DNA from: Acidobacteriota bacterium | Lineage (GTDB): Bacteria > Acidobacteriota > Terriglobia > Acidiferrales > UBA7541 | Assembly: GCA_003224085.1 (NCBI GenBank) | Contig: QHYK01000077.1 | Span: 1-47,352 of the forward strand | Direction: 5' to 3' | DNA: 47,352 bases | Part shown: positions 1 to 47,352 of the stretch, in pieces | Position numbering within the stretch: the first letter of the stretch is position 1 | Layout of the letters: each line of letters starts with the position of its first letter | Translations under genes and position numbers: made by a program | Notes under the pieces: model-generated | The model's input: only the letters and a program-made list of their open reading frames with translations | Databases searched by the model: none | Told to the model about the DNA's origin: nothing

Positions 1-210
1 ACGGATACACTTGCGGATTCGGTGGACACTGTGCCAAGAATCCTCGATTCGTTCTCCCCGCCGTGCCGGACCGCTGCGTTCGCCACATCGTTCCTAATGC
101 GGCGGGGTGCTTTCAGTGGATACAACACTCGCTTCGCAAACCCAGAAGAAATAGAGGCAATCGCAAGAGCCAGAGATGTCCTCATAAGAGGCTGGGCGCA
201 ATCTCAATGT

Positions 211-353
211 AGATAGAGAAGGGATTCACGGACAACTGGCTTCAGCCAACAAGTGTTCAGGAAAACTGATGCGTCAATATGCGGGCCGCAAGCGGTTCGT
301 CTGGAATCGTGCCTTGTCCATCGAGCAAGCCCCTGCAAGACGACGCTGCGCGA
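211..353 (+). pseudogene. IS200/IS605-type TnpB N-terminal remnant
   Basis: This is a short relic of the N-terminal helical region of TnpB/OrfB. One frame reads WLQPTSVQEN and then stops at 267-269. The next frame continues as LMRQYAGRKRFVWNRALSIEQ and stops at about 353. Joined across a one-base shift near 266, the two give the usual TnpB opening, in which a Leu-x-Pro-Thr-x-x-Gln-Glu segment leads into the Ala-Gly-x-x-Arg-Phe-Val-Trp-Asn helix. Nothing of the central domain, the RuvC-like catalytic residues or the zinc ribbon remains, and no TnpA is visible. It is too short and broken to be functional. The family call rests on the RFVWN block only. Confidence 0.55.
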
Positions 354-363
354 GCGAAAACTT

Positions 364-588
364 GTGAAGGAGAGAACTGGGAGACGGAAACTAGCTGACG
401 AACTACGTCGAGAGGAAGACCTGTTGAAGATGAAGGGCGTCCGCGGCAAGTCCGCCTCGCGCTATCAAGTGGGGACCAATTTCGTGCTCTTGTCACCGGA
501 CGTGGCTAAGTATTTCCCTCACGAGCAGTCCGTCATTATGGCGTTGCGCAAATTGATTCATGTGACCAAGGTTAGGAAAATATTTTGA
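364..588 (+). CDS. small conserved hypothetical protein (DELR...VRGK...GTNxVLLxPDVA type)
   Basis: A protein of about 74 residues if the GTG at 364 is used; an open frame extends upstream to 253 with no family resemblance. It contains ADELRREEDLLKMKGVRGK, then SRYQVGTNFVLLSPDVAKYF, and ends in a short helix (ALRKLIHVTK). I recognise this order from small, often orphan bacterial proteins that are frequently found in mobile or toxin-antitoxin contexts, but I know no function for them. The usual start of such proteins is close to the DEL motif, so the true start may be at or just before 391. It lies between two transposase relics, so it may itself be a remnant. It has no membrane segment or signal peptide. 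Confidence 0.5.
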   Translation: MKERTGRRKLADELRREEDLLKMKGVRGKSASRYQVGTNFVLLSPDVAKYFPHEQSVIMALRKLIHVTKVRKIF

Positions 589-642
589 TCTCTTCAGTCC
601 GTTCACTATTTCTATTATGCCCGCCAGCTATCGCCCCCCTAA

Positions 643-762
643 ATGCGTAATAATGGGACTAACTTTCCTTCACTCCAAGAGCAGTTCCAGCAACATCGTC
701 ATCTAACCCTGCAGTTGGCTTGGGAAGAGTATCGACAAGTCCATCCGGACGGCTACGGCTAC
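643..762 (+). pseudogene. IS21-family IstA fragment
   Basis: About 40 codons encode LAWEEYRQVHPDGYGY preceded by QEQFQQHRHLTLQ. This is the segment that follows the helix-turn-helix in IS21-family IstA transposases, where it normally continues into a Ser-Arg-Phe-Cys-x-Leu-Tyr stretch. Here it turns abruptly into unrelated sequence (REENKARF...). The DDE catalytic domain and the partner ATPase IstB are absent. The open frame continues to 1464, but from 856 on it is antisense to the receptor gene and is not coding. It is a dead fragment marking an old insertion beside the 3-prime end of that receptor. Confidence 0.6.
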
Positions 763-855
763 AGAGAAGAAAACAAGGCCCGATTCCATGAAAAAAGCTA
801 CAATGCAGCAAGGTACCCAGGCAAGCCAGCCTCGCGCAACGAGATTCAGCGTCGC

Positions 856-3800
856 TTAGAAGACGACTTTGAAGCCGAACTCGAGCGAACGAGGGGCGCC
901 CAGCGCAAACACCCCGGAGCCCAGCCCAGCCAGGTTCGAACGATCTCCGCGGGTAGTGCCATTCAAAGTTCCCGGCGTTCCATTCAGGATGCCGCTCAGC
1001 GGCTGGCTTGGCGAGTCAAAGTTCTGCCGATTGAAGAGATTGTAGATGCTAACCTGCGGCTCGACGGTCAGCCGTTCCCATCTATGGGCCGGCTTGATCT
1101 TCCACCCAAGCTTCAAGTCAAACGTAAACATGTTGCCGAGACTTTCCTCACCCGCAGGCGGAGCCGCAATCGTCGGAGTGACTGCGCCGAGCGCGACCAG
1201 TTGCGCTTGCGTAAAGAGCCCTGCGTCTACCAGCGCCTGCCCTGCGGGAGTCAGCTTGCCTGCGCCGCTCGAATTCCACTGATTGATCAGCGCTGCAAGT
1301 CCACTGACGCCGACACCCCTACCGAAAGAGCCGATCGTTGTGCCCGGGAGGAGGTCGCCGGATTGGCCGCTGGTGTTGCCGGCAAGCGATCCGTCACCAT
1401 CGAGATCGGAAGTAAAGATGGCTCCCGGCATCCCATTGGAGGGCGAAGGCAGGAAAAGGTTTGACGGCAGCGGGCTGTACCAGTGCGTAATAAAACTCAG
1501 TGACGCTCCGTATTTGAAGTCCATCGTTGCGCCGCCTGAAAGCTGGTGTCTGCGGTCCAGTCCATTCGGCCCGCGGAGATTAGTATTCCGAAAACTAAAT
1601 GCGTTATTGATGAAGTCTCCGTCGCGCGCCATGGCCGACAGCCGCGAAAACGCGTAGGAGACAACAAAGTTCACACTTTTCATGCCGGGTACCGGGTCCG
1701 TCTTTTGCGACGTGAGTTTCATTTGCAATCCGTTGTAAGCGGATCGCCCAATGGGGAAGAGCATTTGGTTCGCGCCAACGCTCGGGTTGATTCCCGGAAA
1801 AGCGGCACCCGTATCCGGGGTACGGCCGGTAGCAGGAGCTCCGAGACTACCCAAGAAACCGTAGCCAGAATCCAAACCATTCCCTGCGTAATCAAAGATT
1901 GTAGCCTTTGCGTTGATTGCACAGTTGATGGAAGCGGCGTCAGTACCGGTTCCACACCCAAAAGCATTATTGGTTGCGGAAATAGCATTTAGAGCGGCAT
2001 TCACGTGGAGGTACCGCGCATCGCCCACGTGGTTCGTATCGTAGCCAAGCAGGCTGTGCAGGCCAACATTGCGAATGTAATCCACGGTCAACACCGTGCC
2101 CGGGTGGAGTTCGCGCTGTACGCCAATGTTGAATTGCATGGAATACGGCGTGCGGTAGCTTGGCGCCAGAAGTTCGGTTCCGGTATTGTTGAACGAATCC
2201 GCTAAGATGTTGCCGATAAATCCGGAGTTGCTCTGGGCGCCTGCGGCCACCGTTGCCTGCTGTAGTGCCGCCTCGATGGCTTTTGCGTCGGCGACAACGC
2301 TCCCGATGGGCTGGCCACAAACCTGCGTGGCAATGTTCTTGCCGTTGATCGTCGTCTGCAAAGTTCCGTTGGGCATGGCGATCCCGCCTTGGCTGCAGAC
2401 TTCCTGGATGGCAAAGAAAATGCCCTTCTGCAATCGTGGTGGCCGGTCGAAGAGAATGTTGTTCCAAATTGCATTCTCGTAGTAAATGCCAAATCCGGCT
2501 CGAATCGCCGTCTTTCCATTCTTCCAAGGATCCCACGCCAGCCCGATTTGCGGCCCGAAGTTTTTGTTTGGCTGGCGCACTCGTGCACCCAGCCCGGGGC
2601 CGAACTGATCGAGGAGATTACCCGTGCAATTGAGGATGGATGCCGAGCACGGAATCGGAGCAAGGTCATTGTCCGTCCGCCCTGTATCGCGCACATACCG
2701 CAACCCGATGGTAGCTGTCAGATTCGTTCGCAGCTTCCATTGATCACCGAAATACGCAGTGAATCGTGTGTCCGACGATCCGCCAGCCGCGAACCCAAAT
2801 CCCGGTTTTTCGGTAAAGAAGCCTTGGCCGTTTCCGATCAAAATGGCGTCAACTGGATAAGTCAGCGGGTCCGATTGGCCGGCGACAGGGGTCAGTGAGG
2901 TTACGATCGGTGCCGTCCCAACAAAGGCCGCAAAGACGGCTCCCTGAATTCGATTCACGCCGGCGCCGTACCGTAATGTGTGCCGCCCGAAGCTGATGCT
3001 ACCGTCGTATTTCGTCTGTTTGTTGCTCTGAAATGTTTTCTGAGGCGCCAGGAAGTTAGGACCGGAACAGAATGCATCCACTCCCGCACCCAAACAGGTG
3101 ATGTCGCCGCCAATAGCAATGGCAATCCCTGGGGCAGGGTCTGTGATCCCCGTTCCCAGTACCGCGTCGACGATTCCATTTTTGAATTTCGTGTAGCCGA
3201 ACCGGATGTTGTGCGAAAACCGGCCGGTGTTGAAGTCGACTCCTGCCGCGTGCACGGGAGTATGATCAACGTTCTTGAAGGGGGTAAAGGTATTGGGAAT
3301 AAAACCGCGAACCACGCTGTTCTGCTCAAAAGAAAATCGGTAGAACAGTTTGACGGTTGGCTTCGCCTGCCAGTCCAGCTTTCCTATCGGCTCCAGGTCC
3401 CGGAACGGCGCGTTGTAATTGCCGTTAAAGGTATTGAAGGGGGAGGGGAACACCTGCGCTGCCTGCAAGTCCTGATGGGTCCGCTCCAGGCCGCCGAAGA
3501 AGAACAGCTTGTCCTTCAGGATTGGCCCTCCAAGGCGCGCTCCAAATTGCTTACGATCGAAAGGCACGGGGATCAAGCTTTGCTTGGCCGCAACGCTGTC
3601 GCCCCTCCAGTAGAAAAATCCTTCGCCATGGACATCGTTTGCGCCCGAGCGCGTCACGACGTTGATCGTGCCGGTGGATGTCAGCTCCGTCGATAGATCG
3701 AGATTCGATTGGCCCACCTGAAACTCACCGATTGCGATCTGCGGGATATTCTGCGTGGTCGTCCCGACGGTTTCGTCACTGATATCAATCCCGTCCACCT

Positions 3801-4413
3801 CAATGCGAGCCGTTCTTCCGAAATGCCCCGCGAAAGAGACCGACGAGAATCCATTCTTGGTGGGGTCGAAATTGGCGCCGTCCTGAATCTGGACGCCTGG
3901 TTCGAGCTGCGCGAGATCAAGAAAGTTTCTCCCGTTGACAGGAAGGTTTTCAATTTGCTGAGCAGAGAGTATTCCCTGCACCGTCGCCTGTTCCGTGTTC
4001 ACGGAAATCGCGGAGCTCTCCACCGTCACCACAGTGTTCTCTGAGCCCAGCTCAAGCGTAATGTTTGCAGATGTGATTATGCCGACGGCCACCTCAACGG
4101 TCTGTTCGACGGTCTTGAATCCTTGCGCTGCCAAGCGAACCACATACCGCCCCGGGGGGAGTGGACCTGAATTATACGTTCCAGCAGAGGTCACTTCGGA
4201 TTCCAGCTTTTGTCCCGTGTCCTTGTTCGTGATCGTAACTCTGGCAGAGACTACGACCGCGCCTTTCGGGTCCACAATCGCTCCCTGCACGCTTCCGGTC
4301 GAGATCGTGGCCTGTGCCCTCGCTCCTGGCAGAGGCCCGAGCATTACACCCACGAAAAGAGCGGCGGCTATCGACAGAGCGACAAAGGAGATACGGCTGC
4401 GCATATGACGCAT
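856..4413 (-). CDS. Oar-like TonB-dependent outer-membrane receptor with carboxypeptidase-regulatory-like domain
   Basis: A protein of 1185 residues. A basic N-terminus and hydrophobic core ending in GPLPGARAQ form a signal peptide of about 34 residues. Residues 40-125 form a carboxypeptidase-regulatory-like (beta-sandwich) domain, recognisable by GAIVDPKGAVVVSARVTITN and LPPGRYVVRL. A plug domain follows (LPVNGRNFLDLAQLEPGVQ, then VTRSGANDVHGEGFFYWRG), and the rest is a long beta-barrel ending in a terminal Phe (LEFGFKVVF), as outer-membrane barrels do. This is the Oar/SusC-like class that is highly expanded in Acidobacteriota and thought to import large or complexed substrates; the substrate cannot be read from sequence. 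The start is supported by GGAGG four bases before the ATG. No exporter or TonB genes are adjacent. Confidence 0.93.
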   Translation of the reverse strand: MRHMRSRISFVALSIAAALFVGVMLGPLPGARAQATISTGSVQGAIVDPKGAVVVSARVTITNKDTGQKLESEVTSAGTYNSGPLPPGRYVVRLAAQGFKTVEQTVEVAVGIITSANITLELGSENTVVTVESSAISVNTEQATVQGILSAQQIENLPVNGRNFLDLAQLEPGVQIQDGANFDPTKNGFSSVSFAGHFGRTARIEVDGIDISDETVGTTTQNIPQIAIGEFQVGQSNLDLSTELTSTGTINVVTRSGANDVHGEGFFYWRGDSVAAKQSLIPVPFDRKQFGARLGGPILKDKLFFFGGLERTHQDLQAAQVFPSPFNTFNGNYNAPFRDLEPIGKLDWQAKPTVKLFYRFSFEQNSVVRGFIPNTFTPFKNVDHTPVHAAGVDFNTGRFSHNIRFGYTKFKNGIVDAVLGTGITDPAPGIAIAIGGDITCLGAGVDAFCSGPNFLAPQKTFQSNKQTKYDGSISFGRHTLRYGAGVNRIQGAVFAAFVGTAPIVTSLTPVAGQSDPLTYPVDAILIGNGQGFFTEKPGFGFAAGGSSDTRFTAYFGDQWKLRTNLTATIGLRYVRDTGRTDNDLAPIPCSASILNCTGNLLDQFGPGLGARVRQPNKNFGPQIGLAWDPWKNGKTAIRAGFGIYYENAIWNNILFDRPPRLQKGIFFAIQEVCSQGGIAMPNGTLQTTINGKNIATQVCGQPIGSVVADAKAIEAALQQATVAAGAQSNSGFIGNILADSFNNTGTELLAPSYRTPYSMQFNIGVQRELHPGTVLTVDYIRNVGLHSLLGYDTNHVGDARYLHVNAALNAISATNNAFGCGTGTDAASINCAINAKATIFDYAGNGLDSGYGFLGSLGAPATGRTPDTGAAFPGINPSVGANQMLFPIGRSAYNGLQMKLTSQKTDPVPGMKSVNFVVSYAFSRLSAMARDGDFINNAFSFRNTNLRGPNGLDRRHQLSGGATMDFKYGASLSFITHWYSPLPSNLFLPSPSNGMPGAIFTSDLDGDGSLAGNTSGQSGDLLPGTTIGSFGRGVGVSGLAALINQWNSSGAGKLTPAGQALVDAGLFTQAQLVALGAVTPTIAAPPAGEESLGNMFTFDLKLGWKIKPAHRWERLTVEPQVSIYNLFNRQNFDSPSQPLSGILNGTPGTLNGTTRGDRSNLAGLGSGVFALGAPRSLEFGFKVVF

Positions 4414-4689
4414 TACGCCTCCATTTCTCTACCCGAGGTTCAAACAGGATTTCATCCGATGCCACCGCCAGCCCTGAGCCCCGATCCAGGTAGATCTACT
4501 GATGAGACCAGCGGCATTCGGAGCCAAAGGTTTCCCGCCTTTGCCAGGTCGCTTATGGTGAGCTAAATAGTGCAAGAAACCAGCCAAAGTCAAGCCAAAA
4601 CAAATGGGAATCATTCAGTGTGTTAGGCCGAGCGCCAAAAAGTTCTCGCGTCTTTGATGACCTCGCCAAACTTGATGGGTTGAGCCTGC

Positions 4690-4709
4690 TGATACCATAC
4701 GTTATATCA
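4690..4709. promoter_or_regulatory. distal hipBA-type operator (TGATA-N10-TATCA)
   Basis: TGATA and TATCA arms are separated by ten bases. This is the same layout as the operator overlapping the hipB promoter, with centres 65 bp apart. Two copies with identical spacing in one short leader suggest cooperative binding of the antitoxin dimer. The arm sequences are read directly; the binding protein is inferred from position. Confidence 0.5.
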
Positions 4710-4741
4710 AGTCTGCAGATTGAGGTAATTAAAGGTATCGA

Positions 4742-4775
4742 TTGCATTCTGCGCTGATATACGATATTATATCAG
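4742..4775 (+). promoter_or_regulatory. hipBA promoter overlapping a perfect operator palindrome
   Basis: TTGCAT (4742-4747), 17 bases, then TATTAT (4765-4770) make a reasonable sigma-70 type promoter. The -10 element lies inside an eight-base perfect inverted repeat, CTGATATA-N6-TATATCAG (4754-4775). Transcription would start within a base or two of the ATG at 4778, so the message would be essentially leaderless; no Shine-Dalgarno is present. Antitoxin bound to the palindrome would cover the -10 box, fitting autorepression of a HipB-type protein. Confidence 0.6.
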
Positions 4776-4777
4776 AC

Positions 4778-5152
4778 ATGAAGAGGAATATAAAAAAAGA
4801 CATCAAAGCGCTGCGACTTGAAGGCCTTCCTGATGACCTGCGCCGGGCCCTGAAAGAGGCACGGGAGAAGCGCGCCTGGACGCAGCGGGACCTCGCGAGC
4901 CGCCTAGGCCTGACGCAAAAGCACATCTCTGGCATCGAGTCCGGCAAGATCGTGCCGCGCTACGATACGCTCCTTGAGCTGGTCCGAGCCCTCGACCGCG
5001 ATCTCCTGATGGTTCCCCGCGCCCTCGTGCCTGTAGTGCAGTCGCTCGTCCGCGACCACCTCAAGGATCAGCCAGGCGAAGGCGAGGAACGTCCCCTCTA
5101 CGCCGCCGAGGACAACGAAGACACGGCGCAGGAGCCGCGCGATGAAGTTTGA
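4778..5152 (+). CDS. hipB: HipB-like XRE-family antitoxin/regulator
   Basis: A protein of 124 residues with a Cro/C1-type helix-turn-helix at about residues 25-80 (LKEAREKRAWTQRDLASRLG, then TQKHISGIESGKIVPRYDTL). The C-terminal tail is acidic and probably flexible. HipB-type antitoxins dimerise, bind operators in their own promoter and hold the kinase HipA inactive. The stop overlaps the hipA start by 11 bases, which implies translational coupling. An upstream in-frame ATG at 4742 would put the operator inside the coding region, so the ATG at 4778, three bases after the palindrome, is preferred. The symbol is given by family and context. Confidence 0.85.
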   Translation: MKRNIKKDIKALRLEGLPDDLRRALKEAREKRAWTQRDLASRLGLTQKHISGIESGKIVPRYDTLLELVRALDRDLLMVPRALVPVVQSLVRDHLKDQPGEGEERPLYAAEDNEDTAQEPRDEV

Positions 5153-6389
5153 CCCGAAAAAGCTCAACGCGCTTTCGGTGCGCCTTCACGGGAAGCAGAT
5201 CAGCGTCATCACGCGCCTCGCGGGCGACCGCCAGCTCTTCGCCTTCGAGCAGGACTACATCGACGACCCGCAGCGCCCGACCTTGAGCCTCTCTTTCAAG
5301 GGCAGCACTGGCGGGCTTGTGACCAACGTGCGGCCCGTGCCGCGCCGCGTGCCGCCGTTCTTCTCGAACCTCCTGCCCGAAGGCCATCTGCGCGAGTATC
5401 TCGCCAAGCGCGCGGACGTCAATCCCGAGCGCGAATTCTTCCTCCTCGCCGTGCTGGGCGCCGACTTGCCAGGCGCGCTTGTCATCGAGCCGCTTGAGGG
5501 CGAGACGCACCAAGCCGACGCTCATCATGATGAAGACGACGGCGGCAAACACGCGGACTTTCCGCCTGACACAGCGTTGCGTTTTTCTCTGGCGGGCGTG
5601 CAGTTGAAATTCTCGGCAATCATGGAAGCGCCCGGCGGCCTGACCATTCCGGCAGGCGGCATGGGCGGGTCATGGATCGTCAAGTTGCCTTCGGCCCGCT
5701 TCGCGGCTGTCCCCGAAAACGAATTCGCCATGCTGGAACTCGCACGCCGTGCGGGTATCACTGTGCCGGAGAACCGCCTCATCAGCACGGCGGACATCAA
5801 AGGGCTCCCCGATGAAGCGCGCGCGCCGGGAACGAAGGCTCTCGCCGTGCGGCGCTTCGACCGCCTAGTAGGCGGAGAGCCCATCCACATGGAGGACTTC
5901 GCGCAAGTTTTCGGGCAATATCCGAACGATAAGTACAAATCCCGCAGCTACGCGAATATCGCGGCGGTGCTGTGGGCGGAAGCAGGCGAAGAGGCTGTCG
6001 CCGAGTTCGTCCGCCGGCTCGTTTTCTCTGTTGTGATCGGCAACACCGACATGCATCTCAAGAACTGGTCGCTTCTTTATCCCGACCGCCGCAGGCCCGT
6101 GCTCTCACCGGGCTACGATTTTGTGGCCACGCTCCCCTACATTCCAAACGATGCGCTCGCCCTGAGTTTCGGTGGCAGCCGCAGTCTTGCGGAAATCACG
6201 CCCGATCAGATGCGTAGCTTCGCCGACAAGGCAAGAATTCCGGCAAGCCCCCTTTGGAAGATCGCGGTCGAGACCGCGCAGAAGAGCGCCGCAGGCTGGA
6301 AATCCCTCGAACAAGCGGACCTCCTCCCCAAGGACCTGCGCTCTTCCATCCAAAGACAGATTCTTCGCGTCGCTGCCACGGTGAAGTGA
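5142..6389 (+). CDS. hipA: HipA-like serine/threonine kinase toxin
   Basis: A protein of 415 residues, near the usual HipA length. The N-terminal HipA_N subdomain (about 5-115) is followed by the kinase-like core. The ATP-loop motif SLAGVQLKF is at 149-157, a lysine in WIVKLP at 181 and a glutamate in ENEFAML at about 194. The catalytic loop is IGNTDMHLKNWS at 299-310 (Asp303 as the likely base, Asn308 as the metal ligand), and the metal-binding YDF is at 325-327. HipA of E. coli phosphorylates glutamyl-tRNA synthetase and causes growth arrest; other family members modify other targets, and the target here is unknown. All key residues appear intact, so the module looks functional. It shares the hipB transcript. 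Confidence 0.9.
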   Translation: MKFDPKKLNALSVRLHGKQISVITRLAGDRQLFAFEQDYIDDPQRPTLSLSFKGSTGGLVTNVRPVPRRVPPFFSNLLPEGHLREYLAKRADVNPEREFFLLAVLGADLPGALVIEPLEGETHQADAHHDEDDGGKHADFPPDTALRFSLAGVQLKFSAIMEAPGGLTIPAGGMGGSWIVKLPSARFAAVPENEFAMLELARRAGITVPENRLISTADIKGLPDEARAPGTKALAVRRFDRLVGGEPIHMEDFAQVFGQYPNDKYKSRSYANIAAVLWAEAGEEAVAEFVRRLVFSVVIGNTDMHLKNWSLLYPDRRRPVLSPGYDFVATLPYIPNDALALSFGGSRSLAEITPDQMRSFADKARIPASPLWKIAVETAQKSAAGWKSLEQADLLPKDLRSSIQRQILRVAATVK

Positions 6390-6404
6390 GAGGATCTGAT
6401 CCCG

Positions 6405-6953
6405 ATGCCCAACATCTGGTTCACTGCCGATTTTCACCTCGGGCACAAGAACATCATTCGGTATTGTAATCGTCCCTTCGACACGGTCGAAGAGATGAAT
6501 CGGACAATCATCGAACGGTTGAACAGCCTCGTCAAAACGAACGACATCTTGTACTTTCTCGGGGATTTCTGCATCGGTCCAAAAGCAAGGGCAGTAGTGC
6601 TACGCCGCGAGATTCGATGCAAGAGGATATTCGCTGTGCCCGGCAACCACGACAAGGACACGCGCAAGCTGACTGGGGAGTTTTCTTGGCTTGGCGATCT
6701 GGCGGAGGTCTCAATCAATGGCCAGCGGATCGTGCTTTGCCATTACGCAATGCGCGTTTGGAATCATTCATCTCACGGTGTGTGGCATTTGTACGGACAC
6801 TCGCACGGGCGACTGCCCACCCTCGACGCATCACTTTCGATGGATGTCGGCGTGGACACCTATGATTTTCGTCCGTGGCACTTCGATGAAATCCGAGATC
6901 GAATGAAGCAAAGACCTGCGTCAAAGAATCCCACGGAATGTCCTTCGGGGTGA
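6405..6953 (+). CDS. calcineurin-like metallophosphoesterase
   Basis: A protein of 182 residues with the standard metal-binding motifs in order: DFHLGH (residues 9-14), GDF at about 53, GNHD at about 79, a histidine in LCHYAM, and GHSHG near 134. These ligate the two metals of the calcineurin-like phosphoesterase fold. The length and the opening WFTADFHLGHKNIIRYC match small cytoplasmic phosphoesterases found next to mobile or phage-type genes; the substrate cannot be assigned. The start lies 15 bases after hipA with a GAGAGG-like ribosome site, so it probably shares the hipBA transcript. It could be a third toxin-antitoxin component or just an adjacent cargo gene. Confidence 0.85.
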   Translation: MPNIWFTADFHLGHKNIIRYCNRPFDTVEEMNRTIIERLNSLVKTNDILYFLGDFCIGPKARAVVLRREIRCKRIFAVPGNHDKDTRKLTGEFSWLGDLAEVSINGQRIVLCHYAMRVWNHSSHGVWHLYGHSHGRLPTLDASLSMDVGVDTYDFRPWHFDEIRDRMKQRPASKNPTECPSG

Positions 6954-7108
6954 ACGGGATCGGTCGAAAATACCCGAAATCAGTACGTTGGCCAATTGGC
7001 CAATCAAAGCGATTTGGAATTCGTAAGTGACGCCAAAGCAACGACTTAGCTATTTTCAAGCACAGCTGCTAACCGAAGGGTTGCTAGCGTTATGTCCCGT
7101 ATATAACT

Positions 7109-7830
7109 TTACAGAACAGCCGCCTTCTTTTTTCCCTGGGCTGGGTGCATCCGGGTTTGCTCTGCTCCATACTTGGCCCGCGTGCGATCGATCTTTTTGA
7201 TGATGTCCTCAACCGTGGCGCTCCAGATGAAGGGCTTGGGGTTTTCGTTCCAGGCTTGCATAAAGGCCTCGATGGCCTGCTTTAGATCCGGCACACTCAC
7301 GAAACTGCCACGCCGAATCGCTTTCTCGGTCAATTCTCGAAACCAGCGCTCCACCAAATTCAGCCAGCTTGAACTGGTCGGCACAAAGTGGCACACAAAG
7401 CGCGGATGCTTCTTCAGCCACGCTTGCACGTGCGGCTCTTTGTGCGTGCCGTAGTTATCCATCACCACATGCAGCTTCAGCTCCGGGGGAAACTCAGCGT
7501 CTAAGCGACGCAGAAACTTCCACCACTCCTGACGCCGATGCCGGCCGTGGACATTCACCAATCAACTTGCCATCCAACACATTCAGTGCCGCAAACAGGG
7601 TGGTGGTGCCGTTGCGCTTGTAGTCGTGCGTCATCGTACCGCACCGGCCTTTCTTCAACGGCAGCCCCGGCTGCGTCCGATCTAACGCCTGTATTTAGCT
7701 CTTTTCATCCACACACAGCACCAAGGCCTTGTCGCGGCGGGTCAGATGCAACCCCACCACATCGGTCAGCTTCTCTAGGAATTTGGCATCCCGCGACAGC
7801 TTAAATGCCGAGAACATGGCCACGTGTTCG
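7109..7830 (-). pseudogene. IS630-family transposase, truncated and frameshifted
   Basis: Read on the minus strand, fragments appear in the normal IS630 order. First comes SAFKLSRDAKFLEKLTDVVG and DKALVLCVDEKS, then a stop (TAA at about 7695-7697) where the family has CAA for Gln in [14 protein letters not shown]. Next is a [18 protein letters not shown] segment, then a frameshift near 7545-7560. Last comes the C-terminal part from 7561, with MDNYGTHK and FVPTSSSWLNLVERWFRELT carrying the second Asp and the final Glu of the DDE triad. The N-terminal DNA-binding domain is missing; the frame ends abruptly at the junction with the next transposase relic near 7820. It has at least one nonsense mutation, one frameshift and a 5-prime truncation. 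Confidence 0.85.
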
Positions 7831-8590
7831 GCTTCCTTTACGCCGATGGTCATGTGCGCGCCTATCATGGCCAACACACGATTCCCAAAGCCTATGTCAC
7901 TCGAGCACGACTGGCTGCCCCGGCGACCACCGATTATTGGGTGAACGATCAGCGCGGGGATCCTTTGTTTGTGGTCACGGCCGAGGCCAATACCGCACTC
8001 ACGCGCATGCTGCCCACGGTGCTGGGTGAGGTGCGAAAGCTCTTGGGCCCGCAGCGACGTGTTACGGTGGTCTTTGACCGCGGGGGCTGGAGTCCCAAGC
8101 TGTTTCGCGAGTTGCTGGCCTTGGACTTTGATCTATTGACCTATCGCAAGGGGCGCACCCGGAGGATTGCGGAATCGCGCTTCACCCAGCACAGAGCCAA
8201 GTTGGACGGACGGCGCGTGCGCTATCTTCTCCACGAGCAGCCCGTGCGCTTCCTCCGAGGAAAACTTCGCCTCCGCCAGATCACTCGTCTGACCCAGGAC
8301 ACCAAAAGCCCATCGTCACCAGTCGCTGGACCTGCGGGCTATCGTTTTGGCCTGGAGTTGACCCGGCCTCACTACAAACGGGTGGAGGAAGAAGGACGCA
8401 CGTTGATCCAGGCCGCCCCTACAAGATGCCGCTGATCTCGAACCCACCGAAGGTCAGCTCCGTGTCACGCTGGCCCCACTCAGTTCGCCTCATCGATCGC
8501 GAGTTCTCGAGGCTCTCTGCATGGCCCTGAACCAGACTCATGCAAAGTTCCCGGCGCCGAATTGGAGATACATTATTCGGTCGGAACCGC
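7824..8590 (+). pseudogene. second DDE-type transposase, 5-prime truncated and decayed
   Basis: An open stretch begins YADGHVRAYHG and continues with ATTDYWVND, FVVTAEANTALTRML and VVFDRGGWSPKLFRELLALD, then DFDLLTYRKGRTRR. This is the core of a DDE-type transposase that I recognise from Acidobacteriota and Planctomycetes but cannot place firmly in an IS family. The frame shifts near 8300-8330: KPIVTSRW and DLRAIVLAWS appear in other frames. The C-terminal end (LRVTLAPLSSPHRSRVLEAL, then LNQTHAKFPA) is recoverable in a third frame to about 8590. The N-terminus is lost at the junction with the IS630 relic on the opposite strand. Confidence 0.7.
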
Positions 8591-9058
8591 CCCCGAAAGC
8601 CCAAAAAGCGGCAGGTTTCCGAGGTAGTATGTCAGGAGATCTGAACGTAACGCAATTTATTACTGGCGTTCTGGCCCCCTGCTGCCGCTTAAGGCCAACG
8701 TGTCCTCGTAGAGACTTGTGTAGGGATTTCGCCTAGGCGCGTGTAAGCCGCTTCCGACGCACTGTCAGACAAGATTTACAAAAGAACTTCTCTCTTGGCG
8801 AATTGACGGCGAACTGGGTTCAAGCTATTACAACACTTCACCGGGGCGCTTCATCTTCCTTCCTCAAGCTGGTAGCGCGTTCGTTGTCAACCACCTAGCC
8901 CTCTACCGTGGATCTCGGCCATAAGGAGCACGTGTGCTCGTTTTGTTCTGTTTTTGTGCGCCAGAAAGGCTCATTTCCCACGGTGCAGTTTGCGGCCCGG
9001 ATTCGGAGCCCAGTCCAGCGGCAATTTGCTGGCATTTCCTTAAAGGAGATTCCAATTT
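8591..9058. other. non-coding spacer upstream of the S53 peptidase
   Basis: I see no convincing gene here. The last bases hold the ribosome site of the peptidase (AAAGGAG at about 9041-9047, ten bases before the ATG). No clear promoter or hairpin was identified. Confidence 0.5.
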
Positions 9059-12000
9059 ATGCATCTAAAGCCGAGATTCGCGTGGGCCCTTGGCGCCGTC
9101 GTGGTGTTCGCGTTCAGCTCCCAGTTTGCACGCACAGAGAGCACGCAAACCGCACGGCGTGCACGCGTTCTGGTTACTCAAAATATTGAGGAAGCGAAGC
9201 TGGTGACGCTTCGGGGAAACGTGCGCCCCGAAGCCACTGTCTCCAACGACCGCGGTGCCGTTCCGGAAGAGTTCCCAATGGAACATATGCTGCTCCAGTT
9301 GCAACGCCCGCCCGAACTGGAAAAAGACCTCCAGCAGTTCATTGACGAGCTCCACGATCCCAAATCACCGAACTTCCACAAGTGGCTCACCGCACAACAA
9401 TTCGGCGAAAGATTCGGTGTGGCCCATCAGGATCTCGACTCGGTGACCCGCTGGCTGGAGTCTTTCGGCTTCCAAGTCAACACCATCTACCCAAGCCATA
9501 TGTTGATTGACTTCTCCGGGAACGCTTCGCAGGTGCGCGCCGCTTTTCACGCCGAAATTCATTACCTCGAAGTGGAGGGGGTACGGCACGTCGCGAATAT
9601 GAGCGAGCCGCAAGTTCCCGCCGCACTTGCTCCCGCGGTCGTGGGAATCGTTTCACTCCATGACTTCCGGCCGCACGGAGCGCACAAGATGCGCGGGCCG
9701 AGCGCGCAGTTCACTTTTCCGGGCAAATCGGCCGGCACGGAATACGGCATGGTACCAGGAGACCTGGCAACCATCTATAACTTGAATCCGCTCTTCAATT
9801 CCGGCGTCTCCGGCCAAGGTCAAACTATCGCGCTTATCGAAAACACAAATCTCTTTAACACTTCCGACTGGAACACGTTCCGTTCCACCTTCGGTCTTTC
9901 GTCCTTCTCTTCCGGCTCGCTCACAACCGTCCACCCGGGAAACTGCGCCAATCCAGGAGTGGTATCGTCGAGTGAGGTGGAGGCCATCCTCGACGCCGAA
10001 TGGGCTTCGGCCGCGGCTCCGAGCGCTGCGATCATGATGGCGACCTGCGCGGATACTTCGACTACTTTCGGGGGCCTCATTGCTGTCCAAAACCTCATCA
10101 ATTCGAGTGGCCAGCCACCAGCTATCGTGAGCATCAGCTACAGCGCGTGCGAACCGGGGATTGGGTCGGCGGGAAACGCCGCTTTCAATTCAGCTTATCA
10201 GCAGGCGGTTACGCAAGGCGTATCGGTTTTCGTCGCGGCAGGAGACAGCGGCGCTGCCTCTTGCGATAACGGCGCTTCAGGGGCGTCGAGCGGCATCGGG
10301 GTGAATGGCTTGGGTTCGAGCCCATACAATGTTGCCGTGGGAGGAACAGACTTCAGCGACACCTTCTCGCACACCAACAGCACGTACTGGAATTCCACGA
10401 ACTCTTCCAACTTTTCTTCCGCGCTTTCCTACGTGCCGGAGATTCCCTGGGACAATTCTTGCGCCAGTTCGCTGATTGCCAGTTTCGAAGGGTATTCCAC
10501 AACGTTTGGTTCCAGCGGCTTTTGCAACAGTCCGCTCGGGCAACAAAGCTTTCAGACCGTCGTGGCCGGCGGCGGCGGACCCAGCGGTTGCGCAACGGGG
10601 TCGCCGTCCATTAACGGCGTGGTGAGCGGCAGCTGCCAAGGTTGGGCCAAGCCATCCTGGCAATCCGTTCTAGGCAATCCGAATGATGGCGTGCGAGACC
10701 TTCCCGACGTTTCTTTGTTCGCAGCCAACGGCGTCTGGTCGCACTATTACATTCTCTGCTGGTCGAATATCGGCGCTGGCGGCTCTCTCTGCAGCGGCAG
10801 TCCGAGCGGCTGGTCCGGCGCGGGCGGAACCTCCTTCGGCACGCCTATCCTCGCGGCGATTCAAGCCCTCGTCAACCAGAGCACTGGCGCGAGGCAGGGC
10901 AATCCCAATCCTGTTTATTACAAACTCGCGGCTGCCGAGTACGGCTCCAGCGGCAATAGCTCCTGCAATTCGTCCAATGGGAATTCCGTCGGTAGTTCAT
11001 GCATTTTTTACGACGTCACCCGGGGTGATATCGACGTGAATTGCAACGGCTCCAACAACTGCTACACACCTTCCGGTTTTGTAGGCGTCCTTTCCACTTC
11101 CAACAACTCCTTCCAGTCCGCGTTCGGCACCAAAGTTGGGTGGGACTTCGCTACGGGAATTGGAACCATCAACGCGGCTAACCTAGTTAAAAATTGGCCC
11201 GGCTCGGCTCCCCCGCCTCCCCCGCCGAGTCAACCAGACTTCTCCTTGTCGGCGTCGCCGGGCAGCCTGACGATTGCGCAGGGCTCCAGCGGCAAGAGCA
11301 CGATCAGCATCACGCCGGTCAATGGCTTTAACAGCAGCGTCTCCTTCACCAACTCGAGCTTGCCAAGTGGTGTGACTGCCTCTTTCAGTCCCAATTCGGC
11401 AACAGGATCCAGTATGTTGACTATCTCCGCCGGCAGCTCAGCGGCGACGGGAACAACCATGGTCACTGTGACTGGAACATCGGGCAGCTTGACGCGTACC
11501 ACCACCATCAGCCTGACGGTGACTGGAACCGCTCCGCCATCGCAGCCGGACTTCACACTATCGGCGTCTCCGAGCAGCCTGACAATTGCGCAGGGCTCTA
11601 GCGGCAAAAGCACGATCACCATCACGCCGTCCAACGGCTTCAGTAGCAACGTCACCTTCTCCAATTCGAGCTTGCCAAGCGGTGTGACAGCCTCTTTCAG
11701 TCCCAATCCGGCAACAGGATCCAGTACGGTGACTATCTCCGCCAACAGCTTAGCAACTGTAGGAACGGGCAACATCACCGTGACGGGAAGGTCCGGTAGT
11801 CTGACGAGGACCACAACCATAAGTCTGACGGTAAACGCTCCGCCGCCGCCGCCCTTGCAGCCTGACTTCCTGCTTTCCGCTTCACCGAGTCATCTGACCT
11901 TGGCACAAGGCTCCACGGCAACAACCACCATCAAAATCACTCCCGAGGGCGGTTTTAACAGCTCGGTCTTTTTGTTTGTGCTGAATCCGCCGCCCGGAGT

Positions 12001-12151
12001 CTTCGCAACCTTCGGCCCAAATCCGGCAACGGGCGCCAGCATGCTGACCTTTGAGGCGTTCTTTGCACCGACGGGCATGTACACGGTGACGATTCTTGGG
12101 TTTGGCGGCAGTGCCATCCACGAGATCAACATCAACGTGACGGTCGATTAG
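9059..12151 (+). CDS. secreted S53 (sedolisin/kumamolisin) peptidase with three Ig-like C-terminal repeats
   Basis: A protein of 1030 residues. A signal peptide (about 1-25) is followed by the pro-kumamolisin activation domain (about 70-200; LQQFIDELHDPKSPNFHKWL) and the subtilisin-like catalytic domain (about 225-720). The S53 catalytic residues are in place: Glu308 and Asp312 in EAILDAEWA, the oxyanion Asp396 in AAGDSGAA, and the nucleophile Ser592 in GGTSFGTP. S53 enzymes are acid-active endopeptidases that mature by removing the prodomain. A proline linker leads to three repeats of about 100 residues, starting at 725, 829 and 934, probably wall- or substrate-contact modules. There is no sorting signal at the C-terminus. 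It appears monocistronic, with a strong inverted repeat 20 bases after the stop. Confidence 0.93.
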   Translation: MHLKPRFAWALGAVVVFAFSSQFARTESTQTARRARVLVTQNIEEAKLVTLRGNVRPEATVSNDRGAVPEEFPMEHMLLQLQRPPELEKDLQQFIDELHDPKSPNFHKWLTAQQFGERFGVAHQDLDSVTRWLESFGFQVNTIYPSHMLIDFSGNASQVRAAFHAEIHYLEVEGVRHVANMSEPQVPAALAPAVVGIVSLHDFRPHGAHKMRGPSAQFTFPGKSAGTEYGMVPGDLATIYNLNPLFNSGVSGQGQTIALIENTNLFNTSDWNTFRSTFGLSSFSSGSLTTVHPGNCANPGVVSSSEVEAILDAEWASAAAPSAAIMMATCADTSTTFGGLIAVQNLINSSGQPPAIVSISYSACEPGIGSAGNAAFNSAYQQAVTQGVSVFVAAGDSGAASCDNGASGASSGIGVNGLGSSPYNVAVGGTDFSDTFSHTNSTYWNSTNSSNFSSALSYVPEIPWDNSCASSLIASFEGYSTTFGSSGFCNSPLGQQSFQTVVAGGGGPSGCATGSPSINGVVSGSCQGWAKPSWQSVLGNPNDGVRDLPDVSLFAANGVWSHYYILCWSNIGAGGSLCSGSPSGWSGAGGTSFGTPILAAIQALVNQSTGARQGNPNPVYYKLAAAEYGSSGNSSCNSSNGNSVGSSCIFYDVTRGDIDVNCNGSNNCYTPSGFVGVLSTSNNSFQSAFGTKVGWDFATGIGTINAANLVKNWPGSAPPPPPPSQPDFSLSASPGSLTIAQGSSGKSTISITPVNGFNSSVSFTNSSLPSGVTASFSPNSATGSSMLTISAGSSAATGTTMVTVTGTSGSLTRTTTISLTVTGTAPPSQPDFTLSASPSSLTIAQGSSGKSTITITPSNGFSSNVTFSNSSLPSGVTASFSPNPATGSSTVTISANSLATVGTGNITVTGRSGSLTRTTTISLTVNAPPPPPLQPDFLLSASPSHLTLAQGSTATTTIKITPEGGFNSSVFLFVLNPPPGVFATFGPNPATGASMLTFEAFFAPTGMYTVTILGFGGSAIHEININVTVD
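11231..12148 (+). repeat. three tandem Ig-like module repeats inside the S53 gene
   Basis: Modules begin at 11231, 11543 and 11858 (104, 105 and 97 codons). Each opens with QPDF and contains LTxAQGS, the block SGVTASFSPN or a variant, and a threonine-rich end strand. The first two are very similar even at nucleotide level, for example in the stretches encoding SSLPSGVTASFSPN. The third is more diverged (PPPGVFATFGPNPATGASML). This points to a recent duplication of module 1 or 2 after an older one. Confidence 0.85.
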
Positions 12152-12170
12152 TAAAACCCCAGCGCAGAAA

Positions 12171-12220
12171 GGCACCGGGCATCTGTGACCTTCCCCCCAA
12201 AGGCGCAGATGCCCGGTGCC
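12171..12220. terminator. perfect 15-bp inverted repeat after the S53 gene
   Basis: GGCACCGGGCATCTG (12171-12185) pairs perfectly with CAGATGCCCGGTGCC (12206-12220) around a 20-base loop. It lies 20 bases after the S53 stop codon. No long T-run follows, so it may act as an RNA 3-prime end or stability hairpin rather than a textbook intrinsic terminator. Confidence 0.65.
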
Positions 12221-12547
12221 TCAAACCTTCTAGCACGCCGCCGCCATCCTCAAGAGAGCACGCCAGCGACCTCCTTGTAGCGCACCCGCACGGCTTGTTT
12301 GTATATCCCTCGGCCGTTCCCTTCTGTACTCCGAGGGCCTGTGCCAACTCCTAGGAAAGTAATGTTTGTTTTTCGATCTGTCGGGGATAACGAGCCCCGG
12401 TTGGGGTGACGAACCCATCGGGACGCGGGTTTTTCCCACTTACTTGAGCGGAAGGGAGTTGCCAAACTGAGCGCCCTTAGCCCATGCGCAAATTGTGGGG
12501 TGGAAGCTCGCTCCGCAGCGCAAAGTCAAGCTCAAGGAGAAATCAAG
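12221..12547 (+). other. long leader of the first hexapeptide-repeat gene
   Basis: There is no gene in this 327-base stretch. AACCC at about 12409-12413 can pair with GGGTT at about 12428-12432 just before a T-run, a weak terminator-like hairpin. The ribosome site AAGGAG lies about eight bases before the ATG at 12548. A leader this long could carry post-transcriptional control, but I do not recognise a riboswitch class. Confidence 0.35.
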
Positions 12548-13606
12548 ATGAGTACAAAGATAGGGAAACTGGTCGCAGCGGTCCTGATGACCGGGCTGTT
12601 GGTCCTGTGCCAATTCCCCGCTCCTGCATTTGCTTTTGATACGGCAAGTGCAGTTGTTTCGGGGGCAGTTACGATTGCCGGGGCCACGACCGTCTCAGGC
12701 AGCACCATAGTTGCGGGGTCGACCAGCGTCGCCGGAGCTACCGTGGTGTCTGCCGGTAGCGTGCTGGCTGCTGGCAGCGTTGTCGCGGCAGGCAGCATGG
12801 TCAACGGTGCGTCGGTAGCTTCGTCCACCGTTCTCGCAGAAGCCACCTCGGTAAACAGCACGTCGGTGCTGGCCGCCAGCAGTACAGTCGCGGCCGGTTC
12901 CAGCTTCGCCACCAGCACGATGCTGGCTGCAGGAACAACTCTCGCTGCGGGCAGCTCGATTGAGGCCGGCAGTGTGTTGGCCGCTGGCAGCGTTATCACG
13001 GCGGGCAGCGTGGTCAACGGCAGCAGCTTCAGCTCCGCAACCACTCTGGCTTCGGCAACAACCGTCTCTGGAACTTCCACTTTGGCTGCTGGCAGCACGA
13101 TCGCGGCTGGCAGTTCGCTCGCGAGCGGCACAGCTATCGCCGCCGGTTCGAGTGTGGTGAGTGCCACCCTGATTGCACAGGGCAGCGTCCTGGGCGCCGG
13201 CAGCTTCGCGGCGGCCAGCAGCATCGTTAACGCCGTCGCGGTCTCTGGTGGAGTGTCTTTTGCCGCCAACACCGCCATCGTAGCGTCCACCAGCTTGGCT
13301 GGCGGCAGCATTATCGCCGCAAACTCTACTCTGGCGGAAGGCAGCGCGTTGGTCACCAACACGATGATCGCGGGAACCACGTTTGCTGGCGGCTCCGTTG
13401 CCGTTGCTAACACAGCAGTCGTCGCGGGTGGCAGCACGCTGGCAGCGGGCACCGTTGTGGCAGCGGGCAGCGTGGTCAACGGAACGAGCGTCTCCTCGGC
13501 GACCGTTCTGACCTCGTCAACCGTTGTGGCCGGCTCGACCGTCCTCGCGTCGGGCAGCACGATCGCGGCCAGCTCCGTTTTGGCGACCAGCACCATGGTG
13601 ATCTAG
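12548..13606 (+). CDS. secreted hexapeptide-repeat (predicted beta-solenoid) protein, copy 1
   Basis: A protein of 352 residues starting at the ATG behind AAGGAG; the frame is open upstream to 12500 but without a ribosome site. A signal peptide (about 1-29, ending PAPAFA) precedes about 320 residues made almost wholly of Ala, Ser, Gly, Thr and Val. From residue 73 the sequence runs in six-residue steps such as LAAGST, IAAGSS, LASGTA. These fit the left-handed beta-helix pattern [LIV]-[GAED]-x-x-[STAV]-x. Super-repeats of 71, 71, 83 and 55 residues start at 73, 144, 215 and 298, each opening with L-x-A-G-[ST], and most carry Asn-Gly about 14 residues in. It lacks any catalytic His or acyltransferase insertion. 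Function unknown; a structural, surface or ice/solute-interacting role is only a guess. The neighbouring paralogue has the same architecture. Confidence 0.85.
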   Translation: MSTKIGKLVAAVLMTGLLVLCQFPAPAFAFDTASAVVSGAVTIAGATTVSGSTIVAGSTSVAGATVVSAGSVLAAGSVVAAGSMVNGASVASSTVLAEATSVNSTSVLAASSTVAAGSSFATSTMLAAGTTLAAGSSIEAGSVLAAGSVITAGSVVNGSSFSSATTLASATTVSGTSTLAAGSTIAAGSSLASGTAIAAGSSVVSATLIAQGSVLGAGSFAAASSIVNAVAVSGGVSFAANTAIVASTSLAGGSIIAANSTLAEGSALVTNTMIAGTTFAGGSVAVANTAVVAGGSTLAAGTVVAAGSVVNGTSVSSATVLTSSTVVAGSTVLASGSTIAASSVLATSTMVI

Positions 13607-13662
13607 GGACCTTCCTTAGCTCGAAAAACATCAACACCAACCAGCCCAGCCGTCATGGGATT

Positions 13663-13696
13663 GGGGAGGCATGCGGGATACCCGCAAGCCTCACCC
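13663..13696 (+). terminator. hairpin between the two hexapeptide-repeat genes
   Basis: GAGGC-a-TGCGGG pairs with CCCGCA-a-GCCTC around the loop ATA, extended by GGG/CCC at the base. It sits 57 bases after the first stop codon and is followed by a T-rich but not T-only stretch. It would end or attenuate the first transcript, so the two paralogues may be expressed unequally. Confidence 0.6.
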
Positions 13697-13847
13697 ATTC
13701 TCTTACGTAAGCCTCTGTGTCAATGAGGTGACCTAAGTTCGTGTGACAGCAGTACTAAATCAGGCTCAAGCGGGCGGGGCGCGGAAACTGGCTCCTAAAA
13801 CCTCAGGACCACAAGCAAGAATCAAAAAAAGGGAAACGGAGGTTAGA

Positions 13848-14912
13848 ATGCGCAAACGAATTCATGTGGGGAAAAAATCAATCACGATTTTGGCGGCCAC
13901 GCTCTTAGCTGGCCTCGTTCCCACCGGCTTGTTACCGGCTCCCACCTACGCACAATGTTTCGGTGGCACAGTTGTAGTGGCCGGAAACACCACTTTGGTC
14001 GGCACCACCTTTTTGAATGGCACGACCTTGATCGAACACTCGATGACGATTGCCCCCGAGAGCGAGCTAGCCGCGGGCAGCTTTATTGCCGCTGGCAGCA
14101 TCTTGAATGGCACTTCTGTGGCGAAAAAAGGAGTGAATCTTTCCAATGCCGTGACGATCACCGACAATACCGTAGTAACCGCAGGCTCGAAGTTTGCGCC
14201 TGGATCGGTTTTTGCGGGCAGCACTGTTCTCGGAGCGGGGACAACGCTAGCGGCTGGAAGCAATATTGAGCCCGGCAGCGTCTTGGCCGCCGGAACGGTA
14301 GCAGCTGCAGGCAGCAGCGTGAACGGAATCACTCTTGAGGCGAAAACAACGTTTACTTCGCACACGCCCATCCGCATCGTTTCATCTCTCGCAGCAGGCA
14401 GCTCGATCGCTGCGGGCAGTGCATTGACCCTCGACACTAGCTCTGCCAATAACATTCAGATAGGTGCCGTGACCACCATCGCCGTGGGCAGCGTGCTAGG
14501 CGCTGGCAGCTTTTTGGCACCAGGAAGCGTAATCAACGGCGTGGCCATGACGCTGGGCACGGTCTTGGACCAGGATGCTAGCGTTGGCACGGCGAGCAGC
14601 CTTGCAGCGGGCAGCTTCCTAACAACGGGCAGTTCCATCGCGGGCGGGAGCTCGCTGGTGGGGGGCCTCACAATCATGGGAGCTACAGCCATAACGGGAA
14701 CAGTTTCCGTGGCCAGCCCCGCGCTGGTGGCCAGTGGAAGCCAATTGGCGGCGGGAACGCAAATAATCACTGGGAGTATGGTGAACGGCGCCTCCGTCCC
14801 AACGGCCACTACTTTGCCAACGACTACCGCCGTCAATGAAGCCACTCTTCTGACCGCAGGCAGCGTGCTTGGTGCACAGAGCGAGCTTGCGGCAGGCGGC
14901 ATGATTTTTTAG
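13848..14912 (+). CDS. secreted hexapeptide-repeat (predicted beta-solenoid) protein, copy 2
   Basis: A protein of 354 residues starting at the ATG preceded by GGAGGT (13838-13843). The signal peptide is about 1-35, ending PAPTYA, with a single Cys at 37 that is not in a good lipobox. The body follows the same six-residue period as copy 1 (LAAGSF, IAAGSI, LGAGTT). Super-repeats start at residues 74, 146, 217 and 300 with lengths 72, 71, 83 and 55, matching copy 1 unit for unit. Identity is highest in the unit openings (for example VLGAGSF in both third units) and low elsewhere, so the duplication is old but the fold constraint is strong. It carries more charged and polar substitutions than copy 1. 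It ends at a bidirectional terminator shared with the facing response regulator. Function unknown. Confidence 0.85.
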   Translation: MRKRIHVGKKSITILAATLLAGLVPTGLLPAPTYAQCFGGTVVVAGNTTLVGTTFLNGTTLIEHSMTIAPESELAAGSFIAAGSILNGTSVAKKGVNLSNAVTITDNTVVTAGSKFAPGSVFAGSTVLGAGTTLAAGSNIEPGSVLAAGTVAAAGSSVNGITLEAKTTFTSHTPIRIVSSLAAGSSIAAGSALTLDTSSANNIQIGAVTTIAVGSVLGAGSFLAPGSVINGVAMTLGTVLDQDASVGTASSLAAGSFLTTGSSIAGGSSLVGGLTIMGATAITGTVSVASPALVASGSQLAAGTQIITGSMVNGASVPTATTLPTTTAVNEATLLTAGSVLGAQSELAAGGMIF

Positions 14913-14938
14913 CGGATATTCAACCATTTCATACCATC

Positions 14939-14974
14939 GAGGAGGCCGCCCGGTGCTCACTGGGCGGCCTCCTC
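14939..14974. terminator. bidirectional terminator between convergent genes
   Basis: GAGGAGGCCGCCC (14939-14951) pairs perfectly over 13 bp with GGGCGGCCTCCTC (14962-14974) around a ten-base loop. It lies between the second hexapeptide-repeat gene (plus) and the response regulator (minus), five bases from the end of the latter, so it can serve both. Confidence 0.8.
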
Positions 14975-14979
14975 TTCGC

Positions 14980-15672
14980 TTAGGCGGAAGGAAGCACACT
15001 CTTTGGAACCGTTACGTTCATTTCTACCAGCCCTCTGGATATCGCGTAGCGAGTAAGTCCGGCAATATCGTGGATGGCCAGTTTGTCCATGAGTCTCTGC
15101 CGGTGCCTCTCCACGGTCTTGACACTAATGCCGAGCTCGGCGGCGATCTGTTTGTTGCTTTCACCTTCAGCGATTAATTGAAGAACTTCGATTTCGCGGG
15201 ACGTGAGCAGGTCTGTGCGCTTCCTGACCAGAACGCCGCCAACAATGGTTTCGCGATAACGGTCGGTGAGCCTTCTGGATATGGCGGGGCTGTAGAAAGC
15301 GTTGCCTTTCTTCGCTTCTCGGATGGCCCTGACCACGTCGGAAAAGTCGGCCTGTTTTAACAAGTAGCCCGCACCGCCGGCCTCGGTCAATTCGTGAACG
15401 TATTCGTCATCATTGTAGGAGGACAAGATGAGCACGCGGGTAGCGGGAAGCTGCTTGAGGATTTGACGCGTGGCCTCCAGACCGTTAAGCATGGGCATGG
15501 CAATATCCATTAAGACCACGTCCGGTTTGAGAGCTGTAGCAAGCTGTACGGCTTGTCGGCCGGTTTCGGCTTCTGCCACGACTTCCATGTCGTTTTCCGT
15601 TTGCAGCAGGGAGCGGAGCCCCCGGCGAACGATGGTGTGATCGTCGGCAAGCAATACTGTGATTTTCTGCAT
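14980..15672 (-). CDS. NarL/FixJ-type response regulator
   Basis: A protein of 230 residues. The receiver domain (1-120) has the acidic pair Asp10/Asp11, the phosphoacceptor Asp56 in VVLMDIAMP, Ser84 in LILSS and Lys106 in YLLKQ. The LuxR-type helix-turn-helix (about 152-215) shows LLTSREIEVLQLIAEG, NKQIAAELGISVKTVERHR and LMDKL. The family binds DNA as a dimer after phosphorylation. It follows the histidine kinase on the same strand with a gap of 15 bases, so they form a two-component operon. Targets are unknown; the convergent secreted-repeat genes are neighbours only, and regulation of them is speculation. Confidence 0.93.
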   Translation of the reverse strand: MQKITVLLADDHTIVRRGLRSLLQTENDMEVVAEAETGRQAVQLATALKPDVVLMDIAMPMLNGLEATRQILKQLPATRVLILSSYNDDEYVHELTEAGGAGYLLKQADFSDVVRAIREAKKGNAFYSPAISRRLTDRYRETIVGGVLVRKRTDLLTSREIEVLQLIAEGESNKQIAAELGISVKTVERHRQRLMDKLAIHDIAGLTRYAISRGLVEMNVTVPKSVLPSA

Positions 15673-15687
15673 GGGACCTCACAAGAG

Positions 15688-16890
15688 CTAGTAAGCTCGA
15701 GAGCTTTCGTTTCGGCTGAGTGCAACAGCGGCAGGGGAGACCGATGGTCTTTCACCCGTCAAAGGAATATATGCAGTGACCGTGGTTCCGCGGCCTGGGG
15801 AGGATTGTAGAATGCAGCGCCCGTTCACCAGGCGAACGCGCTCTTGCATTCCCAACAAGCCCAGGCGCGTTTTCTCGGCGGCCATTGGCTGTCGCTTTGT
15901 CGAGAAACCCTTTCCATTGTCCCTGACTTGAAGCTGGATTCCGCCTTTAACGAACCCAAAGGTAACCACCACCTCGGTGGCCCGCGCGTGTCTGGCCACA
16001 TTAGTCAGACTTTCCTGGGCGATTCGGAACAGTGCCGTCTTCTGTTCCGAGGATAGTTGCACGTCTCCCGCTGCTCGTTCGAAGCGCACCAACAATCCAG
16101 TGCGCTCGGCATAATCCTTGAGATAGGAGCGCAGTGCCGGCAAGAGACCCAGGTCATCCAGCACCGCCGACCGCAGCGCGCGGGCAAAGCTGTGCATTCT
16201 CTCAATCGCTCCAACAAGCAGTTTTTCGGCATCGGCGATTCTTGCCCGCAACGACGAGTCCTGATCCCCGAGGCCGTCGCGCTGCACCCGCGCGAGGTGC
16301 GCGTTGATTGCCGCCAGAGTCTGACCGACCTCATCATGAAGTTCGCGGCTGATGCGTTTTCTCTCTTCCTCCTGCACATGCAGAATTTGGATGGCTTTCT
16401 GTTGGCGGCGAATCACGCGCTCGCGTTGTTCCACGAAACTTACCGCAACGGTGTTGGCAATCCGGTTTGCGGCGGGTTCATAAGCATCGAACACGCGATT
16501 CAAAAGCTCAACATTTTCGTGATACTTCTTAAAAAGCGAACGAGCCAAAACGTCCCGCAAGAGAAGCACTATGCCTAGCACTTCGTAAGTCTCAACGCCC
16601 CGGTGAATGATGCGCTTGGACAAATCCCGGGCGTACGCTTGCAGATCCTTAACACTGCCGGTCTCCAACACCTTTACATAATTGTCGTAGAGGCTGGTTG
16701 CTTCCGTGAAAATCTCTTCCCTGCTCATGGCCGTAAGCAACTGCGCGGTGTGAATGCGTCGAGCCCATTCCTCACGCAAGCAAGCACGATTTAGCCGCAG
16801 GTGCTCCACCAGCTCTTGAAACAATTCATTTTTCCTGGCTGTCGAAGAGCGGTTCTTGTGACCCTCGATCTGCCTGAGGCTGTCTCTCAT
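15688..16890 (-). CDS. soluble sensor histidine kinase (HisKA_3/HATPase) with RsbRD-like N-terminal domain
   Basis: A protein of 400 residues with no membrane segment. The N-terminal 25-130 region (REEWARRIHTAQLL, then RIIHRGVETYEVLG) looks like the helical RsbRD_N sensor domain of stressosome proteins; that match is by eye. A short coiled coil leads to the NarX/DegS-type dimerisation motif RKRISRELHDEVGQTLAAIN with His185 as phosphoacceptor. The HATPase domain has the N-box QESLTNVARHA, DNGKGF and GLLGMQERV. It is expected to autophosphorylate and pass phosphate to the response regulator 15 bases downstream. As a cytoplasmic sensor it probably reads an internal or partner-protein signal. Confidence 0.9.
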   Translation of the reverse strand: MRDSLRQIEGHKNRSSTARKNELFQELVEHLRLNRACLREEWARRIHTAQLLTAMSREEIFTEATSLYDNYVKVLETGSVKDLQAYARDLSKRIIHRGVETYEVLGIVLLLRDVLARSLFKKYHENVELLNRVFDAYEPAANRIANTVAVSFVEQRERVIRRQQKAIQILHVQEEERKRISRELHDEVGQTLAAINAHLARVQRDGLGDQDSSLRARIADAEKLLVGAIERMHSFARALRSAVLDDLGLLPALRSYLKDYAERTGLLVRFERAAGDVQLSSEQKTALFRIAQESLTNVARHARATEVVVTFGFVKGGIQLQVRDNGKGFSTKRQPMAAEKTRLGLLGMQERVRLVNGRCILQSSPGRGTTVTAYIPLTGERPSVSPAAVALSRNESSRAY

Positions 16891-17965
16891 GGATTACCTA
16901 GCCTATGCTGCTTCTGGATGAGTAGTTAAGAAAACCGAACGATTGCTTCCTGCGCCTAAGCGGATGTGGCTGGACCACCACGTCTACATCGAGCGAGTGA
17001 AAAATCAACAGCCCCGCAACCCGGATAGAAGACTGGGGACGATGCGCTCCCGCCAAACTTCGAACATTTGCGTCACCTCTAAATCTGTGAGCACCAAGCG
17101 GACTGCGCGACTCACTTGTTGACAATGTAAGGCTGGAGTCTACAAACTGGCCGGACTCTGGGTTCGTTCAACTAACCGGTTGTTTTAGCTTCAAACGTGA
17201 CACGGCGAGGGATGGAATGATTCCCTCGCAGTTTGCTTAAGTGCCGCTCGGATGAGTGCTGGCAGAGTGAAGAAGGTGCGGGATCATCAATTCCCGCGCT
17301 CGTTGGACCTTCCGCAGGAGCGAGCGGTTTGTGCTTCGGCTGGGCGAGAAAACCCGCGCAACTACGACAAAAACTTCCTTTCCGACCGAGGTCAGAACGT
17401 AGCACAGTCCCAAATCCAGGGAAAGCAGGGTTTTTCCTGATTTTCTATTTTTTTTTTTTGTCTTAGTTCCTTTAAAATTCATGATGCTCTTCGGCGAGGG
17501 TACAGCGAATCTTCGCAACCTTGCCAGCATTCCGCCCACGCGGATATAAAGGTTTTACCTGATTGCTGGGCGCGTTCCGCCGCTACGCCCACCTTATTTC
17601 CCTAAATCGGTCCCGTGGGCGCAGGCAAAGGGCCGCCCTTTGTCAGTTGGCATCTTCGCTGAAAACGACCGGGATCTGGCAAATGAAGATGATCAAGAGG
17701 AGACTGTTCGGCGGACTCCCGTTTGGAAAACGAGATGCGCCTGTAAGTGTGTGCACCAACGCCAAGTTCCCGGAAGGCGCTTCTTAAAGTACTTCTGGTC
17801 CTTTTCCAGATCCCTTCTGACTATTCGCGCTTCACAATACGATGGATCCCCGCAGAACCACTTCCGCAGGAACGCCATTGAGGCTTTGGTGCGCCTGTTA
17901 TAGACTTCGCGTTTTTGCCGCTTTTTTGGCCGTGCTTGCCCGCTAAGTCCGTAATGGAGGAGTGC
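16891..17965. other. 1.1-kb region without a recognisable gene
   Basis: Open frames here are short, have no family resemblance and overlap on both strands. CAGG (17417-17420) pairs with CCTG (17436-17439), and AAA with TTT inside it; a run of about twelve T follows from 17449, so this may be an orphan intrinsic terminator on the plus strand. The right end carries GGAGG (17956-17960), the ribosome site of the symporter. It probably holds the divergent promoters of the kinase and the sugar locus, plus old decayed sequence. Confidence 0.4.
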
Positions 17966-19645
17966 ATGCTCTTCGCTTCGTTGGTTGAGACCGGTCACCG
18001 GGCTCTTGCAACCCCTGACATCGTTATCATCGCGTTCTACTTCGCGCTGGTGTTTGGCATTGGCATTTACTTTGCCCGTCGGAAACGAACCTCCGAGGAG
18101 TACTTTCTCGCCGGACGTGACGTTGGCTGGTTCTTCATTGGCGCGTCTTTGTTCGTCTCCAACATTTCCACGGAGCATTTTATCGGTCTGTCGGGCACTG
18201 GTGCTTCCTCCGGCCTCGCGGTAGGCCATTTTGAATGGCTGGCGTGCCTCATTCTGCTGATTCTCGGCTGGGTCTTCGTGCCTTTCTATCTGCGCAGCAA
18301 CGTTTTCACCATGCCGGAGTTCCTCGAACGCCGATTCAACCGCCAGTCCGCTGTCTACCTGGCGGGCATCTCCATCATTGCTTATATTTTCACCAAGATC
18401 TCCGTCCAGCTGTACGCGGCCGGCGTGGTTCTCGAACGAGTCGCAGGCTGGAAGCTGTGGGAAACGGCCGTCGTTCTCGTCATCGCCACGGGCATTTACA
18501 CGGTTGCCGGCGGCTTGGCCGCGGTCATCTACACGGACACCGTCCAGACTTTAATCCTTATCACCGGCGCCGTCGCGCTTACCGTCATCGGCCTCACGCG
18601 AGTCGGCGGTCTCCAACATCTTCGCACCCTGGTCCCACCGGATTACTTCCACATGATTAAGCCTGCGTCGGACGCCAGCTTTCCTTGGACCGGTATCTTC
18701 TTTGGCGCGCCGATTCTAGGCATTTGGTATTGGTGTACCGATCAGGTGATCGTCCAGCGCGTGCTCTCTGCCCGCGATGAAGGCCACGCCAAAGCGGGAA
18801 CTATTTTTGCCGGCTTCCTCAAGATCCTGCCCGTCTTCATACTGGTCCTCCCCGGAATCATCGCTTTCGCCTTGTTTCCCGAGCAGGTAAAAAAGCCGGA
18901 CTTCGCCTACCCCACGCTGGTTCTCAATCTTTTGCCTGTTGGTCTTGTCGGCCTGGTCATGGCCGCATTGCTTGCCGCAGTAATGGGCGCGATGAGTTCG
19001 GTCTTCAACTCCGCTTCGACTCTCGTGACGCTCGACTTCTACAAAAAAATTCGCCCGCAGTCCTCGGAAAATCAGTTGGTGAATTTCGGCCGCATCGCCA
19101 CTGGTATTATGGTTTTGCTGGGCCTGCTCTGGGTTCCTTTCATCCACTACATCAGCAGTCAGCTGTACATCTATCTGCAGAGCGTCCAGGCCTATATTAG
19201 CCCGCCGATCGCCGCCTGCTTTGTCCTGGGAATTTTGTGGCCGCGCCTGAATGGGGCAGGCGCCATCACCTCCCTCCTCACGGGATTTGTGCTGGGAGCT
19301 GCTCGATTCATCCTGGAATTGGCCGATCGCGCAGGCAGCAGCCATTTTACTTCTCCCCTCGCCCGCTGGTTCATTGATATGAACTTCCTCCACTACGCCA
19401 TCTTCATGTTTGTGGTTTGCTCCGTCGTGCTCATAGGCGTCAGCCTGACGGCCCCAGCTCCCGAGCGCAAGCGCCTCGCTGGCCTGACTTTTGCGACGGT
19501 GGACGACAAAATTGAGACCATCGCCGTCGGCGGCCCGCCCATGCGCAAACCTGCGAAGGAAACACCCGCGGAGCATGCCATCAACATGGCCTTCAGCCTG
19601 TTGTTGCTTGGCGCGGTCGTCGGACTGTGGATTTATTTCCGATAG
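17966..19645 (+). CDS. sodium:solute symporter, SSS family (SGLT-like)
   Basis: A protein of 559 residues from the ATG five bases after GGAGG; in-frame starts at 17915 and 17954 have no better site. About 13-14 hydrophobic membrane segments alternate with short loops. Family features include the first-helix region IAFYFALVFGIGIYFARRK, the conserved SEEYFLAGRDVGWFFIGASL, and GLSGTGASSGLAVGHFEWLA. Bacterial members of this sub-branch (vSGLT-like) take up sugars with sodium. Its position just upstream of a GH31 glucosidase suggests uptake of glucose or a related monosaccharide released outside, but specificity is not readable. A 181-residue unknown protein starts 20 bases later, so the genes probably form one transcript. 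Confidence 0.92.
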   Translation: MLFASLVETGHRALATPDIVIIAFYFALVFGIGIYFARRKRTSEEYFLAGRDVGWFFIGASLFVSNISTEHFIGLSGTGASSGLAVGHFEWLACLILLILGWVFVPFYLRSNVFTMPEFLERRFNRQSAVYLAGISIIAYIFTKISVQLYAAGVVLERVAGWKLWETAVVLVIATGIYTVAGGLAAVIYTDTVQTLILITGAVALTVIGLTRVGGLQHLRTLVPPDYFHMIKPASDASFPWTGIFFGAPILGIWYWCTDQVIVQRVLSARDEGHAKAGTIFAGFLKILPVFILVLPGIIAFALFPEQVKKPDFAYPTLVLNLLPVGLVGLVMAALLAAVMGAMSSVFNSASTLVTLDFYKKIRPQSSENQLVNFGRIATGIMVLLGLLWVPFIHYISSQLYIYLQSVQAYISPPIAACFVLGILWPRLNGAGAITSLLTGFVLGAARFILELADRAGSSHFTSPLARWFIDMNFLHYAIFMFVVCSVVLIGVSLTAPAPERKRLAGLTFATVDDKIETIAVGGPPMRKPAKETPAEHAINMAFSLLLLGAVVGLWIYFR

Positions 19646-19665
19646 CAGAGCGGAGAACCAGTTCG

Positions 19666-20211
19666 ATGACTACTGGCTCTATTCGGGTTTTGAAGCCCAA
19701 CGTAAGTCAGGAGCAGGCGCTGCACGCCTTTTCCCCTGCCGGGCCCTCCGCTCTGTATTGGCGGATTCGCAGCGGGCCTTTGCGCCGCATCGCCGAGGTC
19801 TACGTGCAATATTTCCTGTTTCATGTGAAGTGCGGAAACGCGCGGTCACGCATTTTCGCGATGGACGCTGTGGATGGCTCTCTGGACTTGTTCGAATTTC
19901 CCCGAGTCCCGGAGGATGACGAATTGGAGGCGCGCGGCAGTCGCAATCGCCTGGCGGCCTCACTGAGTGAGAAGCAAGCTGCCGAGCTTCTTCGCGAAAA
20001 GGCTTTGCGCGTGATTTTTCAACAAGGATTCTTCCACCTTCACGATGTCCATCTCGAGATCTCACTTGTGCCTTGCGAGCTCCACCTGCCGTATTGGCTT
20101 GGTTTCTATGGCCGCGAGAACTCTGTAAGCTGCCGCGTGATGGATGCCGTGAGGCGGCGGATCGAAGGCGCGAAGGCATCGGTATTTTTCGAACATTGGC
20201 TCGCAGCTTGA
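19666..20211 (+). CDS. conserved hypothetical protein in the sugar locus
   Basis: A protein of 181 residues starting MTTGSIRVLKP; the open frame extends back to 19627 but would overlap the symporter gene. It has no signal peptide or membrane helix. It contains YWRIRSGPLRRIAEVYVQYF near residue 30-50, a DAVDGSLDLFEF stretch, an Arg/Lys-rich middle, and PYWLGFYG followed by MDAVRRRIEG at the C-terminus. I do not recognise a domain with known function. It is soluble and cytoplasmic by composition. The 20-base gap after the symporter suggests co-transcription. Confidence 0.7.
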   Translation: MTTGSIRVLKPNVSQEQALHAFSPAGPSALYWRIRSGPLRRIAEVYVQYFLFHVKCGNARSRIFAMDAVDGSLDLFEFPRVPEDDELEARGSRNRLAASLSEKQAAELLREKALRVIFQQGFFHLHDVHLEISLVPCELHLPYWLGFYGRENSVSCRVMDAVRRRIEGAKASVFFEHWLAA

Positions 20212-20233
20212 CGAAAACCGGCAAGCACGTCAA

Positions 20234-20258
20234 GTTCTTGTCAATTCTTGTCAAGAAC
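20234..20258. promoter_or_regulatory. inverted/direct repeat upstream of the GH31 gene
   Basis: GTTCTTG (20234-20240) and CAAGAAC (20252-20258) form a seven-base inverted repeat. Overlapping it, TTCTTGTCAA occurs twice in tandem (20235-20244, 20245-20254). It lies about 50 bases before the GH31 ribosome site and could be an operator or a short hairpin. The regulator is unknown. Confidence 0.35.
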
Positions 20259-20306
20259 CAAACGCAGCAAAGCCTTTCACTCCCTTCCAACATCAGGAGG
20301 ATGGAC

Positions 20307-22763
20307 ATGAGACCGCTGGTTCGACGTATAGGAATAGGGTTGCTCGCTTGCGCCCTGGGCAGCACGGCCGCGCCTGCGCAGGGCTGGCAGCACATTGGCA
20401 AAGTAGAACGAGTCGAGAAATTCCGCGACGGTCTCCAGGATGGCATGGAGTTGACTGCCGCCGCGGCTAAAGTGCGGATTACAGAGGTCTACAACGGCAT
20501 TCTGCGCGTGCGCGTCGCTCCCATCGGCCGCTTTCCTAAGGATTTTTCGTGGGCCATCGCTGAAACGCCTTTGAACTATATAAGCGGCCCTGTCCAGATC
20601 CAGGATGGAAAAGATGAAGTCAAGATGACCGCCGGCTCTGTCAACGTGCTTGTAACGAAGTCTCCCCTTCTCATTACCTTTGCTGACGCTTCCGGCAACG
20701 TCTTGCTCGCCGACGAGCCTGGCCGGCCCATGGCCTGGAATGGCTCGCGTGTTCATGTCTGGAAGAAAATGCCGCCCGATGAAAATTACTATGGTCTTGG
20801 AGACAAAGCCGGGCCAATGAACCGCCGCAACCGCGCTTTTGCCAACTGGAACACTGACGAATTCGGGTGGCAGGAATCCTCCGACCCGCTCTACAAAACC
20901 ATTCCCTTCTTTATCGGATTGCGCAGCGGCCTGGCTTACGGCGTTTTCTTTGACAACTCCTATCGAAGCTCTTTCGATTTTGGCAAGGAATCGCGCGACT
21001 ACTTTTCGTTTGGCGCCGAGGGGGGCGAACTGAACTATTACTTCATCGCCGGACCCGAGCCAAAAAAAGTCGTGGAACAATACACGGCCCTTACTGGGCG
21101 CGCGCCCTTGCCTCCGCTTTGGACCCTTGGCTATCAGCAATGCCGCTACAGCTATTATCCGGAATCTCGCGCCCGCGAGATTGTCAAAACGCTTCGGGAC
21201 AAGAAAATCCCCGCTGACACCATTTATTTCGACATTGACTATCAGCAGGGCTACGCCCCTTTCACCATCAACCGCGAGTACTTCCCGACTTTCGAAAAGA
21301 TGATTGCCGATTTTCGCGCCCAGGGTTTTCACACCATTCTCATCACTGACCTGCACATCAAGAAAGATCCGGACCACGGGTATGCGCCCTACGATTCCGG
21401 CATCAAGAACGATGTGTTCGTGAAGAACCCCGACGGCTCGATTTACGCAGGCAAAGTATGGCCGGGTGACAGCGTCTTCCCCGATTTCACTTTGACTCGC
21501 GTGCGCGATTGGTGGGGAGGTTTGTACAAGAATTTCGTTGCCATGGGCGCCGCCGGCTTCTGGAACGACATGAATGAGCCTTCCGTCTTTTCCCGCGCCG
21601 ACAAAACCATGCCCCTCGACACCGTACATCGCCTGGATGACGGCACCACCGTGGATCATCGTGCGGCTCATAACATTTTCGGCATGGAAAACGCCCGCGC
21701 CACCTACGAGGGCTTGTTGAAACTGCAGGCTGGCGAGCGCCCCTTCGTGCTTACGCGCGCGGCCTTCTCCGGGGCGCAGCGTTATGCCGCCACTTGGACG
21801 GGCGACAACAGCAGCACCTGGAATCATGTGAAGATGAGCACCCCCATGCTGATGAGCATGGGCATTTCAGGCATGCCATTGGTCGGAAACGACATCGGCG
21901 GCTTCGCCGGTTCTCCCACCCCTGATTTGTTGACGCGCTGGTTCGAAGTCGGCTCGCTCAATCCGATTTATCGCGACCACACTGCCAAGGGCACCGCCGA
22001 TCAAGAACCTTGGGTTCACGGCCCGGAACATGAAGCCATTCGCCGGAAATACATCGAGCTGCGCTACCGCCTGATGCCATACCTTTATACGGCCATCGAG
22101 GAGACCGCGCGAACCGGTATTCCTGTGATGCGTCCTCTTTTCCTTGAATATCCGCAGGCCCCGGAGTTTTACGGTGACGACCGCGATTTTCTGTTCGGCC
22201 GCGATCTGCTTGTTGCTCCCGTGACTACGGAAATGTTGGACGCTGAAGAGGTGGCTCTTCCACCTGGCGATTGGTATGACTTTTGGAGTGGCGCGAGGCA
22301 TGCTCATGACGAAAAAATCCAGCTCCACCCCCGCTTGGATGAAATGCCGCTCTATGTGCGCGCCGGAGCAATTGTTCCCATGCAATCTGTGGTTCAGAAT
22401 ACCGGCGAAACTCCCGACGGCCCGCTTCAGTTACACATTTATCCCGGAGAAGACTGCCGCGGCTCACTTTACCAGGACGACGGCCATTCCTTTGCCTATC
22501 AGAAGGGCGAAGTCCTGCGCATCCATTACTCCTGCGCTGTCTCGCCCTCCTCGATCTCGATTGCGAGCGGCGTCGAAAAGAATAGGTATAAGCCTTGGTG
22601 GAATAGCTCGGCGTTGACTGTATACGGCGCCGCCGGCACTCCAAAGGAAGTTCGTATCAATGACCGCCCGGTTCAGGACTGGCGCTTTGACAGCCAGGCG
22701 CATACCGTCGCGCTCACTGTGCCCGACGGGGTAAAAAATTGGAGCGTTCGGATCGCATTCTGA
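20307..22763 (+). CDS. secreted GH31 alpha-glucosidase
   Basis: A protein of 818 residues. AGGAGG (20295-20300) lies directly against an ATG at 20301 and six bases before the ATG at 20307, so the latter is chosen. A signal peptide (about 1-25, ending STAAPAQG) indicates export. The N-terminal beta-sandwich domain is followed by a (beta/alpha)8 barrel with YFDIDYQQGY. The nucleophile Asp421 is in FWNDMNEPSVF, the conserved RAAFSGAQRYAATWTGDN carries the acid/base Asp500, and GFAGSPTPDLLTRW follows. C-terminal beta domains close the protein. GH31 enzymes of this layout release glucose from alpha-linked oligosaccharides; alpha-xylosidase or related activities cannot be excluded. With the symporter it makes a periplasmic cleave-and-import pair. 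Confidence 0.93.
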   Translation: MRPLVRRIGIGLLACALGSTAAPAQGWQHIGKVERVEKFRDGLQDGMELTAAAAKVRITEVYNGILRVRVAPIGRFPKDFSWAIAETPLNYISGPVQIQDGKDEVKMTAGSVNVLVTKSPLLITFADASGNVLLADEPGRPMAWNGSRVHVWKKMPPDENYYGLGDKAGPMNRRNRAFANWNTDEFGWQESSDPLYKTIPFFIGLRSGLAYGVFFDNSYRSSFDFGKESRDYFSFGAEGGELNYYFIAGPEPKKVVEQYTALTGRAPLPPLWTLGYQQCRYSYYPESRAREIVKTLRDKKIPADTIYFDIDYQQGYAPFTINREYFPTFEKMIADFRAQGFHTILITDLHIKKDPDHGYAPYDSGIKNDVFVKNPDGSIYAGKVWPGDSVFPDFTLTRVRDWWGGLYKNFVAMGAAGFWNDMNEPSVFSRADKTMPLDTVHRLDDGTTVDHRAAHNIFGMENARATYEGLLKLQAGERPFVLTRAAFSGAQRYAATWTGDNSSTWNHVKMSTPMLMSMGISGMPLVGNDIGGFAGSPTPDLLTRWFEVGSLNPIYRDHTAKGTADQEPWVHGPEHEAIRRKYIELRYRLMPYLYTAIEETARTGIPVMRPLFLEYPQAPEFYGDDRDFLFGRDLLVAPVTTEMLDAEEVALPPGDWYDFWSGARHAHDEKIQLHPRLDEMPLYVRAGAIVPMQSVVQNTGETPDGPLQLHIYPGEDCRGSLYQDDGHSFAYQKGEVLRIHYSCAVSPSSISIASGVEKNRYKPWWNSSALTVYGAAGTPKEVRINDRPVQDWRFDSQAHTVALTVPDGVKNWSVRIAF

Positions 22764-22768
22764 TTGTT

Positions 22769-24800
22769 TTAGGCGTTTTTAGTTAACAAAAAAAATGGAA
22801 AGCGTTGTGCCGGCACAGAAATATGCAGCTCACTTCGCGTCAGCTCTGCTTTTGCTCCGCCAAGAAGCCTCGAAAGCGCCACAGCATTTTGCATTGGCGT
22901 TCCCTTTAGCGAAATCTGCAGCTCTCAGGCTCGATCTGAATTATTAAAAGCAACCACAACCCGCTCTTCCTCCGACTCGCGCAGAAAAAACATACGCGTT
23001 CTCATCCGAAGCGAGATGCCAGAGTTGGCCTCCGCGAAGCGCGGCATGTTCGCGCCGAATCCGCAGCAATTCCTGGACATACGAGAAAACCTCCTGCTGT
23101 TCGCCGGTTCTCCCGGCTTGCGTGAAACCGTTATTCGTGTCTTCGGGCCATCCTCCGGTGAAAATCCCGCCGGTTGTCCGGGTCGCCGCCTCCCGGCATT
23201 CCAATCTCATCGCCGTAATAGATCTCCGGAATGCCGCGCAGAGTCAGCGTCAGCCCGAACGCCAGCTTCAATTTCGCCGAGGAACTCCCTTCGGCACTCG
23301 CAAAGCGTGGCACGTCGTGATTTGCAAAAAAAGGCACCAGCCAATCCGGGCGTGGATACAACGCATCGTGCCGCAACACGTCCGCGATGCGGCCCACGGG
23401 GGCGCTTCGCAGCAGCACATCGCGCAGGGCGAGAAACATGGGAAAGTCAAATACCGTAGACAGTCCGCTATCAATCCCGTCGTAGCGGCGCACTCCACCC
23501 ACAAAAAATGACGTCACGCTGGGATCGCGATGAAACACTTCCCCGATCGTCGTCAGATTCGAATAAACCCGCCGCAGCCCCGCATGCCAATACGCCCAAA
23601 ATTTCCGACCCACATAAGGAAACGTGTCAACCCGGTAGCCGTCCAAACCCGAAATCTCCGCCCACCAAAGACTGTTCTGCAGCAGATATTCTTCAACGAC
23701 GGGATTCTCCGTATTCATGTCGGGCAGAATTCCGAAAAACCACCGTCGGTGAGGTTCTGCTTCATCCATGCCGGAGCGTGCGGATCAACCAGCGATTCAA
23801 ACGGGTCGTTCGCGGCTGCTTGACCGCCGGGCTTGCCATAGAACGTTCCCTTCAGCGGCGAAAACGAATCCAGATGATGCTGCTTCGTGCCGTGAAACCA
23901 GTCTGGCAGGGGCGGATTCGTGACCCATGGATTCAGGGGGCCAACGTAGTTCGGCACGGCGTCAAAGAAAATCTTCACCTTCTCTTTGTGCGCCGCAGCC
24001 ACCAGGTCTTGGTAATCCTTCAGCGAACCCAGGTGGGGATCAACGGCGTACAAATCCACCGCGTCGGATCCGCGGTAATCCTGCGCCGCGCCATTCTTCA
24101 CCAACGGCGTGAGCCATAGAGTAGTCACGCCAAGCTCCTTCAGGTACGCCAGATGAATTTGGATTCCGTGCAAATCGCCGCCATGGTACGCGCGCGGCTT
24201 CGAACGGTCATGCGAGCCGGGCGCTTCCGCTGGCTGGTCATTGGTTGGGTCGCCGTTCGCGAAGCGGTCCGGCATAATCAGGTAAATCACGTCATCCGGC
24301 GAAAGCCCCTGAAACTTCCCCAGCGTGGGCGCGCGCGGTGAAAGCGGCAATTCGAAGGAGGTTGTTCCCTGTGGTGCCCAAAGCCGGCAAACCGATGTAC
24401 CTGGCTTGGTGTCCGCTCCGATCCTCAACCATACAAAAAGATAATTGCCGCCGGCAGATGCCGGTGTGCGCAAAACGCGCAGCGTCGGCAGATTGCACGA
24501 CACTTTCGTGGCTTCTAGCTCCTGCCCGGAGAGAAGCAGCATCAGTTCCGGCGTGAATCCCACCCACCAATTCGGAGGCTCGACCTTGGTTATCTTCACC
24601 GTCGAAGCGGAACATTCTGCCGCGGCCTTGCGCGCCGCGCCGCTCCGGCACGACAAGCAAACCAGCACGACGAAAATGCTTCTAGGAAGGCTGCGTTTCT
24701 GCGGATTGTTTTGAAGAGAAGCGGGGAGGTTTGTCACCGCAAGAGCATAGGAAAAAAAGCGGCGGATTCCAGTGTGCGGCCCACACTTCCTGTTCTGCAA
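22769..24800 (-). pseudogene. GH13 alpha-amylase-family enzyme broken by three frameshifts and a stop
   Basis: Read on the minus strand, the gene starts near 24800 with a possible signal segment (SIFVVLVCLSC) and a beta-sandwich region, then the barrel (DDVIYLIMPDRFANGDPTND, LGVTTLWLTPL). A one-base loss near 23742-23745 breaks DGxWFFGILPD. The next frame carries GLDGYRVDTF (nucleophile Asp), TIGEVF (acid Glu) and FFANHDVPRF. An extra base near 23165 breaks DNRRDF before GGWPEDTNNGF. An extra T in a T-run near 22987-22992 breaks AYVF before EEERVVVAFNNSD. Finally TGA at 22925-22927 replaces what looks like an Arg codon, and the C-terminal beta domain continues in frame to a normal stop at 22769-22771. 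Four lesions argue for true decay rather than one sequencing error. Function before loss: neopullulanase/cyclomaltodextrinase-like. Confidence 0.85.
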
Positions 24801-24817
24801 AACGGCCTGCTATTTCC

Positions 24818-25549
24818 TTACTTCTTAGTCGTTGTGAATATCAGCTCCCCGAAAGCCTCCGGCACATGAAAATTCGGCACCGGCGTCCTCGTGGGCCGCC
24901 ACGCCGAATAGAATCTCGGCTCCTTCGGTCCTTCCACGCGGTAAAAATTCACTCTCCACGTGGCAGCGGGATCAAACTTCGCCACAAGGCACTTCATAGG
25001 TATCGCCAGCTCCGCAATCCAGGTTTCCTGCCCCGTATCGAGCACCGCGCGCCGTTTCAATCCGCTCTTCAAGTCGTGTTTCTCTCCCGGAGCGATGTCC
25101 AGGTCAATCCAGAAACCGTTGGGGCTTACTTCGAATTCTTTGTATCGCCGCGGATTCGAACGATCCGGCTGCAAAAACGCCTCGGCTACGTCGCGCTCCC
25201 AGAGTTGGTCCCTTCGTCCGTTCCTCTCCGCATCGGGAAAGACGGTGATGCTGCGGTATCTTGCCCGAAAGCGCAGAAACAAAGTCTCTTGGGTCCATAG
25301 CAACCGCACCTCGGTCTCTCGTTCCGGGTCCACATTTTTCCCCCGCCAGTCCACCCTGAATCGCAATGGCACCGCACGCTCCCACGACGACGCGGCCGGG
25401 AACCCCTCCGCATCGCACGGCTCCGTCACTCGAACTGCGACTGCCCTTCCCTGCTTCGAGAGTTTGTCAATCTTCTTCATGTTTCCGCATGCCAGGAATC
25501 CCTGCCCCTTCGAATCGCGACACAACTGTTTGCGCACCACGTTCTTCAC
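24818..25549 (-). CDS. carbohydrate-binding family 9-like protein
   Basis: A protein of 243 residues; a second start at Met24 (about 25480) is equally possible. It shows the CBM9-like/DOMON-type beta-sandwich of Acidobacteriota proteins: VRLLWTQETLFLRFRARY, DVAEAFLQPD, KEFEVSPNGFWIDLDI, ELAIPMKCLV, RVNFYRVEG and FYSAWRPT. There is no clear signal peptide, which is unusual for a carbohydrate-binding module; some relatives are annotated only by fold. It lies 17 bases upstream of the broken GH13 gene on the same strand, so it was probably co-transcribed with it. Whether it still has a role after loss of that enzyme is unclear. Confidence 0.75.
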   Translation of the reverse strand: MKNVVRKQLCRDSKGQGFLACGNMKKIDKLSKQGRAVAVRVTEPCDAEGFPAASSWERAVPLRFRVDWRGKNVDPERETEVRLLWTQETLFLRFRARYRSITVFPDAERNGRRDQLWERDVAEAFLQPDRSNPRRYKEFEVSPNGFWIDLDIAPGEKHDLKSGLKRRAVLDTGQETWIAELAIPMKCLVAKFDPAATWRVNFYRVEGPKEPRFYSAWRPTRTPVPNFHVPEAFGELIFTTTKK

Positions 25550-25646
25550 TCCCGCCCGGCTCCTGCATTATGCCGTGCTAGCATCGAATTTGATTATCAG
25601 CTCAACCCTTCGGTCACATCACAGGGAGCAGCAGATCCACGGGAGT

Positions 25647-26471
25647 ATGGAAATGATCGAGCCGGTCAACCAGGAATTCTCAACGCCTGTGAAACGCACC
25701 CCGGACGAATTTAGATTTGTAAAGCTGCGTTGCCAGGGCGGCGTCGCGCGCATGACTCTTTCCCGCCCGGAGCACAATCTTCTCAACGAAGCCATGCTTC
25801 GCGAAATGGCGGACGGCATCAGCTACGCCGGCGAACGCGACGACGTCAAACTGATCGTTCTCGATTCCGCGTGCAAAGTGTTTTGCGGCGGCATCGACGT
25901 CGGCGAATACACCTCGCAGCGCGTCTTCCAGATGCTCGATGCCTTCCACGCCACCTTTTCCGGCATGCTAGAACTCGGCAAGCCGGTCGTCTGCGTCGTG
26001 AACGGTCCCGCCATCGGAGGCGGCGCGGAACTCGCCGCTTTCGGCGATCTCGTCATCGCCACGCCCAAAGCGCGATTCGCCCAACCGGAAATCAGCATCG
26101 GCGTTTTCCCTCCACTCGCGTCCACCATCTTGCCCTTCCTCGTTGGCCCCAAAATCGCTCTCGAACTGGTTTTGACTGGCGAACCCGTCACCGCCGAACG
26201 TGCGCTCGACCTGGGCATGGTCAATCGCCTCGTTCCGGAAGCCCAGCTCGAAAAAACCGTCGACGACATCGTGAATCGCATCGGCAGCCACTCGGGTCCT
26301 GTCCTCACCATGGCAAAAAAAGCTATTCTCGGTGGAATGGGCCTTTCTCTTCGCGACGGTCTCAAGCATTCTATGAACATTTTTCTTAATGAGCTCTACC
26401 GCCTCGAGGATTCCCAGGAAGGTTTGCGCGCTCTGGTCGAAAAACGCAAACCGAATTGGAAGAACCGGTGA
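25647..26471 (+). CDS. enoyl-CoA hydratase/isomerase family protein
   Basis: A protein of 274 residues from the ATG at 25647; the same frame is open back to 24960, but that part is antisense to the CBM9-like gene. The crotonase fold is shown by VARMTLSRPEHNLLNEAML and the oxyanion-hole segments FCGGIDVGEY and VNGPAIGGGAELAAFGDLVI. A Glu in QPEISIGVFPP is at a usual catalytic place, and the GLVNRLVP-type motif appears as MVNRLVP. The FPPLASTILP stretch is reminiscent of cyclohexa-1,5-dienecarbonyl-CoA hydratases, but specificity cannot be settled by eye. It stands alone and divergent from the CBM9-like gene, just upstream of the first B12 riboswitch. No other beta-oxidation genes are nearby. 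Confidence 0.88.
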   Translation: MEMIEPVNQEFSTPVKRTPDEFRFVKLRCQGGVARMTLSRPEHNLLNEAMLREMADGISYAGERDDVKLIVLDSACKVFCGGIDVGEYTSQRVFQMLDAFHATFSGMLELGKPVVCVVNGPAIGGGAELAAFGDLVIATPKARFAQPEISIGVFPPLASTILPFLVGPKIALELVLTGEPVTAERALDLGMVNRLVPEAQLEKTVDDIVNRIGSHSGPVLTMAKKAILGGMGLSLRDGLKHSMNIFLNELYRLEDSQEGLRALVEKRKPNWKNR

Positions 26472-26544
26472 GTTTTTTTGATCGCCGATGCAACCAGCTG
26501 CCAAACACAAACACTTGCGTTGACACTCCCACGCTCGCAGCTTA

Positions 26545-26695
26545 CACTGAATTTTCAATTGGCAGCCGGGGAAGCGGGGAAGGCCGTGCGAATCGGCCGC
26601 GGTCCCGCCACTGTGATCGGCTCGAGCAGCCGTAAGCCAGGCCACCCTCCCTTGGCGCAGAGGCCGGCGCCCTTCGCGAGAAAGGGCAAAGCCGG
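26545..26695 (+). ncRNA. cobalamin riboswitch upstream of btuFCD
   Basis: The aptamer core is recognisable: GGGGAAGGCCGTGCGAAT, then CGGTCCCGCCACTGTGA (the CCCGCCACTGT box), then AAGCCAGGCCACC (a variant of the AGCCAGGAGACC box). It lies between the hydratase gene and btuF. An intrinsic terminator follows directly, so binding of B12 is expected to favour termination. Exact ends are approximate. Confidence 0.85.
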
Positions 26696-26724
26696 AAGCC
26701 CCAGGCGTCTCGCGGGGCTTTTTT
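26696..26724 (+). terminator. expression-platform terminator of the first B12 riboswitch
   Basis: AAGCCCC (26696-26702) pairs with GGGGCTT (26714-26720), and the 3-prime arm runs into TTTT. It sits between the aptamer and btuF, the place expected for a transcription-terminating OFF switch. Confidence 0.75.
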
Positions 26725-26751
26725 GTTTGGAAGGAAATTCTCGCCGGAATC

Positions 26752-27849
26752 GTGGGGAACTTCTTGAAAACGTTGCGTCCGTTGCGGCCTCGTCCCGCAG
26801 CTTGCGCTGCCCTGGCTGTATTTTCGTGCGCTGCTGCTCCCTCGCGTGCGCAAAGCGCGAACCATTCCTCGCCGGAACCTCCTGCTTTCCGCGAAGTCGT
26901 TGATGAAACCGGCCGCACTGTTCGCATCCCGCAGCCGGTTCGCCGCATCGTTTCTATCGCGCCGAGCTTGACGGAAACGATTTACGCGCTTGGTCTCCAG
27001 GATCGCCTCGTTGGCGACACGGACTACTGCGACTACCCTCCTGACGCAAAAAATAAAACCAAAGTCGGCGGCGGCGTCAACCCCAGCCTGGAAGTGATTG
27101 CTTCACTTCACCCTGATCTCGTTCTCGCCACAAAATCTTTCAATCGCCCCGAAACCACACACGCCCTCGACGAATTGGGCATCGCCTCCTACGCCACCGA
27201 TCCTCATACCGTCGCGGACATCATGTCTTCCCTAAGAGAATTGGCTGAGATCCTCGGCGTCCCTGATGCGGGAGCCCCGGTCGTTGAGGAAATGCAGCGC
27301 CGCCTCACCGACCTCCAGCAACGCATTGGCAGCTGGCCCCCGAAGCGCGTCCTTTTTGTCGTTTGGACGCAACCGCTGATTTCCACCGGCCAGCATACGT
27401 TTCTCGCCGACGCCATTCGTCGCGCTGGCGCCGTTTCCATCGTGGATTCCTCGCAAGACTGGCCCCAGGTGAATCTGGAAGAAATCGCCAAGTTGCAACC
27501 GGATTTTCTCGTATTTGCCGAGTCGCATTCGGGCGAGGCGTCACGCGAAGTGGAAAAACTCGCAACTCTTCCCGGCTGGAAAATCCTTCACGCCATTCGT
27601 GACCGCCGTTACGCGGTTATCAGCGATGCCGTGAACCGCCCCGCCCCGCGCATCGTCTCTGCCATTGAAGACCTTGCCCATCAGTTGCACCCCGAAGCTT
27701 TTGAACAAAAACCCGGCGACGCGAAGGAAAAAACGGACAAAGAAAAACCCTGTGCTCGCCCGTATGCCTTCTTTCCTTCTTTTCTGAACCTGCCTCCGCC
27801 GTCCCTCGGGCACGTCCGCTCCACGGGAGGCTGTGCATGCGGCCGCTGA
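26752..27849 (+). CDS. btuF: periplasmic cobalamin-binding protein BtuF-like
   Basis: A protein of 365 residues with a GTG start as the best in-frame choice; the start is uncertain because GGAAGG lies rather far upstream. A signal sequence ends near SCAAAPSRAQ. The Peripla_BP_2 fold appears as FREVVDETGRTVRIP, RRIVSIAPSLTETIYALG, GDTDYCDYPPDA, GGGVNPSLEVIASLHPDLVLA and a long backbone helix. It captures cobalamin for the BtuCD ABC transporter. The C-terminus runs about 45 residues beyond the usual domain end, is rich in Lys, Pro and Cys, and overlaps btuC by 13 bases, so translation is coupled. The gene is controlled by the riboswitch directly upstream. Confidence 0.88.
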   Translation: MGNFLKTLRPLRPRPAACAALAVFSCAAAPSRAQSANHSSPEPPAFREVVDETGRTVRIPQPVRRIVSIAPSLTETIYALGLQDRLVGDTDYCDYPPDAKNKTKVGGGVNPSLEVIASLHPDLVLATKSFNRPETTHALDELGIASYATDPHTVADIMSSLRELAEILGVPDAGAPVVEEMQRRLTDLQQRIGSWPPKRVLFVVWTQPLISTGQHTFLADAIRRAGAVSIVDSSQDWPQVNLEEIAKLQPDFLVFAESHSGEASREVEKLATLPGWKILHAIRDRRYAVISDAVNRPAPRIVSAIEDLAHQLHPEAFEQKPGDAKEKTDKEKPCARPYAFFPSFLNLPPPSLGHVRSTGGCACGR

Positions 27850-28877
27850 CCTTTCGCAAACTCTTCTTTCAGTGTCTCCTCCTTCTGGTGATTTTGTTTT
27901 TTGTTGTCGTCGTCGCCTTGAAGTTCGGCGCCGTGCCCGTTTCGCTCTACGCTCTTGGGCGCGACTTGCTCCGTGTGCTCCTCGGCCAAAGCAGCCAAAT
28001 CTCCAGCGATTATGGTCTCATCATCCAAAATATCCGCTTGCCGCGCATCCTTCTCGGCATCCTTGTGGGAGCATCACTCTCCGTAGCCGGCACCAGCTTC
28101 CAGGCGTTGCTGCGCAACCCTCTGGCCGATCCTTACGTCCTCGGCGTATCCAGCGGCGCGGCCCTCGGTGCCATCTTCGGGCTCATCGCTGAACCCCATC
28201 TGGCCCTTCCCCCTGATCTCGGCGCCCTGCTCACTCCGGTGTGCGCGTTTCTCGGAGCTGCCGCCACCGTCGCCGCTGTTTATTTTCTTGGCCGCCGCCA
28301 GGGCCAGATTGAGAGCAATGCTCTTCTCCTCGGTGGCGTGATCACAGCATCTTTTCTTTCCGCCGTCATCGTCTTCCTGATGAGCACGGTAAACACGAGC
28401 AACACGCGCGGCATGGTCTTCTGGCTGATGGGCGATCTCTCCACTTCTTTTCAAAGGAGTGTCTTCTTATTCCTGGCCGCCGGCTTTTTCGTCGCTATGG
28501 GCGTCATCTACGCCACTGCCAATGATTTGAACATCCTTCTCACCGGCGAAAAAGAAGCCCTGCATCTGGGCGTAGACATTCGCCGCGTGCGTTTCGTGGT
28601 CTACGTTGCCGCTTCCCTTCTCACTGGACTTGCGGTTTCTGTCAGCGGCGCGGTTGGTTACGTCGGTCTCATCGTTCCTCACGTCATGCGGCTCCTTTTC
28701 GGTTCAGACCATCGCACCTTGCTCCCGACCTCCGCGCTCGGCGGCGCCATTGCCGTTGTGATCGCTGACACGCTCGCGCGCATCGTCGTTGCCCCCAACG
28801 AGCTTCCCGTCGGCGCGGTCACCGCCGTTGTCGGCGCGCCGCTCTTCATCTACCTGCTTCGCCGGAGGCTCGCATGA
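27837..28877 (+). CDS. btuC: cobalamin ABC transporter permease BtuC-like (FecCD family)
   Basis: A protein of 346 residues with about ten membrane helices. FecCD-family marks are RLPRILLGILVGASLSVAG, FQALLRNPLADPYVLGVSSGAALGA, LTGEKEALHLGVDIRRVRF (the loop that contacts the ATPase) and GYVGLIVPHVMRLLFGSDHR. As a homodimer it forms the channel receiving B12 from BtuF. It overlaps btuF by 13 bases and btuD by four (ATGA). B12 rather than iron-siderophore specificity is inferred from the two flanking cobalamin riboswitches. Confidence 0.92.
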   Translation: MRPLTFRKLFFQCLLLLVILFFVVVVALKFGAVPVSLYALGRDLLRVLLGQSSQISSDYGLIIQNIRLPRILLGILVGASLSVAGTSFQALLRNPLADPYVLGVSSGAALGAIFGLIAEPHLALPPDLGALLTPVCAFLGAAATVAAVYFLGRRQGQIESNALLLGGVITASFLSAVIVFLMSTVNTSNTRGMVFWLMGDLSTSFQRSVFLFLAAGFFVAMGVIYATANDLNILLTGEKEALHLGVDIRRVRFVVYVAASLLTGLAVSVSGAVGYVGLIVPHVMRLLFGSDHRTLLPTSALGGAIAVVIADTLARIVVAPNELPVGAVTAVVGAPLFIYLLRRRLA

Positions 28878-29734
28878 GCCCCAGCCGCAGTTCCACTGTC
28901 CCTCGCACCGCGCCGGAATCCACTCGCTTGGGCACAGAAATCCGCCTGGCCGTCGAGCAGGTCAGCTACGCCTATTCCGCCAATCCTTCCCAGGCTCCGC
29001 TCTTTACTCTGGAAACCACCAGCTTTCAGGCGCGGCCCGGCGAAATTGTTGCCATTCTGGGTCCCAATGCCAGCGGCAAGTCCACACTCCTGCAATTGAT
29101 TGCCGGAGTCCTCAACCCACTCTCCGGCCGCATCCTTCTCAACGGCTTTGTCATCCATTCCCTCACTCCGCGCACTCGCGCGCAGCGCATCGCAATGGTT
29201 CAGCAAGAAAGCCGCTTGCTTTTCCCCGCGCGCGTCTGGGAATTTGTCCTTCAGGGCCGCCACGCTCATGGCCGTTCGCTGCGTTTCGAATCTTCCAACG
29301 ACGTGCAAATTGCGCAAGATGCCCTAATGCAAGTCGGCGCCGCCCATCTCAGCGACCGTCTTATGGACCAAATCTCCGGCGGCGAAAAACAGCGCGTGAT
29401 TCTTGCCCGCGCCATCGCCCAGCAGCCGCTGCTTCTGCTTCTCGATGAGCCCACGCTCCATCTCGACATCGCCGCGCAGGTCGGCCTTCTCGATGCTCTT
29501 CGCCGCCTTGCTGCGCGCTACCGTTACACCGTAATCGTGGTCACGCACGAGCTAAATCTCGCCGCCGAATACGCCGACCAAATCCTTCTAATGCAAAGCG
29601 GCCGCTGTCTGCGTGTCGGGCCTCCCGCCGCTATTTACCAGCGCGAATTGCTCGAACAGGTTTTTCAGGTCCCATTGAAAGTGGAGATGCGCGGCCACGG
29701 TCGGCCTCGCGTCACAATTTTGGCGGACTCTTAA
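28874..29734 (+). CDS. btuD: cobalamin ABC transporter ATPase BtuD-like
   Basis: A protein of 286 residues with Walker A GPNASGKST, the Q-loop in MVQQESRL, the signature ISGGEKQR, Walker B LLLLLDEPTLHLD and the switch histidine in VVTHELNLA. It energises import through BtuC. It starts in the ATGA overlap with btuC and is the last gene before the second riboswitch, so the first riboswitch governs btuFCD as a unit. Confidence 0.92.
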   Translation: MSPSRSSTVPRTAPESTRLGTEIRLAVEQVSYAYSANPSQAPLFTLETTSFQARPGEIVAILGPNASGKSTLLQLIAGVLNPLSGRILLNGFVIHSLTPRTRAQRIAMVQQESRLLFPARVWEFVLQGRHAHGRSLRFESSNDVQIAQDALMQVGAAHLSDRLMDQISGGEKQRVILARAIAQQPLLLLLDEPTLHLDIAAQVGLLDALRRLAARYRYTVIVVTHELNLAAEYADQILLMQSGRCLRVGPPAAIYQRELLEQVFQVPLKVEMRGHGRPRVTILADS

Positions 29735-29789
29735 AACCGGCAGTCTTTCTCGTTCACCCCAACCCTGCGGCGCCGTTCCGCAGACCACA

Positions 29790-30045
29790 TTCACCGCAGA
29801 CTTCGTGCTCGGGAAGACGGTTCGTTGGCCGATCCAGTCGAGGACAACAACAATCCGTCGCCGCCGCGCGACTGTAAGGCGGAAGCCGCTCACATCCGTG
29901 CGACCCGGTAAGGGCCGCAACGGGAGGATGTCGGGCTCTTGAAGTCGGCCCGGCAAGGGTCGCTTTGAAAAAGCCTCGCAAGCCACTGCTCCTTTGCGGG
30001 AAGGCTGCGAGCCATGAACACCGCCAAGCCAGGAGACCGGCGAAG
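29790..30045 (+). ncRNA. second cobalamin riboswitch, upstream of the BtuB-like receptor
   Basis: The box GCCGCGCGACTGTAAGGCGG is at about 29862-29881; GCCACTG then GCGGGAAGGC precede the nearly perfect AAGCCAGGAGACCGGC at about 30025-30040. About 140 bases lie between the two main boxes, longer than in compact members, implying an extra peripheral stem. No T-run terminator follows, so control is probably at translation initiation. Ends are approximate. Confidence 0.85.
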
Positions 30046-30087
30046 TCTGCAGCCTGTGCGTTCTTTTCCGCGCAGGACAACCTTCAA

Positions 30088-30107
30088 ACTCCCGCGCGTG
30101 AGGGAGT
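30088..30107 (+). promoter_or_regulatory. hairpin abutting the btuB ribosome site
   Basis: ACTCCC (30088-30093) pairs with GGGAGT (30102-30107) and ends immediately before GGAGG (30108-30112), the ribosome site of the receptor whose ATG is at 30118. This is a plausible element of the riboswitch expression platform; an alternative pairing that hides GGAGG was not worked out. Confidence 0.45.
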
Positions 30108-30117
30108 GGAGGACAAA

Positions 30118-32274
30118 ATGAACACAGCTCTTCTTCGTGCTGCTCTTTTCTCTCTGGCAGTTCTCTCGTTTCCCATTTCGTTGCAAGCGCAAAATAACTC
30201 ACCGCTCGCACATCTTTCCGGGACGCTCACTGATTCGAGCGGCAGCGGCATTGGCGACGTTCAGGTGCAGGCTCGCTCCGGAAATTCAGCAAATCCCCAA
30301 ACCTGGTCCGCCAAATCCTCTCCCGGCGGCCAATACTCCCTGGATCTACCTCCCGGCCGCTATCGCGTGCAATTCACGCGCTCATCGTTTGCGCCGCGCG
30401 AGGCCGTCGTCGACCTCGCTCCCGCCGAATCTCGCACTTTGAATCTTCACCTCGACCTCGCGCCTCTTTCCTCCAACGTCGTCGTCACCGCCAACACCCG
30501 GCCAACGGAGCTTGCCCGGACTCCAGCCCCTGTTGATATCGTCGGGCTGCAAGAAATCGAGCAGCGCCAGGCGGTTTCGCTTCCGGACCTTCTCGCCACG
30601 CAAAACGGCATCAGCCTTGCGCGCACGGGAACAATTGGGGGGCTCGCCACCATCTTTATTGACGGAGGCAATTCGGCTTTCACAAAAGTCCTGATAGATG
30701 GCACTCCCGTCAATCTTCCCGGCGGGGACTTTGACTTCTCCAACCTCACCCTCGACAACGTCGACAAGGTCGAAATTGTCCACGGCGCTGAAAGCGCTCT
30801 CTACGGCACTGATGCCATGTCCGGCGTGGTCCAAATCGTCAGTCATCGCGGGACAACCCGCATTCCCCAAATCGACCTCTTCACGGAAGGCGGCAGCTTT
30901 TCCTCTGCCCGAGGGGGCACACAGGTCAGCGGCCTGCCCGGCAGGTTCGATTATTCCGCGGCCGGCTCCTACTTTCATACCGAAGGCCAGGGCGTCAATG
31001 ATGCTTTTCTTAATCGCGGCGTCGCCGGAAATATCGGCTACAGCTTTTCCGATACCGATCAGGTTCGCTTGAGCGTTCGCAGCAACTCCAGTTTTGCCGG
31101 AGCTCCCGGCCAGACGCTCCTCTTTCCTCCCGATCCTTCTTCCTTCTACGATCTTCAGCAGCTTTCCGCGAACCTCACTTGGAACTTCCAGACGGGCAAA
31201 CATTGGAGCCACCATTTTTCTGGCATGGAGTCTCGCTACTTCAGCATCAGCGGCTTTCCTCCCTTCGGGAATTTCCCCAATCAAGCGAATCGTTCCGGCG
31301 GCGTCGCGCAATCCACTTACTCCTTTCACGGGGGCGCGGCGACGGCTGGCTATCAATACGAAGTGGAAAACGCCAGTGGCCATTCCTATCGCAGCAATCA
31401 AGCCGGCTTTCTCGACGGTCGCTGGTCCCCCCTTTCGCGTCTCACGCTGAGCGCAGGAGGGCGCGCGGAAGCGGACGCCAGTTTTGGCACTCGTGTTGTG
31501 CCGCGCCTTGGGGCCGTATACGCTCTGCGCCACGCCAAGGGTTTTTGGGGAGACACGCGGCTGCGTGCTACCTATGGCCGGGGAATCGAAGAGCCTACCG
31601 CGCTTGAGTCCTTTGATGCCGATCCGTGCAGCCCGGGAAATCCCAACTTGCGTCCCCAGCGCAGCCGAACCATCAATCTCGGACTCGACCAATACTTCGA
31701 TTCAGGCCCCTTTCGTGTTTCCGCCACTTATTTCGCCAACGAATTCCGCGACTTGATCAGTTCCGTGCCCGGAACACAGGCGGGTTGCCGGTTCGGGAGC
31801 GTGACCTTCCTCAATACCGACCGCGCTCGCGCCCGCGGCGTCAACTTGAGTGCCACCGCCCCTCTTGGGCGCTGGCTTTCGCTCAATGGCGACTATTCCC
31901 ACGACGATACACGCGTTTTGCAATCGTCCACGGCTGGCACGGGATTTCAGGAACCTGGGGATCACCTATTGCGCCGCCCCGTAAACTCGGGCAACGTCTG
32001 GCTGAACGCCGCCTTTGACCGCTTAAACTTCAACGTCCATGGTTACGTCTCCGGCGCGCGCGCAGACAGCGATTTTGACGGCCTGGGGCTCGCTCGCAAT
32101 CCTGGTTACGCCCGCATTGACGTCGCTACATCTTTTCTCCTCGCGCCTGGCGTTTCCTTTTACGGTCGAGTGAATAATCTCCTCGACAAGCAATATCAGG
32201 ACGCGATTGGCTTTCCTGCCCTGGGCCGGGACTACCGTCTCGGCCTTCACTATCGCTTCTCCGGCAGGAATTGA
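30118..32274 (+). CDS. btuB: BtuB-like TonB-dependent cobalamin receptor with regulatory-like N-terminal domain
   Basis: A protein of 718 residues starting six bases after GGAGG. The signal peptide ends near PISLQAQ. Residues 30-115 form a carboxypeptidase-regulatory-like domain (GTLTDSSGSGIGDVQVQA, LPPGRYRVQF), an acidobacterial addition missing from E. coli BtuB. The plug follows (VVVTANTRPTELARTP, DLLATQNGISLARTG, VLIDGTPVN, VEIVHGAESALYGTDAMSGVV). A 22-strand-type barrel closes with RDYRLGLHYRFSGRN and the typical LLDKQYQDAIGFPALGRDYR. B12 as substrate is inferred from the riboswitch directly upstream and the neighbouring btuFCD. It transports across the outer membrane using TonB, which is not encoded here. 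Confidence 0.88.
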   Translation: MNTALLRAALFSLAVLSFPISLQAQNNSPLAHLSGTLTDSSGSGIGDVQVQARSGNSANPQTWSAKSSPGGQYSLDLPPGRYRVQFTRSSFAPREAVVDLAPAESRTLNLHLDLAPLSSNVVVTANTRPTELARTPAPVDIVGLQEIEQRQAVSLPDLLATQNGISLARTGTIGGLATIFIDGGNSAFTKVLIDGTPVNLPGGDFDFSNLTLDNVDKVEIVHGAESALYGTDAMSGVVQIVSHRGTTRIPQIDLFTEGGSFSSARGGTQVSGLPGRFDYSAAGSYFHTEGQGVNDAFLNRGVAGNIGYSFSDTDQVRLSVRSNSSFAGAPGQTLLFPPDPSSFYDLQQLSANLTWNFQTGKHWSHHFSGMESRYFSISGFPPFGNFPNQANRSGGVAQSTYSFHGGAATAGYQYEVENASGHSYRSNQAGFLDGRWSPLSRLTLSAGGRAEADASFGTRVVPRLGAVYALRHAKGFWGDTRLRATYGRGIEEPTALESFDADPCSPGNPNLRPQRSRTINLGLDQYFDSGPFRVSATYFANEFRDLISSVPGTQAGCRFGSVTFLNTDRARARGVNLSATAPLGRWLSLNGDYSHDDTRVLQSSTAGTGFQEPGDHLLRRPVNSGNVWLNAAFDRLNFNVHGYVSGARADSDFDGLGLARNPGYARIDVATSFLLAPGVSFYGRVNNLLDKQYQDAIGFPALGRDYRLGLHYRFSGRN

Positions 32275-32342
32275 CCCACGTTGCTCATGAGGGCATGGTC
32301 TCTTACCGAGAACTGAGGACTGCTGACGAACTGCAAACTTCT

Positions 32343-33164
32343 ATGTTCACACGCGAACCCGTGCTCTTGTGCTGGAGCGGCGGCAAAGACAGCGCCATGG
32401 CGCTGCACACGCTGCTCCAGCAGCAAAAATTCCGCGTGGCGGCCCTTCTCACCACTGTCACCGAAGGCTACGACCGCATCAGCATGCATGGCGTCCGCCG
32501 CGAGCTCCTGCTCCAGCAGGCCGAATCCATCGGCTTGCCTCTGCACGAAGTTCGCATTCCTCCACAATGCGTCAATCCCATCTACGAAGCGTGCATGGAG
32601 CAAGCCTTGCGCCTGTTCTATGACCAAGGCGTTCGCAAGGTCGCCTTTGGGGACATTTTCCTGGAAGACCTCCGCGCCTATCGCGAGAAAAATCTTGCTC
32701 GCATCGGAATGGCCGCTCTCTTCCCCATCTGGAAGCGCGACACGCGCGAACTCATCCGGTATTTCCAGTTCCAACGCTTTCGCGCCATCGCCGTTTGCGT
32801 CGATCCCAAAGTCCTCGGCGCCAGCTTCGCCGGCCAAGAACTCGACGACTCTTTTTTCCGTGATCTTCCGTCCAACGCCGACCCTTGCGGCGAAAACGGC
32901 GAATTTCACACTTTTGTTTTCGATGGTCCCATTTTCCGGTGGCCGGTCTCAGTCCGAACGGGCGAGGTCGTCCACCGCGACGGCTTTGTCTTCTGCGATT
33001 TGTTGCCGATCGAAACAGCCGCGCCGCCACGCCATCCCCTCATGCGCCAAGCCACAACTGTCATCCCGAGCGGAGGGTCGCAGCCCGTGCGGCCCGCAGT
33101 CGAGGAATCTGGTTTTCCCCAAATAGCTGCTCGCAAAATCACCAAAGGAGAATCCGGTAAATGA
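32343..33164 (+). CDS. DUF71/COG2102 ATP-pyrophosphatase, predicted B12 salvage enzyme
   Basis: A protein of 273 residues from ATG 32343; starts at 32295 or TTG 32271 (overlapping the btuB stop) are possible, but the family normally starts just before the PP-loop. The PP-loop is LLCWSGGKDSAMALH at about residues 8-22. Other family blocks are HGVRRELLLQQAESIGLPL, FGDIFLEDLRAYREK, LFPIWKRDT and NADPCGENGEFHTFVFDGP. Archaeal and eukaryotic relatives amidate diphthine. A bacterial branch was predicted by published comparative genomics to act in B12 salvage, and the position here directly after btuB fits that branch. The last 35 residues come partly from a palindromic repeat inserted in the frame. 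Confidence 0.85.
   Translation: MFTREPVLLCWSGGKDSAMALHTLLQQQKFRVAALLTTVTEGYDRISMHGVRRELLLQQAESIGLPLHEVRIPPQCVNPIYEACMEQALRLFYDQGVRKVAFGDIFLEDLRAYREKNLARIGMAALFPIWKRDTRELIRYFQFQRFRAIAVCVDPKVLGASFAGQELDDSFFRDLPSNADPCGENGEFHTFVFDGPIFRWPVSVRTGEVVHRDGFVFCDLLPIETAAPPRHPLMRQATTVIPSGGSQPVRPAVEESGFPQIAARKITKGESGK
33060..33112 (+). repeat. REP-like palindromic element inside the 3-prime end of the DUF71 gene
   Basis: The stretch begins GTCATCCCGAGCGGAGGGTC, passes through CAGCCCGTGCGGCCCGCAG, and ends TCGAGGAATCTG. This is the layout of the dispersed GTCATCC-GAGCG...CGA-GGAATCTG repeats common between genes in Acidobacteriota. Here it is read in frame and supplies VIPSGGSQPVRPAVEESG to the protein, lengthening its C-terminus. 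The repeat class is recognised from memory. Confidence 0.6.
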
Positions 33165-33721
33165 ATAACGAGAATCTGCGTCACTCTCAGCTTTATCGCC
33201 TATTGCTCGCCCTTGCCATGGTTATTGTCGCCGCCGCCCTCCGCATCGCGCCGCATCCCTGGAACTTCACTCCTGTCGGCGCGATGGCATTATTCTCCGG
33301 CGCAGTCATCAAAGACCGCCGCCTCGCCATTTTTTTTCCACTGCTCGCGCTTTTTGCCGGCGACCTCTTTGTGGGCTTTTACAAGCTCGGCCTCATGCTC
33401 CTGGTCTACGCCAGCTTTTTAATCAGCGTACTGATCGGTTTTCCGCTCCGAAAGCGGCGCACCTTGTTTCGAATTGCCGGCACCACGATGCTGGGTTCAA
33501 CCCAATTCTTTCTGATCACCAATTTCGCCGCCTGGTGGCTCCTGAATTCCTACCCAAAGACCGCCGCCGGCTTGGCCGCTTGCTATCTTGCAGGCCTGCC
33601 ATTTTTCGGGAACACTCTCGCAGGCGACGCCCTTTACGCCGCGCTGTTGTTCGGCGGCTTCGCTCTCGTCGAGCGCTTCGTTCCCATTTTCCGGGAGCCG
33701 GCGCACGCCGCAATCCAGTGA
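33161..33721 (+). CDS. DUF6580-like membrane protein, putative transport component
   Basis: A protein of 186 residues with about five to six hydrophobic helices. The motif ALRIAPHPWNFTPVGAMALFSGAV near the N-terminus is the hallmark I associate with DUF6580, a family annotated as a putative substrate-binding (S-like) component of transporters. It starts in the ATGA overlap with the DUF71 gene, so the two are translated together and share the B12 riboswitch. A role in handling cobalamin, cobinamide or a precursor is inferred from this setting only; there is no ECF ATPase or T-component nearby. The C-terminal third (GNTLAGDALYAALLFGGFALVE) is also typical of the family. Confidence 0.75.
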   Translation: MNNENLRHSQLYRLLLALAMVIVAAALRIAPHPWNFTPVGAMALFSGAVIKDRRLAIFFPLLALFAGDLFVGFYKLGLMLLVYASFLISVLIGFPLRKRRTLFRIAGTTMLGSTQFFLITNFAAWWLLNSYPKTAAGLAACYLAGLPFFGNTLAGDALYAALLFGGFALVERFVPIFREPAHAAIQ

Positions 33722-33728
33722 GGCATCC

Positions 33729-33947
33729 ATGCCTGAATCTCATCCACGCGTCGGAGTCGGCGTTCTCCTGACCAACAACCAGGGCCGCGTGCTGCTCACG
33801 CTGCGCAAGCTTCCTCCCGAAGCCGGTTGCTGGAGCATCGTCGGCGGCAAAGTGGATTTCCTCGAAACTCTCGAGCAGTGCGCCATCCGCGCTTATGCCA
33901 GCAGGCGCCCGAAACCCGGCCTGAGCCTCGCCGCGCCGGTGCTATAA
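33729..33947 (+). pseudogene. 5-prime fragment of a NUDIX hydrolase
   Basis: The 72 codons start VGVGVLLTNNQGRVLLTLRK and reach WSIVGGKVDFLETLEQCAIR, the first half of a NUDIX fold including the start of the Nudix box (G-x5-E-x7-R). The box should continue E-x-x-E-E-x-G, but reads AYASRRPKPG instead and stops at 33947. The metal-binding Glu residues and the rest of the domain are missing, so it cannot hydrolyse nucleoside diphosphates. It starts seven bases after the DUF6580-like gene and may still be transcribed with the B12 genes. Confidence 0.75.
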
Positions 33948-33948
33948 T
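33921..33948 (+). promoter_or_regulatory. candidate gatB promoter
   Basis: A perfect TATAAT (33943-33948) lies 12 bases before the gatB ATG, with a weak CTGAGC (33921-33926) 16 bases upstream of it. It would give a 5-prime leader of only a few bases, or a normal leader if the ATG at 33985 is used. The -10 box is clear; the -35 is poor. Confidence 0.4.
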
Positions 33949-33960
33949 GTCTGTTTCTTT

Positions 33961-35442
33961 ATGCCGAAATCCGCTCCAGAGGCCATGCCCATCGCTCCGG
34001 AAATCCTCGCGAAATACGAGCCGGTCATCGGCCTCGAAGTCCACGTCCAGCTCCTTACCAAGACGAAAATTTTCTGCGGCTGCTCCACGCGCTTCGGCGA
34101 TGCGCCAAACACCAACGTCTGCCCCGTGTGTCTCGGTCTGCCCGGCACGCTTCCCGTTCTCAACAAGCGCGCCGTCGAAATGGCCATGCGCGCCTCGCTC
34201 GCGCTGAACTGCACGGTCCACGAGCGTTCGCGCTTCGCCCGCAAGAACTATTTCTACCCCGACCTCCCCAAAGGCTACCAAATCTCGCAATACGAATTGC
34301 CTCTCGCCACGGGCGGCTGGCTTGACATCGAAGTCGCCGGTGCCGCAAAGCGCATCGGCATCACCCGCCTTCACCTCGAAGAAGACGCCGCGAAAAACCT
34401 TCATGAAGGTTTTTCGCAATCCGCCACGAAGGCTTACATCGATTACAACCGCTGTGGCACTCCCCTGGTCGAAATCGTCTCCGAACCCGATATTCGCTCG
34501 TCCGAAGAAGCCCACGCCTACCTCACCTCGCTCCGCCAAATCATGCTGTACACCGGCGTCAGCGACGTCAACATGGAGGAAGGCTCGCTGCGCTGCGACG
34601 CCAATGTCAGCGTGCGTCCGCGCGGCTTGAAAGAATTCGGCACCAAAGTCGAAGTCAAAAATCTCAACTCTTTTCGTTTCCTCCAAAAAGCCCTCGAATA
34701 CGAAATCGAGCGTCACATCGGCGTCCTCGAATCCGGCGGCCGTCTCATTCAGGAGACGCGCCTCTGGAACCAAGCCGAAGGCCACACTGTTGGCATGCGC
34801 TCGAAGGAAAAAGCACACGACTACCGCTATTTCCCCGAGCCGGATCTTCTCCCCGTCCACGTCAGCGACGCCTGGCGCGAAGAAGTTCGCCGTTCGCTTC
34901 CCGAACTTCCCGAAGCCAAGCGCGCCCGCTTTGCGTCCTACGGAATCACTCCCTATGATGTCGATCTCCTCACCGCCACTCGAACGCTCAGTGACTATTT
35001 CGAGGAGACCGTGGCAGCCGGAGCGCCGGGCAAAGCCGCTGCCAATTGGATACTCACCGAGCTGATTCGGTGGTTGAACGAAAAAAAGGTCGCGTTTGCC
35101 GATAACCCCATCACTCCGGGTGCGCTGGCCGAGCTACTGAAAATGATCGAGTCCGGTCAGATCACCGCCGCGGTTGGTAAAAAAGTCTTTGCCACCATGT
35201 TCGAATCCGGCCGCAGGGCCGCCGACATCGTTGCCGCCGAAGGCCTCGGCGCCCAGGTCAGCGACTCCGCCATCGAAGCCGCCGCGCGCGACGTCATCGC
35301 CAAGAACCCCGATAACGTGGCCAAATTCAAATCCGGTAACGAAGGCGTCTTCAAATTTTTCATCGGCCAGGTCATGCGCGCCACCCGCGGCCAGGCCGAT
35401 CCTCAAGCCGTCAACGACATCCTCCGCGGGCTCCTTTCCTGA
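33961..35442 (+). CDS. gatB: aspartyl/glutamyl-tRNA amidotransferase subunit B
   Basis: A protein of 493 residues; an internal ATG at 33985 (MPIAPEILAKYEP) is an equally good start. Family blocks are in order: VIGLEVHVQL, the Cys-rich zinc site KIFCGCSTRFGD...CPVCLGLPGTLP, KNYFYPDLPKGYQISQY, LEEDAAK, IDYNRCGTPLVEIVSEPD, MEEGSLRCDANVSVR, EVKNLNSFRF, QETRLWN and DYRYFPEPDLLP. The C-terminal GatB/YqeY helical domain follows and ends QADPQAVNDILRGLL. With GatA and GatC it converts misacylated Glu-tRNA(Gln) or Asp-tRNA(Asn) to the amidated forms. gatA and gatC are not next to it. Confidence 0.96.
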   Translation: MPKSAPEAMPIAPEILAKYEPVIGLEVHVQLLTKTKIFCGCSTRFGDAPNTNVCPVCLGLPGTLPVLNKRAVEMAMRASLALNCTVHERSRFARKNYFYPDLPKGYQISQYELPLATGGWLDIEVAGAAKRIGITRLHLEEDAAKNLHEGFSQSATKAYIDYNRCGTPLVEIVSEPDIRSSEEAHAYLTSLRQIMLYTGVSDVNMEEGSLRCDANVSVRPRGLKEFGTKVEVKNLNSFRFLQKALEYEIERHIGVLESGGRLIQETRLWNQAEGHTVGMRSKEKAHDYRYFPEPDLLPVHVSDAWREEVRRSLPELPEAKRARFASYGITPYDVDLLTATRTLSDYFEETVAAGAPGKAAANWILTELIRWLNEKKVAFADNPITPGALAELLKMIESGQITAAVGKKVFATMFESGRRAADIVAAEGLGAQVSDSAIEAAARDVIAKNPDNVAKFKSGNEGVFKFFIGQVMRATRGQADPQAVNDILRGLLS

Positions 35443-35554
35443 GCAACTGAAACTTTTGCCGTTTGTCCCCGTTGTACTGGAGGGAGGAATCGCGCGTATA
35501 CTTGACGTCAATCGCCTCAGGACGAAAACCATCAGCGCGCACCGAGGAGTCCCC

Positions 35555-36016
35555 ATGCTCAAGCCCGGCGACAAAGCCCCTGCCTTCCGCCACCGGTCCG
35601 ACGAAGACAAACTCGTCTCGCTCAAAGATTTCAAGGGCCGGCGCGTCCTGCTTTTTTTCTTTCCCAAAGCCAATACCACCGGTTGAATCATCGAAGCGTC
35701 CGAGTTTCGCGACGCAAAAAAGAAGTTCGACCAACTCAAAACTGCCATCCTGGGCATGAGCGCTGACTCGGTCAAAGCGCAGGCCCTGTTCAAGGCCAAA
35801 TACAAATTCAATTTTCCGTTGCTCAGCGATCCCGACCACAAAACCATCGAAGCCTACGGCGCCTGGCAGCAAAAACAGTTCATGGGACGCAAATTTATGG
35901 GCATCGTGCGCAGCTCTTTTCTCATCGGCAAAACCGGCAAAATCGAAGCCGTCTGGCCCGCCGTCAAAGCCAAAGGCCACGCCGCCGAAGTCCTCAAGCA
36001 CCTCGCCAACACATAG
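35555..36016 (+). CDS. probable selenocysteine-containing Bcp/PrxQ-like peroxiredoxin (in-frame UGA)
   Basis: If TGA at 35684-35686 is read as selenocysteine, the product has 153 residues, the normal Bcp length. It starts MLKPGDKAPAF after GAGGAG (35544-35549). The AhpC/TSA fold shows VSLKDFKGRRVLLFFFPKAN, then TTG-U-IIEASEFRDAKKKF, where other family members have P-G-C-T-x-E-A. The UGA is thus exactly at the peroxidatic position (residue 44). The frame stays open for 109 more codons with typical ILGMSADSVKAQALF, FPLLSDPD and SSFLIGKTGKI. The protein has no cysteine at all, so the residue at 44 would be its only catalytic chalcogen. A SECIS-like hairpin follows the UGA. The alternative is a pseudogene with a nonsense mutation at Cys (TGC or TGT to TGA). 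Confidence 0.75.
35696..35715 (+). promoter_or_regulatory. candidate bacterial SECIS element
   Basis: GCGTC (35696-35700) pairs with GACGC (35711-35715), and CGA (35701-35703) with TCG (35707-35709), leaving one bulged C (35710) and the apical loop GTT (35704-35706). The loop begins with G and lies 17 bases after the UGA, within the spacing of roughly 16-37 bases described for bacterial SECIS. Hand-folded only. Confidence 0.6.
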
Positions 36017-36022
36017 CCTCGC

Positions 36023-36102
36023 GAACGCCGTAGGTGCGACACCGATTAGTCCAGCCCGTGAAGGGTGCGATGCGGGTAATCCCTTTAGCCGTTTACGGTG
36101 TC
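36023..36102. repeat. REP-like structured intergenic element
   Basis: GACACCG (36038-36044) pairs with CGGTGTC (36096-36102), and inside it AAGGG (36061-36065) with CCCTT (36081-36085). The opening GAACGCCGTAGGTGCGACAC resembles dispersed palindromic repeats seen in Acidobacteriota and Planctomycetes. Low certainty; it lies just after the peroxiredoxin and could also act as a terminator. Confidence 0.35.
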
Positions 36103-36288
36103 TGGGGGCCTTGGCTCCCGAGATCTCACCGCTGTGGGTGATAGAAAACGTGACGCCGATTCACACGACCATCGCAGCATCGGGTGATCGCCCGGAAGAA
36201 CACAGAACGGAATACATCATTGATTTGAGAGCGGCATGAAAACTAACGGGCGCGTGACCATGATTTGCCAAAAAGACTCCGCCAGCGG

Positions 36289-36540
36289 TCACTTCACAAG
36301 TGCCCGCAGTTTTCCTTTCCTGATTTCATCGCGTGGAAACTTCCCCGGCTGCTTCAACCAATCCAACAATCTCTTAACGTTGACCGTATGTCTTGTCGGC
36401 TCTTCATAGACTTCCACAACGGCGGTCCCTACTTGTGACCCGTCGCTCTCCCATCCAACTTTGTCCAGACGCCTGTAGCCCTCGCAGCGCGGCCTCGTAC
36501 ACGCTGGTTGCCCGAACTTTCAGGTCACCCGCAACTCACT
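36289..36540 (-). pseudogene. remnant of a small conserved hypothetical gene
   Basis: On the minus strand one frame gives LKVRATSVYEAALRGLQ and another, after a shift near 36450-36470, gives KVGWESDGSQVGTAVVEVYE followed by TRHTVNVKRLLDWLKQPGKF and ALVK before a stop at 36289-36291. Together these resemble a family of small acidobacterial proteins in which a tendency Leu-Tyr-Glu-Ala-Ala is followed by a beta strand and a Val-x-x-x-x-x-Trp-Leu helix. Function unknown. It is broken by one frameshift and lacks a convincing start. Confidence 0.5.
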
Positions 36541-36567
36541 GCGTCAGTCTACTGTTCTTTAAGGACT

Positions 36568-36813
36568 TCATAAGGACTTCATTAAGGACTTCAGAGATTT
36601 CAGCGCTGCCGCCAGTGCTATCTGTTCCTCATAGTCGTCCATGGTGCTTGCCAGTTGCCTGAGTCGCAGGCCGACGACCTGCTCTGCGGTGCCAATCTTG
36701 CTTTTCATCAGTTCAGGACGAGTTTCAGCCATTGCCTGCATGTAGTGGTGCTGCCACAGCGGATATTTCAGAGTTATGTCGCTCAACGGTGTCTCCTTCC
36801 TCTGGCCGACCAT
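36568..36813 (-). CDS. small conserved hypothetical protein
   Basis: A protein of 81 residues, or about 72 if a TTG near 36786 (before SDITLKYPLWQ) is the start. It is helical, with no signal or membrane segment. The pattern SDITLKYPLWQ...GLRLRQLASTMDDYEEQIALAAAL matches a family of short acidobacterial proteins I know only as hypothetical: an N-terminal SDIT-YP-WQ motif and a C-terminal helix with an E-x-x-A-L-x-A-A pattern. The C-terminus ends in the slightly repetitive LKSLKSLMKSL, encoded by tandem AAGGACTTCAT-like repeats at 36561-36590. It lies 28 bases from the broken gene downstream on the same strand. Confidence 0.6.
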   Translation of the reverse strand: MVGQRKETPLSDITLKYPLWQHHYMQAMAETRPELMKSKIGTAEQVVGLRLRQLASTMDDYEEQIALAAALKSLKSLMKSL

Positions 36814-37125
36814 CCCGGTCAGTGCATTTTCATTTGGGAGCGTGCAAGGTCAGGGCACGCGCGTGCGCCCAGCTGGATCGGTTCGAGCGCCTTGAATCTC
36901 AGGTAACCACCCTGCATTCAGGAGCTTGCATCCTCCCGTATTCCCCCCATTCAAATCCGTACGCTTCATTTACCATAGCAGTCAAGGACTTTGTTTCAGG
37001 TCGTGTTCAAAAGTATACTCCCTCTCGGAAGCTGTGTGTTGCAAAATATAACTACGACTTGTGGGCTGCGGCTGTGCGCAACTGGATCTTGCGGTATTTA
37101 CACCGGTAACTCCGCCAGGCAGCCG

Positions 37126-37197
37126 GTGGGCCCGCTACCGAAGGCCACGAAGAAGCACAAAAAAGGGCCCCGTTTTGATCCTCAAAATACTAGTTGA
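37126..37197 (+). pseudogene. duplicated 5-prime end of the Crp-family regulator gene
   Basis: From GTG the 23 codons read VGPLPKATKKHKKGPRFDPQ and stop. The intact regulator 125 bases downstream starts VSTLPKATKKDKKGVSFDPQ. Upstream similarity extends to the shared ACTGGATCTTG at 37081 and 37203, so promoter and start region were tandemly duplicated and one copy then decayed. Confidence 0.7.
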
Positions 37198-37250
37198 CTG
37201 TCACTGGATCTTGTGCTACGGAAAATTTGAACCTGCAATGAGGCAGTCCG

Positions 37251-37946
37251 GTGAGCACGCTACCGAAGGCGACTAAGAAAGACAAGAAAGGGGTTTCTTT
37301 CGATCCTCAAGTGTTTCTTGCGACCGTGGGCCTGGCAAGAACCATTACGCAGTGCCCAAAGGACTACAAACTCTTCTCTCAAGGTGATCCTGCCGAGAGT
37401 GTTTTCTATATTCAGCAAGGCAGGGTGAAGCTCAAGGTCAGATCCAAACAAGGCAAAGAAGCGGTCATCGCGATCCTAGGCGCGGGTGACTTCTTAGGGG
37501 AGGCTTGCCTAATAGGCCAGACATTCTGCCTGGCGACGGCTACGGCGATTGCACCTAGCTCAATTCTTAGAATTGAAAAGAACGAGATGCTACGCGTCCT
37601 CCACGAGGAACGTACGTTTTCAGACTTTTTCATACCGTACGTGCTTTCACGCAACGTGCGCGCCCAGGAGGATTTGGTCGATCAACTTTTTAACTCCAGC
37701 GAGCAACGGCTAGCCCGCACTCTTTTGTTGCTCGCCAACTACGGTAAGGAAGGCACACCCCAGACTGTTGTTCCGGAGATAAACCAGGAAACCCTGGCAG
37801 GAATGGTTGGCACAACCCGGTCACGCGTGAACTTCTTTATGAATAAGTTCAAGAAGTTGGGCTTTATCGATTACAAGGACGGATTGCGAGTGCACAGGTC
37901 ACTTCTAAATATCGTCCTGCACGACCAGCCTGCTGATCGCGGATAA
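37251..37946 (+). CDS. Crp/Fnr-family transcriptional regulator
   Basis: A protein of 231 residues with a GTG start. The cyclic-nucleotide-binding-type beta barrel spans about 25-140 (LFSQGDPAESVFYIQQGRVKL, then ILGAGDFLGEACLIGQ). The dimerisation helix is followed by the HTH_Crp domain (INQETLAGMVGTTRSRVNFFMNKF, then LGFIDYKDGLRVH). The barrel has the GDFLGE turn but lacks the Arg-Ser pair that Crp uses for cAMP, and it lacks the N-terminal Cys cluster of Fnr, so the ligand is unknown. Such proteins are numerous in Acidobacteriota. Its own promoter lies in the tandem duplication upstream. The neighbours are decayed small genes, so no target is suggested. Confidence 0.9.
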   Translation: MSTLPKATKKDKKGVSFDPQVFLATVGLARTITQCPKDYKLFSQGDPAESVFYIQQGRVKLKVRSKQGKEAVIAILGAGDFLGEACLIGQTFCLATATAIAPSSILRIEKNEMLRVLHEERTFSDFFIPYVLSRNVRAQEDLVDQLFNSSEQRLARTLLLLANYGKEGTPQTVVPEINQETLAGMVGTTRSRVNFFMNKFKKLGFIDYKDGLRVHRSLLNIVLHDQPADRG

Positions 37947-38054
37947 GGCGATGTAGGGCAGCCGCAGAATACCGTGAGTAATCCCTGAATGTTCAGCGGT
38001 CTTGTACATATTTCATTTTCTCCCTGCGTATTGTCTGAAATAGGGAGTAGCCGC

Positions 38055-38253
38055 ATGACCGAGGACGAACTTTTACATTTCAATCCGCTGATTGCCAAGG
38101 CGTTCACGCAGTTCGAATCTGAATAACGATGCCCGGACGACTACTGTGATGCGAGAGATCGTTGTCGCCGGCCTCAAGACCAGCGCGGCACCAGAGAAGA
38201 TCTATGCGACCATCAAGACTGGCCGGATGTTGTTCGGAGGGGGCAAGAACTAG
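38055..38253 (+). pseudogene. frameshifted small hypothetical gene
   Basis: ATG at 38055 gives MTEDELLHFNPLIAKAFTQF and stops after three more codons. In another frame from 38149 comes MREIVVAGLKTSAAPEKIYA, then TIKTGRMLFGGGKN and a stop at 38253. The two parts together look like one small acidobacterial protein of about 65 residues broken by a frameshift near 38110-38145. Function unknown. It overlaps the weak minus-strand frame described next, which lowers confidence in both. Confidence 0.4.
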
Positions 38254-38904
38254 GCGAATTAATCTTTTCCCGAAAGCCTCGACCTTGCTTCCGAGATGTA
38301 ACAAACGGGATTTTCTGCCATCAAACTGCGAAGTGCGAATCGCCGTTTTTTCACTTCCATTGTGATACGACCGACCTCTAAAGCTACTTACTCCCACAAG
38401 TGCGGAGGCTGCCGCTGCCAGAGGGGCATCCAAGAGCGCGGAGACCAACGTGCCGGTTAACGCTCTCGCAAGTATTTTCGAACTGAGGATAGTGGTGAAC
38501 GCTGCATATTTGGTCTCAAAACCCCATTTTCGCACGGCTTCCTGAAAATCCGACAGCCTCACCGATAGATCGTCTTCAATAAAACTTTTTGGCTGGCCTG
38601 AATAGTTCTCCAAAGCAAACAGTCGAAGGCCTGCCCGAATGGCCGGCAATCGATCTTCTGCGATCAACCGGCGAACCGCTGCGATCGGAATTCCTAAAAT
38701 CTCGGCAGCCTCAATTAGATCGACCAGGAGTGCTTGTTTCTTCCACTGCGTGGCCTCGAGGAAGAGCCGCAGCATAATGTGGAGACGGTTGCGGCGGCGG
38801 GAGATCGCGAGAGCGAAACGCGCGAGGTGGGCAAGCAAGAAATGAGCACTGCCCCAAAACAGTGCAAGTTGCACCCAGGACATCCTTTTACCCCCGTTTT
38901 GCAC
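38104..38904 (-). CDS. uncertain protein with an excisionase-like helix-turn-helix
   Basis: An open frame of 266 residues. The middle part (about 45-175) looks protein-like: LIEAAEILGIPIAAVRRLIAE resembles the helix-turn-helix of MerR/excisionase-type proteins, followed by DRLPAIRAG as in HTH_17, and then a helical stretch SKILARALTGTLVSALLDAP. The last 80 residues are of poor composition and lie opposite the broken plus-strand gene, so they may not be coding. The true start may be Met44 (MLRLFLEATQW) rather than the first ATG. No family is assigned. It may be a decayed gene whose frame happens to stay open. Confidence 0.35.
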   Translation of the reverse strand: MQNGGKRMSWVQLALFWGSAHFLLAHLARFALAISRRRNRLHIMLRLFLEATQWKKQALLVDLIEAAEILGIPIAAVRRLIAEDRLPAIRAGLRLFALENYSGQPKSFIEDDLSVRLSDFQEAVRKWGFETKYAAFTTILSSKILARALTGTLVSALLDAPLAAAASALVGVSSFRGRSYHNGSEKTAIRTSQFDGRKSRLLHLGSKVEAFGKRLIRLVLAPSEQHPASLDGRIDLLWCRAGLEAGDNDLSHHSSRPGIVIQIRTA

Positions 38905-39133
38905 CGTTGTTTTCCGCAGCTAAATACCTGCATTTTCAACAAATCCCTTTGTTCTGAAGTGTTGGCCCGTGAAGGGCTGGAGGCGGGCCACCTCCCGTTC
39001 TAAATTGCACCCCCGCCTCTTCGTACAGGTGTTGTTTTGGAATCCCTACCCTTTCGGCCGGTTTTACGCTCCTGTTTTCCCCCTCAAAATGTTTCACAGG
39101 ACTCGGCGTGTCCCCGAGCCGATGGAGGGAGAG

Positions 39134-40702
39134 ATGTCTCGCATACGTTTGTTCATCCTGCTCTCGGGCTGTTTTCTCATGGCTTCAACCGCTTTAGCAG
39201 ACGACTTGGGGTACGTCGTCTGCGCGAGCCACCCGGAAAGCACGCAAGTTTTCAGCAAGGCGCGCCAAACTCCGGACTCCCTCGGCACCGTGGCGTGCGG
39301 TGAGCGCTTCACCATCCTGGTCTACGGCTTTGTCTTCTCGCGCGTGCAAACCAGAGACGGCAAGGTCGGCTACATTTACTCGAACCTGATCACGCCCGAT
39401 CGTGGCGGCGCCGCCCCCTCACAGGCTGCCGCGCGCATGCCTGCCACACCAACCACCGCATCCCCGGCTGCAACAAGCGCTCCGGCGGCAGTTCCTGCTC
39501 CAGCACTAGGAAATTCCGCCCCGAAGATGGACTCTGCGCCTGTAACCACATCGCCTTCGCCAACCAGGAAGGCTCCAACACAACCGGGCCAACTCTTCCC
39601 GACGCCGCCCGTTCCAGCCCTGACCCCGGCGGATATGTCTTCCGCGTCAGCTCAGCCTGCGGCGGCTTCTTCTCCAGCGCCGGCTCGGTCTCCAGCGGCA
39701 AGCACCACGGCAGCGCCCGCAGTTTCACAGCCGACTCCGACTGAACCCGCTCCGGCCGCCACAACAGAACCCGCTGCGGCTTCCATGACTCCAGCGCTGG
39801 CTCCGGTTAGCAATGCTCAGCCAGCCCCTCCCGCGCCAACTCAAACGGCCCCCGGGGTTTCTTCTTCGGTCCCGGCTTCGGCACCTGCACCATCGGCGAG
39901 CGCTCAACCTGCGGCTCCTGCGTCTTCCAAGCCTTCTGCTCCTGCGCAAGCTCAACCGGCAACGCCCGAGCCTGCCCCAGCGCAATCATCGGCCGCCTCG
40001 CAACCATCGTTTCCAACTCCGCCACCCCCCCCACCTGATCCAGCTCCAGCGCCGGCATCGGCTTCTGCAGATCCGTCTCCCGCATCCGCGCCTGTTGCGG
40101 ACCCGGCTCCCGCTGCGGCTCCCGATCCTCAGCCGGAAGCAGTTCAACCTGCGCCTGCCGGCAGCGCGCGCGTACGCTCCAGTTGGGAGAGCCCTGTTCA
40201 CGGCGTGCACCAGAGTTTGCTGCTGGAGCTCTATTCCGGCTACGGGCTCGCTCGATTTAATAGCGGCGGAACTTCCACCAACCTCAACGGCGGAATGGGT
40301 TCGTTCGGCTACAACTTCAAGCCCTGGCTGCAGATTGGCGGCGACGCCAGCTACAACGTCGTCGCCATCAACGGCGTCCGGAACGTTTTGTACGGCAATC
40401 ATTTCGGGGCCCGCTACTTCTACCATCGCTTTAGCCGCTTTACTCCCTTCGCCGAAGGCCTGGTTGGCGGCTCGCGGGTGGACACCAGCGGCGGCGGCGT
40501 CCAGACATCCACCAACTGCATTTCTTATAAAGTCGGGGGCGGAGTTGACTACCGCGCCTCGCGTCGTTGGGAAATCCGCCTGTTCAACGTAGACTACTAC
40601 CGTACGAGCTTCGGTACCGGCACCGGCTATCCCGGCCAGAGCAATTACTGGGCTTCTGCCGGCGTGGTGCTCCGCCTGTTCGGCTCCGGCGCTTCGGAAT
40701 AA
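39134..40702 (+). CDS. SH3-like/outer-membrane beta-barrel protein with long Pro-Ala linker
   Basis: A protein of 522 residues starting after GGAGGGAG; ATG 39122 upstream lacks spacing to a ribosome site. The signal peptide ends near ASTALA (22). Residues 25-92 look like a bacterial SH3 domain (VFSKARQTPDSLGTVACGER, then FSRVQTRDGKVGYIYSNLI). Residues 93-350 are a low-complexity Pro/Ala/Ser linker of about 260 residues. Residues 355-522 form an outer-membrane beta-barrel of the OmpA-like/OMP_b-brl type with alternating strands (LLLELYSGYGLARFN, FGYNFKPWLQIGGDASYNVV, ARYFYHRFSRFTPFAEGLVGG), ending YWASAGVVLRLFG. The arrangement would place an SH3 module on a flexible tether in the periplasm, perhaps bound to peptidoglycan, and a barrel in the outer membrane. 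Confidence 0.82.
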   Translation: MSRIRLFILLSGCFLMASTALADDLGYVVCASHPESTQVFSKARQTPDSLGTVACGERFTILVYGFVFSRVQTRDGKVGYIYSNLITPDRGGAAPSQAAARMPATPTTASPAATSAPAAVPAPALGNSAPKMDSAPVTTSPSPTRKAPTQPGQLFPTPPVPALTPADMSSASAQPAAASSPAPARSPAASTTAAPAVSQPTPTEPAPAATTEPAAASMTPALAPVSNAQPAPPAPTQTAPGVSSSVPASAPAPSASAQPAAPASSKPSAPAQAQPATPEPAPAQSSAASQPSFPTPPPPPPDPAPAPASASADPSPASAPVADPAPAAAPDPQPEAVQPAPAGSARVRSSWESPVHGVHQSLLLELYSGYGLARFNSGGTSTNLNGGMGSFGYNFKPWLQIGGDASYNVVAINGVRNVLYGNHFGARYFYHRFSRFTPFAEGLVGGSRVDTSGGGVQTSTNCISYKVGGGVDYRASRRWEIRLFNVDYYRTSFGTGTGYPGQSNYWASAGVVLRLFGSGASE

Positions 40703-40723
40703 CCGCAACTGGCACACGGACCA

Positions 40724-41506
40724 ATGTCGCGAAGGGCTCGCTTCCTGATTGTTTTGGGAATTGCCGTACTTGTGTCCGTTATCTATCTGTGGTTTTTCGG
40801 TTTCCAGACCGTCATTGCTCTGGGGGTTCGTCAACTAGCGCGCAAAACGCCCCTTGTAGGGATGGCTCCTGCTCAACTCACGGATTTGTCGATTTCCCGA
40901 TCGCCAGGCAGGAAGCTCTCCTACTTTGGGTATGAATTCGAGGTTCCCTGGAACGACATTGACGAGGCAAAGAGCAGCATCATTGCAGACAACAAGGCGA
41001 TGATCGCTTTCCAATCCGGGAACTCTCTCTCCGTTTGGCACGGCTCGCCGCGCGCTTTCGTGAACTCAGTTCTATCCAACGACAAGATCGATCCCAGCAC
41101 CCTGCGGCGGATGTACGGCGACGAGGCCCTGCAATCGGATTATGCCCTTTATCGCACTCTCCTCGAGACAACGCCCGACAAATTTACTCCCTTTATCTCA
41201 CAGACGAACGCTGCCAGCCGCGCAATTCTCCTCATTGTGAAAGGGACAATCCTGCCAAGGGGCACCGAGTCCGGCATCTTTGCCGTTAACGCAGGCGAAT
41301 TCTCCGGATTTCAATTCGGACGCCCAGCAAATCCATCCGGCGGGCTGAGCGTCAGGCTGTTTTCAAACATCAGCTCTCTCAATTTCATTTTTAGTCAGAA
41401 GGCGGGCGGCCCGACCGTCATCTCACAGCCGGACATCAACCGCATTCTGCGCACCCTGCACAGGGCCCCATCCCCGGTCGCTGCAGACGCGAAACTATCA
41501 AAGTAG
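40724..41506 (+). CDS. membrane-anchored hypothetical protein
   Basis: A protein of 260 residues. One N-terminal membrane helix (residues 7-25, LIVLGIAVLVSVIYLWFFG) with positive charges before it suggests a signal anchor and a periplasmic body. The body contains LSYFGYEFEVPWNDIDEAKS, DALQ-type turns and FSGFQFGRPANPSGGLSVRLF. I recognise no domain. The final 20 residues are Pro/Ala-rich. It starts 22 bases after the SH3/barrel gene and is probably co-transcribed, which hints at a shared envelope role. Confidence 0.75.
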   Translation: MSRRARFLIVLGIAVLVSVIYLWFFGFQTVIALGVRQLARKTPLVGMAPAQLTDLSISRSPGRKLSYFGYEFEVPWNDIDEAKSSIIADNKAMIAFQSGNSLSVWHGSPRAFVNSVLSNDKIDPSTLRRMYGDEALQSDYALYRTLLETTPDKFTPFISQTNAASRAILLIVKGTILPRGTESGIFAVNAGEFSGFQFGRPANPSGGLSVRLFSNISSLNFIFSQKAGGPTVISQPDINRILRTLHRAPSPVAADAKLSK

Positions 41507-41574
41507 CGAAAAATGCCCAGTCAGCCGCGGCCGGAGACTGCGCGACTCTTCTTCCCCGCACCTTGCGTCAGGTC

Positions 41575-41754
41575 TTAAGGCTTAAAGTACAGGCGCGGCG
41601 CGAGGTAAGTCAAAAGGGCAACAAAACCCGCCAGGAAAACCAGGACTCCAAGCCAGACCAACACGAAAGAGCGCTCGTTTTGTCCCTCTGGAGGTGCGGA
41701 CACACCGAAAATCAGGTGCACCCCGCGAAAAAACTTCGCCAGAAACTTGATCAT
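41575..41754 (-). CDS. 59-residue small membrane protein
   Basis: A short frame starts MIKFLAKFFRGVHLIFGVS, continues with a polar loop APPEGQNERS, then a clear hydrophobic helix FVLVWLGVLVFLAGFVALLTYLAPRLYFKP. The N-terminal part is amphipathic and basic. The residue pattern (basic start, polar turn, one membrane helix, C-terminal Tyr-Phe-Lys-Pro) is what a genuine small membrane protein shows. No family recognised. It is convergent with the membrane-anchored hypothetical gene and ends 69 bases from its stop. Confidence 0.55.
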   Translation of the reverse strand: MIKFLAKFFRGVHLIFGVSAPPEGQNERSFVLVWLGVLVFLAGFVALLTYLAPRLYFKP

Positions 41755-41827
41755 GATTTCTCGGGCTCGGTCCTAGAACCACCATATAACGGCCTGAGCC
41801 ACTTAGCCCGAAAAGACTCCGTGCAAC

Positions 41828-41854
41828 ATGTTATCCGCGGGCGGCGTCTCATAA
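41828..41854 (+). promoter_or_regulatory. CGTCT-type promoter-like repeat, copy 1
   Basis: ATGTTATCCGCGGGCGGCGT is followed by CTCATAA. It matches copy 2 at 41947 in 22 of 24 positions with a three-base insertion. GCGTCTxATAA resembles the -10 region of ECF-sigma promoters; TGCAAC lies just upstream at 41822-41827. Confidence 0.35.
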
Positions 41855-41946
41855 ATGCGGGCTGGTCTTTCGCAATTCAGTCTAGCGTGTGCAGGGCTCG
41901 GAAATTTTCTTTTTTCTGCCCAAAATGCGGATTTTCTCTAGGACAA

Positions 41947-41970
41947 ATGTTCGCGGGTGGCGTCTAATAA
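41947..41970 (+). promoter_or_regulatory. CGTCT-type promoter-like repeat, copy 2
   Basis: ATGTTCGCGGGTGGCGTCTA is followed by ATAA. It is the better of the two for an ECF-like -10 (CGTCTAATA) and lies about 200 bases before the first adaptor gene. Function is inferred from pattern and duplication. Confidence 0.35.
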
Positions 41971-42168
41971 GGGAGCCAGCCGGGCGGGAGTGCGCGCATT
42001 AGGGTATTCCATGGATATGGCCGTTTTTGCTTCCGCGATAGACTGAGAGTTTTGCGGAAGAATTCGCTTTAGCCGCAAAAGGTTTCGAGAACAACCCTTT
42101 TCCCGGCCCCGAATTCCAACCGCCTTCGCGGGCGATATTTTGCGGATCTCTCGGGGGTGCATGAGGTT

Positions 42169-43449
42169 ATGCCGCTTCAGTTGATTTTCAGAAGTAAGCC
42201 CAAGGCTCTTTTCCTCGGCGCCCTCTCCCTGCTGATTCTCATCCTCCTCCCAAGACTGTTCGTCCATCTGCGCCGAGCGCAAGCCTCGGCGAGCCGCGCG
42301 GAGTCCATTTATCGCGTCGAGAAAAAGAACTTCTCACAGGCGCTCCGGCTGAATGGAACGACCATGGCAGCCCGTTCCTTCGCCGTCCTCGCTCCCCGGC
42401 TCGAAGGGGCGCAAGTCGGCTCCATGGTCATCACCAAACTGGCGCCGGCCGGAGCTTCGGTGAAGCAGGGCGACCTGCTCGTGGAATTCGATGCCCAGGC
42501 CCAGACCAAGGATTATCTTGACAAGAAAGCCGCCTATGACAACCTGGTGGGCCAGGTGGCGCAAAAGCAAGCTGAAGAGGACATCGCCCGCTCCAAAGAT
42601 GACACGGGCTTGCAACAGGCCGAGGACGAACTAAAGCGCGCGCAACTGGAGATGAAGCGCAATGAGATCGTATCCCGCATCGACGCGGAAAAGAACCAAG
42701 AGGCGGTGGACGAAGCGCAAGCCACTTTGAAGCAGCTCAAAGAGACTTACCAGTTGAAACGCGCCGCCGCTGGCGCGGGCATCCGCATTCAGGAGATTCA
42801 ACGGGACCGCGCCTTGGAGGCCATGCGTTACGCACAAAGCAACGCCTCCAAAATGACCGTGCGCTCTCCCATGGCGGGCGTGGTGGTCTACAACACCATC
42901 TGGCTGGGCAGCCGCATGGGCACGGTGCAACAGGGGGACCAGGTGCACCCCGGCTTGCCCTTCCTGTCGGTCGTGGACCCTTCCCAGATGGAAGTCCGCG
43001 TGGAGATGAATCAGGTGGACCTGCTGAAAGTCCATCCCGGCATGCACGCGAAGATGCACCTGGACGCGTATCCCGGCATCGAGCTGGGCGCAACACTCGA
43101 AGATCTTTCCCCCCTCGGCCACAACGGACAGTTCACCGACACCATCCGCGTGTTTTCCGCCCGCTTCACCGTGCAAGGCACCGATCCGAAGCTCCTGCCG
43201 GATCTCTCTGCGGCGCTAGATCTCGATCTCGGTTCGCTAGAAAACGCGCTGGTCGTTCCTTGCCAGAGCTTGGAATTCGATTCGGGAAATCCGTTTATCT
43301 GGGTGGAAGGCTCCGGGTCCTTTGAGAAACGGGCCGTGAAAACCGGTCCGCGCAACGACACGGAAGTTGTGGTCCTTTCCGGCCTGCGCGAGGGCGACAT
43401 CATCCGATTGACGCCGCCGGGAGAGCCTGCGCCAGGAGAGCGGCCATGA
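42169..43449 (+). CDS. periplasmic adaptor (membrane fusion protein) 1
   Basis: A protein of 426 residues from ATG 42169 (GTG 42157 is the alternative). A single N-terminal membrane helix (FLGALSLLILILLPRLFVHL) anchors it. The HlyD/MacA plan follows: barrel-sandwich half (LAPAGASVKQGDLLVEFDAQ), a long coiled coil (about 115-235, with repeats such as AEDELKRAQLEMKRNEIVSR), the second sandwich half (KMTVRSPMAGVVVYNTIW) and a beta-barrel domain (SQMEVRVEMNQVDLLKVHPG). The C-terminal membrane-proximal domain closes it. Such adaptors link an inner-membrane pump to an outer-membrane channel. It overlaps the next adaptor by ATGA. The CDS start is uncertain; the family is not. Confidence 0.88.
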   Translation: MPLQLIFRSKPKALFLGALSLLILILLPRLFVHLRRAQASASRAESIYRVEKKNFSQALRLNGTTMAARSFAVLAPRLEGAQVGSMVITKLAPAGASVKQGDLLVEFDAQAQTKDYLDKKAAYDNLVGQVAQKQAEEDIARSKDDTGLQQAEDELKRAQLEMKRNEIVSRIDAEKNQEAVDEAQATLKQLKETYQLKRAAAGAGIRIQEIQRDRALEAMRYAQSNASKMTVRSPMAGVVVYNTIWLGSRMGTVQQGDQVHPGLPFLSVVDPSQMEVRVEMNQVDLLKVHPGMHAKMHLDAYPGIELGATLEDLSPLGHNGQFTDTIRVFSARFTVQGTDPKLLPDLSAALDLDLGSLENALVVPCQSLEFDSGNPFIWVEGSGSFEKRAVKTGPRNDTEVVVLSGLREGDIIRLTPPGEPAPGERP

Positions 43450-44705
43450 TTCCGTCCAAGATTCGCGAAATGCTGTCCTGGAAGCGGCGGTACAAAGCCG
43501 CTGCTGGCGCTGCGGTCGTGCTGTTTGGAGGTCTAGGGTTTGGAGCTTTTCGGTTTGCGCATTCCGCCGCCGCAATTCCAACCGCCGAGGTGCAACGCAA
43601 GGATTTTGTGGACACACTGGAAATCAAGGGCGAGATCAAGGCCCTGCGCTCAAAGATCATCGCGGGGCCTTACAACGCGGGTGATTTGCAGATCGTCAGC
43701 CTGGTGGCCAACGCGGCGAAAGTAAAAAAAGGCGACATGCTCGTTCAGTTCGACACCACCACGATAAAGCAGAAACTGGATCAGGACCGATCCGGTGTCA
43801 AATCCGCAGAGGCAGAAATCAATCAATCCCAGGCAGCGGCGCGCTTGAAGGAAGAGCAGGATCTTACCGACGTCATGAACGCGAAATTCGACGCGGAAAA
43901 GGCGCGCATGGACGCCAGCAAACAGGAAATCCTCTCTGCCATTGACGGCGAGCAGGCCAAGCTGAAAGTCGTGGACGCCGAAGAAACGCAGAAAGCTGCC
44001 GAAGCGAAGCTGAAGGCGGACCGCTTGTCTGCCGAGGCGGATTTGGCCAGCAAGAAAGAAAAACTGAAGCAAGCCGAGTTTCAGGTGCGTCAGGACGAAA
44101 CCAGCCTGGAATCGCTCACCTTGCGCGCTCCGCTGGATGGCGTGGTGGCGCTCCAGAGCCACTGGCAACCCCAGGGGGGACCCGCGCCCTTCAAGCCGGG
44201 AGACCGTGCGTGGCCGGGCGCGGCGATTGCGGAGCTGCCAGACCCGAGTTCCTTGAAAATTTCCGCGCGCGTGGAGGAAGCGGAGCGCGGTCAACTGAAA
44301 CTGGGCCAGACTGCCACGGTGCGCGTGGACGCGGTTCCCGACCGCAGCTTCGGGGGACGCGTGGAAGCGATCAGTCCTACCGCCAGCCTCGATTTCAACG
44401 GAGGCTGGCCCATTCCTCACAATTTTTCCGTGGACCTGGCATTTTCCGAGAGCGATCCGCGCATCACTCCGGGAATGGCGGCGACAATCCGCGTGGGGGT
44501 TGCCAAGATTCCGGATGGAATGGTCATTCCGGCTTCCGCGGTTTTTCGCAAAGCGGGCCGGGCCGTCGCCTACCTGCAGCGCGGATCAAAGTTTGAAGAA
44601 ACTCCGGTCGAAGTTTCGCGGCGGAACACGGAAGAAGTCTTGCTGGCGCGCGGGTTGCAAGCAGGAGAGCGAGTTGCTCTGAAGGACCCGACGCTGCCGC
44701 GTTAA
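43446..44705 (+). CDS. periplasmic adaptor (membrane fusion protein) 2
   Basis: A protein of 419 residues. A membrane anchor near residues 17-38 (AAGAAVVLFGGLGFGAFRFA) precedes VQRKDFVDTLEIKGEIKAL, a sandwich half (AAKVKKGDMLVQFDTTTIKQ), a charged coiled coil (about 105-210) and the second half (LESLTLRAPLDGVVALQSHW). A barrel with LKISARVEEAERGQLKLGQ and a C-terminal domain (IPDGMVIPASAVFRKAGRAV) follow. It is similar in plan but clearly diverged from adaptors 1 and 3, so these are paralogues and not a recent tandem copy. It starts in the ATGA overlap and ends nine bases before adaptor 3. Confidence 0.88.
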   Translation: MIPSKIREMLSWKRRYKAAAGAAVVLFGGLGFGAFRFAHSAAAIPTAEVQRKDFVDTLEIKGEIKALRSKIIAGPYNAGDLQIVSLVANAAKVKKGDMLVQFDTTTIKQKLDQDRSGVKSAEAEINQSQAAARLKEEQDLTDVMNAKFDAEKARMDASKQEILSAIDGEQAKLKVVDAEETQKAAEAKLKADRLSAEADLASKKEKLKQAEFQVRQDETSLESLTLRAPLDGVVALQSHWQPQGGPAPFKPGDRAWPGAAIAELPDPSSLKISARVEEAERGQLKLGQTATVRVDAVPDRSFGGRVEAISPTASLDFNGGWPIPHNFSVDLAFSESDPRITPGMAATIRVGVAKIPDGMVIPASAVFRKAGRAVAYLQRGSKFEETPVEVSRRNTEEVLLARGLQAGERVALKDPTLPR

Positions 44706-44714
44706 AAAATCAAC

Positions 44715-46022
44715 ATGAACCGCACCATTTTACAAACCGGAGCTCTCTTGGCGGTCCTGACTGGCGCCGGGAGCAGCATCGCGTGCCGGCAGGCCAGCGC
44801 TCTGGCCGGCGAGATGGAGATTCCGACAGCCACGGTGAAGGAAGCCGACCTTCAATTGAAAGTGCGCACCACCGGCGCTTTGCGAACCAAGCAATCGAGG
44901 GTGATCGCCGCTCCCGCTATTGGAGGCGGAACCTTGCAGATCATCAAATTGGCGCGTTTCGGCGCGCAGGTTCACAAGGGCGATGTCATTCTCGAATTTG
45001 ATCCCAGCGAGCAGGAATACAACCTCGCCCAGAACCGCAGCGACCTCGAGCAAGCTGAGCAAGAAATCGTCAAATCCAAAGCCGATGCGGCTGTTCAAAC
45101 GGCCGAGGACCAAACCGCACTGTTAAAGGCCAAATATGCGGTGCGCCGCGCCGAACTGGAAGTGAGCAAGAACGAGTTGCTGAGCAAAATCGATGCACAG
45201 AAAAATATCCTGGCGCAGGATGAAGCCAAGCGGGCCCTGGCTCAGCTCGAACAGGATGTTCGCTCGCACAGCGCTTCCAACAAAGCTGCGCTGGCCATCA
45301 GCGAGGAGAAACGCAACAAGGCACGCCTGGCCATGAACCAGGCGGAGGACAACATCAAGAAGATGACCGTCACGGCCGCGATGGATGGCTTGGTGGTCAT
45401 CCACGCCAACACCGATTCCACCGGCGGCTTTTTCTTTTTTGGCATGACCCTTCCCGATTATCACGTGGGGGACCAGGTAAATCCGGGGAGCTCGATCGCG
45501 GAAGTGATTGATATGTCTCATCTGGAAGTTTCCGCGCAGGTTGGGGAAACCGACCACAGCAACCTCAAGCCAGGCCAGCCGGTGGACATTCAGGTCTACG
45601 CGCTGCCAAACGACAAGTTCACCGGCAAGGTGGAGACGGTGGGCGGCGCTACCTCCCACGAATTTTGGAACGACAATTCTCAGCACAAATTCGATGTCAC
45701 CATTCTCCTCGACAAATCCGATGCTCGGCTGAGGCCCGGCTTCGCGGCCAGCATCAGCATCCGCGGCGACCGCCTTTCCAATGCCGTCTCCATTCCCAGC
45801 GAAGCTGTATTTGAACGGGAAGGCAAGAAGATCGTCTATTGCAAACGCAATCGCGGCTTCGAGGCGCAAGAAGTCAAGCTTCGTGCGCTCAGCGAAGGAC
45901 AGGCCATTCTAGAGGGCGTGCAGCCGGGCACGGTGGTGGCCCTGGTCAATCCGGAAGCGCGCGCTTCGGAAAAGGCCAAGCCGGAAGGCGCAGGTCCGGC
46001 GCTGGGCCCGGGTGCGAAATGA
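44715..46022 (+). CDS. periplasmic adaptor (membrane fusion protein) 3
   Basis: A protein of 435 residues. The N-terminus is a signal-like segment (LLAVLTGAGSSIACRQAS) with a Cys at about 24 that could be lipidated, though the lipobox is imperfect. The body has VKEADLQLKVRTTGALRTKQ, GAQVHKGDVILEFDPSEQ, a long coiled coil (about 95-215), VTAAMDGLVVIHANTDSTGG and then an FFFFGMTLPDYHVGDQVNPG insertion. SHLEVSAQVGETDHSNLKPG and VSIPSEAVFEREGKKIVYCK follow. It overlaps the permease start by ATGA. If it is a lipoprotein, anchoring would differ from adaptors 1 and 2, which have true membrane helices. Confidence 0.87.
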   Translation: MNRTILQTGALLAVLTGAGSSIACRQASALAGEMEIPTATVKEADLQLKVRTTGALRTKQSRVIAAPAIGGGTLQIIKLARFGAQVHKGDVILEFDPSEQEYNLAQNRSDLEQAEQEIVKSKADAAVQTAEDQTALLKAKYAVRRAELEVSKNELLSKIDAQKNILAQDEAKRALAQLEQDVRSHSASNKAALAISEEKRNKARLAMNQAEDNIKKMTVTAAMDGLVVIHANTDSTGGFFFFGMTLPDYHVGDQVNPGSSIAEVIDMSHLEVSAQVGETDHSNLKPGQPVDIQVYALPNDKFTGKVETVGGATSHEFWNDNSQHKFDVTILLDKSDARLRPGFAASISIRGDRLSNAVSIPSEAVFEREGKKIVYCKRNRGFEAQEVKLRALSEGQAILEGVQPGTVVALVNPEARASEKAKPEGAGPALGPGAK

Positions 46023-47317
46023 GCCGATTCTCACTGGCCAGTACTCGCTCCCTGGCGGAACCGCGATCTCTCACCCAGTGGCTCCCCGATCTCACTTTTG
46101 GCTTCGAGAATCTCACCAATCACAAGCTACGCTCGCTCTTGACCATGCTGGGAATGATTTTTGGCGTCGCCGCCGTCGTGGCCATGCTGTCGATCGGAGC
46201 AGGAGCGCAACAAAAGGCAATGGCGTTTATCGAGCAGATGGGCGTCCGCAACGTTATTGTGGAGGCCAAGGAGGCTCACAACTACCAGGAGCTGCAGAAA
46301 GTACGGAAAGACTCGCCAGGGCTCACCCTGGCCGACTATCAGATTATTCGGCAGAACGTTAGCGATATTCAGAGCGGCACGCCCCGCAAACGCTTCACTC
46401 CGGCAAAATTTCTGCCGAAACCGCAACAAGATGCACCTGTCGTTTATGGCGTCGAACCCAGCTATCTTGAAATCGGCCATCTCCGTGTGACGGAGGGACG
46501 CTTTTTTGACGAGGCAGACAATGCTTACGCCGCCCCAGTCTGCGTTCTGGGGGCCGCTGCCAAGGACAGTTTGTTTGGCGCATCGCCAGCCGTCGGCGAA
46601 TATGTGAAGTTGAATGACCAGTGGTGCCACGTCATCGGCATCGCGGCGCCTCAGATGTCCGCGCAAAGCGACGTGGGGGGAATTCGCACCGAGGACATGA
46701 ATAACCTCATCTACGCCCCGCTGAATTCCGTTCGTTACCGTCTTGAGGATTCGCAAAGCCGGATGAAGGACGAAATCGATGGCATGTACCTGCATCTCGC
46801 TTCCACCGATACCAGCACCACGGACGCGGAGGTCGTGCGCGGCATCCTGAACTCTTCGCATCATAATGCGGGCGACTTCAGCGTCATCGTCCCCGCCGAA
46901 CTCCTGGCCCAGCAGAAGCGCACCGAACAGCTCTTCAACACCGTCATGGTGGCCATCGCTTCGATTTCGTTGCTCGTCGGCGGAATCGGCATCATGAACA
47001 TCATGCTGGCGGCCATTCTCGAGCGCACCCGGGAAATCGGCGTGCGTCGCGCCATTGGCGCGCGCCGCTCGGACATCGTGCGCCAGTTTGTCATCGAGGC
47101 GGTGCTGATTTCCTTCGCGGGCGGATTCTTGGGTTTGGTGATGGGCTTTGCCATGTCGCGGCTCATTGCGTGGATGGCGGGATGGAACACGGTGGTGACC
47201 ATCAGCTCCATTCTTCTTGCCTTCCTGGTTTCCATTTCCGTGGGCTTGATCTTCGGCACCTACCCGGCCGTGAAAGCCGCCCGGCTCGACCCGGTGGAAG
47301 CGATTCGCTACGAATAG
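46019..47317 (+). CDS. MacB-type ABC transporter permease
   Basis: A protein of 432 residues starting MSRFSLAST in the ATGA overlap; a longer frame runs back into adaptor 3. The first helix follows NHKLRSLLTMLGMIFGVAAVVAMLSIGAGAQ, the MacB N-terminal signature. A large periplasmic domain spans about 70-290 (PVVYGVEPSYLEIGHLRVTE, GRFFDEADN). The FtsX domain with three helices follows (ASISLLVGGIGIMNIMLAAI, LERTREIGVRRAIGARRSDI, and FGTYPAVKAARLDPVEAIRYE). It has no ATPase domain, so a separate ATP-binding subunit is needed; none lies upstream in this operon, and it may lie just past the window. Substrates of the class include peptides, lipoproteins and drugs. Confidence 0.92.
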   Translation: MSRFSLASTRSLAEPRSLTQWLPDLTFGFENLTNHKLRSLLTMLGMIFGVAAVVAMLSIGAGAQQKAMAFIEQMGVRNVIVEAKEAHNYQELQKVRKDSPGLTLADYQIIRQNVSDIQSGTPRKRFTPAKFLPKPQQDAPVVYGVEPSYLEIGHLRVTEGRFFDEADNAYAAPVCVLGAAAKDSLFGASPAVGEYVKLNDQWCHVIGIAAPQMSAQSDVGGIRTEDMNNLIYAPLNSVRYRLEDSQSRMKDEIDGMYLHLASTDTSTTDAEVVRGILNSSHHNAGDFSVIVPAELLAQQKRTEQLFNTVMVAIASISLLVGGIGIMNIMLAAILERTREIGVRRAIGARRSDIVRQFVIEAVLISFAGGFLGLVMGFAMSRLIAWMAGWNTVVTISSILLAFLVSISVGLIFGTYPAVKAARLDPVEAIRYE

Positions 47318-47352
47318 GTCATGGCTCTTTCGAGCCACAAGCGAACCATGAA

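Follow-up and report, generated by a model that had tools for sequence, protein, structure and literature searches.

A predicted cysteine-free selenocysteine peroxiredoxin of the Bcp/PrxQ type in Acidobacteriota

Selenocysteine (Sec)-containing peroxiredoxins with a TxxU motif form an established family, as set out in excerpts of PMC1794560 and PMC13188914. The catalogue of bacterial selenoprotein families, as excerpted from PMC9312934, includes the entry ‘Prx, COG1225 (Bcp), TxxU’, and the Sec peroxiredoxin of Eubacterium acidaminophilum is cited in PMC9312934 and PMC8533274. For Acidobacteria, four selenoproteins in three families were counted in 2006 (PMC1794560, in part). A limited search by title and beginning of abstract returned no open paper on a cysteine-free Sec-Bcp. 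The locus described here lies in a stretch of 47,352 nucleotides from a soil bacterium of the Acidobacteriota (contig QHYK01000077.1), referred to below as the window. The genome to which it belongs is an assembly of 6.8 Mb in 159 contigs, 97% complete.

Reading frame and family of the window gene

Judging from sequence comparison, the window gene almost certainly encodes a 153-residue Bcp/PrxQ-type peroxiredoxin with Sec as the peroxidatic residue. The frame opens with ATG at 35555, closes with a TAG ending at 36016 and holds a single in-frame TGA, codon 44, which in the alignment falls on the TxxC cysteine of homologues. The first-pass annotation had described a Bcp/PrxQ-like frame interrupted only at the family cysteine and otherwise intact over 153 codons with good start and stop; both statements hold. 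With Cys placed at position 44, the protein matches PF00578 (E 1.9e-32) and scores 156.8 bits against the NCBIfam model PRK09437 (thioredoxin-dependent thiol peroxidase; cut-off 140), and its top solved-structure sequence matches include many named bacterioferritin comigratory protein (Bcp). The PxxxTxxC/U motif is present as P37, T41 and U44, together with R119; a conserved Arg is counted among the active-site features of Bcp/PrxQ proteins. Translation with TGA as Sec confirms the earlier statement that the whole protein is devoid of cysteine. The upstream neighbour is presumed from its sequence to be gatB. Feature coordinates are collected in Table 1.

Table 1. Features of the peroxiredoxin locus, in window coordinates
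Feature	Position	Strand	Basis and remarks
gatB (presumed), upstream neighbour	33961–35442	+	Open reading frame list; own stop is TGA
GAGGAG, ribosome-binding-like	35544–35549	+	By eye; 5 nt upstream of ATG
Predicted Sec Bcp/PrxQ-type peroxiredoxin gene	35555–36016	+	153 codons and TAG; TGA read as Sec
TGA codon 44, peroxidatic position, read as Sec	35684–35686	+	Column 44 comparison, 82 family homologues
SECIS hairpin	35696–35715	+	Loop GUU at 35704–35706; synonymous identity, pair counts
Codon 49, TCC (Ser)	35699–35701	+	Inside hairpin; Cys here in 25/30 phylum Cys genes examined

A plain open reading frame listing breaks the gene into one frame that stops at 35686 and another, of 86 residues, at 35756–36016, just as the first-pass annotation had expected of automatic annotation. 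The second frame starts with ATG, as it should if UGA were a true stop and ATG 35756 the start of a separate 86-residue protein. Similarity and frame, however, run continuously across the UGA and through the region before ATG 35756, and the silent-site constraint described below sits immediately past the UGA, which leaves termination and restart with hardly any probability.

Elsewhere in the window, cobalamin riboswitches were detected at 26552–26667 (+) and 29878–30059 (+), with 48.5 and 33.1 bits; they precede open reading frames resembling by eye a B12/iron-type ABC importer and a TonB-dependent receptor. Two adjoining open reading frames, 12500–13606 (+) and 13743–14912 (+), consist mostly of AAGS-like repeats (e.g. 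STVAAGSSFATSTMLAAGT) and have signal-like starts.

Codon 44, selection and the selenocysteine machinery

Seventy-nine of the 89 genomes of the window's family contain a match at E 1e-30, and 82 of the 83 family places were examined, the omitted one being a partial match (G076, contig 283). Cys and UGA interchange at column 44: the codon is TGA in 59 homologues and TGC or TGT in 23, with no other codon among the 82. Thr41 and Arg119 are present in all 82, and Pro37 in 75. The frame is conserved as well; over the aligned stretch, the family TGA genes contain zero additional stops and zero gaps relative to the window protein. The gene is under purifying selection, with dN/dS against nine same-genus relatives of 0.10–0.41 upstream of the UGA and 0.05–0.37 downstream of the hairpin; the low downstream values indicate that it is not a pseudogene, and the decay that the first-pass annotation had considered as a refutation was not seen.

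A nonsense mutation, with TGC or TGT changed to TGA in a dying Cys-Bcp gene, would fit one relative, L105 (298–786, +, in genome G074), which has TGA at codon 44, lacks the hairpin and is nested among Cys genes in a genome with selA. L105 may have arisen by nonsense mutation or misassembly, or may use a different kind of SECIS, and it was omitted from the Sec-row statistics (synonymous identity, pair counts, codon 43 and codon-49 dependence). For the window gene such a mutation is extremely improbable: the TGA is common to 59 of the 82 family genes, which have no other stops or gaps, dN/dS is low downstream, and the block past the TGA is frozen at silent sites. Conservation already contradicts it.

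The gene presumed to be gatB adjoins the Bcp gene in all 30 loci tested, 29 of them from the same genus (including the window's own) and one from another genus. Three of these loci carry Cys genes, and the locus is therefore common to the Cys and Sec forms.

The window genome contains the Sec machinery, for which the first-pass annotation had suggested a search: tRNA-Sec (selC; 66.4 bits, anticodon tca by ARAGORN), selA (561 bits), selB (353 bits) and selD (345 bits) all score over their cut-offs. selD lies in pieces at two contig ends, L030 from 1447 (+) and L028:1402–2409 (−), which probably belong to one gene. The piece with the start of selD has an in-frame TGA (AAGUAAKL), so selD may be a selenoprotein itself. 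Across the family, selA was detected in 78 of 89 genomes. By hand tally, it is present in 54 of the 56 genomes bearing a TGA gene with the hairpin, including G012, where the match is partial, below cut-off and at a contig end; the two without it are G013 (85% complete) and G068 (79% complete). Among the 22 genomes with Cys copies only, four lack selA, all from one genus (hand tally).

Reading of UGA as an ordinary amino acid, through a changed code or SECIS-independent readthrough, would be compatible with a frame left open under a changed code. Nevertheless, the adjoining presumed gatB frame stops at TGA, homologues have Cys at column 44, the genome has a full Sec gene set and the hairpin is conserved in TGA genes only; this reading is accordingly given next to no weight beside Sec.

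Other redoxins of the window genome with an in-frame TGA are conserved in relatives. A second PrxQ-like gene, L020:1417–1995 (−) on contig C151, carries a TGA within its frame (FTGGU-TKQ) and has a hydrophobic N-terminus; one TGA, counted irrespective of its position, is found in 61 of the 67 family matches listed for it. A longer redoxin, L021:1231–2460 (+) on contig C58, has TGA in SADWUPFCKG, with one TGA in 28 of the 34 family places listed. The L021-type gene is stop-free in G082–G084, which are without selA, and has TGA in G086 (71% complete, selA not found).

The SECIS hairpin

The published limits for a bacterial SECIS, as given in the excerpt of PMC13188914, are a loop of 3–9 nt with G within its first two bases, located 16–37 nt past the UGA, and an energy of −7.5 or lower. 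In the window, the loop GUU starts 17 nt past the UGA, the UGA with the following 33 nt folds at −10.3, and the stem, counted by hand, has eight pairs and one bulged base; loop, spacing and energy thus fall within the published limits, in agreement with the hairpin noted at first pass. An Rfam search at a permissive threshold gave no matches across the window gene. The folding z-score is −1.32 (60 nt), and 1200 of 20000 synonymous recodings fold as well as the window sequence or better; not being significant, folding energy by itself was not counted as evidence. The signal that exceeds chance lies in conservation, namely the TGA/Cys alternation in column 44 and the freezing of silent sites only in TGA genes.

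This RNA-level constraint past the UGA is visible at codons 47–53, where synonymous identity is 0.89 in 58 family Sec rows, against 0.45 expected from codon usage, and 0.53 against 0.49 expected in 23 family Cys rows. Codons 48, 49, 50 and 53 have zero synonymous variation in family Sec genes and are variable in Cys homologues. Base pairing was counted in 67 Sec genes (58 from the family and nine from the wider phylum, none picked by pattern); in a wider count of 146 Sec rows, 79 were drawn by a pattern containing the hairpin, which makes the 67-gene count the fair one. In 52 of the 67, the 20 bases that begin with codon 48 have the sequence GCGUCCGAGUUUCGYGACGC. All seven chosen pairs are found in 58/67 Sec genes versus 1/53 Cys genes, the GUU loop in 67/67 versus 19/53, and a fold energy of −7.5 or lower in 66/67 versus 22/53.

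Other lineages carry compensatory pair changes. Pair 8–12 is A-U in 59 Sec genes, G-C in seven and A-C in one, and position 15, the silent site of Arg52, tracks codon 49: it is C or U with UCC-GAG, C with UGC, and G both with ACC at codon 49 and in two UCC-GGG genes. Unlike those two genes, some pattern-chosen rows have U at position 15 together with UCC-GGG. Codon 43 (35681–35683), just 5′ of the UGA, is GGT in 53/58 family Sec genes versus 3/23 Cys genes; this bias is a silent-site constraint 5′ of the hairpin.

In the proposed mechanism, a ribosome would reach UGA44, SelB with Sec-tRNA would bind the hairpin starting 9 nt downstream, and Sec would be inserted. The selenolate in the PxxxTxxU motif would then reduce a hydroperoxide, yielding a selenenic acid to be reduced by an outside thiol, which may be thioredoxin, glutaredoxin or a small thiol. 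An outside thiol would be needed as reductant because the window protein has no cysteine of its own.

Resolving cysteine, distribution and known systems

In E. coli-type Bcp, the resolving Cys lies five residues past the peroxidatic residue. This Cys is absent from the window protein, which has Ser49, and is also missing in 18 of the 23 family Cys homologues, where codon 49 encodes Ile (9), Cys (5), Asn (4), Val (4) or Gly (1). In the 58 hairpin-bearing family Sec genes it encodes Ser (54) or Thr (4), residues found there in none of 53 Cys genes; five of the nine other phylum Sec genes examined keep Cys49. Over the aligned stretch, 28 of 30 Sec proteins from the window's genus are without any Cys, and among the 28 Sec proteins from the family's other genera, 26 have Cys at residue 68. 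This pattern suggests that the enzyme of the window's genus is of the 1-Sec kind, presumably resolved by an outside thiol, and the first-pass designation ‘1-Sec type’ fits a protein without cysteine.

A tree was built from 163 rows (family rows, phylum rows, and those pattern rows that are below 56% identity and not identical to others) with columns 44 and 49 masked; its pattern-chosen rows lean toward Sec. The family genes form a single clade (SH-aLRT 100), 53 of the 160 inner branches of this tree being open. The family tree without L105 requires at least six U/C changes. A single Cys clade in the family tree was rejected (p-AU 5e-14). Cys groups are nested within a mostly Sec clade, which favours, short of proof, the direction from Sec to Cys. 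At codon 49, the 109 Sec rows require at least eight switches between Cys and Ser/Thr on the tree. In an independent-pairs test for dependence of Ser/Thr49 on Sec, the median p was 0.5 with too few supported pairs, so such dependence stays a possibility. A proposal with about even chances is that Sec permits repeated loss of the resolving Cys to Ser or Thr in acidobacterial Bcp on account of the position of codon 49 within the SECIS stem; this would give a cysteine-free 1-Sec peroxidase, and at the one gatB-linked locus lineages would switch in situ between the Sec/Ser form and Cys forms, two Cys groups also having Cys49.

Beyond the family, a match was found in at least 244 of 396 genomes drawn from the phylum. 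Among the matches listed, 39 phylum loci were examined: the 29 best after the window gene, eight further ones flagged for TGA and two Cys loci picked by hand. Column 44 is Cys in 30 and TGA in nine, which is not a frequency, as the loci were chosen partly for a flagged TGA; one of the 39, L146, has Cys at column 44 and TGA elsewhere. A 31-base pattern of UGA and hairpin matched 106 stretches of named genomes (genome_contigs), 105 of which align as Bcp with TGA at column 44; in the remaining one, L195, the alignment starts only at residue 47, close to where the stretch ends. Sixty of the pattern stretches have TCC at codon 49 and 45 have TGC; since the pattern picks its own hairpin and allows two codons, these rows show spread, not conservation. 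Their titles are mostly Acidobacteria, Acidobacteriota, Acidobacteriales, Acidobacteriaceae, Terriglobia or Candidatus Acidiferrales; the others are Deltaproteobacteria, Syntrophobacter, Gemmatimonadetes or Gemmatimonas, Neomarinimicrobiota, Dehalococcoidia and Bacillota. Two stretches titled Bacillota, L168 (JAIMBE010000185.1) and L179 (JAIMBE010000144.1), seem to be mislabelled. A scan of viral_contigs with the signature of UGA and hairpin gave no matches.

The gene product appears to be a conserved enzyme of peroxide defence in a widespread Acidobacteriota group known largely from metagenomes. The dense array of both Sec and Cys forms of this one locus makes it well suited to studying, in nature, the conditions under which selenium is retained, the price that the protein pays for a SECIS, and whether a resolving Cys becomes dispensable once Sec is present. 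The point worth pursuing is the cysteine-free protein with its Ser/Thr-encoding SECIS.

Compared with known systems, the window protein resembles the catalogued Prx COG1225 (Bcp) TxxU, so far as the excerpted entry describes it, in being Bcp-type, with predicted Sec at the peroxidatic position of TxxU and a hairpin past the UGA; it is itself cysteine-free, with Ser at the resolving position, in which it may differ from the catalogued example. With Cys Bcp/PrxQ proteins (PRK09437) it shares a score over the cut-off, the Thr of TxxC and Arg119, but it would have Sec in place of the peroxidatic Cys, and it has Ser49 where most of the phylum Cys genes examined have Cys. PrxU is likewise a thioredoxin-fold peroxiredoxin, and the E. 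acidaminophilum enzyme, as cited in the excerpts, contains Sec; against the PrxU model (NF040737), however, the window protein scores 38.4 bits, below the cut-off of 270. Sec-Bcp is already known as a kind of enzyme; less expected is the Ser or Thr at the resolving position in all 58 hairpin-bearing Sec genes of the family.
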